From the NCBI GenBank assembly GCA_027490155.1, contig JAIXYP010000029.1, forward strand, positions 1-42,998: 42,998 nt of DNA, written 5' to 3'. The stretch comes from Cytophagaceae bacterium (lineage in GTDB: Bacteria; Bacteroidota; Bacteroidia; Cytophagales; Flexibacteraceae). Below the pieces are notes generated by a model. It saw nothing but the letters and a program-made list of their open reading frames with translations, searched no databases and was not told where the DNA came from. Every line of letters begins with the position of its first letter. Position 1 is the first letter of the stretch. This document shows, one piece after another, positions 1 through 42,998 of this stretch. The position numbers were made by a program, and so were the translations under genes.

Positions 1-800
1 ACCAGCAGTTACGTTGATTGATTGGCCCGTCTCGTTCGTTGACCATAGGTAGGTAAAGCCTGCAGGAGCTGTTAGGGTAACTGAACCACCTGAGCAGAAA
101 GTAGTAGGGCCACCTGCAGTGATTGTTGGTGTTGTTGGTGGGGTATTAACTGTAACAACTGTCGGAGCAGAAACAGCCGAAGTACAACCATTGGAGATCG
201 TACGGACGGTATAGCTACCACCAGCAGTGACGTTGATTGATTGGCTAGTTTCCGTTGTTGACCATAGGTAGGTGAAACCAGCAGGGGCAGATAGCGTAAC
301 TGAACCACCCGTGCAGAAGGTTGTCGGGCCACCAGCATTGATCGTTGGGGTTGTTGGCGGAGTGTTAACCGTTACAACTGTCGCAGCCGAAGTAGCCGAG
401 GTGCAACCATTGGCGATCGTACGGACGGTATAGCTGCCACCAGCAGTTACGTTGATTGATTGGCTTGTCTCAGTTGTTGACCACAAGTAGCTGAAACCAG
501 CAGGGGCAGTTAGGGTTACAGAACCACCTGAGCAGAAGGTAGTCGGTCCACTAGCATTGATTGTAGGCGTTGTTGGTGGGGTGTTAACAGTCACTACTGT
601 CGCAGCAGAAATAGCTGAAGTACAACCATTTGCAATGGTGCGCACAGTATAGTTACCAGCAGTGCTAACGTTGATACTCTGGGTACTAGCGTTGTTAGAC
701 CATAGGTAAGTAAAGCCAGCAGCGGCAGTCAATGTTACAGATCCACCTGTGCAGAAGGTAGTTGGGCCGCTGGATGATATTGTTGGAGTAGCAGGGGTTA
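1..800 (-). repeat. Tandem 219-bp repeats encoding Ig/PKD-like domains
   Basis: Equivalent points of four units lie at 2, 221, 440 and 656, giving periods of 219, 219 and 216 bp, all multiples of three. The first three units are very similar at DNA level and the fourth, nearest the propeller, is the most diverged. The array continues past the window edge, so the total copy number is unknown. This pattern suits unequal recombination that changes domain number while keeping the frame. Confidence 0.85.
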
Positions 801-2208
801 TGCAATCCGCCTCAATTGCACCAATGTAATTCCTGGTTTGCCCAGCGATTTTGTTAAAACTACCACCGACGTAAACCGTATTTACGTGTACAGCAATTGT
901 TGAAGCCGTATTGTTGGCGTTGGGATTCCAGCTAGTGGCTAATCCTGTATTTGCATCCAAGGCAGCAATTTTTGAACGCATTGCCCCGCCAATATTAGTA
1001 AAATCTCCTCCCACATATACTAAATTTCCACTAATGGCGATAGCTCTTGCTGCGAAGTCTGGATTTGGATTCCAGCTAGTGGCTAGGCCAGAGGAAGCAC
1101 TTAAGGCTGCAAGTGTTGTACGCATTGCTCCGCCGATAGCACTAAAAGGTCCTGCCACATAAACTGTATTTCCATGTACTGCTATAGCATCAACGGTATT
1201 GTTAACGCTAGGATTCCAGTTAGTAGCAAGGCCTGTGCTAGAATCTATGGCAGCAATGTAGCTGCGCATTGATCCTCCAATGGAAGTAAATATCCCTCCT
1301 GCATATATGGTTTTTCCGCTTACGGCAATCGTGTTGACATAACCACTTGGACTAGGATTCCAGTTGGTAGCCAAACCTGTTGTCGCATCCACTGCAGCCA
1401 GATGTTGCCTTAAAGCTCCTCCAATTTGATGAAAGTAACCTCCAATATATACAGTATTACCTGAAACGGCAATTGAATTTACCACACCTACATCAGGATT
1501 AGGATTCCAATTGGTGGCTTGGCCTGTTCCGGTATCCACAGCGGCGATGTTTGTGCGTGTGGCACCTCCAATTGAAACATATGTCCCGCCAGCGTATAGC
1601 TTAGTTCCATTAACTGCTATTGTATTAACAGTGTGGCTTGCAGCTGGGTTCCAAGGAGTGGCTAAACCAGTAGTTGCATCTAATGCAGCAATTTTGTTTC
1701 TTGTTGCACCGCCGATGTAAGTAAAATCTCCTCCAACATAGATAATATTCCCCGTAACAACTATAGTTCTTACAATGTCATTTGCATTCGGATTCCAAGG
1801 TTTTACCTGCGCATTTGTAGTATTCAAATTGGCCATGCCATGACGGTACTGCCCTGCGATAATATTAAACTTACCAAGCACATAAAGACTATTCCCATTC
1901 ACCACCAGGCTATCCACCATACCGTCAGGATTAGGGTTCCACGCTGGGTCTAGGGTATTGTCTGCCAGCAAGTGGGCTAGGTGGTTACGTTTTACGCCAA
2001 AGACAGAGGTAAATTCTCCTCCAATAAATCTTCCTCCTTGGCCATCCGGTACTGTGACCTTGACCTGACCATCGGTAATGTTCTCGGGCTGGCTATTTGG
2101 CTGTGACAAAGACCCCATCGCCTTGGCCGCATAGTTGGTCCTGAGGTCAACGGCAAAAGTGGCAAAACTGGTGAACAGCGCGATGAGAAGGACGGCAAAG
2201 ATTTTCAT
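1..2208 (-). CDS. Secreted delta-60 beta-propeller / Ig-like repeat surface protein (3' end outside window)
   Basis: The frame opens with ATG at 2208 and stays open to the window edge, so the C-terminus is missing. Residues 1-19 form a signal peptide (MKIFAVLLIALFTSFATFA). About eight repeats of 47-49 residues follow between 1990 and 820, each with a core like VGGDFTYIGGATRNKIAALD and a WNPN turn; this is the delta-60 (DUF5122-type) beta-propeller pattern. After a short link (EADCITPATPTI) come four Ig/PKD-like repeats of 72-73 residues with the cores TFCSGGSVTLTAPAGF, YLWSTTETSQSINV and GSYTVRTIANGCTS. Proteins of this build are usually exported and attached to the cell surface, often by T9SS; the sorting domain would lie beyond position 1. 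The role is probably adhesion or matrix; the ligand is unknown. Export and repeat type are well supported, function is inferred. Confidence 0.85.
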   Translation of the reverse strand, partial: MKIFAVLLIALFTSFATFAVDLRTNYAAKAMGSLSQPNSQPENITDGQVKVTVPDGQGGRFIGGEFTSVFGVKRNHLAHLLADNTLDPAWNPNPDGMVDSLVVNGNSLYVLGKFNIIAGQYRHGMANLNTTNAQVKPWNPNANDIVRTIVVTGNIIYVGGDFTYIGGATRNKIAALDATTGLATPWNPAASHTVNTIAVNGTKLYAGGTYVSIGGATRTNIAAVDTGTGQATNWNPNPDVGVVNSIAVSGNTVYIGGYFHQIGGALRQHLAAVDATTGLATNWNPSPSGYVNTIAVSGKTIYAGGIFTSIGGSMRSYIAAIDSSTGLATNWNPSVNNTVDAIAVHGNTVYVAGPFSAIGGAMRTTLAALSASSGLATSWNPNPDFAARAIAISGNLVYVGGDFTNIGGAMRSKIAALDANTGLATSWNPNANNTASTIAVHVNTVYVGGSFNKIAGQTRNYIGAIEADCITPATPTISSSGPTTFCTGGSVTLTAAAGFTYLWSNNASTQSINVSTAGNYTVRTIANGCTSAISAATVVTVNTPPTTPTINASGPTTFCSGGSVTLTAPAGFSYLWSTTETSQSINVTAGGSYTVRTIANGCTSATSAATVVTVNTPPTTPTINAGGPTTFCTGGSVTLSAPAGFTYLWSTTETSQSINVTAGGSYTVRTISNGCTSAVSAPTVVTVNTPPTTPTITAGGPTTFCSGGSVTLTAPAGFTYLWSTNETGQSINVTAG

Positions 2209-2299
2209 GGGTACAGTAGCGTAAAATGCAGGCAAGTGGTTGATATTCAGTACCACGTAACAACAAATCTAATCAGCTAGTTGGCCCCTTCAAAAATTT

Positions 2300-2339
2300 C
2301 AATTGCCGAATTAATTTAGGACTTTCGATTCGGCAATTG
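2300..2339. terminator. Perfect 12-bp inverted repeat, possible terminator
   Basis: CAATTGCCGAAT at 2300-2311 is an exact reverse complement of 2328-2339, with a 16-nt loop. On the minus strand the right arm is followed by GAAATTTTTG, so it could end a minus-strand transcript before the surface-protein gene that starts at 2208. Low GC in the stem and the interrupted T tract make terminator function uncertain; an operator is the alternative. Confidence 0.4.
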
Positions 2340-2493
2340 TAAAAATGGGGTTATTGGTACTACAGGCACCATTTTCTGAATCACAAACCCCTTCTTCTGG
2401 CCTATCAGGTCGGCAAAAATATTTTGGTTGGCGGCTCGTCCCAAGCAATATAATCTGGCCTTTCGGAGCGGATTTGGGTCCTTTAGATCTTTT

Positions 2494-2640
2494 GTCTGAA
2501 CTAGGATTAAACGGATTGAAGGGATGTAAGGGATTCTAGTGTACTCATTCGCACTTAGGCGGCATGTCAATAGCAGTGGTGTCTTTTCAACCCCATCCCT
2601 AAAATCCATTAAATCATCTTTCTAAAATCCCAGTTCAGAC
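2494..2640. repeat. Dispersed 147-bp palindromic-ended element, copy 1
   Basis: The left end (GTCTGAACTAGGATTAAACG) and the right end (ending CCCAGTTCAGAC) form an imperfect inverted repeat of roughly 45 bp around a less conserved centre. Two further copies of nearly the same length lie at 19397-19543 and 37932-38077. No protein is convincingly encoded here: an open frame at 2316-2609 (minus) merely reads through the element. The left half lies beyond a stretch (2340-2490) in which I see nothing else. Confidence 0.7.
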
Positions 2641-2662
2641 AGACTCCCATGGCACCCCCAAA

Positions 2663-2855
2663 CAAAAAGCCCACCGAACACGATGGGCTTTTTGTGACTA
2701 TGTTTTACAGGTGTATGAAAATCGTTTACGGTTTTCAGCTATTGATACCGCAGGCGTCAAAAAGGTAACCCAGGGGTAACAAAAAAATTTGGTTTTTTTC
2801 GCAAAAGGCCTCTGGCATGCTCCTATGGCTGTTTTTTGCCGTAAAAATTTCTCAA
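2663..2855 (-). ncRNA. Putative small RNA, family copy A, ending in an intrinsic terminator
   Basis: Read on the minus strand this ends in a 10-bp hairpin (stem 2664-2673 with 2684-2693) whose distal arm gives a T5 tract. Upstream of the hairpin, in minus-strand order, are GAGCATGCCAGAGG (2822-2809), GGTTACC (2770-2764), GGTATC (2749-2744) and ACCTGT (2712-2707). The same ordered blocks and spacing occur in copy B (3156-3344) and more weakly in copy C (16863-17030). A and B also share the 5' part up to a TTGAGAAATTTTTA-like stretch. A short frame (MPEAFCEKNQIF..., 27 codons) is present in A but closed after 5 codons in B, so a conserved peptide is unlikely. No exact TAnnTTTG promoter is visible. 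The class is unknown; a 5' leader or attenuator is an alternative. Confidence 0.35.
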
Positions 2856-3042
2856 AAAAAATCACGACGCCCCTCCTGAGGTGGTCTTGAGATGGGTACT
2901 TGGGCTATCAAACCGGGTCATGGGCAAGCAAATGTCTGGTCCTGTTTGCAGGGTTAGACCTAGCTCCGGGTAGGCTTTTCCCGCCACCCAGCACATCAAC
3001 CTATGCCACGGTATTGCAGCGTCTATCTTGTGTGGATTGCTT

Positions 3043-3111
3043 GCTTTGGACCTGCGATAGCCACGCTAAAGTCTAGTTCTGACAACAGGGGTTGGAGTCC
3101 CTTCAAGAGCA
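3043..3111 (+). pseudogene. Decayed tRNA gene (degenerate tRNA-Arg-like copy)
   Basis: The 69-nt stretch keeps a 5' GCTTTGG and a 3' CAAGAGC that pair like the acceptor stem of the intact tRNA-Arg at 3589 (one mismatch), an AGGGG/CCCTT T stem and the sequence AGTTCTGA of the anticodon arm. The T loop has TTGGAGT in place of TTCGAAT, the 5' half of the anticodon stem is lost, and position 33 is not T, so it should not fold into a working tRNA. It is best read as a duplicated tRNA that decayed. A relic attachment site is possible, but similarity at the 5' acceptor end argues for whole-gene duplication. Confidence 0.55.
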
Positions 3112-3155
3112 CCGAGGCTGGCTGTTAACTACCCAGTATCCACCCCGCCAGGCAA

Positions 3156-3344
3156 CAAAAAAGCCTCCGGAGACCAGAGGCTTGTTTGGTGTTATATAAA
3201 CAGGTGAATGAAATACAATTTCAGTACTGGTTTATACGCCTAGTGGCCAATAGGTAACCAGCGTTGGCAAAAAAATTTCAGCACCATGCCTAAAAGACCT
3301 CTGGCATGCTCTTTAGGCAGTTTTTATCCCTAAAAAGTTTTCAA
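3156..3344 (-). ncRNA. Putative small RNA, family copy B, ending in an intrinsic terminator
   Basis: Minus-strand order: a TTGAAAACTTTTTA-like start (3344-3331), a hairpin around GAGCATGCCAGAGG (arms TGCCTAAAGA and TCTTTTAGGCA), GGTTACC (3259-3253), ACCTGT (3205-3200), then a stem of AAGCCTC (3161-3167) with GAGGCTT (3177-3183) followed on the minus strand by T6. It parallels copy A throughout (189 against 193 nt). On the plus strand the same hairpin lies 45 nt beyond the decayed tRNA and could once have served it too. RNA identity is inferred from conserved blocks plus the terminator; no family is recognised. Confidence 0.35.
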
Positions 3345-3525
3345 GACAGGCTAGATGGATATTGGTTGGCCACGGTTTGGGCGCCGAATTTTGCCCTCGT
3401 CTGGATGTTGCTTTTCGGTAAGTCGGGTCGGTGTGTAATGGTTGGGTCAGTGGCATTGTTGCCAGATACCCGCTCTTAGCCCCTGATCCTGAGGTGGTGG
3501 GGCTAGGTTTTTGCAGCTAGGGTTG

Positions 3526-3556
3526 TTGGTTTCAGTAGCAGAACCTCGTACCTTTG
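3526..3556 (+). promoter_or_regulatory. Promoter of tRNA-Arg (TTG-N20-TACCTTTG)
   Basis: TTG at 3526-3528 and TACCTTTG at 3549-3556 are separated by 20 nt, matching the Bacteroidota -33/-7 consensus. The expected start of transcription is near 3562, about 27 nt before the mature tRNA. Confidence 0.75.
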
Positions 3557-3588
3557 CACCCCGATGACCTCCTGAGGCGATCGATGCT

Positions 3589-3660
3589 GCTTTCGTAGTT
3601 CAATGGATAGAATGTCAGATTCCGGTTCTGATGATGGGGGTTCGAATCCCTTCGAGAGCA
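3589..3660 (+). tRNA. tRNA-Arg (anticodon CCG)
   Basis: A complete cloverleaf is visible: acceptor GCTTTCG/CGAGAGC, D stem GTTC/GAAT, anticodon stem TCAGA/TCTGA around the loop TTCCGGT (anticodon CCG, reading CGG), T stem GGGGG/CCCTT with loop TTCGAAT, and discriminator A at 3660. CCA is not encoded. It has its own consensus promoter upstream and a strong terminator directly downstream, so it is a single-gene transcription unit. Confidence 0.95.
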
Positions 3661-3662
3661 CG

Positions 3663-3697
3663 AAAAAGCCCCTACCAGCGATGATAGGGGCTTTTTT
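3663..3697 (+). terminator. Intrinsic terminator of tRNA-Arg
   Basis: A 12-nt arm (AAAAAGCCCCTA, 3663-3674) pairs with TAGGGGCTTTTT (from 3685), followed by a T6 run. It begins three nt after the tRNA. Confidence 0.85.
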
Positions 3698-3772
3698 ATG
3701 ACCATTAGGCCCATTTGAATGGCCTTGCTTTTGTTGACCATTCTTGGGCTTATTCGTGCAAACTCGGCCAAT

Positions 3773-4744
3773 CTAGTCTTGAAGCACAGCCCAGCGGGCT
3801 TCCATCGCCTCCTTGGTCCCGAGGCTAATCAGCCCCAGTCCGTTGTTGAAGGCATCAGGGGCACAGGTCATCGGTTCGACGGCCAAACTCTGCCGATTGG
3901 CGGGGCTATAGACCTGCAAGAAGTTGTACTTGCCGACGCCCACCTCTTGTTTGATGCTAAACTTGATCTTGGCCACTGGGTCTTGGATGGTCGTGACCGC
4001 CATGCCGGCCTCTGTGGCAGCTACGCCAAAGCACGTATCAAAGTGAGTATCCCCGAAGGCTTGAGGCGCCGCAAAGACCGAGTAGGGCACATGTTCGCCC
4101 GTCGGGATCATACGGTCATCAACGGGGTATAGATTGGTGGTCGGTAGTGTCACCTCCCATCCATCCACAGGGTTGCCGGTGCTGAAATAAGGGTGCCAGC
4201 CAAGTCCAAACGGCATTGTGCGTTGGCCTGTATTGATCACGACCGTATGGACAAACAATCCCTGCGACGTGAACCGCAAATTGAGCTCTATGTAATAGGC
4301 AAACGGAAAAGCAAACTCAGATCCATCATACTGGTAGGCGAGTGTTGCCTTGGCCTCACGCTCGTTAGCCTCGATAGACTGGACCACAAAGGGTTTATCC
4401 CAGACCAACCCATGGATGGCGTGGCCTTCGGCAGCATGGTTGCAGGTTAGTTTGTAGTCATGGCCTTGCCAATGGTAGGTGCCGTCCTTGATCCTGTTCG
4501 GGAAGGGGCTAAGCAGAGTGCCGTAGTAGTTGCTCAGGCCAACGGTCAGGAAATCAGTGGGTGTCTTGGCCGAGAGGGTAATAGGCGTTAGCTGATTGTC
4601 GGCATTGGGCAAAACCAACTCGTTGAGCGCAGCACCGTAACCCATCGCAAAGGTTGCGTAGGCACCTGTGGTCTCATTGGTCAATCTCAATAGCTCAGAG
4701 CTGTTGTTGGCATCTTGCCATGGCTCTACGGAGGCTGTGAACAC
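3773..4744 (-). CDS. Aldose 1-epimerase family protein
   Basis: Probably interconverts alpha and beta anomers of a hexose or hexose phosphate in the cytoplasm; no signal peptide is visible. Family landmarks are the N-terminal LTNETTGAYATFAMGYGAAL strand, the active-site region NHAAEGHAIHGLVW, GWHPYF with the second conserved His, and a C-terminal AVEPMTCAPDAFNNG holding the likely catalytic Glu. I place the start at GTG 4744 (324 residues). An ATG at 4915 would add 57 residues, but 26 of them are an Arg-rich shadow of the foldase gene that ends at 4839, and recognisable family sequence begins only after the GTG. It lies 94 nt downstream of the PpiC gene on the same strand and may be cotranscribed. 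The substrate cannot be told. Confidence 0.85.
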   Translation of the reverse strand: MFTASVEPWQDANNSSELLRLTNETTGAYATFAMGYGAALNELVLPNADNQLTPITLSAKTPTDFLTVGLSNYYGTLLSPFPNRIKDGTYHWQGHDYKLTCNHAAEGHAIHGLVWDKPFVVQSIEANEREAKATLAYQYDGSEFAFPFAYYIELNLRFTSQGLFVHTVVINTGQRTMPFGLGWHPYFSTGNPVDGWEVTLPTTNLYPVDDRMIPTGEHVPYSVFAAPQAFGDTHFDTCFGVAATEAGMAVTTIQDPVAKIKFSIKQEVGVGKYNFLQVYSPANRQSLAVEPMTCAPDAFNNGLGLISLGTKEAMEARWAVLQD

Positions 4745-4838
4745 GTTGCGGGTCTTGATAACTGTGGGGAGGTAAATGGACTTGTCAGCCGTAATACGGT
4801 GCGGACGATTGGGCCATGCAGGTTGGCAATAGCCTACG

Positions 4839-6206
4839 TCATTCGTTGGCCATGACCTTGCAATGCTGGTGATCCTTGTCGATCGAGATATAGACCTCAG
4901 ACCGTGTTTTCTCAAACCATTTGCTGAGGGCTTCGGCTTTCTTGCGGCTCAGCGCAGCATGCTGGATCTTCTGGTAGTCATCCTTAAGGCTAGCCTCGTG
5001 TGGGACCGTTTTGCTTTTGTAGTACAAAATACGCATCCCTTCCTTGCCGTCATCCGACCGATAGACTAGCGGTGCGCTGATGGTGCCAACCTTCATGGTA
5101 TCGATCGTGAAGAAGACCACCGGGTCTAGGTTTTCGAGGGCAACACGGCTGGTATTGGTGGTATTTTCCATGAAGAATCCACCTGCGTTTTTCGTCTGTT
5201 GGTCTTCGCTATACTCCTTGGCGGCCTTATCAAACTTGATGCTATCAGCCAGGATACGAGTCCTGAGGCTGTCCAGATACACACGTGGCTCTTCTAGACT
5301 TAGGTTGCTACCGTTTGGTTTGATCAGGATGTGGCGCGAGTTGTACTCCTCACCACGGCGGTCCAGCAACTCGATGATGTGGTAGCCAAACTGGGTCTCG
5401 ACAGGCTCGGATACTTCGGCCTTTTTGAGGCGTAGGGCTGTGGCCTCATATTCTGGTGCCATCACGCCACGACCCCAATAGCCAAGTGCTCCACCCGCTG
5501 TGGCCGAGCCCGGATCGTCGCTATAGATTTTAGCTAGGTCCTCAAACGACTCACCATTCATGATCCGCTCACGCAGTTTCATGATCTTCTCGCGGGCCTC
5601 TTGTTTACGTTTTTTGCTCAGCTTCGCAAACCGGACAATCTGGCCCACCTCAACCTCTTTGCTGAAGTAGGGCAGGCTGTCTTTCGGGATGTCTTCAAAA
5701 AATTTCCGCACCTCACCTGGGGTCACTTTCATGTCCTTGGTGATGTTGTCTTGCATCTTCTGGATCACCATTTGGTCCCGCACCTGTTTCCGCAGCTCGG
5801 ACTTAAACTGGTCCACCGTTTTGTTGTAGTAGGCCTCCAGCTTTTCCTTGCTGCCGATGCTCGCGATCATGTAGTTCATCCGGCGGGTTAGGTTATCATC
5901 CACCATTTTGCTCTCTACGGTGACAGAGTCCAGCTCCGCTTTGGCCAATAGCAACTTGTTGATAACCAAGGTCTCAAGCACCTTGCACCTGAGGTCAATG
6001 CCTGGGCTAGTACGCTCGCCTTGCTGGACAGCCTGATAATAGGCCATCTCGAGGTCACTAAGCAAGATGATCTGGTTATCCACCTTGCCGATGATTTTAT
6101 CTAGGACCTGGCTGTTGGCTGAAGGCTGAGCCATGGCGGGCTGGGTGGCCATCATGGTCAGGCAAGCGATTAAAACAAACAGAATCCGGATGCGCAATAA
6201 TGTCAT
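4839..6206 (-). CDS. Periplasmic peptidyl-prolyl isomerase (PpiC/SurA-type, two parvulin domains)
   Basis: 455 residues. A signal peptide runs to about residue 26 (cut after AMA). A SurA-like N-terminal helical chaperone domain follows (about 30-180), then a well-preserved parvulin domain (about 183-282, with FEDLAKIYSDDPGSATAGG, LGYWGRG and TQFGYHIIELLDR) and a second, more diverged one (about 288-398, starting SRHILIKP and with NAGGFF). The family helps outer-membrane and exported proteins fold in the periplasm, consistent with the many surface proteins here. Its start is divergent from uvrC across 226 bp. A TATCTTTG -7 box lies only 5 nt before ATG, so the mRNA may be leaderless. Confidence 0.9.
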   Translation of the reverse strand: MTLLRIRILFVLIACLTMMATQPAMAQPSANSQVLDKIIGKVDNQIILLSDLEMAYYQAVQQGERTSPGIDLRCKVLETLVINKLLLAKAELDSVTVESKMVDDNLTRRMNYMIASIGSKEKLEAYYNKTVDQFKSELRKQVRDQMVIQKMQDNITKDMKVTPGEVRKFFEDIPKDSLPYFSKEVEVGQIVRFAKLSKKRKQEAREKIMKLRERIMNGESFEDLAKIYSDDPGSATAGGALGYWGRGVMAPEYEATALRLKKAEVSEPVETQFGYHIIELLDRRGEEYNSRHILIKPNGSNLSLEEPRVYLDSLRTRILADSIKFDKAAKEYSEDQQTKNAGGFFMENTTNTSRVALENLDPVVFFTIDTMKVGTISAPLVYRSDDGKEGMRILYYKSKTVPHEASLKDDYQKIQHAALSRKKAEALSKWFEKTRSEVYISIDKDHQHCKVMANE

Positions 6207-6211
6207 AGGGA

Positions 6212-6219
6212 CAAAGATA
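6212..6219 (-). promoter_or_regulatory. -7 box TATCTTTG of the PpiC gene
   Basis: The minus strand reads TATCTTTGTCCCTATG: a perfect TAnnTTTG -7 element whose last base is 5 nt from the start codon, so transcription would begin at or within a few bases of ATG. No TTG sits at the usual -33 distance. Confidence 0.55.
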
Positions 6220-6420
6220 CCGCTTACGAGCCAATTTGAGTGTTTGCATTAGCCCTAGGTGATGCCCTAACGTCCCTGATATCACCTAATTGTCTGCGCA
6301 AGGCCATTCTTTGGGCCAGATTAACACTGATTTAACGGTTTTGGACTGCCTTCCCCAATCATGATGCTGCACTGACAAGATTGACTTCTTTCTGCTATCA
6401 ATCTGTGGGGGCCGCCTACT

Positions 6421-6428
6421 TAACTTTG
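6421..6428 (+). promoter_or_regulatory. -7 box TAACTTTG of uvrC
   Basis: TAACTTTGTCCCATGG: a perfect TAnnTTTG element four nt before the start codon, the same arrangement as at the divergent PpiC gene, even sharing the TCCC spacer. It suggests a leaderless uvrC mRNA. The -33 element is not evident. Confidence 0.5.
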
Positions 6429-6432
6429 TCCC

Positions 6433-8247
6433 ATGGCCGACCATGATCAAATCCTGCGCGAAAAAGTAGCTGCCCTGCCCGAAGAGCCAGGCGTCTATCG
6501 TTTTTTTGACCAAGAGGGCACCATCATTTACGTCGGCAAGGCCAAAAGTCTACGCAAACGGGTCAGCAGCTATTTCATGAACAAGAGCCAGCTAGAGCGC
6601 AAAACCCGCCGCTTGGTCTCTTTGATCACCAACCTAGAGTACACTGTCGTCACCACCGAGTTTGATGCCCTGCTGCTAGAGAATAACCTCATCAAGCAAT
6701 ACCAGCCACGCTACAACATCTTGCTCAAGGATGACAAAAGTTATCCTTATGTGGTCGTGACCAATGATGCCTACCCACGCATCTATACCACCCGCAAACT
6801 CCGCAAAGGGGAAGGTACCTACTTTGGGCCCTATGCCAGTGGCCGCACCATGGGCACCGTGCTGGAGCTCATCAAAAAAGTCTATACCCTCCGGAGCTGC
6901 AGCCTGCCACTCAACAGCCAGAACGTGACCGAAGGCAAGTTCAAGGTCTGCCTCGAGTACCACATCGGCAACTGCAAAGGCCCCTGCGAAAACCTCCAAC
7001 CACAGGCCGAATACCGCCAAGAGGTGGACGAGGCCATCCATATCCTGAAAGGTAACCTGGCCCCTGCTAAGCAGTACTTCCGGGAGCTGATGCAGGGCTA
7101 TGCCGAGAAGATGGAGTTCGAGAAAGCCCACCGAGCCAAACTGCGGCTCGAGAGCCTAGAGGACTACCAGAACAAGTCCATCGTCAGCAACCCTAACTGG
7201 CCAGATGTGGATGTCGTGACGCTGATTGCGGGCGAGGACGTTTGTTACATCAATTATATGCGCATCCAGTTCGGGGTCGTGAACCTGACCATGAACTATG
7301 AGATCAAACGCAAATTGGATGACCCAGACCAGCCCGCCGAGGACATCCTGACCCAAGTCTATCTTCAGCTGCGCCAGACCTATAACAGCGAGGCCAAAGA
7401 GGTCCTTAGTAACCTAGCCTTCACAACTGAGCTACCGGGCATCAGCCACCACATCCCACAGATTGGCGACAAAAAGAAACTCATTGATATGAGTGTCCGC
7501 AACGCCTTGTATTTCAAGAAGGATCAGCTAGGGCTAAAGGAGGAAAAACAAACCGAAAAACGGGAAGATCGCATCTTGGCCAAACTGCAAGCCGACTTGC
7601 GTTTGCAGGAGATCCCGGACCACATCGAGTGTTTTGACAATAGTAACATCCAGGGCACTAATCCTGTGGCGGCGATGGTCTGTTTCAAGAATGGCAAACC
7701 CAGCAAGAAGGATTACCGCCATTTTCATATCAAGACGGTTATTGGCCCAGATGATTTTGCCTCGATGGATGAGATCGTGAGCCGTCGATATGCCCGACTG
7801 GTGGCCGAAGAACAACCCCTACCTAAACTTATCATCATTGATGGCGGCAAAGGTCAGCTCAGTGCCGCCTGCGAGGCTCTTAAACGTGTCGGAGTCTATG
7901 GCAAGATCCCGATCGTTGGTATTGCCAAACGGTTGGAGGAAATCTACTATCCTGAGGACCCACTGCCGCTCTATATCGAGAAGAAAAGCGAAGGCCTGCG
8001 CCTAATCCAACAGATTCGGGACGAAACCCACCGCTTTGCCATCACGTTCCACCGAGACACCCGCAGCAAAAACAGCATCAAAAGCCGCCTAGAAGGTATC
8101 AAGGGTATTGGCCTCAACACTGCCGATAAAGTCTATAAACACTTCAAGTCGTTTAAAAACATCACCCCTGATCGTCTACCCGAGCTTGAGGCTCTCATTG
8201 GTAAGGCCAAAGCCAAACTCATGATGGACAAAATGAATGAGGGGTGA
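6433..8247 (+). CDS. uvrC: Excinuclease ABC subunit C
   Basis: UvrC makes both incisions around a bulky DNA lesion after UvrA/UvrB loading. 604 residues, the usual length. The GIY-YIG nuclease domain spans about 15-95 (PGVYRF, IIYVGKAKSLRKRV, conserved Glu in LLLENNLIK). Cysteines at about 156, 173, 181 and 185 (RSCS ... CLEYHIGNCKGPC) match the conserved Cys set that binds an Fe-S cluster in the family. A UVR motif is at about 227-245, the RNase H-like second nuclease domain has IECFDNSN and LIIIDGGKGQL, and a C-terminal helix-hairpin-helix region contains LEGIKGIGLNTADKVYKHF. Start: ATG 6433, with MADHDQILREKVAALPEEPG aligning to the family N-terminus. It is a single-gene unit ending in a hairpin shared with the converging lipoprotein gene. 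Confidence 0.97.
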   Translation: MADHDQILREKVAALPEEPGVYRFFDQEGTIIYVGKAKSLRKRVSSYFMNKSQLERKTRRLVSLITNLEYTVVTTEFDALLLENNLIKQYQPRYNILLKDDKSYPYVVVTNDAYPRIYTTRKLRKGEGTYFGPYASGRTMGTVLELIKKVYTLRSCSLPLNSQNVTEGKFKVCLEYHIGNCKGPCENLQPQAEYRQEVDEAIHILKGNLAPAKQYFRELMQGYAEKMEFEKAHRAKLRLESLEDYQNKSIVSNPNWPDVDVVTLIAGEDVCYINYMRIQFGVVNLTMNYEIKRKLDDPDQPAEDILTQVYLQLRQTYNSEAKEVLSNLAFTTELPGISHHIPQIGDKKKLIDMSVRNALYFKKDQLGLKEEKQTEKREDRILAKLQADLRLQEIPDHIECFDNSNIQGTNPVAAMVCFKNGKPSKKDYRHFHIKTVIGPDDFASMDEIVSRRYARLVAEEQPLPKLIIIDGGKGQLSAACEALKRVGVYGKIPIVGIAKRLEEIYYPEDPLPLYIEKKSEGLRLIQQIRDETHRFAITFHRDTRSKNSIKSRLEGIKGIGLNTADKVYKHFKSFKNITPDRLPELEALIGKAKAKLMMDKMNEG

Positions 8248-8274
8248 TGTGTCTATATTTAATTGGGAACTAAT

Positions 8275-8313
8275 AGGTCCAAATCGGTAGAATCAATCGA
8301 TTTAATGGACCCT
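8275..8313. terminator. Hairpin between converging uvrC and DUF4349 genes
   Basis: AGGTCC (8275-8280) with GGACCCT (8307-8313) and AAATCG (8281-8286) with CGATTT (8298-8303) form a two-part stem with a small bulge. There is no long T tract, so use as a bidirectional terminator rests mostly on its position between two converging genes. Confidence 0.45.
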
Positions 8314-8321
8314 ATCTTTCC

Positions 8322-9266
8322 CTATGCTTTCCGTCGTTTGCCGATGAAAAAGCCAATGATCCCTCCGATGGCTACCAACACCACCGACCAGAAATAGCCA
8401 CCGCTAGTACCAGTCCATGAGCCACCGCCATTGGTTTTGGCACGGAGGATCGCGGCGATTTCAGGGCTTTTTTGGATGATGATTTCGGGGTCACCGGCTA
8501 CCTCAATCGTGATGATGGACCATTGCACCTTTCGGTCTAGCCGTTGCAGGTCCAGCTGATGGGATAGAGCACTGGTTTCGGAGGCCCGCTTGGCATCTAG
8601 CAAATCGGTTTTGTCGCCAGAGCCTTTAACACGTGCCAGGTCTTGGTCCGCATCCGCTGCTTGTTTACGATCGAGCGCAGCACGCTGTGCTTGTTCCTCT
8701 ATCTCCTGAGCTTGGTCTCGCTGGGTAATGTTACGGACCTCCACCTTGATTGGCAGACCACCCAAGCTGGTCATTGTGGCCTCGAACTCTGCATTCGGCA
8801 CCGCCAAGACGATGTCCGCACGCAGCCGCTGTTTGGTGACGGTCATGACACTGTCCCCCTCGGCAATGGGGCCAGACTGGCTTTCATCCACTGCCTTGGT
8901 GATGCTAGAGCTCAGGACATAGCCATGATTGGCCACTGTGATAGCTTCTACCTGAGACGTGACTGCGACTGGCGCAACACAGGTGGCGACAAGACGGGCA
9001 CTTTTTTCGAGTTTCAGCCCAGCATTCTGGAAGGCCAGGTTGGTCCCTTTGGCATCAGGACTAGTGTTGGCACTTGGTACAGATTCAGTTGGCGCCTCCG
9101 TTTCCTGCCCATTGGCAGGCGGAGCAGCACTGTCAGATGCAGAGGTGAAAGATTCATCAGACGGGGCTGCAGATTCGGTAGCCTCTTTTTTGGCGCAAGC
9201 ACCAAGGATGAGCAGTCCAGCCACTAGTAGGCCAGACAGCAGGTTTTTCGATTGATAACGCAACAT
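8322..9266 (-). CDS. DUF4349-domain lipoprotein
   Basis: 314 residues. A lipoprotein signal peptide ends with LLILGAC (lipid-modified Cys about 24), followed by an acidic Ser/Ala/Pro-rich linker to about 75. The DUF4349 domain then runs to about residue 265: KLEKSARLVATCV, a Val-rich segment resembling secretion-channel secretin-like folds, and a coiled coil (about 190-245, rich in Gln, Ala, Asp and Lys). A Gly/Ser linker precedes a C-terminal membrane helix (FWSVVLVAIGGIIGFFIG) with a positive tail (KRRKA). The presence of both a lipid anchor and a C-terminal helix is usual for this family. The biochemical role is unknown. Start: ATG 9266 gives a well-formed signal peptide. It converges with uvrC. 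Confidence 0.85.
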   Translation of the reverse strand: MLRYQSKNLLSGLLVAGLLILGACAKKEATESAAPSDESFTSASDSAAPPANGQETEAPTESVPSANTSPDAKGTNLAFQNAGLKLEKSARLVATCVAPVAVTSQVEAITVANHGYVLSSSITKAVDESQSGPIAEGDSVMTVTKQRLRADIVLAVPNAEFEATMTSLGGLPIKVEVRNITQRDQAQEIEEQAQRAALDRKQAADADQDLARVKGSGDKTDLLDAKRASETSALSHQLDLQRLDRKVQWSIITIEVAGDPEIIIQKSPEIAAILRAKTNGGGSWTGTSGGYFWSVVLVAIGGIIGFFIGKRRKA

Positions 9267-9644
9267 GGTTGTGTGGATTGAAAGTTAAAATGAAAACTTC
9301 GCTCGGAGGTGGAGTTCTAATTGCGTAATCCGTGTTGCATAGTGGTTGTGCTAGCCTAGTTAGGATAGTGAGACAAGTGTTGATTCCGTTAGTAACGTTT
9401 TTACTAGGCTTACTTGCCCCGACTGAGCATTTGCACATAGAACGAGGACAAATATACAGCAAGTATTGTCATGATCCAGTTTTTTCTGGATGGATTAAGG
9501 CCATGATGGATGGTCAAAATCCAATGACGAAAAAGTTGATATGTAACCTAGATCGTCCTATGCCGACCTAATTTTGAAATACCGAAAACGTTTATGCAAA
9601 AAAATTAAGTAGCTTTACTTACTACCTCTTGCAGATACGCACAT
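9267..9644. other. 378-bp gap, no gene supported
   Basis: Contains the upstream region of the DUF4349 gene. TATATTTG on the minus strand (9456-9449) fits a -7 box but would leave a leader of about 180 nt and lacks a -33 TTG; an imperfect TAACTTTC lies nearer the start. Next to 9645 there is a possible terminator. A 79-codon plus-strand frame (9332-9571) has no recognisable content. Confidence 0.5.
9598..9621 (-). terminator. Weak terminator after the truncated protease
   Basis: On the minus strand a six-bp stem (TAAGTA 9606-9611 with TACTTA 9616-9621) leads, after two bases, into a seven-T run (9604-9598). It lies about 24 nt after the protease stop. The stem is short and AT-rich. Confidence 0.35.
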
Positions 9645-10127
9645 CTACCTCACAATCACCTTCAGTGCATCCTGCAACTCATCAATCGAGATAGAAAAAC
9701 CAATTCCCTCGATGCCGATACGGGACAGTTTAGATGCTGTGACACCAGTCACTTCTCCCTTTTCATTGATGATAGGACCACCGCTATTACCATTGTTGAC
9801 CGCAACGTCAGACTGAATCAGGCGGACACCATTAGCCTCACGTTTACCACTGATAATGCCTCTGGTCACTGTTGCAGATAGCTCCGTGCTGAATGGCGTG
9901 CCGATCGCAAAAACATCAGCGTCAATGCTGGTGCTGTCTGCCTTGCAAATTGGTAGGGCATCGAAGCCATCACTATCTACCTTGATCAGGGCTAGATCAT
10001 ACTTCGGGTTAGACCTAAGGACCGTACCTTTAATTATAATGCCACCACTGAGGCGAATGTCCATAGTTTTGGCATTGCCCACTACATGTTCGTTTGTAAC
10101 CATGTATCCTGCATTACTAATAAACAA
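9645..10127 (-). CDS. Trypsin-like serine protease domain, N-terminally truncated (likely pseudogene)
   Basis: The visible part is a chymotrypsin/HtrA-like protease with a full triad: His14 in VTNEHVV, Asp44 in KYDLALIKV and Ser115 in NNGNSGGPI. The frame continues upstream past the TTG at 10127 as ...KVPAFNNPGIDGLVSVINGE..., which looks like authentic family sequence, but reaches a TAA near 10233 with no ATG. An adjacent frame carries GSSNCKVTYGFGVEVG just upstream, which suggests a one-base shift near 10200. The gene before it ends at 10308, so there is no room for the signal peptide and N-terminal region usual for such proteins. It is probably a remnant; if translated from TTG it would be a 160-residue cytoplasmic protein. 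Confidence 0.6.
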   Translation of the reverse strand: MFISNAGYMVTNEHVVGNAKTMDIRLSGGIIIKGTVLRSNPKYDLALIKVDSDGFDALPICKADSTSIDADVFAIGTPFSTELSATVTRGIISGKREANGVRLIQSDVAVNNGNSGGPIINEKGEVTGVTASKLSRIGIEGIGFSISIDELQDALKVIVR

Positions 10128-10307
10128 TTCACTGCCGTGGCTTTCGCCATTAATAACCGAAACAAGGCCGTCAATACCTGGGTTATTGAAGGCAGGTACC
10201 TTGCACCTACCTCCACTCCAAAACCATAGGTAACCTTACAATTACTTGATCCACAAAAAGTCAAGCTGTTGCTTTTGAAAGTTGAGATTGCAGATTAAAG
10301 CTTGATG

Positions 10308-11510
10308 CTAATCTATTAATTTAAAATAATCAACTTCAGGTTTATGAAATAAGTACCGGTCCTTTTGATGTACATGACGAAGGTAATTCCTTAAGTGTTG
10401 ATCTAAAAAATATAATATAGCAAGATGGGTTTTAATTGATTTAGGCTCAAATATTGTCTCTTGCAAGGAATCGAAATAACTAGAATGCTTTACAATTCGA
10501 GGTCGAAGCTTAAAAGGGATTAACTCAACATTACTTATCCAATACTGCAAAATAGCCTGTTTTGTAGTATTGCTATCCCACTCAGCCAATAGTTCTTGCC
10601 TCCTTTCCTTGTTCATAGATCGTAAAAGAGATGCTGCACATGCATAGTGAACGAGAATTGATTGCGAATTCAAAAATTCAGCCCCTTTATCAAAAAGAGC
10701 AAAAATAGAGTGAAAGGTCAAAACACTCAAGACAAAAACGCTGAACCCCTGAAATAAAGAGTAAGTATTTTCTATATTGACAACAATAGGAATTAACATT
10801 AAAAAAAAGGAGAGAATGACCGATACAAAAAGAACCAACGGACTCTTGGATATGCTTGCAACTATCAACAACCCAAATAGGAATTGGGGCCATATGAAGT
10901 CATAAACCGTGAACATTAGCAACGAGAAAATCAGAAAAACTGAACCGAATACTAGACTGTAATTTACCTTGTTAACTGGTCGCACCGTCTGCGTGTCTTT
11001 AACCACTTGTTCTAATGACTTTATTAGTGCTTCATGTTGTTTGTTGGAATAATCAAAAAGTTCATCTGGCTGCTTTCCAAATAGGTCCCGAAATCCGTCC
11101 AATAATCGCTCTCCCAAGGATATATCTTGAATAATAATTGGGATTGGACCCACATTGTTTGCTACTGATAATAAGGTGAGCGTTTCATCGTCAATAGTGG
11201 ATGGAGCCTCGCTTAATGCTATAGGATCCAGAATTAGGTAATGCCTTTTCTCATCCTTTTGCAGAAGCAACCGAAATAGGTTTTGCCTAAGCAGAACAGC
11301 AATAAGCGTAAATGAAGGCATGCATCCAGTGTCTCGATTGAAGCCCACTAAGCTAAAATGCTGAAATAGCGTATTGCTAAACACCCACTTAAGACTAGCC
11401 TCTTTCTTAGCTACGCTAACCTTACCAGCCAACAAAAGCCAATTTTGTAGGCGAATGGTTATTAGCCATGCTAAAATAAGTAACGAAACGATAGAAACAA
11501 ATGTATCCAT
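10308..11510 (-). CDS. Orphan membrane protein, unknown function
   Basis: 400 residues, not recognised. A membrane helix lies at about 3-20 and a cluster of four to five strongly hydrophobic segments at about 180-275 (such as YSLVFGSVFLIFSLLMF and PLVLFVSVILSFFLMLIPIV). Between them is a soluble region (about 30-175, with HYLILDPIALSE and VGPIPIIIQDIS), and after them a soluble C-terminal domain (about 285-400) rich in aromatic and basic residues. The gene is AT-rich compared with uvrC or the ABC gene and lies in the accessory patch. The start is well supported: a consensus promoter ends 21 nt before ATG 11510, so this is an expressed gene and not decaying sequence. Its stop is 44 nt from the degenerate protease region. 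Confidence 0.75.
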   Translation of the reverse strand: MDTFVSIVSLLILAWLITIRLQNWLLLAGKVSVAKKEASLKWVFSNTLFQHFSLVGFNRDTGCMPSFTLIAVLLRQNLFRLLLQKDEKRHYLILDPIALSEAPSTIDDETLTLLSVANNVGPIPIIIQDISLGERLLDGFRDLFGKQPDELFDYSNKQHEALIKSLEQVVKDTQTVRPVNKVNYSLVFGSVFLIFSLLMFTVYDFIWPQFLFGLLIVASISKSPLVLFVSVILSFFLMLIPIVVNIENTYSLFQGFSVFVLSVLTFHSIFALFDKGAEFLNSQSILVHYACAASLLRSMNKERRQELLAEWDSNTTKQAILQYWISNVELIPFKLRPRIVKHSSYFDSLQETIFEPKSIKTHLAILYFLDQHLRNYLRHVHQKDRYLFHKPEVDYFKLID

Positions 11511-11531
11511 GATAAGTTAAGTAATGCCAGA

Positions 11532-11562
11532 CAAAGGTACTCAGCAAAGTCAAGATTAGCAA
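11532..11562 (-). promoter_or_regulatory. Consensus promoter of the orphan membrane protein gene
   Basis: Minus strand: TTG (11562-11560), 20 nt, then TACCTTTG (11539-11532). This is the same -33/-7 geometry as at tRNA-Arg. Transcription should begin around 11525, giving a leader of about 15 nt. Confidence 0.75.
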
Positions 11563-11847
11563 TTGTGGGTTTGTGTTCATCAAAAAACAGTTAAAGTATC
11601 AATTGGATATTCCCACTAAAATGGTAAAGATGTAAACAAACCAGCGAAAATAGAGTTGATGCGATTATAGTGTTGGAAAGTTAACCCATCTATCGGGTCA
11701 ATATACCTAATGGTAGAGATCCCATCAAAACTGGTAGTTAAATAGTTTATCTCAAACCTAAATGAGAATTTCTTAGATCCAGATTGGTGATCATATATTC
11801 AAGGAGTTTCACCTCTTCAGAACAGTTGCTAAAATTACCAATACCCC

Positions 11848-11910
11848 AACCCCCTAAACCAAACCCTCATCCACCCGCCAGATGCCTTTGGCTTTCCTTG
11901 TTAGCTTGGA
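11848..11910. repeat. Direct repeat, left copy, beside the DUF4304-like gene
   Basis: About 62 bp that align without a gap to 12688-12750. The 19-nt AACCCCCTAAACCAAACCC and the 15-nt TTGGCTTTCCTTGTT are identical, separated in both copies by 21 diverged nt. The two copies bracket the DUF4304-like gene. The rest of the gap 11511-11847 holds the promoter at 11532 and nothing else I can name. Confidence 0.7.
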
Positions 11911-11927
11911 AGTTTTTCTGGGATTTG

Positions 11928-12575
11928 CTAAAGTTTGCTAGGATCAATTCCTAGGTGTGCAAGAGCAGCTTCAACTTTTGCCCTAGATTTTTCAAATTTA
12001 TGCTCAAACTGAAAGTAGTAGCGTGCTAAATCTACTAGACTAGAGGGATCTGTAATATTTCTGATCAACAAGCCATAAATTACGCGACCAAAATAGCAAG
12101 TGGATTCCCTTATAGCATCTTCAGGACGATTAATTGATGAATCAAGATCAGTCAATGACTTAAATCTATCAAAAAAGACAAATGCACCATCTTCTATATA
12201 GAGCTTAGTCACATCGGCAGCATCAGACCCGTCAAGTTCATCGATGTTCATATACACCATAATTGGTAAACCATCATACCATAGCTCACGAAAGTTCAGC
12301 ATTAAATAATTTAGTTCATTTGCAAATGGCGGTTCTGATCCCCAGTTGGTCAGCTTTTTAAAAAATGGATCTATCTTACCAACCCCAACTCCAATGTGAA
12401 TCTGAAAAGAAAAACCCTTGTTTGGATAGAAGTTGGTAGTTGTTAGGTCTAACCAATAGTAGATATCCCCCATCGGTTTAATATAAACGCCCCACCTTTT
12501 TCTCTTGAATCCATTTTCAGTCAAAAATGGTTCTAGATGTTCTAGGTAGGATCTTAAGGCTTGATGTAGTTTCAT
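11928..12575 (-). CDS. DUF4304-like protein
   Basis: 215 residues. The start (LEPFLTENGFKRKRWGVYIK followed by YYWLDLTTTNFYPNKGFSFQIHIGVGV) follows the DUF4304 pattern of a short helix, a GFK(R/K) turn and paired strands with a central FxIxIGV. The middle (NELNYLMLNFRELWYDGLPIMVYMNI) and the C-terminal helices are not recognised. No signal peptide or membrane segment. DUF4304 proteins are small cytoplasmic proteins of unknown function that often occur in accessory regions and resemble immunity-type proteins; that is context only, as no toxin gene is adjacent. The gene is AT-rich and enclosed by direct repeats, which suggests it was inserted as a cassette. Confidence 0.65.
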   Translation of the reverse strand: MKLHQALRSYLEHLEPFLTENGFKRKRWGVYIKPMGDIYYWLDLTTTNFYPNKGFSFQIHIGVGVGKIDPFFKKLTNWGSEPPFANELNYLMLNFRELWYDGLPIMVYMNIDELDGSDAADVTKLYIEDGAFVFFDRFKSLTDLDSSINRPEDAIRESTCYFGRVIYGLLIRNITDPSSLVDLARYYFQFEHKFEKSRAKVEAALAHLGIDPSKL

Positions 12576-12687
12576 TTTTGGTTGATAGATTTTTTTAAGT
12601 ACCTCTTAGGAGTTGGAATGACTTATGTGAATGGAGAACTTTCTGCAATCTACCCATTACTCAAACACCTACCAAAGCCCGCACCAC

Positions 12688-12750
12688 AACCCCCTAAACC
12701 AAACCCATCCTTACCCTCTAGTAGGCCTTGGCTTTCCTTGTTGGCATGGC
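12688..12750. repeat. Direct repeat, right copy, beside the DUF4304-like gene
   Basis: Gap-free match to 11848-11910, 840 bp away, with identical 19-nt and 15-nt blocks. Confidence 0.7.
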
Positions 12751-13023
12751 GGTATGGGTAGGTGGTATTCATGCTAGCTAAGGTATGGCAATCCTTTGTT
12801 AGTGGCAAGTGAGAACCTGCAACGTCCACAAACTCGTGGCAGGGGTGGTCTGGTAGGTAAAAGCGGGCCTGCTGCTAAGACCTTCCTGGATCTCAAAGAT
12901 TCTTACTACACCCATCACTTCGTGGTTAGTTTAGACCGCATTTAGACCCATAAACAATAAAAGTTGGGTCTTCAGGTTGGGGTGCCAAACAGTCGGGAAG
13001 CAGATCACACCTACGCCAAAAAC

Positions 13024-13050
13024 AAAAAAACCACCCCAAAATGAGGTGGC
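13024..13050 (-). terminator. Intrinsic terminator of tRNA-Val
   Basis: Minus strand: GCCACCTC, loop ATTTT, GGGGTGG, then a T7 run (13030-13024). The stem has seven pairs including one G-U, and lies 13 nt after the tRNA. Confidence 0.8.
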
Positions 13051-13062
13051 TTCTTGTCAATG

Positions 13063-13137
13063 TGGGAGTTGAGGGGTTCGAACCCCCGACCCTCTGCTTG
13101 TAAGGCAGATGCTCTGAACCAGCTGAGCTAAACTCCC
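13063..13137 (-). tRNA. tRNA-Val (anticodon TAC)
   Basis: Full cloverleaf: acceptor GGGAGTT/AACTCCC, D arm GCTCAGCTGGTTCAGAGC, anticodon stem TCTGC/GCAGA around CTTACAA (anticodon TAC), a T arm with GTTCGAA and discriminator A. CCA is not encoded. It has its own promoter about 87 nt upstream and a terminator downstream. It forms the right border of the AT-rich accessory patch. Confidence 0.96.
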
Positions 13138-13223
13138 CTCGTTTGGGGTATCAATGGGGTCTGTTTGGACCTTGACCCGTCAGAAACTAATGGTCTAAAA
13201 CCGTTTGTTTGCCGATAGGATTG

Positions 13224-13253
13224 CAAAGGTAAGGAAAATCTGGTATGCTACAA
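13224..13253 (-). promoter_or_regulatory. Promoter of tRNA-Val (TTG-N19-TACCTTTG)
   Basis: Minus strand: TTG (13253-13251), 19 nt, TACCTTTG (13231-13224). Perfect -7 consensus with canonical spacing; a precursor leader of about 80 nt would be removed during maturation. Confidence 0.75.
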
Positions 13254-13329
13254 GCTGCCAAGTCAAAAATCCTAAAAATGTTTGTCCATTTTGGTCCAGC
13301 ATGCCCAAAGTGCGCCTCTAGCCAATGGA

Positions 13330-13635
13330 CTAGACCTCTTCCAGCAAGGTACGGAAGGCTACATACCGACCGCCAAACATCTTCTCAGTGTCTGCACGTA
13401 AGGCGGTGGCGTAGAGGTCGATGTACTCGTCATACTCCTTCATCGAGCTCAGTTGATACTGGATGGCATAGGTGAAGCCCTCTTCATCCTCTTGGGTGTT
13501 CAGCACCCGCAGCATGCGGTAGCCGTGGAACAACCCTGTAGCTATCACCTGAGGGATATGGACTTGTTGCATCCAGCTGAGCCACTCTAGGTGGGCATCG
13601 GCTTCGATATTGATGGTGACGTTATAAATGATCAT
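13330..13635 (-). CDS. DUF4286 family protein
   Basis: 101 residues. The start MIIYNVTINIEADAHLEWLS, then MQQVHIPQVIATGLF and the final GRYVAFRTLLEEV, follow DUF4286, a small single-domain family typical of Bacteroidota with a dimeric alpha-beta barrel (ferredoxin-like) character. It is cytoplasmic and its function is unknown. It is 59 nt downstream of the NlpC/P60 gene on the same strand, with no promoter box between, so it is probably the last gene of the ABC-NlpC-DUF4286 operon. Confidence 0.88.
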   Translation of the reverse strand: MIIYNVTINIEADAHLEWLSWMQQVHIPQVIATGLFHGYRMLRVLNTQEDEEGFTYAIQYQLSSMKEYDEYIDLYATALRADTEKMFGGRYVAFRTLLEEV

Positions 13636-13694
13636 GTGGTTTGTAGGGGATTGAATGGCAGATGTAGTTGTAGGTAGTTCGAGCTAAGGGCTTT

Positions 13695-14906
13695 TTAGAG
13701 TTCGGTGCCACAGAGCTGCGATTTTGCCAAGGGAGAGCGAGGAAAAAACAAAACGTCACATAAGGCAGACAGATCAGCCTTAGGGAAGCTTGACATCTTG
13801 CCGATTCCGACCCAAGTATCTAGTCGGTTCTGTGCAAAGTCGTTGTGCGCTGGGTTGAGGCTGTTGTGCCGCAAATGGCTATCAGCATGTACAAAACGGC
13901 CTTCGCCTATATGGAGCGCCACATGGCTGACCTTCTTGCCAGGGTCTGCAAAAAACAACAGATCATATTCGGCCAATTGGTCAATGCTAAGGTCCTGCTC
14001 AACGGCCGAGCTACGATATTGGCGATCCGCATCGCGGGGGGCAAAATAGCCATTGCATAGGGCATAGAGCTGGATAAATCCGCTGCAGTCCATGCCGCCC
14101 ATGGTGTTGCCACCCCAAAGGTAGGGTGTGCCAAGCCAATATTCATACACGGTCGGGTTGCTAGGCATTTCCGTGCGTTCCTCATTTAGCAATGGGATAT
14201 AGATCTTGTCTATGGCATCGTAATCTTCCGATTCTACCATTAATACCGAGTCGTCAGCTAGCATGCTATAGTGCAGGACCTGCTTGGCACTATCGATGGT
14301 CTCTAGGAGGGGCATCTCATCCCATGCGGCAACCAGCGCACCTGGACCAATCCAGATTTGGCTCGCTTGCCGTTTGCCTGTTGTATCTGAAATATGGGTA
14401 AAGCCACGATTGAATGGGTAGGTACCATCCAGATATTGGGTAAGTTCGTTCAACTCATCTTCTGAGCAGAACCAGATACCACCCCGATGCACCCAGCCGT
14501 AATACCCATCTAGATGGTTAACGACCCGGACCCAGTCACCAGATACCTCTAGTAACATTATGGGCCAACCCAAGGATAACTGGCTCAGTAGCTCGGACCG
14601 ATGGTTGGGCTCACGTCGAAGATTCACATAGCCCTGGATCACGAAACCGTAGGCCTTTTCACGATATTCTTCCTGCAAATTAGGTAGCTCGATCAAACTG
14701 TTGATAACGGTTTGATCAGGAAAACGGCGCTCTAATTGTGTATGCAGATCCGAAAAAGAGGCCTTACCTGTTAATACCAACTCGTCATCTACTTCTGAGA
14801 CTTTGATGCTTTCCCAGACATGAAATCGGGAATCATAAAGGTGCGATTCGTCAGCAAATTCTTTAATGAATTGCTCGATTTCGGCAAGGGTGGATTTCGA
14901 ATTCAT
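13695..14906 (-). CDS. SH3 / NlpC-P60 family cysteine peptidase
   Basis: 403 residues, no signal peptide. An N-terminal region (1-85) is followed by a bacterial SH3 domain (about 86-146, GYVNLRREPN ... GWVHRGG), a second SH3-like part (about 165-240) and the NlpC/P60 domain (about 252-371): YEYWLGTPYLWGG, catalytic Cys274 in MDCSGF, His328 in VSHVALHIG and His340 in FVHADSH. The lack of an export signal and the SH3-SH3-NlpC order resemble cytoplasmic gamma-D-glutamyl-L-diamino acid endopeptidases (YkfC type) that recycle murein peptides; that role is inferred. It is 60 nt downstream of the ABC gene and probably cotranscribed. Confidence 0.88.
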   Translation of the reverse strand: MNSKSTLAEIEQFIKEFADESHLYDSRFHVWESIKVSEVDDELVLTGKASFSDLHTQLERRFPDQTVINSLIELPNLQEEYREKAYGFVIQGYVNLRREPNHRSELLSQLSLGWPIMLLEVSGDWVRVVNHLDGYYGWVHRGGIWFCSEDELNELTQYLDGTYPFNRGFTHISDTTGKRQASQIWIGPGALVAAWDEMPLLETIDSAKQVLHYSMLADDSVLMVESEDYDAIDKIYIPLLNEERTEMPSNPTVYEYWLGTPYLWGGNTMGGMDCSGFIQLYALCNGYFAPRDADRQYRSSAVEQDLSIDQLAEYDLLFFADPGKKVSHVALHIGEGRFVHADSHLRHNSLNPAHNDFAQNRLDTWVGIGKMSSFPKADLSALCDVLFFPRSPLAKSQLCGTEL

Positions 14907-14966
14907 TCGATTTTAGTAGGGACGGTGCTGGGCTAATAATTGGATAGATTTGGCCTCAATTAATGC

Positions 14967-16751
14967 CTAGCTGACCAGAATATCTTTGTATTGCATGGCA
15001 TGAAGCTGTGCGTAGAATCCACCAAGGGCCAAAAGCTGCTCATGGGTGCCTCGCTCCTTGATCTCACCCTTGTCCATCACCATAATGACGTCAGCCTGTT
15101 GAATGGTGCTAAGCCTATGGGCAATCACGATAGAGGTACGGCCCTTCATCATGTGACCTAGAGCCTCCTGAATGAGCGACTCTGTTTCGGTATCGACAGA
15201 GCTGGTGGCTTCGTCCAGAACCAAGATGCTAGGGTTATAGACCATGGTTCGGATAAAACTCACCAATTGCCGCTGACCAACGGATAGGGTCGCCCCACGC
15301 TCCATCACGTCATAGTCCAGTCCACCGGGTAGTTTTTGCAGGAATGGCAAAGCCCCGACCGCTTCGGCAGCACGCATGATCTGGGCGTCGTCGATGTTGG
15401 GGTTGTACAGCGTGATGTTGTCACGCACACTACCGCTGAACAAGAAAACATCCTGCAATACGACACCAATATGGCCCCTCAGGTAGTCCAGCTCATATTG
15501 TTCTATCGGGTAGCCATCAACCAAGATCCGTCCTTTGTTGATGTCATAAAAGCGGTTCAGCAAGTTGATGATAGAGGATTTACCTGCCCCTGTGGCACCA
15601 ACTAATGCAATGGTTTCGCCTGGCTTAACAGACAAGCTGATGTCTTTAAGGATATAGTCCTCGTCCTTGTATGCGAACCAGACGTTTTCGAACGTCACGG
15701 CCCCACGCAGGATGACGGGCTCAAGGTCACCATCTCGCACGGTTGTGTCTTGATTGTCAAGCAGATTCAGGATACGGTCTGCACTCACGATGCCGAGCTG
15801 CAGGGTGTTAAATCGGTCAGCAATCGTCCGGATCGGCCTAAAGAACATACCGATATACATAATGAAGGCGATCAGGACACCGAGGGTGACTTGCTCGTGG
15901 ATAACCTCACGTGCGCCATACCAGACTAGTAAACCTGTACCAGCTGCTCCCACTACCTCCGCCACTGGGAAGTAGATGGCATAGATTAGGACCGAGCGGA
16001 TATTGGCCTTTTTGTGCTGCACATTGATGGCATCGAACTTCCGGAACTCCCGGTCCTCAGCGCTAAAGAGCTGGACGATGTTCATGCCCGTGATATGCTC
16101 CTGGACGAAGGTATTGAGGTTGGCCACCGCCGCCCGCACATCGTTAAAAGTCTTTTTGAGTTGCTCTTTGAAGATATAGGTACTGACCAACAATACAGGG
16201 AACACCGACAAACTAATCAACGTCAGGCGCCAGTCGGTGTAGAACATGAAGCCCAGAATAAAGCCCAACTGCAAAAGATCGCCTGCCATAGCTGCCAGCC
16301 CTTCGGTGAACACGTCGCTCAGGGTCTCAACATCAGAAATATTGCGGGTGATCAAGCGGCCAACTTGGTTGTTGTCAAAGAACCGCAAGCGAAGCTGAAG
16401 CACATGGGCATAAAGCCGTACCCTGATGTCGCGGATGATGGTCTGGCCCATCCAACCCGAGGTGTAGGAGTAAATGTACTGGCCGACCGACTGCACCACC
16501 AACAGCACAATCAGGTAGATGGTCATGCGGACAAGGCCTGGGAAGTCCCCATTGGCGATGTTCTTGTCCACCGTGTCCTGGATGAGCAAAACCCGTAGTG
16601 GTGCCAAGACCCCTAGCACGATCGTAAGCAGGATCAGGCCATAAAACTTACCCTGATAGGGCTTTACAAATCCGTAGAGGCGCCTGAGGGTGACGGTATC
16701 AAAGATCCGCCCCGCTACTTTTTTGTCCTTGCTTTTGTCGTCAGTGTTCAT
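14967..16751 (-). CDS. ABC exporter, fused membrane and ATPase domains (MsbA-like)
   Basis: 594 residues, a half-transporter that should work as a homodimer in the inner membrane. The type 1 exporter membrane domain with six helices spans about 30-320. The ATPase domain (about 350-585) has Walker A GATGAGKSS, Q-loop VVLQDVFLFSGSV, signature LSVGQRQL, Walker B ILVLDEATSS and H-loop IVIAHRLST. The family includes lipid A and multidrug exporters; the substrate cannot be read from the sequence. The N-terminus (MNTDDKSKDKKVAGRIFD) is charged and cytoplasmic. A TACCTTTG -7 box lies 10 nt upstream. It is probably the first gene of a three-gene operon with the NlpC/P60 peptidase and DUF4286. Confidence 0.93.
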   Translation of the reverse strand: MNTDDKSKDKKVAGRIFDTVTLRRLYGFVKPYQGKFYGLILLTIVLGVLAPLRVLLIQDTVDKNIANGDFPGLVRMTIYLIVLLVVQSVGQYIYSYTSGWMGQTIIRDIRVRLYAHVLQLRLRFFDNNQVGRLITRNISDVETLSDVFTEGLAAMAGDLLQLGFILGFMFYTDWRLTLISLSVFPVLLVSTYIFKEQLKKTFNDVRAAVANLNTFVQEHITGMNIVQLFSAEDREFRKFDAINVQHKKANIRSVLIYAIYFPVAEVVGAAGTGLLVWYGAREVIHEQVTLGVLIAFIMYIGMFFRPIRTIADRFNTLQLGIVSADRILNLLDNQDTTVRDGDLEPVILRGAVTFENVWFAYKDEDYILKDISLSVKPGETIALVGATGAGKSSIINLLNRFYDINKGRILVDGYPIEQYELDYLRGHIGVVLQDVFLFSGSVRDNITLYNPNIDDAQIMRAAEAVGALPFLQKLPGGLDYDVMERGATLSVGQRQLVSFIRTMVYNPSILVLDEATSSVDTETESLIQEALGHMMKGRTSIVIAHRLSTIQQADVIMVMDKGEIKERGTHEQLLALGGFYAQLHAMQYKDILVS

Positions 16752-16761
16752 AGTGTGGCCA

Positions 16762-16769
16762 CAAAGGTA
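16762..16769 (-). promoter_or_regulatory. -7 box TACCTTTG of the ABC exporter operon
   Basis: A perfect TAnnTTTG on the minus strand ending 10 nt before ATG 16751. The nearest upstream TTG is only 14 nt away from it, so the -33 element is weak. Confidence 0.55.
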
Positions 16770-16862
16770 ATGGTTTTGGTGGCCAATGCCTTACGGTCTA
16801 TCGGTAGGTAGTTAGGCGCATTTCTAGGGTCAGCCACTGTCAACCTTCAACACCCACCAGAC

Positions 16863-17030
16863 ATGAAAAAAGCTAGCGGAAACCGCTAGCTCTTTTGCCC
16901 AATGGTTAACAGGTCTATGATTTAAACTTTCTGAGTTCAAGTATAGATACTGGTGGGAGGGGGATTGGTAACCGAGTGGGGGTGGATATTTTGATTGGTG
17001 ACATGTCCTGCAGCAATAAAACCCACCAAA
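16863..17030 (-). ncRNA. Putative small RNA, family copy C, ending in an intrinsic terminator
   Basis: In minus-strand order: AGGACATGTCA (compare GAGCATGCCA in A and B), GGTTACC (16973-16967), GTATCTATA, then ACCTGT (16914-16909), 58 nt from GGTTACC against 57 and 53 in A and B. It ends in a perfect nine-bp stem (16871-16879 with 16883-16891, loop AAA in plus) followed by T6. A TTG-N17-TACGATTTG near 17030 could be its promoter with a one-base-long -7 spacer. It sits wholly between the divergent ABC and desaturase genes and upstream of the ABC promoter. 5' end is estimated. Confidence 0.35.
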
Positions 17031-17087
17031 CAAATCGTAAACACACCCTGTTGTAACAATCGATCATCACAACAAACAGCACCCCCC

Positions 17088-17095
17088 TATCTTTG
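17088..17095 (+). promoter_or_regulatory. -7 box TATCTTTG of the carotenoid desaturase gene
   Basis: A perfect TAnnTTTG with its end 23 nt before ATG 17119. No TTG at the canonical -33 distance. Confidence 0.5.
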
Positions 17096-17118
17096 CCCAC
17101 CGAAAATCAACAGAACAA

Positions 17119-18621
17119 ATGGCTGAGGCGATCATCATAGGGGCAGGCATCGGCGGACTGGCCACAGCTGTGCGGTTGGCTTGTCAAGGCCATCAGGTGA
17201 CGGTGCTGGAGGCTGCTGCTGGGCCAGGCGGCAAACTCAGCCAGTTTGTGCTGGAGGCTGAAGGTCAGGGCACCTACCGTTTCGATGCAGGCCCTTCGCT
17301 TTTCACGATGCCACAACGGGTAGAGGAGTTGTTTCAGCTAGCGGGGGTCGAGATGGCGCCCTATTTCCAGCATCAACGGCTAGCCGATGTTTGCCACTAT
17401 TTCTACCCCAATGGGAAACAGCTAACGGCGTGGGCTGACCCCACCAAGTTAGCAGCCGAGCTGGAGGACAAACTAGGGGAGCCTGCTGCCAACACCATCG
17501 CCTACCTCAAAGCCGCTGCCCATAAGTATGACGTCGTTGGTGATTTGTTCCTGCACCGAAGCCTCCACAAGCTCAGCACCTGGACAAGCCCTGCCGCCCT
17601 CAAAGCCTACCCGCAGATGCCATGGTTGGGCCTCATGAGCACAATGGATGAGGTCAACCAAAAAGCATTTAGGACAGCAGAGGCAAGGCAGCTATTCAAC
17701 CGCTATGCCACCTACAATGGCTCAGATCCCTACCAGACCCCTGGGCTACTGACCCTGATCCCGCACCTAGAGGCCAACCTAGGCGCCTACTTCCCGACCA
17801 AGGGGATGTATAGCATCACGGAGGCTGTCTATCAGCTGGCAATTAAGCTTGGGGTCAAGTTTCAGTTCAATACACCAGTGCAAGAGATCCTACACTCGGA
17901 CAAACTTGTCACAGGTGTCAAGATTGCGGGTGGCGAGACCCTAGCAGCGGACATCGTTGTTAGCAACCTAGATGTCCACCCAACATACCATCGATTGCTA
18001 CCGCACTTGCCTAAGCCTGAGCGGGTCTTGCGCCAACAACGCAGCTCCAGCGCCCTGATTTTCTATTGGGGGATAGCCCAATCCTTCCCGGAGCTAGGCC
18101 TGCATAACATCTTGTTTAGTGCCGACTACCGTACCGAGTTTAAGCACCTGTTCGAATGGGGAACGATCTCTGACGACCCTACCCTCTACATCAACATCAG
18201 CTCCAAACTCAAGCCCGACGATGCCCCTGCTGGTCAGGAAAACTGGTTTATGATGATCAACGTGCCCAATAACACCACAGCCGAAGGCGGCACCCAAGAC
18301 TGGGACCAAATGATTAAGACCGCAAGACAGCACATCATCCAGAAGGTCAACAAGATGTTAGGTGTTGATATTGCACCCCTGATCACAACCGAACACATCC
18401 TCGAACCTAGGAGCATCGAGCAGCTCACAGGCAGCTATCAGGGCTCATTGTATGGCAATAGCAGCAACAACCGCTGGGCGGCATTCTTGCGTCATAACAA
18501 TCGGCATCCTAAGGTGAAGGGCCTATACTTCGTCGGCGGAAGTGTGCACCCAGGGGGTGGGATTCCGTTGGCGCTGTCGTCGGCCCAGATTGTGGCAGAC
18601 CTCGTCTCCGAACAATCCTGA
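17119..18621 (+). CDS. crtD: FAD-dependent carotenoid desaturase, CrtD-like
   Basis: 500 residues. The N-terminal FAD-binding motif IIIGAGIGGLATAVRLA with the Glu of VTVLEA at the end of the second strand marks the phytoene desaturase superfamily, and the C-terminus has the matching GLYFVGGSVHPGGGIPLALS. The early signature FDAGPSLFTMP and DRYATYNGSDPY-like NRYATYNGSDPY are typical of the 1-hydroxycarotenoid 3,4-desaturase (CrtD) group in Bacteroidota, whereas CrtI has GPSWYWMP. It would add a double bond to hydroxylated carotenoids at the membrane. No other carotenoid gene is in the window, so the choice of CrtD over CrtI rests on motif memory. The next gene follows after 95 nt on the same strand. 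Confidence 0.82.
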   Translation: MAEAIIIGAGIGGLATAVRLACQGHQVTVLEAAAGPGGKLSQFVLEAEGQGTYRFDAGPSLFTMPQRVEELFQLAGVEMAPYFQHQRLADVCHYFYPNGKQLTAWADPTKLAAELEDKLGEPAANTIAYLKAAAHKYDVVGDLFLHRSLHKLSTWTSPAALKAYPQMPWLGLMSTMDEVNQKAFRTAEARQLFNRYATYNGSDPYQTPGLLTLIPHLEANLGAYFPTKGMYSITEAVYQLAIKLGVKFQFNTPVQEILHSDKLVTGVKIAGGETLAADIVVSNLDVHPTYHRLLPHLPKPERVLRQQRSSSALIFYWGIAQSFPELGLHNILFSADYRTEFKHLFEWGTISDDPTLYINISSKLKPDDAPAGQENWFMMINVPNNTTAEGGTQDWDQMIKTARQHIIQKVNKMLGVDIAPLITTEHILEPRSIEQLTGSYQGSLYGNSSNNRWAAFLRHNNRHPKVKGLYFVGGSVHPGGGIPLALSSAQIVADLVSEQS

Positions 18622-18716
18622 GCAATTCAACAGCAGTGAAGGACTGATTTCAGGATCTCTGCTTAGTTTTGAGCCAGAGAGGATGGATAGATCCAGCACG
18701 GACTCCCTACATTACT

Positions 18717-19388
18717 ATGCACGAGGACGGACTTTTGGTAGAAGATGCCCAATTTCTGCGCCAGTTTCTGGTGTCGGACCTCTATGCCCCTATTGGTCAT
18801 AAACCGGGCCATGCACGCCAAGCACCAAGTCCTGCACCAGACGCTGAGGTTGCACCTCAAACAACCCAGTATAGTCAAGTCCTAACACCAGTACCGCCTG
18901 CACAACCAGTGCAGCCAGCTGCTCAACCAACTGCACCAGCGCCAAGCCCAGTCAAGCAACCAAGCCCTGCCCCCGTTGTGGTGCCAGTGGCCGCCATGCC
19001 CCAGACCCAAATCCCCTTCTTTGGCGACAATGCGGCACGTATGCTGGTTTTGGTCATTGAGCCCAATCATGATTTCCTTGCCCCAGAGGATCTAGAGTTA
19101 CTACTCAAGATCTTGTCCTCCATCAAGCGCAGCGCCACTGACATCGCCCTCGTGAACCTGGGCAGGGTCGGTATGTTGCCATGGGCAGCACTTAACAAGC
19201 AGTTTGGCCCCGTCCAAGTCCTCACCTTCGGGATGCCCAAAACAGGTTACCCTGCCTTGGCCTTATCGCAACGCTATGCCGTGACCTCCATGGGGGCCTT
19301 CAAAACCCTCCATGCCGACCCCATCAGTACCATGCAAGGCAACGACACCCTCAAACGTGCACTGTGGAACGGGTTGAAGGGGTTGTAG
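18717..19388 (+). CDS. Uncharacterised protein with proline-rich linker
   Basis: 224 residues from ATG 18717 (MHEDGLLVEDAQFLRQFL). A TTG 48 nt earlier would keep the frame open but adds unconvincing sequence. A short N-terminal segment (1-30) is followed by a linker of about 70 residues dominated by Pro, Ala and Gln, then a compact C-terminal domain (about 105-224) with ARMLVLVIEPNHDFLAPEDL, LLLKILSSIKRSATDIALVN and VQVLTFGMPKTGYPALA. The last domain resembles a short alpha-beta protein common in Bacteroidota with the pattern LxxILxAIxxxxxDIALVN; I know no firm function. No signal peptide. It may be cotranscribed with the desaturase. A dispersed repeat starts eight nt after its stop. Confidence 0.75.
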   Translation: MHEDGLLVEDAQFLRQFLVSDLYAPIGHKPGHARQAPSPAPDAEVAPQTTQYSQVLTPVPPAQPVQPAAQPTAPAPSPVKQPSPAPVVVPVAAMPQTQIPFFGDNAARMLVLVIEPNHDFLAPEDLELLLKILSSIKRSATDIALVNLGRVGMLPWAALNKQFGPVQVLTFGMPKTGYPALALSQRYAVTSMGAFKTLHADPISTMQGNDTLKRALWNGLKGL

Positions 19389-19396
19389 GGGGGGCT

Positions 19397-19543
19397 GTCT
19401 GAAATCGGATTTTAGAAATAAGATTCAAGGGATGGAGGGGATGGACTTTTAGACTCCAACCATTATTGCCCTTTGTTCCTGTGTACATTTTAGTACAGAC
19501 GAACCTCAAAATTCCTTTCAATCGATTGAGTCCCACTCCAAAC
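19397..19543. repeat. Dispersed 147-bp palindromic-ended element, copy 3 (reverse orientation)
   Basis: It begins GTCTGAAATCGGATTTTAGA, matching the reverse complement of the right ends of the copies at 2494 and 37932. Its right end (CTTTCAATCGATTGAG...CCAAAC) matches the reverse complement of their left ends with more changes. The length equals copy 1 exactly. It starts eight nt after the stop of the gene ending at 19388. Confidence 0.6.
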
Positions 19544-19558
19544 CACCACCAATCACAA

Positions 19559-19584
19559 AAGCCGACACCCTAGGGCGTCGGCTT
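19559..19584 (-). terminator. Terminator of the T9SS adhesin-like gene
   Basis: AAGCCGAC (19559-19566) pairs with GTCGGCTT (19577-19584), with further pairing of ACCC and GGG inside. On the minus strand it is followed by a short T tract (TTTTG). It lies 30 nt after the stop at 19614 and may also stop transcripts arriving on the plus strand. Confidence 0.7.
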
Positions 19585-19613
19585 CTGATTGACAATAGAT
19601 TTTGGGTGTTTAA

Positions 19614-22600
19614 TTAGTAGATAACCAGCTTGTTGGTTTTGCTACCACCATCGGTTGTGATGCGGTATTGATAGACACCTGCTGGGAATTTAGATAAATC
19701 AATCGTTTCGCCAGCGGTGACAGAGGTGCTAATCAAAGTACGACCATCTGTGCCGAGAACCTCAACCTTTGCTTCGATGTCTTGGCCACTGAGGCGGACA
19801 AACTTAGTAGCAGGGTTCGGGTAAAGGGTCAGGTCATTGGTTTTGGCCGCGCGGTTGACATAAATGATGTCGGACAAGGCTGTTTTGCCATCAAAGTCAC
19901 GTTGGGTCAGGCGGTAGTAAGCAGTCCTTCCGAATTGATCAAGGTATGCATACTGCTGGGCGTTAGCAGTGGTGCCAGCTCCTTTAACGAAGGCAACAGG
20001 CTCAAACGTACGGCCATCTTGGCTGCGCTCGACGGTGAAGCCAGCGTTGTTGGTCTCCTGCGCGGTGGTCCAGCTTAGCTGATTGCCACCGTCTTGGGCT
20101 TTGCCACGGAATGAGGTAAACGAAACTGGCAATACATTGTCCTCGTCACTTGAGGTCCAGTCGCTAAAGCCATCTGTGACAACTGTGATGCTATGGAAAC
20201 CGTTGGTGGTTGAAGCGATGTTCTGGAGATTGCCGACTTTGACCCATGCAGCACCACCTTCGGGTTTGCGCCAAACCTGGATGGCTGACATACGGCTGCC
20301 ATTGTTGAGGGCAGCCAACCAGCGTAGGGTCACTTGGCGACCAGAAACCGGCTGACGATGGGCACGGATAGACCACGTGGCCCCAATGCCCGAAGAGGTT
20401 CCGTTGGTTGCTGCTTCATCCCGACGCTCGACCAAAACTGTATCAAGGTCATCAGCACCAGCGGCTAGGTCAACACCTAGGAAGTGTAAGGCCCCAGTGC
20501 CAACGCTGCGGCCACGGCCCCGAACACGACCAATGATGCGGTTGCTACCTGTTTCAACTGGGTTGGAAGCAGTAGGCAAGAAGGTCAGTGGAGCGGCTGT
20601 GGCATCCAGATTACCATTGGCAAGGACTAGACCATCGGCGACTGTAACTTCCTGTGTGAGGCTTACCCCACTGGCGTTGTTGACAGTCAATGAGCCGACC
20701 GCCGCTTTGCCAAGAGATTGTGCAGATGATCCGTTTAGCTCTAATTCGCTGCCAGAGGCGCCAACTAGTTGGCCAGCACCTGATAGATTACCGAACAAGG
20801 TCAGTTTGCCTCCGCTATTGATGTTGACCGTTTTGCCGGTACCAATCGTGAGGCTGCGGCAAACAGATGTGGGGGTGATAACGGTTGGTACGGTTGTACT
20901 GGTTGGGCGGATGACAAGGTCAGTCGTTGCCGTTGGGACACCACCACACCAGTTGTTGGCATTGGACCATTCGGAACTAGAGGCAAGCCATGTACCGCTC
21001 ACCAAACCAGTTACAGTGATCGCAGCACTATTGGCAACGCAGCTGTTTGGGTTGGTAGAAGCTACTGAGAGGTTATTGCTTCCGACCAATACGGTCCGAG
21101 TAGTGCCAGTGCTGGCATCGCTCCAGGCATAAGCACAGGTAGGGCAGGCAACAGTGTTGGTGATGCTCACTACAGAGCCAGCGCAAAGCTCTGCATTGTT
21201 GGCCGCAGAAAGCAAAGGGGTAGATGGCAAAGCATAAACTGCAACTTCAATACCCTCGCTAACGGCACTCGAAAGGCCAGAAGCTGTGTGTGTTGATGTA
21301 ACCGTGATGTTGTTTATACCAGCAGAGCTGGTCGGATAAGCAATACTAGCCCCTGTGCTACCTTCGCTCCAGGCATAGGTATAACCAGCTAGGCTCGGGA
21401 CAGAAAGGTTGAGCGACCCATTCTGGCAAACCGTGGCCGTAGCACCTTGGGTGATGGCTGGTTTGGCAGGATAGACCGTACCAGAGATCGGTATCGTTTT
21501 GGTAACAGCTTGGCATGCTGTCAGGCTGATGTTACCAGCGTAAACCCCTGGTTCGTTGCTACTAAGCAGGCGGGCAAAGATTTGCCTATTGGCTACTGAT
21601 CCTGATCCTGTAACGTTGACCGAGTTGGCAAAACCACTTGCTTCTGTTAACGAAACTTCATACCCTGCTGGGGCAGTGACCGTGATGTTCGGGGTGCTGG
21701 TTGCGATGTTGCTACCAGCCACAAAAGCCGAGGTTGTCGACGAGGCAGTACCTGTAATAGTCGTAAGTGCAGCGGTAGTACCACTTGGAAGGATTGTGGC
21801 ACCAACTGTGGAACCATTAAGCGTGATGCTCAGTGGTCCACCCGTACCGGTTCCAGACACTGCACTGGCAGGGGTACTACATTGCTGCGTGCCACCTACA
21901 ATCCTGAACTCGATTGACGCCAACCCATTGTAACCAGTACTTGGTAGGGTAACATTGTTGGCAGTTGTGCTAGAGCAGCTTGTGTTGAGGGTTGCAATGG
22001 CAGTCGTATAATTGTCAACGCTTGAGAATAACCGATAGTTGTTCGGGCCTGTGCCAGATGATCCCATCGGAATTGAAATGGAGCCACCGTTTAGATTAAG
22101 GCGATAACAATCAGCGGCTGTAACCAAGATCCTGACATAGTTGGCTGCATTGTTCCAGCCATTACAATTGTACCTGGCCGACCCACCACCTACACCAAGG
22201 CCCACACGAGTTACAGCCGAGGAAGCTGCATTGATTGTAGTACCAGGAGTGGTCATTGTCATAGCACCTGATGGGTTAGAGGTCGAAGGCCAAACTGCAA
22301 TGTTGCCTGAAGTCAAATTGGCGGCCACCACCGTCAAGGTCTGGGTAGCAGTGGCGTTGTTATAGTTGGCCGCAACCGATGTAGCAGTGATAATGGTGCT
22401 ACCTCCCGTTGTCGTAAGGGTTACGGTCGTGCCGCTGATCGTTGCAACTGATGGTGTACCGCTGGTGAACGAAATTGTAGCTCCTAGCGCTGTCGATGAT
22501 GCTGAAATGGTCAATGGGCCATCTGCAGTAGTGACGGTGGAAGGCGACAAGGTGAAGGTCAGTACCTGCGTTGCTGCCGTGATAGCAGCTGTTGTGGTGA

Positions 22601-25600
22601 CTGCGTTGAGGGCATAGTTACTAGCATTAGTACCAGTGAGGCTAAGGCCAGTGATCGTGACCGTTTTCGGGTTGCCAACATTGGCATCTGCAAAGGCACC
22701 AACTGGTGTGCCGGTGACAGCGACAGTTCCTGCATCTCCTGCAATGATACCAGACAAAGTAGCCGTTCCTGTGATAGCAGCGACGGTTGTGGCATCAAAC
22801 ACGCGGCTTGTGGCAGCAAGACCTGTGACACCTAGTGGTGCAGTAGTGATATTGGCCGTAAGGTTCAGCGCATTGAGGCTATAGTTGCCAGCGGCTGATC
22901 CTGTAAGGCTATAGCCTGTAACAGCAAGTGTTTTGCTGGTGCCGACATTGGCATCAGCAAAGGATGCTGTTCCTGTACCAGTGAGGTTTACGTTGCCAAG
23001 GTCAGCTGTTTCAACACCTGAAAGAGCGGCTGTACCAGTGAAGGCACCTGCTGCACTGCGGTTATAGGCACGTGAGGTACCGGTCAGACCTGTGATGCTG
23101 AGGGCCTTGGTCGTGATTTCAGCTGATAAGGTAGGCTGAGTTAGGCTATAGTTGTAGGCCCGAGTCCCCGTGAGGGCATATCCTGTCACACCAACTGAAA
23201 TGCCATTTGCTACAGCTGCTGAAGTAAAAGTGGCTATAGGGCTGCCGCCGACGGCGACATTGGCGACGTCTCCTGCCAGAACACCAACAATGGTTGCAGT
23301 GCCAGTGATGCTACCAGTTGTAGTGGCATCATAAATTTTGTTGGTAGCACTTATGCTAGTGAGCGTAACTGGCTTAGCTGTAATGACCAAGGTTTGATCG
23401 ACATTCGGAGCGGCATTATAGGTGCCATCTCCAGCTTGGCTAGCCGTGATGGTGGTGCTGCCGACGCCAATAACTGTAACATTGGTGCCGCTAACGGTGG
23501 CCACAGCTGGGTTTGATGAGGCGAACGTTACTGCTAAGGCCGAGGTGGCACTGGCACTAATGTTGAAATCTGCACTGCCATAGACAACAGGCGAAAGACT
23601 ACCAAAGGTGATTGTCTGGGCCGTTTTGTTGTTGACCGTTAAAGTTCCATCAACATAGGTGATGGCATAATTGCTGGTCGTAATGCCAACAGGCGCACTT
23701 GGTGTGATGGTATAGGTGCCGGCGGCATCAGCCGGGGCAGTTCCACCACTAGCTGTTAACGTGACTGTTGTGATATTCTCGCCAGAGGCAAGGCCTGTAC
23801 TGCTAAATAGCGTTTGGCCAGCACCAATCGTCGTGAGGGTGGTGCCAGCGGGTTTGGCTTGGTTATCCGCTGTGATCGTGAGTGGCCGAGGGTCAATAGT
23901 CAAGACACCATTAACGTAGTTGAACGAATAGTTGGCAGCCACGCCACCGGCTGGAACCACAGCATAAGTGCTGGGCACAGAGGTTGATGTGGCCGAAGTT
24001 GTAGCGGTGGGTACCGATGTTAGGGCCCCAACACCCTCGCCATTAACGAAGCCAGAATAGCCCACTGTCAAGGCTGGGTTGTTATCCCCATAGTTGCGGG
24101 TATGGCTGCTGCCAGTAACCGTAAGTGTTGCACGTGTTATGGTGAGGGCAGCAGTGTTGTACGTAACTGTATAGTTATTGATGTTGAACGTACCACCCGT
24201 CGCTGCACTCGGGGTGATGGTATAGGTGCCACTCACTGGAGCACCAGCTGTTGCACCACTATTGTTAACAGCCAAGGTTACCGTTCCTACTGTTTCACTA
24301 TTCTGCAAACCAGAGCTGCTAAAAAGGGTCTGACCTGTACCAACGGTAGTTAGGGTTGAGCCATAGACTTTGGACTGGGCCGAGGCAGTTATAGTTAGTG
24401 GCGCTTTGGAAACTGTTAGTGCGCCAGCATTGTAGGTGACCGTATAGTTATTGATATTGAAGGTGCCACCAGTTGCACCACTTGGTATCAGCGTATATCC
24501 ACCAACACCATCTGTTGCTGCCGTACCGCTAAAGGCTGACAAGGTGACTGAGCCAATCGTTTCCGGACTGACCAGACCAGCGCTAGTGAACAATGTTTGG
24601 CCTGCGCCTACCGTTGTGAGTGTCTGACCGTAAGTTTTAGACTGAGCGCTAGCGGTAACTGTCAGGGCTTTTTTGCCAACAGTATAAACAAGTGTCTCGG
24701 TATCGGTACCACTACCGTTGGTGGCTTTGATTTCGATGTTATAGGTACCAACAGCTGTGGTAGAGGCTACAGAAATAGTAGGCGAGCTAAACGTGAAGCC
24801 TGTTGGCAGGGCACCACCACCTACTGCAGTAGCTGTGTAAGAGGTTGGCGATCCCGAAGCCGTTATGGTATAGGTGCTGGCCGTCCCATAAGTATTACTG
24901 GCAGTCAAGGCCGAAGAAATGACTGGGGTCGCGGCAGTAGCAGATGCCGATAGGGTAAAGTCATCAATAGCTACGCCATTATCAGAGCCAGTCGCATCTG
25001 TAGTTGACCATGAAAATCCGAATGTGGCCCCATTGGCAATACTTACTGTAATTTCAGCGCTTCTGGCGGTGGTTGCGACAGTGCCATTTGTGCCTGATGC
25101 CACACCTGCAAAATCTAAAGCATCGATCGTTGTATTGCCTGCCAATGCGCCGGTTCCCGATAGGTTCCAACCTGATGTATTTACAAACCTCCACTGTTCG
25201 TAATTCCAACCAACCGTAAGAGAGGTTATCGTGCTACCCGAGTTGTTTGTGAATGATACGGAATAGGTATGTACGACTGATCCAGAGCGCAAAGCACCTG
25301 CAGAATAATCAGGATTCACGCCAAAACCATAAAAACCACCCGTTGAACCAGACCCAGTACTTCGGCCCTGATAGGCTGCGCTAGTACTCGTTAGGACCCA
25401 TCCAGACCCTATTGAACTACCCGCAGTTGTAGAGGCAGTTGGGTTATAGCTGTTGAAGTTGTTTCCGTAACTATATGGCAGCCCACCCGACGGAATTGAG
25501 ATCTGCCCAAAGCTAGTACCAACCAACAAGAGCTGGAGGATAATGACCAATGGCACCGTCCAGAGCGCTCTGGCACTGAAGCGGGCCATAGGCGAGGCTT

Positions 25601-25634
25601 TCGTATTGGTGGAGATTTTGTAGTGGTTTTTCAT
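19614..25634 (-). CDS. Giant T9SS-exported adhesin-like protein with MBG/YDG repeats
   Basis: 2006 residues from ATG 25634; a TTG 21 nt earlier is in frame but less likely. A long N-terminal signal sequence has the core LWTVPLVIILQLLLVG, cut near SFGQ. A lectin-like opening domain (about 45-230) is followed by an Ig-like segment, then at least four MBG-type repeats (ALTVTASAQSKTYGQTLTT, NYTVTYNAGALTVSK), and YDG-type repeats (ATNKIYDATTTGSITGTAT, SRVFDATTVAAITGTA) with Ig-like units between (TITFGSLSPVVYGSADFNI). Later come Cys-containing Ig-like domains, a segment around LPVSFTSFRGKAQDGGNQLSW (fibronectin III-like, usual before the tail) and a T9SS type A sorting domain (about the last 75 residues: LYPNPATKFVRL to TNKLVIY). 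It should cross the outer membrane by T9SS and be anchored at the surface, probably as an adhesin. Confidence 0.93.
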   Translation of the reverse strand: MKNHYKISTNTKASPMARFSARALWTVPLVIILQLLLVGTSFGQISIPSGGLPYSYGNNFNSYNPTASTTAGSSIGSGWVLTSTSAAYQGRSTGSGSTGGFYGFGVNPDYSAGALRSGSVVHTYSVSFTNNSGSTITSLTVGWNYEQWRFVNTSGWNLSGTGALAGNTTIDALDFAGVASGTNGTVATTARSAEITVSIANGATFGFSWSTTDATGSDNGVAIDDFTLSASATAATPVISSALTASNTYGTASTYTITASGSPTSYTATAVGGGALPTGFTFSSPTISVASTTAVGTYNIEIKATNGSGTDTETLVYTVGKKALTVTASAQSKTYGQTLTTVGAGQTLFTSAGLVSPETIGSVTLSAFSGTAATDGVGGYTLIPSGATGGTFNINNYTVTYNAGALTVSKAPLTITASAQSKVYGSTLTTVGTGQTLFSSSGLQNSETVGTVTLAVNNSGATAGAPVSGTYTITPSAATGGTFNINNYTVTYNTAALTITRATLTVTGSSHTRNYGDNNPALTVGYSGFVNGEGVGALTSVPTATTSATSTSVPSTYAVVPAGGVAANYSFNYVNGVLTIDPRPLTITADNQAKPAGTTLTTIGAGQTLFSSTGLASGENITTVTLTASGGTAPADAAGTYTITPSAPVGITTSNYAITYVDGTLTVNNKTAQTITFGSLSPVVYGSADFNISASATSALAVTFASSNPAVATVSGTNVTVIGVGSTTITASQAGDGTYNAAPNVDQTLVITAKPVTLTSISATNKIYDATTTGSITGTATIVGVLAGDVANVAVGGSPIATFTSAAVANGISVGVTGYALTGTRAYNYSLTQPTLSAEITTKALSITGLTGTSRAYNRSAAGAFTGTAALSGVETADLGNVNLTGTGTASFADANVGTSKTLAVTGYSLTGSAAGNYSLNALNLTANITTAPLGVTGLAATSRVFDATTVAAITGTATLSGIIAGDAGTVAVTGTPVGAFADANVGNPKTVTITGLSLTGTNASNYALNAVTTTAAITAATQVLTFTLSPSTVTTADGPLTISASSTALGATISFTSGTPSVATISGTTVTLTTTGGSTIITATSVAANYNNATATQTLTVVAANLTSGNIAVWPSTSNPSGAMTMTTPGTTINAASSAVTRVGLGVGGGSARYNCNGWNNAANYVRILVTAADCYRLNLNGGSISIPMGSSGTGPNNYRLFSSVDNYTTAIATLNTSCSSTTANNVTLPSTGYNGLASIEFRIVGGTQQCSTPASAVSGTGTGGPLSITLNGSTVGATILPSGTTAALTTITGTASSTTSAFVAGSNIATSTPNITVTAPAGYEVSLTEASGFANSVNVTGSGSVANRQIFARLLSSNEPGVYAGNISLTACQAVTKTIPISGTVYPAKPAITQGATATVCQNGSLNLSVPSLAGYTYAWSEGSTGASIAYPTSSAGINNITVTSTHTASGLSSAVSEGIEVAVYALPSTPLLSAANNAELCAGSVVSITNTVACPTCAYAWSDASTGTTRTVLVGSNNLSVASTNPNSCVANSAAITVTGLVSGTWLASSSEWSNANNWCGGVPTATTDLVIRPTSTTVPTVITPTSVCRSLTIGTGKTVNINSGGKLTLFGNLSGAGQLVGASGSELELNGSSAQSLGKAAVGSLTVNNASGVSLTQEVTVADGLVLANGNLDATAAPLTFLPTASNPVETGSNRIIGRVRGRGRSVGTGALHFLGVDLAAGADDLDTVLVERRDEAATNGTSSGIGATWSIRAHRQPVSGRQVTLRWLAALNNGSRMSAIQVWRKPEGGAAWVKVGNLQNIASTTNGFHSITVVTDGFSDWTSSDEDNVLPVSFTSFRGKAQDGGNQLSWTTAQETNNAGFTVERSQDGRTFEPVAFVKGAGTTANAQQYAYLDQFGRTAYYRLTQRDFDGKTALSDIIYVNRAAKTNDLTLYPNPATKFVRLSGQDIEAKVEVLGTDGRTLISTSVTAGETIDLSKFPAGVYQYRITTDGGSKTNKLVIY

Positions 25635-26157
25635 CCGAAACAGGTTTGTGCGCAAAAGTTTGTAGAGGCACCTAGCAGACCAAACAAGGTCATAGCCAAA
25701 ACGACCGCAATTTACGGCCAGCCAGGGGCCCTATGCCTGCGCTAGTGTTACGGATTGATTAACATTACCTACCAAATTTTGTACAAATCAGGACCTTAAC
25801 CTAAAGGTAACAGCCATTTAGTCGATGGATAAAGTCAATTTTGAGGCTCTACTTGGCCTCTTTGTTTGTTTTTGGGATCCTAACTTAGATTCCAGGTTTT
25901 GTTAGAGGGCCTTATTGCCAATATTTCTGCCTTGCCTGGGTCAAAATGATCCCTATGCACATTTAGGCCCATCTTATAGATAAATTTTACGAAGATTTCA
26001 ACAAAAAATTTAATTATATGATAAAATAGCAGCTAAATAAACAAATAGCGTAAGATTTGGCAACATCAGTTCTTACCTAGATTAGTATGTCTAGTGATTT
26101 ATCTTCGAAAGAGGCAAAAAAATACGCCCTCAAGCTGACCACCTAAATCGTCACTGA
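25635..26157. other. 523-bp gap, no gene supported
   Basis: Both flanking genes are on the minus strand. The part from 25960 to 26060 is very AT-rich. I find no exact CAAAnnTA (reverse of the -7 box), no clear hairpin with a T tract and no convincing frame. The promoter of the giant gene must lie here but I cannot place it. Confidence 0.5.
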
Positions 26158-27330
26158 TCAACCCTGCTGAGTTGCCTCAGTATAGATTTGCTCTAGCTGC
26201 TCCAGATTGTTGGCAGGGGTATAGAGGTCCTGATACGTTTGGCGGGCTGCATCAGATAGTCCCTTCCAAAGAGGTGATTGCATAATCCGAGCGGCCCCAC
26301 TAAGCACCTCGTTGGGCTGGTTGGTATCAACACAAATGCCGTTATACCCATCAGTAACCAAGGTGCTTAGGTTAGGATTGTTTGCTGTCAGGATCGGCAG
26401 ACCTGCGCCAAAGGCCTTAACTAGCACCACCGGCAGGCCCTCGTGCCAAGTACTAAGCAGCAGAAGGGCTCTGGCTTGCAACATAAGCTCGGTCACTTGG
26501 GCCTCGGTTTGCCAGCCGAGCATCACCAAGTTAGGATTAGAGGCTGCATTTTGTCGCAAAGACTGCTCTAGGTCGCCTGTGCCAGCGACCAATATTCGGT
26601 ATCCTGCATCTGCCAAAAGAGGTAGTAGGTGAGCACCTTTTTCAGCTGTTAAGCGTCCTGCGAAGAGCAAAAAATCCTGCCGTTCGGGTGCCCGCTCCGC
26701 CTTAAGCGCTAGGTAGGGGTCTTCCGCAAAATTGGGCTTTAGGACAAGCTGATCTGGGCCGAATCCTATGTTAGAAGCTAACATCAACTGGCGTTGGTAC
26801 TCAGTTAGACAAATGACTATGTTTGGGAGCGTGAAAGTACCGCGCTTCCGATGCCAAGCCAATGCCGCAGCCACTGTTGCACTCGTAAGGTAGGAGTCCT
26901 TGTTACATCGGTTTAGGATGCCGGGCAGGGCCAAAGTATGGCTCAGGCATCGGGTGCAGGTCTGGCCACGGAGCGTTAGCATGCCATTGAGACAAACCTG
27001 ACGATAGTTGTGCAGGGTCTGGACTAGCGGAATGCCAGCCGAACGGATAGTGCGCAAAATGCTGGGGCCAGCGGCATACCAGACATTATGCACATGGATT
27101 ATGTCGGGCTTAAACTCTTGGATGGCCGCCAAGACCTTGCTAGATGCCTCTGGATTATCAAATAGCCCCTTAGCCATACTGGCCTGGGCAGCAAGACCAC
27201 TCGCTGCGTCATTGTCAAAAATCAACCGCTGGACGTCATGACATGTCCGCAACAAGTCATACTCAGCCTGTACGACGGCATCTTCGCCACCGGCCTGCTG
27301 GTATTTGTTATGGATTATCAGGATACGCAT
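26158..27330 (-). CDS. Glycosyltransferase family 4 protein
   Basis: 390 residues, GT-B fold, cytoplasmic face. The N-terminal half opens with MRILIIHNKYQQAGGEDAVV (the GGE loop that faces the acceptor) and has DIIHVHNVWYAAGPS. The C-terminal nucleotide-sugar domain has LLFAGRLTAEKGAHLL, GTGDLEQSL, VMLGWQ and STWHEGLPVVLVKAFGAGLPIL. In the usual EX7E motif the second Glu appears as Lys (E-GLPVVLV-K), which is unusual and might change donor binding. Cys residues near 125-145 (CLNGMLTLRGQTCTRCLSH) are a feature seen in some GT4 subgroups. It is 73 nt downstream of the O-antigen ligase-like gene, so both probably act in one surface-polysaccharide pathway. Confidence 0.88.
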   Translation of the reverse strand: MRILIIHNKYQQAGGEDAVVQAEYDLLRTCHDVQRLIFDNDAASGLAAQASMAKGLFDNPEASSKVLAAIQEFKPDIIHVHNVWYAAGPSILRTIRSAGIPLVQTLHNYRQVCLNGMLTLRGQTCTRCLSHTLALPGILNRCNKDSYLTSATVAAALAWHRKRGTFTLPNIVICLTEYQRQLMLASNIGFGPDQLVLKPNFAEDPYLALKAERAPERQDFLLFAGRLTAEKGAHLLPLLADAGYRILVAGTGDLEQSLRQNAASNPNLVMLGWQTEAQVTELMLQARALLLLSTWHEGLPVVLVKAFGAGLPILTANNPNLSTLVTDGYNGICVDTNQPNEVLSGAARIMQSPLWKGLSDAARQTYQDLYTPANNLEQLEQIYTEATQQG

Positions 27331-27403
27331 TTAGGCAGAATGATCAGTAGGAAGACCTCAATGGGCAGATAGTCAATGCCGGAGGTTAGGATGGTAGTAG
27401 GCT

Positions 27404-28993
27404 TTATGCCTGGCTCAGGAAACGATCCTGAGGGGCCATCTTTGTTTGCCTCATTAACCACTTAAAAAGGATTAACAAAACCAAAAACTCACTGCTTTCG
27501 GCTAGGTTGTCTACTAGCAGATGCAACAATAGGAGTACCGATATACTGACGATGCCCGCTATATAAATCTGGTCCGAGGTGTAAGATGTTGTTTTAGCAC
27601 CACTATTGAGGTTTTTGATGCTCCGCCAAACCAATTGAGAGGATATCCAGATCAGTGTCAGTGCAAAAAGCCAACCATACTCTGCCACCATGGCCACAAC
27701 GGACGAAAAAGGTTGGTTGCGGGTGCCATCATGGTAAGGTTTACTGGTCAGTTTACTAGACCATAAGGGCAAAACATAAGCCTCAGCAAACGCAGGTTGT
27801 GCATTGGGTCGTAAGTCATTGACCCACTTTTTGGTACTGAAATCTCCGCCAAGAAGGAAAGTAACCCGGCTGCAGAAAGTCCCAGGACCTGAGCCCAGTA
27901 GCGTCAGGCGCCAATGGCCAACATAATGACCGTAATAGAGGCCAAACAGTTGGACCTTGCGTGGCAGGTGCTGGTATCGGCGTGCCAACCGATCGTTATG
28001 GGCTGACTTGCCACTATTTTCATTTTCCTCCGTGTCAGACCAATCATCAATTTTACCGCTGGCCGTAACCTGATTGATGTTGCTGACCGTGTAGGCCATT
28101 GTTTTTGGCGATGACCAAGCTGAGATACCGACCATAAAAAGGCCATAAAGAACCAATAAACCAGCAAAAGCAGGTCGTCTGATAGAGGCAACAGCTACAA
28201 GGCCGATCATTACCATCCAGATAACTAGTCCTAAACCATAAAAGCACAGGACCGACGAAATCCCGAGTACGAGGGCCAAAGCAAGATGCAAAAGCCTAGT
28301 CCTGGTCCAGCCCGAGGAACTACCGTGGCCAAAGCTGACCAAATAGAGTGTCGCTACCGCAGCGTTGATGATACTTAGACCGTGCATGGCGGTGCCACTA
28401 CGGCCATAAAACCCTATGAAGGCATCATCGTACTGGTCATTGCGGTTGAGCTGGCTGCTGAGGAACTCAAATAAACCGATACTGTTGTTGACGACCAGCA
28501 CCACGGTCAGGATGGGTAACAACCACTGATCAAAACTTGCCAATAAAGTCTGCCACTGAATCCTGATAGGTTTTGTATCCTCAACCGTTGTGTGATGTGT
28601 ACGCTGGCCAACTTGGAAGCCATCATTTGGCAACAACCAAAGGTAAATAAGGCTAAATGCGAGGGTCAGAGAGGTGAAATAATGGGCTGGTAGCCAACCC
28701 GTAGTACCGATGGCGGCACCGGTTGATAGCAGTGCTAGGCCGACAAGCAAATACCAAAATCGCCCAAAATGCTGCCTAGTCAGCAGTCCTGACCCAAGGG
28801 CGATCAAAGGACAGATCCAGAGGGCGAGTTGCCTGAAATTGGTCATTAGGCACAAGATCGTGACCAAAGCCAAAAGGGCTCCTGCCTTAGCCTCTATGCT
28901 ATCAACACCACTGTTTGATGGGCCCAAAGGCAATCGCATTAAGATGCTCAAACGTTGGATGGCCGATGTTCTATTGGCGTCTATTGGCGGCAT
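27404..28993 (-). CDS. O-antigen ligase / polymerase-like membrane protein
   Basis: 530 residues from ATG 28993 (MPPIDANRTS). A TTG at 29110 would add 39 residues (MGFIPIWLSPPLGFLG...), which cannot be ruled out. About eleven to twelve hydrophobic helices are interrupted by a large extracytoplasmic loop (about residues 320-410: SGKIDDWSDTEENENSGKSA ... RRYQHLPRKVQLFGLYYG, LLGSGPGTFCSRV). The topology with one large periplasmic loop before the last two or three helices fits the O-antigen ligase/Wzy superfamily. It would join or polymerise glycan units carried on undecaprenyl. Same strand as, and 73 nt before, the GT4 gene; divergent from the phosphotransferase gene. Confidence 0.75.
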   Translation of the reverse strand: MPPIDANRTSAIQRLSILMRLPLGPSNSGVDSIEAKAGALLALVTILCLMTNFRQLALWICPLIALGSGLLTRQHFGRFWYLLVGLALLSTGAAIGTTGWLPAHYFTSLTLAFSLIYLWLLPNDGFQVGQRTHHTTVEDTKPIRIQWQTLLASFDQWLLPILTVVLVVNNSIGLFEFLSSQLNRNDQYDDAFIGFYGRSGTAMHGLSIINAAVATLYLVSFGHGSSSGWTRTRLLHLALALVLGISSVLCFYGLGLVIWMVMIGLVAVASIRRPAFAGLLVLYGLFMVGISAWSSPKTMAYTVSNINQVTASGKIDDWSDTEENENSGKSAHNDRLARRYQHLPRKVQLFGLYYGHYVGHWRLTLLGSGPGTFCSRVTFLLGGDFSTKKWVNDLRPNAQPAFAEAYVLPLWSSKLTSKPYHDGTRNQPFSSVVAMVAEYGWLFALTLIWISSQLVWRSIKNLNSGAKTTSYTSDQIYIAGIVSISVLLLLHLLVDNLAESSEFLVLLILFKWLMRQTKMAPQDRFLSQA

Positions 28994-29213
28994 CTCTGTT
29001 ATCCGGGTTCGCTTGGGGTTGATGTTCGGCACAAGGCTGGTGCTCGATGCTTGATCTAGCAGGCCCAAAAATCCTAGTGGGGGGCTTAGCCAGATCGGGA
29101 TGAAGCCCAATAGTTCACAATATTACTACTAAATCAGCTTGTTAGTCTATTTGTCCTTTGCATAGCCACCACCATACTTGATTGTCGAACTACTGCATTC
29201 GGCCAATATATAG

Positions 29214-29246
29214 TTGCTAACTATCGGCTTGTGTAGTTTATTTTTG
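29214..29246 (+). promoter_or_regulatory. Possible promoter of the sugar phosphotransferase gene
   Basis: TTG (29214-29216), 22 nt, TATTTTTG (29239-29246). The -7 box is exact; spacing is at the long end of the range. It would give a leader of about 178 nt, in which I see no defined structure. It lies in the 436-bp gap between two divergent polysaccharide genes. Confidence 0.4.
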
Positions 29247-29429
29247 CGAGTTAATAACACCCAAATACTAAACCAGGTAGCTCATCGCAGCATTGCTGGC
29301 ACCAGACCATTGCCCTAATAACCACACAAGGACCCTAAATTGGCCAAATGTCGGTGCTTTGGGATTGATCTTAGTCCCGAAAAGCAACTCTGTCCTACCT
29401 AATTTATTGTTAAATCCGACTAACCGTAC

Positions 29430-30845
29430 TTGATAAGAGGCTACTCAAAATACCTGCGAACTGTCCACCTCCTAGGGGATCTTTTGCTCATCAACCTATG
29501 TTACTTGCTTGCCTGTAGCAATATAGGTGTGCTGACGTTGCCTTTTTGGCTGCAGGACATCCATTTGGTTTTCTGGATCTACCTCAACGTGGCATGGTAC
29601 CTGAGCACGTCGGTTCTGCGGTCCTACGATATTAGCCGAACGGCCAAGACAAGTACTATCCTGAAAGAGCTACTGTCTGCCATCCTTGCTCATATCTGTA
29701 CCATTGCCCTCTTTGTAGTCCTGACGGAGTACTATCAGCTGACTCGGAGCCTGCTGCTACACTTTTTTGGCTATGCAGCCATGGCGTTATTATTGTGGCG
29801 CTTCTCAACTACAGTAGCCCTCCGGATCTTCCGACGCTCTGGCTATAACTACCGCAATGTGGTTATCTTGGGTTATAACCGCAGGGCGCAGGAGCTAAAA
29901 CAGTTCTTCGAATCTTATCCAGAATATGGCTATCGTTTCGTGGGTTTCTTTGATAACCTCAAAGCCCACAAAAAATTAGCAGATGGCCAATTGCAAGAGG
30001 TCCCATTACTAGGATCCTTGGATGAGGTGGAGCGCTACATCACGCTCAACCAAATAGACGAAGTCTATTATGCCAACCCAGAGGCTTCTGACAATCCCTA
30101 CCTACGCAACCTAGTCAACTTTGCGGACCAGCTTGCAGTCAAGGTAAAGCTGGTGCCAGACCTAAGCGGTTTTATGACGCAGGAAATCAAGGTGGATTTT
30201 TATCACCACCTCCCGATCATTGCGTTCCGGAAGGAGCCGCTAGAGTACCTGCATAACCAATGGCTTAAACGAGGTTTTGATATTCTGTTTAGTGCTTTGG
30301 TTACGGTCTTTATCCTGTCTTGGCTGATCCCGATCCTGGGGCTGATCATTAAACTAGATAGCCCGGGACCTATCTTCTTCCGCCAACGGCGGACCGGTAA
30401 GGACAACCAAGATTTTTGGTGCCTCAAGTTCCGGACCATGTACAGCAACAAGGATGCGGATAACTTGCAGGCTGTCAAAGGTGACAAACGGATCACGAAG
30501 CTGGGGGCTTTTTTGCGTAAGTCTAACCTTGACGAGTTACCCCAGTTCCTAAACGTCCTGATGGGCGACATGAGTGTGGTCGGTCCTCGTCCCCACATGC
30601 TGAGCCATACCGAAGCATTTGGGCAGTCTGTAGAAAACTACATGGTGCGGCACCTGATCAAACCAGGGATCACAGGGCTAGCGCAGGCCAAAGGTTACCG
30701 CGGCGAAACCCAAACCCTTTGGGACATCAAGAGCCGGGTTCGAGTTGACATTTTTTACATCGAACATTGGTCTTTCTACCTAGACCTAAAGGTGATGGCC
30801 CTCACGGTGCTACAAATGCTGAAGGGCGACGAAAAGGCCTATTAG
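29430..30845 (+). CDS. Undecaprenyl-phosphate hexose-1-phosphate transferase (WcaJ/PglC superfamily)
   Basis: 471 residues. It moves a sugar-1-phosphate from a UDP-sugar to undecaprenyl phosphate, the first step of polysaccharide repeat assembly. Start: TTG 29430; an in-frame TAA at 29421 excludes longer forms and no ATG follows for well over 50 codons. Four membrane helices lie in about 10-125, a Rossmann-like CoA-binding_3 domain in about 135-250 (NVVILGYNRRAQELKQFF), one more helix at about 285-310, and the catalytic domain to the end with SPGPIFFRQRRTGKDN, FWCLKFRTM, LRKSNLDELPQFLNVL, GDMSVVGPRPH and KPGITGLAQAKGYRG. The sugar cannot be told. It probably works with the divergent GT4 and ligase-like genes. 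Confidence 0.92.
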   Translation: MIRGYSKYLRTVHLLGDLLLINLCYLLACSNIGVLTLPFWLQDIHLVFWIYLNVAWYLSTSVLRSYDISRTAKTSTILKELLSAILAHICTIALFVVLTEYYQLTRSLLLHFFGYAAMALLLWRFSTTVALRIFRRSGYNYRNVVILGYNRRAQELKQFFESYPEYGYRFVGFFDNLKAHKKLADGQLQEVPLLGSLDEVERYITLNQIDEVYYANPEASDNPYLRNLVNFADQLAVKVKLVPDLSGFMTQEIKVDFYHHLPIIAFRKEPLEYLHNQWLKRGFDILFSALVTVFILSWLIPILGLIIKLDSPGPIFFRQRRTGKDNQDFWCLKFRTMYSNKDADNLQAVKGDKRITKLGAFLRKSNLDELPQFLNVLMGDMSVVGPRPHMLSHTEAFGQSVENYMVRHLIKPGITGLAQAKGYRGETQTLWDIKSRVRVDIFYIEHWSFYLDLKVMALTVLQMLKGDEKAY

Positions 30846-30926
30846 TCAAGATAATGAGGCTTGGTTGTTGTATAGTCCTTGTTTGATGCGTTCCTTCCTG
30901 ACCCATCACCCTGATACTACCAGACT

Positions 30927-32033
30927 ATGTCCGATCTCACCAATCCATCCTCCACCACCACGTTAGTGCCTTATCAGGTACTTGCTCTATTTGCCGAGCA
31001 GGTATTCTTGGCAGCAGGAAGCACAGCGGCATTCGCACGCATCACTGTCCGGAACCTGTTGCTGGCAGACTTACGTGGGGTGGACTCGCACGGGGTGGCC
31101 CGGCTCAGCGGTTATTTGCGCCTAGTAGAAGCTGGCCGCATCGACCTAACGACAGCAGGTGGTCCCATCCACCAAACTCCTAGCACAACAACGTGGGATG
31201 GGCAGCGCGGGATGGGTCATGTGGTCGCCCAAAAAGCGATGGAGCATGCCATCAACCTGGCGGATACGGCAGGCACAGGCTGGGTGGCAGTCAAGAACAG
31301 TAACCACTATGGCCTTGCTGGCACCTATGCTATGATGGCGGCCAAACGTGGCATGATTGGTATTAGCCTAACCAATGCCTCGCCGCTTGTGGCCCCAACC
31401 TTCGGGCTGGACCGAATGCTGGGTACCAACCCCATTGCAGTGGCAATCCCGACCCTGACGCAGCCCACTTTTGTGCTGGATATGGCGACCACTACAGCTG
31501 CTAATGGCAAGTTAGAGGTCCTGCAACGCAAAGGCCTACCGACCCCAGAGGGTTGGATCCAGGACGCAGAAGGGCAGATCACGACAGATGCTGGTGGTGT
31601 ACAACAAGGAGGGGCTTTGCGTCCGCTAGGTGGAAACCCAGCAGGTGCAAGCCACAAAGGCTATGGCCTTGGCTCCGTTGTCGATATCTTGAGTGGGGTG
31701 CTTTCGGGTGCTGGATATGGTCCATGGGTGCCGCCGTTTGTATCCTTCCTACCCTTACCAGCCATGCCTGTTGGCCTAGGATTGGGTCACTTCTTAGGCG
31801 CTATGCGGGTGGATGCCTTTATGCCTCAGTCCGAGTTCTTGTCCCGGATGGACCACTGGATAAGCAGTATGCGTGGGACTAAAGCCATTGATGGCCACAA
31901 GGTCTTGATTCCTGGAGATCAGGAGCGCATCTGCCACGAGCAGCGTATGGCCGAAGGCATCCCGCTTCTGCCTACCGTCCTTGCCGATTTGCGGCAGATT
32001 GGGGCTCAGTTTGGGGTCAGCACTGGGTTTTAG
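30927..32033 (+). CDS. Ldh family NAD(P)-dependent oxidoreductase (malate/L-lactate/ureidoglycolate dehydrogenase type)
   Basis: 368 residues, cytoplasmic. The LDH2/MDHG2 family reduces or oxidises 2-keto/2-hydroxy acids (or related acids) with NAD(P), and is unrelated in fold to classical LDH. Signatures: LLLADLRGVDSHGVARL near residue 50, VAVKNSNHYGLAGTYAMMA with the catalytic His, NASPLVAPTFG, LGTNPIAVAIP, FVLDMATTTAANGKLE and SHKGYGLGSVVDILSGVLSG. The final domain is complete. Which acid is used cannot be read from the sequence. It follows the phosphotransferase gene by 81 nt on the same strand, but the roles are unrelated. It converges with the DUF2752 gene, leaving only seven nt between them. 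Confidence 0.9.
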   Translation: MSDLTNPSSTTTLVPYQVLALFAEQVFLAAGSTAAFARITVRNLLLADLRGVDSHGVARLSGYLRLVEAGRIDLTTAGGPIHQTPSTTTWDGQRGMGHVVAQKAMEHAINLADTAGTGWVAVKNSNHYGLAGTYAMMAAKRGMIGISLTNASPLVAPTFGLDRMLGTNPIAVAIPTLTQPTFVLDMATTTAANGKLEVLQRKGLPTPEGWIQDAEGQITTDAGGVQQGGALRPLGGNPAGASHKGYGLGSVVDILSGVLSGAGYGPWVPPFVSFLPLPAMPVGLGLGHFLGAMRVDAFMPQSEFLSRMDHWISSMRGTKAIDGHKVLIPGDQERICHEQRMAEGIPLLPTVLADLRQIGAQFGVSTGF

Positions 32034-32040
32034 ACAGAGG

Positions 32041-32541
32041 CTAAGTTGGCCAGACAAGGTCAGCAATCAAGATGGCTGTTTTGTAGAGATACCCCTTCTG
32101 CCAGCTGGACCATAACAGCCCTGGTGTCGTGACCAGATAACTCAAGCGCCAAAAGTGAACAACCGTCACGATTGCCACAACTAAATAGGTGACCCAAGCC
32201 TTACCATACCAAGGAAGCCGAATCGGCCGGTTATGGTAATACTCAGCCACAAGCCACACCAAGGCCATGAGCCCAAAACCATAGGCAATGATGCCGAGCG
32301 GATGGTGCTCTAGGCTATGCCTCAGATCTTGATGGGTCAAGAAACACCAAGACTTGAGCATGCCACAGCCGGGGCAGGGCATTCCGGTCATGAGTTTGAC
32401 AGGACACCAGCTTTGTTTTTGTTCGATGTCTGGCGAAAGCGCCAACATAAAGTAGGGCAATATCAATGCGGCTAGGGTAACGGCAATCGCCCCCAGCCGC
32501 ACTTGACGGAAAGGCCATTGGTGGACCTTAAGGCCGATCAT
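32041..32541 (-). CDS. DUF2752 membrane protein
   Basis: 166 residues. The family hallmark MPCPGCGMLKSW is at about 54-65, after a first helix (AIAVTLAALILPYFMLAL) and before two more (GIIAYGFGLMALVWLVAEYY, WVTYLVVAIVTVVHFWRLSY) and a hydrophobic tail. The Cys-Pro-x-Cys motif at the membrane face suggests a redox or metal role, but none is established. Its ATG (32541) overlaps the end of the DUF4234-like gene by 14 nt, so translation of the two is probably coupled. Confidence 0.85.
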   Translation of the reverse strand: MIGLKVHQWPFRQVRLGAIAVTLAALILPYFMLALSPDIEQKQSWCPVKLMTGMPCPGCGMLKSWCFLTHQDLRHSLEHHPLGIIAYGFGLMALVWLVAEYYHNRPIRLPWYGKAWVTYLVVAIVTVVHFWRLSYLVTTPGLLWSSWQKGYLYKTAILIADLVWPT

Positions 32542-32881
32542 AGATTTCGTTAATGTGCCCTTGCAGGATCATGGCTGATACCATCGGGAAAAAGAAACCC
32601 AAGATCAGCAACAAGACACCTTTGTCCTCGAGATGCGGATTGCCGATACGACGGCCAATCTCTGGCAAGGCCTGACCAGCGACATAATAGTAGTACAGGT
32701 TAAGTGGCCCACAGCAGCCCGACAAGATCGCCACTGGCTCAGAGAGCACCTCCCGCTCCATCACGGCATTGATGACCTTGGCCATCTTGATGTTCCAGTA
32801 GATGAGGTATAGGCCGCAAGTGATGAAGCCCAGGACGAGCACCAAGACAGGATCGTTGCGGAAGTAAGGAATCGGTTTCAT
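32528..32881 (-). CDS. Small membrane protein, DUF4234-like
   Basis: 117 residues from ATG 32881 (MKPIPYFRNDPVLVLVLGFI). The frame is open 39 codons further upstream but that part has no family sequence. Opening helix with LGFITCGLYLIYWNIKMAKVINAV is the DUF4234 pattern (membrane helix with a YWxY/N-type end, then an amphipathic segment). Two more helices follow (PLNLYYYYVAGQALPEIG, GVLLLILGFFFPMVSAMILQ), ending in INEIYDRP. Function unknown. It lies directly upstream of the DUF2752 gene, overlapping by 14 nt; the two are often neighbours in Bacteroidota, which suggests a shared role. Confidence 0.75.
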   Translation of the reverse strand: MKPIPYFRNDPVLVLVLGFITCGLYLIYWNIKMAKVINAVMEREVLSEPVAILSGCCGPLNLYYYYVAGQALPEIGRRIGNPHLEDKGVLLLILGFFFPMVSAMILQGHINEIYDRP

Positions 32882-33141
32882 GGGGTAAGGCTCAGCAGGG
32901 TATATGTTGGAGTTTGAGGCTGATTCAGGAACAAGATAGGAAGTGAGTTGGGGATTTCCTAGTGGGGGGGATAAACGGTTAATAGAATGTCGGTACAAGT
33001 TATCCGATTTAAGCTTTGGAGTGCGAGGTATAATGCTATTGTCATCAGACCTATTAGCATAAAATTAAAGCCAACTATCAGTCCCTCCGGATATTCATAT
33101 TACCTTTAGCTATCTTAAAAATCAATAAAAAAACCAGCAAG

Positions 33142-36100
33142 ATGGCGACCAAGAACCAACACGAAATACAAGCCCTATTGGATGAGTCTCGTGGCCAGCT
33201 ACTTGACTTTTCGTCCCGTAATCGACTAATTTCTTTGCCTGTTGGCTCTAAGGTAGCCAAGATAGTGCAGGTCTATGATGAGGTTGGGCCCCTAGTTTAT
33301 AAAACGCTAGTGGCTGAAAAAAAGCAGATGACCTTCGTGCATGGCCAAATCTTGGATGGGACCAATGTTGCTGACGATTATGAAGATGATGAGACCTTGG
33401 TTGGTTTGCCCCAACCAGATGAGGAAAAAGATAATAAAGGTAGCTATAAACGACATACCGACTCCAAATTACAAACGAAATTATCATCTGACAAGCTGCA
33501 GCGACGCTTGTTTGACCTCCATTACGAAGCACTTTCCCTGATTGAGGAACAAGGCGTTAACGTCCTCTATCTATCGATAGGGGTGCTCAATTGGGTCGAG
33601 ACCACAGGCGACAAAAAGACTAGGTCTGCACCTTTGGTCTTGGTCCCGGTCGATTTGAGCCGCAAAAACTCGGGAGACAAATTTACCCTTAGGTATCGGG
33701 AAGAGGAAATCACAGATAACCTCTGCCTGATCGAAAAGATGAAGAAAGAGTTCAACCTCACGCTGCCTTCCTTGGTGGTGAGCGAGGAGGATGATAGTCT
33801 GAATCTTGAAAAGTATTTTCTGTCGTGCGAACAAAGTGCCTCTGACAAAACAGGTTGGTCAGTAGATGCAAATGTTATTTGTCTGGGCTTCTTTTCGTTC
33901 AGCAAGTTCTTGATGTACAAAGACCTTGACGCCAATAACTGGAAGGACAATAACCTACTCGATAAGCCCCTGATTAGGCAACTGATAGGTGCCGAAGAGG
34001 GTATAGAATTGAATGGTAGCACTGATAAAAAGGAATGGAGCGACATTATTGATTTAGATCAAGTTATCCCTGCGGATCAGCTCGACCATGTAGTGGATGC
34101 CGACAGCAGCCAGACGATCGCCGTCCAGATGGTGCGCGAGGGTCGTAACCTAGTGATCCAAGGCCCCCCTGGCACTGGCAAAAGCCAGACGATTACTAAC
34201 ATCATTGCAACAGCCGTACTTGATGGCAAAAAGGTCCTGTTTTTGGCCGAAAAGTTGGCTGCACTCGAAGTTGTACAACGGAGACTTGTGGAGCAAAATC
34301 TGGGGGTTATGTGCCTTGAGCTGCACTCGTCCAAGGCAAAGAAATCCGTGGTGATGGATAATCTTAAGCGGACATGGGACTTAGGCAAACCAAACATGCA
34401 AGTAGTTGGGTCAGATATCGATAGGCTAGAGGAGGCCCGAGCAAACCTCCGCGTCCATATTGATGCGCTGCATCATCATTATAACCTACCCAACTCTGCC
34501 TATCATTACGTAGGGCTAATGGCTGGCCTCGGCAATGGACCAGAGCCTGAACAATTGCTACAGATTGACGGGATCGAGAGCTGGAATGCAGACAAGTTGG
34601 CAAGGGCAGCTGAGTTGCTGGATCTTTACGTGCAACAGCTGTTCGAGATCAAGCATCCATCCTCAAACATTTGGCGGGGTGTCGAGCTCACAAACTACAT
34701 AGGCACGGAGGATGCGCTATATAAAATGCAGATTGCAGAGGCTGCTACAAGCCTAGAGGCATTGCGGCAAGAATTGGGGCATTTTGCCAAAACCATAGCT
34801 TCGTTATCCATGGATTTTGCAGGCTTCACGCTCCAAAACATCGATGAGTTATTGGTCCTGATTGATCATATCATTGCCAAGCCAACTGGTTTGGCGCTCG
34901 ATTTGTCCAAAGAAGAATGGGACTTAACCTTTGAGCATATCATCAAGGTCACGGAGGTCAAACAGACTTTTGAGGCCTTTGTTTCAAAGCACAAACAAAC
35001 CTATGTCGATGGGGCTTGGGCTACAAGTGCCAATAGGCTAAGGCCAACCATTATGCAGTATGGTGACAAATGGTACAACTTTTTTGTCTCTGACTACCGC
35101 GCAGCAAAACGTGAGTTACAGACCTTTTTGCGTATCCCGTTGGCCAGAAGTTATTCAGATAAAATTACCGTCCTCGATACATTGATCAAGGGCCAAGGAT
35201 ATTATCTTGACCATAACACCAACAAAGCAATAGGTGAGCATATCTTCGGCATCCATTGGTCTAGCAACAATGCTGATCAGTTATTGGGGCTCATCAAGTG
35301 GGTGCAGCAGTTGCATCGGCTAGGTGTCAAAGGCAAAAAGCGACAACAGGCCTGGATACTGGACCACGATTCCTTAGTAGCCGCTACCGCCAAATTGCGC
35401 AAAGCCCTTGCTGATTTTGATCAAAAGATTGGTGTCGTCAACACGCAACTCAAAATCAATTGGGCGGCCTATTCCGAAGGGCAGGATGCGCCTTCGATCG
35501 AGGAAACCTGTAACCTGTTAAAACGGTGGCAAGACGGCATCACAGACCTCGCTGGTTGGATAAAGTATGCTGACAACCATGCGAAATGCAAAGCACTGGG
35601 CCTGTTGCCGATCCTTGACTTTGAGCTCAAACATCTCTACCCAGCTCAAGCACTCATTTTAGCTTTTGAGCGGTTGGCTGCGAGGTCTGCCCTGCGACAT
35701 GCCCGTGTGGTGGAGCCCAAACTTGCTAAGTTTGATGGCAACGAACACACCAAAAAGGTCGAAACATTCCGCAAACTAGATCATGGTCGCAAACACCAAG
35801 CTATGGCTCGGGTTTTGGCAATGCACCATGCAAACTACCCAGTCCGGATGGCCGGCGGTGCCAATGGTGTTTTACAGGGCGAGGTCAACAAAGTCCGAAA
35901 CATCAAACCAATACGGAAACTGCTAGAGCTGGCAGGGCCCGCCGTCCAAGCCCTCAAGCCCGTCTTCATGATGAGTCCCTTGTCTGTGGCGCAGTTTTTG
36001 GCCCCTGATGTCTTAGAGTTTGACCTTTTGGTGATTGATGAAGCCAGCCAAATCAAGCCTGTGGACGCACTAGGTGCCATCGCTAGGTCCAAACAGATCG

Positions 36101-37914
36101 TCGTTGTGGGTGATGACAAACAGCTACCTCCGACTAGCTTCTTCAGCAAGATGACTTCCGAAGGCCCTACTGATCAAGAGGATGACGAGGATGCCGTTGT
36201 ATTAGACCAAGCGAAGGCTGCGGAGCTCGAAAGTATATTGACACTGTGCATGACGCGGTCCGTCAACAAAACCATGCTGAACTGGCACTATCGGTCTAAA
36301 CACCAGTCCTTAATTGCGGTCAGCAACAAACAGTATTACGAGAGTAAACTTAATATCGTCCCTTCCCCTTATCATGCTGGTGCGTTGATGGGTGTGCGGT
36401 ACAATTTTGTTCAGGGTATTTATGAGCGCGGTAAAGGACAATCAACTACCAACCCGATTGAGGCATTAACGGTCGCCAAAGCTGTTTTGCAACATGCTGA
36501 AACAAATCCTAATCAATCGCTATTAGTGGCTGCGTTTTCGCAAAAGCAACAGCGGGCCATCCAGGATCAGATAGAGATATTAAGACGCCACAACCCTGCC
36601 CTAGAAGACTTTTTGGGTATGCACCCGAACGAGCCATTTACAGTCAAAAACCTAGAGAACGTCCAGGGGGACGAGCGTGATGTTGTATTCCTGAGCATAG
36701 GCTATGGTAGGGATAGCGAAGGCAAAATCACGATGAACTTTGGCCCCCTAGGCAAAGAAGGTGGCGAGCGTCGTTTAAATGTCTTGATCTCTAGGGCCAA
36801 GGTGCGTTGTGAGGTATTCACCAACCTTAGTTTCCGTGACATTAATCTAACCAGTACCAAATCAAAAGGTCTCGAAGGCCTCCGGATGTACCTTGAGTTT
36901 GCTGAGAATGGTAGTGTAGCTACATCAGCTTCGGATCAAAGGCCAGAGAACGAAGCATTTGTTGCTGCCCTCAAGTCTGATATCGAGTCAACATTTGGTT
37001 ATCAGGTCGTGACCCAAGTAGGCGAGTCGGGTTTCTTTGTTGATTTGGCTATTCTGGACAACGATAAAAAGGGCAGATTCGTACTTGGCATCGAGTGTGA
37101 TGGTACAAGCTACTATCGGAGCCCGTCCGCTCGGGATCGTGATCGACTCAGGCAGTCTGTCCTCGAAAGCAAGGGCTGGATTTTACACCGGGTCTGGAGC
37201 CTAGAGTACCTCAAGAATAAAGCGGTCGAGCTCCAGAGGATCAAGACTGCTTTTGAGGCAGCCCTTCAACTAATTACCGAACATGAAACGGAAGTTGTCC
37301 GCCATGTGGTCAAGGAGTCTAAAGTAGTTGTGGAGGTGCAGCGTGAAGTGGTAGACAATGTAGCCGATAAACTACCTTGCCAAGGTATTTACGAAATGGT
37401 GCAGTTTAAACAAGAAACCTTTTCCAGCATCAATGATGTGCCAAAAGCAAAGATTGTTGATATGGTCCTCAAAACGATAGAGAAGGAATCACCTATTCAT
37501 ACGGATGAGGTGGTGACACGTGTCAGGGAGGCCTTAGGGTTTAAGGCTGCAGGTGCTACCATTCGTGAGGTAATTCAGAACGCTATTCGAGCTGCGCGAT
37601 CCAAAGCCATGTTTAGTTCCGATAGTAGTTTTCATTCGGTTGCTGAGGTTAAGATAGTCCGTGACCGCTCAAATGATAAAAAACTCCTCAAAATTGAATA
37701 CATCGCACCTGCGGAAATCGACCTTGCCATCAAGGAGTTCACCAAAGTAGCCTATGGCTGCTCGGCGGATGAACTTGCAAAGGGTGTTAGTAAGATGCTG
37801 GGCTTTTCGAATATGAGTGAGATTACCAAATCTGGAATCAATAGTCGCATCAATTACTTGCAAAAAGCCAGCGTTCTCGAAACTGATCCCTCTGGTAGGC
37901 TCAAGCTGCGTTAG
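33142..37914 (+). CDS. DUF4011 / SF1 helicase / Vsr-like nuclease / DUF3320 protein, probable defence effector
   Basis: 1590 residues in one chain. An N-terminal DUF4011 region begins IQALLDESRGQLLDFSSRNRLISLP. SF1 (UPF1-like) helicase motifs follow: Walker A IQGPPGTGKSQT at about 339-350, Walker B LLVIDEASQI at about 961-970, VVVGDDKQLPPTSFF, LNWHYRSKHQSLI, VKNLENVQGDERDVVFLSIG and LNVLISRAK. The 600-residue insert between Walker A and B is typical of this class. A PD-(D/E)xK nuclease of the MTES_1575/Vsr type spans about 1270-1385 (Asp near 1301 in FFVDLAIL, GIECDG near 1316, then RDRDRLRQSVLESKGW and RVWSLEYL). A DUF3320-like part is near 1410-1490 (KAKIVDMVLKTIEKESPIHT). Such proteins are frequent in defence islands and may degrade foreign DNA; here no partner gene is adjacent. 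A 146-bp dispersed repeat begins 17 nt after the stop. Confidence 0.88.
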   Translation: MATKNQHEIQALLDESRGQLLDFSSRNRLISLPVGSKVAKIVQVYDEVGPLVYKTLVAEKKQMTFVHGQILDGTNVADDYEDDETLVGLPQPDEEKDNKGSYKRHTDSKLQTKLSSDKLQRRLFDLHYEALSLIEEQGVNVLYLSIGVLNWVETTGDKKTRSAPLVLVPVDLSRKNSGDKFTLRYREEEITDNLCLIEKMKKEFNLTLPSLVVSEEDDSLNLEKYFLSCEQSASDKTGWSVDANVICLGFFSFSKFLMYKDLDANNWKDNNLLDKPLIRQLIGAEEGIELNGSTDKKEWSDIIDLDQVIPADQLDHVVDADSSQTIAVQMVREGRNLVIQGPPGTGKSQTITNIIATAVLDGKKVLFLAEKLAALEVVQRRLVEQNLGVMCLELHSSKAKKSVVMDNLKRTWDLGKPNMQVVGSDIDRLEEARANLRVHIDALHHHYNLPNSAYHYVGLMAGLGNGPEPEQLLQIDGIESWNADKLARAAELLDLYVQQLFEIKHPSSNIWRGVELTNYIGTEDALYKMQIAEAATSLEALRQELGHFAKTIASLSMDFAGFTLQNIDELLVLIDHIIAKPTGLALDLSKEEWDLTFEHIIKVTEVKQTFEAFVSKHKQTYVDGAWATSANRLRPTIMQYGDKWYNFFVSDYRAAKRELQTFLRIPLARSYSDKITVLDTLIKGQGYYLDHNTNKAIGEHIFGIHWSSNNADQLLGLIKWVQQLHRLGVKGKKRQQAWILDHDSLVAATAKLRKALADFDQKIGVVNTQLKINWAAYSEGQDAPSIEETCNLLKRWQDGITDLAGWIKYADNHAKCKALGLLPILDFELKHLYPAQALILAFERLAARSALRHARVVEPKLAKFDGNEHTKKVETFRKLDHGRKHQAMARVLAMHHANYPVRMAGGANGVLQGEVNKVRNIKPIRKLLELAGPAVQALKPVFMMSPLSVAQFLAPDVLEFDLLVIDEASQIKPVDALGAIARSKQIVVVGDDKQLPPTSFFSKMTSEGPTDQEDDEDAVVLDQAKAAELESILTLCMTRSVNKTMLNWHYRSKHQSLIAVSNKQYYESKLNIVPSPYHAGALMGVRYNFVQGIYERGKGQSTTNPIEALTVAKAVLQHAETNPNQSLLVAAFSQKQQRAIQDQIEILRRHNPALEDFLGMHPNEPFTVKNLENVQGDERDVVFLSIGYGRDSEGKITMNFGPLGKEGGERRLNVLISRAKVRCEVFTNLSFRDINLTSTKSKGLEGLRMYLEFAENGSVATSASDQRPENEAFVAALKSDIESTFGYQVVTQVGESGFFVDLAILDNDKKGRFVLGIECDGTSYYRSPSARDRDRLRQSVLESKGWILHRVWSLEYLKNKAVELQRIKTAFEAALQLITEHETEVVRHVVKESKVVVEVQREVVDNVADKLPCQGIYEMVQFKQETFSSINDVPKAKIVDMVLKTIEKESPIHTDEVVTRVREALGFKAAGATIREVIQNAIRAARSKAMFSSDSSFHSVAEVKIVRDRSNDKKLLKIEYIAPAEIDLAIKEFTKVAYGCSADELAKGVSKMLGFSNMSEITKSGINSRINYLQKASVLETDPSGRLKLR

Positions 37915-37931
37915 GAACTTGTGTATATTTA

Positions 37932-38077
37932 TCTGAACTCGGATTCATCGGATTAGAGAGATTAAAGGGATTCGTGTGTATTCATCCGTCAATTTGAGCT
38001 GGTTGGTTGATTGGGGAAGATTTACAACCCCATCCCACCAATCCGTCAAATCTAATTTCTAAAATCCGAGTTTAGAC
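37932..38077. repeat. Dispersed 146-bp palindromic-ended element, copy 2
   Basis: Left TCTGAACTCGGATTCATCGG and right ending AAAATCCGAGTTTAGAC form an imperfect inverted repeat; the CAACCCCATCCC block near the right arm is shared with copy 1. It lies 17 nt after the helicase stop and in the same orientation as copy 1. The remaining 130 bp before 38210 hold the next gene's promoter region, with a partial -7 match (GTATTTG) only. Confidence 0.7.
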
Positions 38078-38209
38078 AATCCACGACAATGGCTGCCCCG
38101 CCCATAACCAACCCTTAACACCTTACCACCACATACCTAGACCATAAATCCGTATTTTTGGCGTTGTATTTGTGTACCGCTCACCATTGGTCCTGATACA
38201 ACCCTGAAC

Positions 38210-41197
38210 ATGTTCAAAAAAATCTTACTCGGTCTTCTGATATTCTTTGTGGTGCTCTTAGCTGCTGCAGCCCTGGTGCCGATCATCTTCAAGGATGACA
38301 TCAAGGCGGCGCTCGACAAGGAAATAGCCGCCAAGGTCAACGCCAAAGTCTTCTATGATGCAGACCAGTTTGGGCTTACCTTGTTTGCTAACTTCCCGAA
38401 CGTAACCGTTAAACTAGGCGACTTCGGCGTGGTCAATAAGGCCCCATTCGAAGGGGATACCCTGCTCAAAGTCAATGAGTTCGCTATTGTGTTGGATCTT
38501 ATGTCGGTCCTGACTGGTGACAAGATCAAGATCAACAGTGTCCTGCTGGACGAGCCGCATATCCGCGCTTTGGTGCTGCCAACGGGCCAGTCCAATTATG
38601 ACATCATGATCTCGGATACCTCTGCCGTGCAGCCTACCACGCCGTCTGAGCCAAGCAAGTTTAGCATCGCCGTCAATAGCTGGGAGGTCCGCAATGGGCA
38701 GATTGGCTTTATTGATCTACAGACACCAATGTTGGCCAAGATTCAGGGCTTTAACCACAAAGGCAGTGGCGACTTTAGCAACACCGTGCTGGACCTGATG
38801 ACCAAAACCACCATCGACAGCCTAAGTGTGGAGTATGATAGCACAGGCTACTTCAACCGCACACGGGTGGCTGCCAACCTCAATGTCCGGATCGATCAGG
38901 ATAAACAACTCTATACCTTGTCGGATAACGAAATCAGACTCAATGATTTTGCATTTGCATTTACGGGTACCGTCCTCAAAAAGCCTGCTTCTACCGTTTT
39001 TGATTTGAAATATGCGGCCAAGGAAACCAGCTTCAAAAATGTGCTATCGCTGATCCCCGCTGTGTTCTTAAAAGGGTACGAAGACCTCAAAACCGAAGGC
39101 CTATTGGCCTTTGATGGTTTTGTGAAGGGCGAACAATCTGCCGGCATCCTGCCGCAATTTGGCCTCAACCTCAGGGTACAGAAGGGCCAAATGCAATACC
39201 CCAAGCTACCCAGTGCCCTCACGAACGTCAACCTCGACTTTTCGGCCACACACCCTGGCGGTCCGCTTGAGCTCATCCAGACAGAGCTACGTACACTTCA
39301 TTTTGACCTAGGCAAAAATCCGTTTGATGCCAAGCTCAAGACCCAGGGCCTGAAACACATCACGCTAGATGGCAACGTCAAAACCAAGCTCAACCTCGCC
39401 GAAGTTACCCAAGCTTTCCCTGTCAATGGCCTGAGCCTCAAAGGGTTGTTCGCCCTAGATGCTACTGCCAAAGGTGTATATGACGATAGCCTCAAGCTCA
39501 TTCCTGCTGTCACAGCCCAACTAGAGCTGATGGATGGTTACGTCAAGTCCGCCTCCGTGCCCGCCCCCGTTGAGCAGCTTGCCTTTGTGGCCAATGTCTT
39601 GGTTGAGGATGGCAAACCAGAGCTTGGTAAACTTAGCCTTGAGCGCCTCCGTTTTGTATTGGAAGGCGAGGCCATGGAAGCCACCGCCCAGGTCAACAAC
39701 TTCGTCAACTATACCTACCAAGCCACCCTCAAGGGAAAAGCTGACCTCGGCAAACTGACCAAGATCTACCCACTAAGTGGTATGACGATTGACGGTAAAC
39801 TCATTGCTGATATCCGGACTGCTGGCAACAAAGCAGATGTCGATGCCAAACGCTGGGACAAACTGCCTACCAGTGGCACCATGGGTCTCGAGAATTTCAG
39901 CTACCAGTCGCCCACACTCAAGCAGAAGGTCACCGTTCAGCAAGGAAGCCTCACGCTGGACCCGCAAAAACTCAGCATCACCCAGTGCGTCGGCCTCCTT
40001 GGCACTAGCGACTATAGCCTAACCGGTACCGTCACCAACTACATCCCCTTCGTCTTTGCGGATGGAAAACTCGCAGGCAAGATCAACCTCAAGAGTAACA
40101 AGTTCTTGGCCAATGAATGGACTAGCAGCGACAGCAAACCAGCTACCCCTGCACCCAAAACTGAGGAGGCACCAAAACCAACAGCTGAGCCAGCCGAACC
40201 TGCCATCTCCGTGCCCAAAAACCTGGACATGACCGTCACGACCGATATCAACACCCTGTTGTATGATAACTACGTCCTCGATCAGTTCAATGCAGTTTTG
40301 ATAGTCAAAAACGGCACAGTCCGCATGGAACCGCTGGCCTTTAACACGCTGGATGGCGCCGTCCGGATGAATGGCCTTTATGACCCGACCCAAGCCAACG
40401 GTGCCAAGTTCACCTACGGACTTGACGTCAAAGGACTCAGCATTCCCAAGACCTATACCACCGTCTCCACAGCCCAGAAATTGGCTCCATTTATCCGCCA
40501 AATGACAGGTTTGTTCAGTAGCAACATCAAGCTCAACGGGGGATTGTCCAATAGTTTATCCCCTGATCTTAAGACCCTTAGTGGCACTGCCGACATAGCA
40601 CTAAACCAAGCCGCCATCAACGATCTGCAGTTCCCAGCCAAGGTCAACGCATTGGCCAAAACCAATCTGCCGACCGCCTACAACCTCAAAGACCTCAAGG
40701 TTAGCGCCGTCATTGCCGACGGATTTGTCAACTTCAAACCCTTTGAGCTGGCCAACGGAGGCAACAAAATTGGCGTCAGCGGCCGGTACGGATTGGACGG
40801 CACTCTAGACTATAACCTCAAAGTCAACGTCCCGAGTGGCCAGCTCGGCACTGCTGCCGTCAATGCCCTCAAGGGATACCTTGGCGCCAACACCCCCAAC
40901 TTGGCCAACGTCATTGTGGACATCAAGGTCGGTGGCACCCAGACAAAACCCACTTACAGCATCGCTAACGTAAGCACAGGCAGCGGTGGTAGCAACGCCA
41001 ATACCGCCAAAGACCTCGGCAAAGCAGCTTTTGACAAAGCCAAAGGTGAGGCCGAGCAACGCGCCAAAGCCGAGGCCGACCGCCTCAAACAAGAAGGTGA
41101 GCAGAGGGCCAAACAAGAGATCGATCGCCTTAAGCAAGAAGCCGAACGCAAAGCCAAAGAAGAGCTCGAGAAACTCAAGGGCCGATTTAAGTTCTAG
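38210..41197 (+). CDS. AsmA family protein (AsmA/TamB-like)
   Basis: 995 residues. One N-terminal membrane helix (ILLGLLIFFVVLLAAAALVPIIF) anchors a long beta-rich region in the periplasm. The N-terminal AsmA domain has LFANFPNVTVKLGDFGVVNK and INSVLLDEPHIRALVLPTG. Middle beta-groove repeats follow, then a Pro/Glu/Lys-rich linker near 640-665 (PAPKTEEAPKPTAEPAEP) and the AsmA_2-like part with YDLKDLKVSAVIADGFVNFK-type strands. The last 70 residues form a highly charged coiled coil of AKAEADRLKQEGEQ heptads. AsmA-like proteins are thought to help move phospholipids to the outer membrane. A strong terminator follows, so it is probably a single-gene unit. Confidence 0.9.
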   Translation: MFKKILLGLLIFFVVLLAAAALVPIIFKDDIKAALDKEIAAKVNAKVFYDADQFGLTLFANFPNVTVKLGDFGVVNKAPFEGDTLLKVNEFAIVLDLMSVLTGDKIKINSVLLDEPHIRALVLPTGQSNYDIMISDTSAVQPTTPSEPSKFSIAVNSWEVRNGQIGFIDLQTPMLAKIQGFNHKGSGDFSNTVLDLMTKTTIDSLSVEYDSTGYFNRTRVAANLNVRIDQDKQLYTLSDNEIRLNDFAFAFTGTVLKKPASTVFDLKYAAKETSFKNVLSLIPAVFLKGYEDLKTEGLLAFDGFVKGEQSAGILPQFGLNLRVQKGQMQYPKLPSALTNVNLDFSATHPGGPLELIQTELRTLHFDLGKNPFDAKLKTQGLKHITLDGNVKTKLNLAEVTQAFPVNGLSLKGLFALDATAKGVYDDSLKLIPAVTAQLELMDGYVKSASVPAPVEQLAFVANVLVEDGKPELGKLSLERLRFVLEGEAMEATAQVNNFVNYTYQATLKGKADLGKLTKIYPLSGMTIDGKLIADIRTAGNKADVDAKRWDKLPTSGTMGLENFSYQSPTLKQKVTVQQGSLTLDPQKLSITQCVGLLGTSDYSLTGTVTNYIPFVFADGKLAGKINLKSNKFLANEWTSSDSKPATPAPKTEEAPKPTAEPAEPAISVPKNLDMTVTTDINTLLYDNYVLDQFNAVLIVKNGTVRMEPLAFNTLDGAVRMNGLYDPTQANGAKFTYGLDVKGLSIPKTYTTVSTAQKLAPFIRQMTGLFSSNIKLNGGLSNSLSPDLKTLSGTADIALNQAAINDLQFPAKVNALAKTNLPTAYNLKDLKVSAVIADGFVNFKPFELANGGNKIGVSGRYGLDGTLDYNLKVNVPSGQLGTAAVNALKGYLGANTPNLANVIVDIKVGGTQTKPTYSIANVSTGSGGSNANTAKDLGKAAFDKAKGEAEQRAKAEADRLKQEGEQRAKQEIDRLKQEAERKAKEELEKLKGRFKF

Positions 41198-41236
41198 CCG
41201 CCTGGCCTTGCTAGGGCTGACTTGTTTTGATTGATG

Positions 41237-41264
41237 ATGGGTGCCTGCGGGTGCCCATTTTTTT
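41237..41264 (+). terminator. Intrinsic terminator of the AsmA-like gene
   Basis: ATGGGTGCC (41237-41245) pairs with GGTGCCCAT (41250-41258) through two G-U pairs around a TGCG loop and runs into seven T. It lies 40 nt after the stop. Confidence 0.75.
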
Positions 41265-41362
41265 GGGGGGGGCAATGATCCGTGTAAACCTTAGTTGCAA
41301 AGGTTAGATTTTGTATTTAGGGGTACTCTTGCTTAATTGTGAACTTACATGTGTAACTAGCC

Positions 41363-42697
41363 ATGGACACAATAGAAAGCATAAGCAAACAAGTAACTCT
41401 TTTGGTGAGGGAGTTCAACATAATAGATGTTGAGGATGTACCAGCAGATGAGTATGAAAGTTATACACCCGAAATTATTCAAGACTTTAGACTACGAGGA
41501 ACTGTAAGACCGTATTTGGCGAAGTTATGCGATTATATTTTGGGTATACTGCCGGAGGAAAACAAACTTCTCTACAAGGATTACATAATCTATTCTGACA
41601 AAATTGATGCGTTGTTAAGGACCTATTTTAAGGGCGATAACCCGAGACCAAAGCGGTTACATGCAGTGCCATACCCATCCAAAATCCACTTTTGCACCGA
41701 CTATGACTACGTTTGGCATCATTACCGGCCCCTTTTTGAGCGGATTGACCTATTTGATTCCAAATCTTACATTGGTCATTCGCTTAACCTATTTCTTGTT
41801 GCTTTACTTACTGACCATTCCAAATCTGATGAACAGTGGGTGCCCGCAGCACTACATGATTTAGGAACCACCTCAAGGATTGAAGGATGGTTACTTGATG
41901 AGCGGTCAGCGACCCCTCGAGTACTACGTGTGACCTGCTGGCTAGTCATGGAGGTGGAGTTTGGAACTTGTATTGGAGATTTTATTTCACTTACATTTTA
42001 TCAGTATCTCTATACTGATTACCTGAAGGAGCTTAAGCAATTTGTGCTTGATGAACATAAGTCTATTTTCCTTAGGAACTTTGTTATAGTTTTTGCTGGG
42101 TGTGCGTTTGGGTCAATTAAAGAGCTTTATGATTATTCATACTTGATAACCGAAATTAGACAAACGTTTCATATGATGCATCCGATTTTTTATCCCAACT
42201 ATATTAATTGGCCTGATGATTATATGGGTAAAGAAGTTGACTTCAAGGCCATGCACTTACAATACGGACAAAATCACAAAGAAGAGATTCAGGCCCTAAA
42301 AGTAGCTAGTCAACCGCAGCAGAAAGGATTATGGGAACGTTTTTTGGGTATAATGGGTATAAAAATAAAGGATCAAAAACTTACCCAAACGAATACTAAA
42401 GTAGCTTTGCCTAATGTATCCCGCAAACCTTATCCTGACAATTATAATTTTGATTCATTGTTCTTTAATCGTCTAAAAACACAGGCTCAATTACTAGGCC
42501 CAGGTATGAAAGTACTTGATTATTTGCTTTGGATGTCCACTTGCTATTATGACAGTACCTATCCCCAATACGACCAATTCGTCATCTGGCTCCGTGACCA
42601 TGGCTTTGAGTTCGAAGGGGACGACCCGTTAGGTCTTAAGCATCTTATATCTGAGTGGAGACCAGAAAGTACCTATTCCATCAACTTGCCAGAATGA
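41363..42697 (+). CDS. Orphan protein, unknown function, AT-rich
   Basis: 444 residues, not recognised. No signal peptide or clear membrane helix. It is rich in Tyr, Asp, Phe and Leu with conserved-looking aromatic stretches (CTDYDYVWHHYRPLFERIDL, NLFLVALLTDHSKSDEQWVP, YDYSYLITEIRQTFHMMHP), a basic Gln-rich linker at about 305-355, and a C-terminal part ending in YPQYDQFVIWLRDHGFEFEG. Base composition is much poorer in GC than the AsmA gene directly upstream and changes sharply after the terminator at 41237, which points to transfer. The ATG at 41363 is the first in frame. It is followed by another unassigned gene after 36 nt on the same strand, so the two may form a unit. Confidence 0.7.
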   Translation: MDTIESISKQVTLLVREFNIIDVEDVPADEYESYTPEIIQDFRLRGTVRPYLAKLCDYILGILPEENKLLYKDYIIYSDKIDALLRTYFKGDNPRPKRLHAVPYPSKIHFCTDYDYVWHHYRPLFERIDLFDSKSYIGHSLNLFLVALLTDHSKSDEQWVPAALHDLGTTSRIEGWLLDERSATPRVLRVTCWLVMEVEFGTCIGDFISLTFYQYLYTDYLKELKQFVLDEHKSIFLRNFVIVFAGCAFGSIKELYDYSYLITEIRQTFHMMHPIFYPNYINWPDDYMGKEVDFKAMHLQYGQNHKEEIQALKVASQPQQKGLWERFLGIMGIKIKDQKLTQTNTKVALPNVSRKPYPDNYNFDSLFFNRLKTQAQLLGPGMKVLDYLLWMSTCYYDSTYPQYDQFVIWLRDHGFEFEGDDPLGLKHLISEWRPESTYSINLPE

Positions 42698-42733
42698 TTT
42701 TGACTATATTTACCCAATGATCTTACCCCCACC

Positions 42734-42998
42734 ATGCAACTCAACATCTCCCGCAACACCGTCATAGCCACTCCCATTGTTGAGGAGCATATTATTGCTG
42801 CCTTGAAGGCTAAGTACAACAACATCATGTTTGTTGATGTTGACTTATTAAAAGGTGAAATGGCAGGCAGCATCTATGGTGATAAAGCCCCCAATTTTTT
42901 AGAGTATCTGCTACATTCCCTCGTTCGTAGCGCAATCATTGGTTCAGGGCGCTTGGAGCATTCGCATCTTCTCTTTGAGATTCTCTTTAACTACATTA
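42734..42998 (+). CDS. Unknown protein, 5' part only (cut by the window end)
   Basis: The frame is open from ATG 42734 to the window end (88 codons), beginning MQLNISRNTVIATPIVEEHI and continuing with NNIMFVDVDLLKGEMAGSIY and LEYLLHSLVRSAIIGSG. No signal peptide; the mixed charged/hydrophobic pattern fits a soluble alpha-beta protein. Not recognised. It starts 36 nt after the 444-residue orphan gene on the same strand. A GACTATATTTACC stretch 30 nt upstream is one mismatch from a TAnnTTTG box, so it may also have its own promoter. Confidence 0.65.
   Translation, partial: MQLNISRNTVIATPIVEEHIIAALKAKYNNIMFVDVDLLKGEMAGSIYGDKAPNFLEYLLHSLVRSAIIGSGRLEHSHLLFEILFNYI

Follow-up and report, generated by a model that had tools for sequence, protein, structure and literature searches.

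We have found three copies (A, B and C) of a predicted small RNA element in 42,998 nucleotides of the genome of a Cytophagaceae bacterium (contig JAIXYP010000029.1, positions 1 to 42,998, the window from here on). The element is real, and it reads as a small RNA of about 70–75 nt made up of the segment CATnnACCTGT and an intrinsic terminator. Judging from sequence comparison, the three copies are probably genes for trans-acting sRNAs, each with its own ECF-type promoter, that would together form the noncoding arm of the regulon of an autoregulated ECF sigma factor.

All three copies lie on the minus strand between long frames of the window (Table 1), and in each, read 5' to 3', GGTTACC is followed after 15 or 16 nt by GTAT and after about 30 nt more by CATnnACCTGT; beyond a short stretch come a GC-rich hairpin and a T-run. 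A previous sequence-only reading had described GGTTACC, GTAT, ACCTGT and the hairpin with its T-run in this order in three minus-strand intergenic stretches, with 57, 53 and 58 nt from the end of GGTTACC to the end of ACCTGT and terminator stems that differ in sequence yet pair, and we found all of this as described. Other parts of that description had to be corrected. The extents proposed were too long, about half of each stretch being promoter and upstream DNA, and the GGTTACC and GTATC/GTATA blocks, taken there as RNA, read instead as an ECF-type promoter that is common to a sigma factor gene. The CATG(C/T)CA block, supposedly in all three stretches, is present only in A and B, so we rejected it as a part of the element; it is missing also from the counterpart of C in a genome of the same genus.

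Table 1. Positions in the window of the predicted promoters, sRNAs and terminators of the three copies.
Feature	Position	Strand	Remarks
Copy A, -35 box GGTTACC	2764..2770	(-)	identical box ahead of ECF sigma genes
Copy A, -10 box GTAT (GTATnnA)	2745..2748	(-)	
Copy A, predicted sRNA	2664..2737	(-)	5' hairpin, CATACACCTGT, terminator; start assumed 7 nt past the -10 box
Copy A, seed CATACACCTGT	2707..2717	(-)	
Copy A, intrinsic terminator	2664..2688	(-)	stem GCCCA/TGGGC, T5
Copy B, -35 box GGTTACC	3253..3259	(-)	
Copy B, -10 box GTAT	3234..3237	(-)	
Copy B, predicted sRNA	3157..3226	(-)	short 5' hairpin, CATTCACCTGT, terminator; start assumed
Copy B, intrinsic terminator	3157..3183	(-)	stem GCCTC/GAGGC
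Copy C, -35 box GGTTACC	16967..16973	(-)	
Copy C, -10 box GTAT	16947..16950	(-)	
Copy C, predicted sRNA	16866..16939	(-)	5' hairpin, CATAGACCTGT, terminator; start assumed; counterpart L018 in a same-genus genome
Copy C, intrinsic terminator	16866..16890	(-)	stem AGCTAGCGG/CCGCTAGCT; GCTAGCGG/CCGCTAGC core; T6

The pattern GGTTACC-N40-70-ACCTGT appears four times in the window against 0.04 expected. The fourth match (24276-24338, plus strand) was taken as chance because GTAT is missing at the right place. When GTAT was included (GGTTACC-N12-18-GTAT-N20-42-ACCTGT), the genome of 3,986,888 bases gave exactly three matches, which are A, B and C, and none to the reversed pattern. Copies A and B alone also have in common, in their upstream DNA, a 53-nt block with CATGCCAGAGG (at about 2790-2856 and 3279-3345, 81% identity), which we suggest is either the remnant of a tandem duplication or an extra regulatory site. 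Copy C gave no blastn match with A or B.

Distribution of the family

A search for the same three-part pattern in 98 genomes of the order (the window's own and its relatives) gave 28 matches, spread over 22 genomes; the reversed pattern gave 11. Six of the 28, without the ATTCAT/terminator context, were dropped by eye (L006, L014, L021, L025, L027 and L028), and the remaining 22 have much else in common besides the pattern, such as ATTCATACACCTGTTTAA, with a terminator in most. A sequence-only model, R1, was built with 21 of these 22 rows, the window copies included. Its matches at E <= 5e-6 were found in 32 of the 98 genomes, 13 of which had supplied no row to the model while 19 had. When 395 genomes, evenly sampled from the phylum, were searched under stricter filters, the strong R1 matches were the window's own only. 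The best match outside the order (E 4.8e-4) covered the promoter half alone, ahead of a predicted secreted lipoprotein.

A stricter pattern applied over a species-genome collection gave 56 loci, nearly all Cytophagales. The titles of 51 of them name Cytophagales or a family or genus taken as belonging to the order; the other five are titled Bacteroidia (two), Bacteroidetes (one), Rickettsiales (one, a MAG) and simply 'bacterium' (one). Membership of the order was checked for Flammeovirgaceae, Cyclobacteriaceae, Cesiribacter and Raineya, and the remaining family and genus titles among the 51 are ones that we take to be Cytophagales. From 26 of the 44 usable loci we built a second model, R2, that contains no window copy. 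Its top three matches in the window were A (E 5e-8), B (1.9e-7) and C (1.2e-3), the next having E = 1; the tool itself describes the E-values of both models as rough. The pattern that collected the R2 loci was modelled on copy A. Copy C does not match that pattern, hence its detection by R2 was not built in.

These results bear on the idea that the three copies are a chance or mobile repeat of this one genome, devoid of function. They do lie within 14 kb of each other, and A and B, with their 53 nt of common upstream DNA, look duplicated. Against this, the out-of-sample model R2 recovers all three, promoter and terminator are both kept in relatives, and a gene for a LMW-PTP is found divergently upstream at 31 of 65 loci, so we consider the repeat essentially refuted.

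The window gave in a Rfam scan, of the kind that the sequence-only reading had suggested, only two tRNAs over the gathering threshold. With Rfam 15, 20 related loci gave no gathering-threshold match at the element, and below-threshold matches were poor. The proposal of an undescribed small RNA is well supported: the element is intergenic, ends in a terminator, is conserved in many Cytophagales and has no Rfam match at gathering thresholds. A DUF805 RNA (RF03081) in one relative (L019, 290-355) is barely over the gathering score and lies far from the element. We also saw diverged members (L277 and L100 in G020, which has at least two, and L272 in G041) that keep ATTCATAAC and the terminator and have lost ACCTGT, possibly a case of seed turnover.

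Features of the RNA and its neighborhood

With the start placed, by assumption, 7 nt after the -10 box, the predicted RNA of the 65 collected members measures between 68 and 90 nt, with a median of 76. The seed is followed by a terminator in 63 of the 65, against 3 of 183 random positions. For the part that came from the 98-genome pattern, the first of these counts leans on the removal by eye of the six rows mentioned above; of the 56 unfiltered species-genome loci, 53 have a terminator, whose end lies no more than 57 nt from the seed in 52 of these. The best conserved stretch is TTATTCATACACCTGTTTAACA, of which the search pattern fixed TTCAWACACCTGT for the species-genome rows. Outside the pattern, TT follows ACCTGT in 59/65 members, TTAACA or TTGACA is found in 45/65, and CATAACAC is present in the 5' part of 40/65.

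The sequence-only reading had proposed selection on paired RNA structure, and this stands for the terminator. Elsewhere it does not: RNAalifold found no pairs over 21 aligned members, in which the stems are poorly aligned, and only 16 of the 65, A, B and C among them, have a predicted 5' hairpin (energy no higher than -1.5), so a conserved fold beyond the terminator was rejected. In the predicted folds the seed is only moderately open, with a mean unpaired probability of 0.62 and values above 0.5 in 44/65.

The short frames inside had been described as not conserved, and our analysis agrees, since an ATG frame is absent altogether from 21 of the 65 members and in the others its length scatters between 1 and 38 codons. 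In some members an ATG frame, 8-13 codons long, does span the seed, as would be expected if a small conserved peptide were encoded. Together with the frame counts, the distance from the -10 box to ACCTGT, which ranges between 32 and 47 nt and changes by amounts not divisible by three, makes a peptide extremely improbable.

The next downstream gene was on the opposite strand at 36 of the 65 loci, on the same strand at 24 and not called at 5. That downstream genes occur on either strand indicates an independent RNA gene rather than the leader family considered in the sequence-only reading. A cis-acting leader or attenuator would serve here an ABC transporter (copy C) and a DUF5122/Ig_7 protein (copy A), and the next long frame downstream of both copies is indeed on the same strand in the window, as it is in the 24 relatives. 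However, the downstream gene is on the opposite strand at the 36 loci and differs in kind, no alternative fold of the terminator was seen and the element has its own promoter. We regard the leader as largely refuted and very unlikely. The neighborhood is conserved in part: upstream there is the divergent LMW-PTP gene mentioned above (Pfam LMWPc in the one tested), and downstream an enoyl-CoA hydratase gene (one tested) was found at 11/65 loci.

The promoter and the ECF sigma factor

From its sequence, we read GGTTACC and GTAT, 15-16 nt apart, as the -35 and -10 boxes of an ECF-type promoter. In the window's genome, GGTTACC-N14-17-GTAT has 13 matches against 15 for the reversed motif. One of the 13 is located 57 nt ahead of the start of a 179-codon gene (G000:C41:122406-122942) whose product is over the Pfam cut-offs of Sigma70_r2 and Sigma70_ECF and over that of TIGR02937, i.e., an ECF sigma factor. 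The product of the gene that follows has a single apparent membrane segment, matches zf-HC2 weakly (E 0.034, below cut-off) and looks like a membrane anti-sigma factor.

Orthologues of this sigma factor (bits >= 218, at least 54% identity) were found in 50 of the 98 genomes, the window's genome having one ECF of the kind at E <= 1e-20. The motif GGTTAC-N13-19-GTAT was located within 250 nt upstream of the orthologue in 28 of 30 plus 15 of 20 cases (43/50), against 0/331 in control windows of the same loci, and most of the seven orthologues without it show by eye a variant of one or two bases. In the sRNA members the arrangement GGTTACC-N15/16-GTAT is present in all 65, the boxes being part of the search patterns and the spacing only bounded by them. 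Two more features fall outside the pattern: T makes up 77-86% of the bases at positions -14 to -11 ahead of GGTTACC, and the A of GTATnnA is found in 65/65. In the phylum sample, an orthologue at E <= 1e-45 appeared in 4 of the 395 genomes, all of this order, with few candidates per genome scored.

Taken alone, the motif shows no genome-wide excess (84 matches in 14 genomes, 89 for the reversed motif), indicating that the true sites are few. The only two in G016 are those of the sRNA and of the sigma gene. Several other motif sites, many of them picked by eye, precede genes of predicted secreted proteins or lipoproteins. A consensus GGTTACC-N15/16-GTATnnA for this ECF subgroup means that its regulon can be sought.

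Some additional occurrences were observed. The same promoter, with T-run, GGTTACCTTTT and GTATTA, was seen upstream of short genes whose predicted products are small alanine-rich lipoproteins or secreted proteins, both in members of the class that lie outside the order (L102 in G099, L103 in G185 and L110 in G450, at about 1501-1553) and in another family of the order (L280 in G013, at about 599-654), which suggests an older ECF regulon without the sRNA. In two genomes of one family (L222 in G055 and L237 in G068) the motif precedes genes for small membrane proteins (about 50-70 residues) that look alike, possibly a conserved member of the regulon. At three others (L303 in G052, L304 in G065 and L306 in G037) the motif appears on both strands of the gap upstream of an ECF gene, as if the sigma factor also drove a divergent gene.

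As to which sigma factor would read the sRNA promoter, ECF paralogues had been included as a control in which no motif was expected, yet it stands upstream of 17 of 20. This weakens the assignment to the orthologue, which comes to rest on spacing and co-occurrence. The box-to-box length was 26 nt in 31 and 27 nt in 12 of the 43 orthologue promoters, whereas in the 17 paralogue promoters it was 25 nt in 13 and 26 nt in 4. The 65 sRNA promoters have spacers of 15 nt (52) or 16 nt (13), that is 26 or 27 nt from box to box, when both search patterns, that of the 98 genomes and that of the species genomes, allowed 25.

Regarding co-occurrence, the sRNA (E <= 5e-6) was found in 30 of the 50 genomes with the orthologue and in 2 of the 48 without it, with p = 1e-9 in a genome-level test that ignores shared ancestry; by family the figures were 9/13 and 0/9 (p = 0.0017). 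The two exceptions, G007 and G058, have the sRNA and no called orthologue; both are draft genomes, and in G058 there is a truncated orthologue match at a contig edge. Of the 20 orthologue genomes without an sRNA match at this threshold, some hold weaker, recognizable or diverged copies (G026, G081, G024, G093 and G080).

One could still think that the sRNAs are real and that their promoter is read by one or more paralogous ECFs of the same subgroup, with no one-to-one pairing of sigma factor and sRNA. The 17 paralogues with the motif (about 35-45% identity to the query) favor this, as does the presence of several such ECFs in some genomes. However, the paralogue promoters are mostly one base shorter, none of the nine families without the orthologue has the sRNA, and the window's genome has its single ECF of the kind. 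We consider paralogues as readers unlikely, and the sigma factor that reads the sRNA promoter would most likely be the autoregulated ECF of the order, encoded here by the 179-codon gene.

Proposed mechanism and related systems

RybB and MicA are sigma-E-dependent sRNAs of enterobacteria that work with Hfq. The RNAs of the window resemble them in being short, terminator-ended and preceded by a promoter of ECF-sigma type, and by analogy a trans action on envelope mRNAs is expected. Unlike these Hfq-dependent sRNAs, ours belong to a genome in which Hfq does not reach the cut-off, and the likeness is one of functional class, no sequence relation having been seen. Release of the sigma factor would lead to transcription of its own operon and of the sRNAs. 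The conserved CAUnnACCUGU segment ahead of the terminator would then pair with mRNAs, as sRNAs of this class do, probably those of envelope or secreted proteins, and their translation or decay would be altered. Of this picture, comparison supports the make-up of the promoter and its identity with that of the sigma gene, the terminator, the conservation, the co-occurrence with the sigma factor and the independence of downstream genes; transcription with its start site, the reading sigma factor, base pairing, targets and signal are inferred.

There is prior evidence of comparable systems. Sigma-E-type sRNAs are known in enterobacteria (PMC1804206). In Fusobacterium nucleatum the sRNAs FoxI and FoxJ are presented as the noncoding arm of the ECF (sigma-E) response (PMC11005410), a situation similar to the one proposed here and also outside Proteobacteria. 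They differ, as described there, in belonging to another phylum, in the size of FoxJ (about 156 nt) and in having a sigma dependence and targets established by experiment, where ours are deduced. A further case is Rfp11 of Flavobacterium psychrophilum, which the relevant passages of PMC9723704 describe as a putative regulatory RNA, grouped under the ECF-type motif SM6 together with T9SS genes and an ECF/anti-sigma pair. By that description it is, like ours, a putative regulatory RNA under an ECF-type promoter in the same phylum, and the family of the window may not be the first case in the phylum of an sRNA linked to an ECF. SM6 is characterized there by a CGT box in the -10 region (PMC9723704), and R1 had no strong match outside the order. 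SigP of Porphyromonas gingivalis is a Bacteroidota ECF sigma factor that controls secretion genes (PMC4800418). Its motif as published is unlike GGTTACC-N15-16-GTAT, and this comparison of motifs gave no support to an identity of our sigma factor with SigP; the passages on SigP mention no sRNA (PMC4800418).

Among the matches listed in a search of the open-licence literature, judged by title and start of the abstract and with subscription journals outside its scope, no description of the RNA or of the promoter in Cytophagales was seen. The family is real and apparently undescribed, though its functional kind is a known one. Much of an order would carry a new sRNA family transcribed from the promoter with which an ECF sigma factor regulates its own gene. 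For sigma-E-type responses, noncoding arms have been described in Proteobacteria and Fusobacteria, and this one would belong to Cytophagales, in a genome without Hfq over the cut-off. If true, the way in which sRNAs work in the phylum and the regulon of an uncharacterized sigma factor become directly testable.

We have looked for targets in several ways. Searched as an antisense of start codons, ACAGGTnnATGA occurs in the window's genome at A, B and C and at three other sites, where by eye no clear gene starts. A search for a long conserved target with TTAAACAGGTGT in 20 genomes gave 37 places in 18 of them, in several genomes the RNA gene alone, and no recurrent 12-nt complementary site was seen. 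Pairing of the sRNA with the sigma mRNA, evaluated in 15 genomes, had a mean z of -0.14, with two single genomes at about -2.9. As to RNA chaperones, the window's genome has no RRM protein, and its best match to Hfq, at 21.5 bits against a cut-off of 27, overlaps a 277-aa frame on the other strand and is probably spurious. No target emerged from these searches. This result, the Hfq below cut-off, the only moderately open seed, the bare motif without genome-wide excess, the motif of the paralogues, the 20 orthologue genomes without a strong sRNA match and the two genomes with the RNA and no called orthologue weigh against our reading.

More tentatively, and here we are inclined to doubt, the system could be a dedicated sigma-sRNA switch, in which an ECF confined to the order would have the sRNA as its most conserved output besides its own gene. 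Cytophagales without a recognizable Hfq would then respond to an envelope signal largely by way of noncoding RNA, which in the genome of the window would have multiplied to three copies with diverging seeds. About 1.6 kb from copy B, perhaps by coincidence, the window contains a gene for a SurA/rotamase-like periplasmic chaperone (4839-6206).
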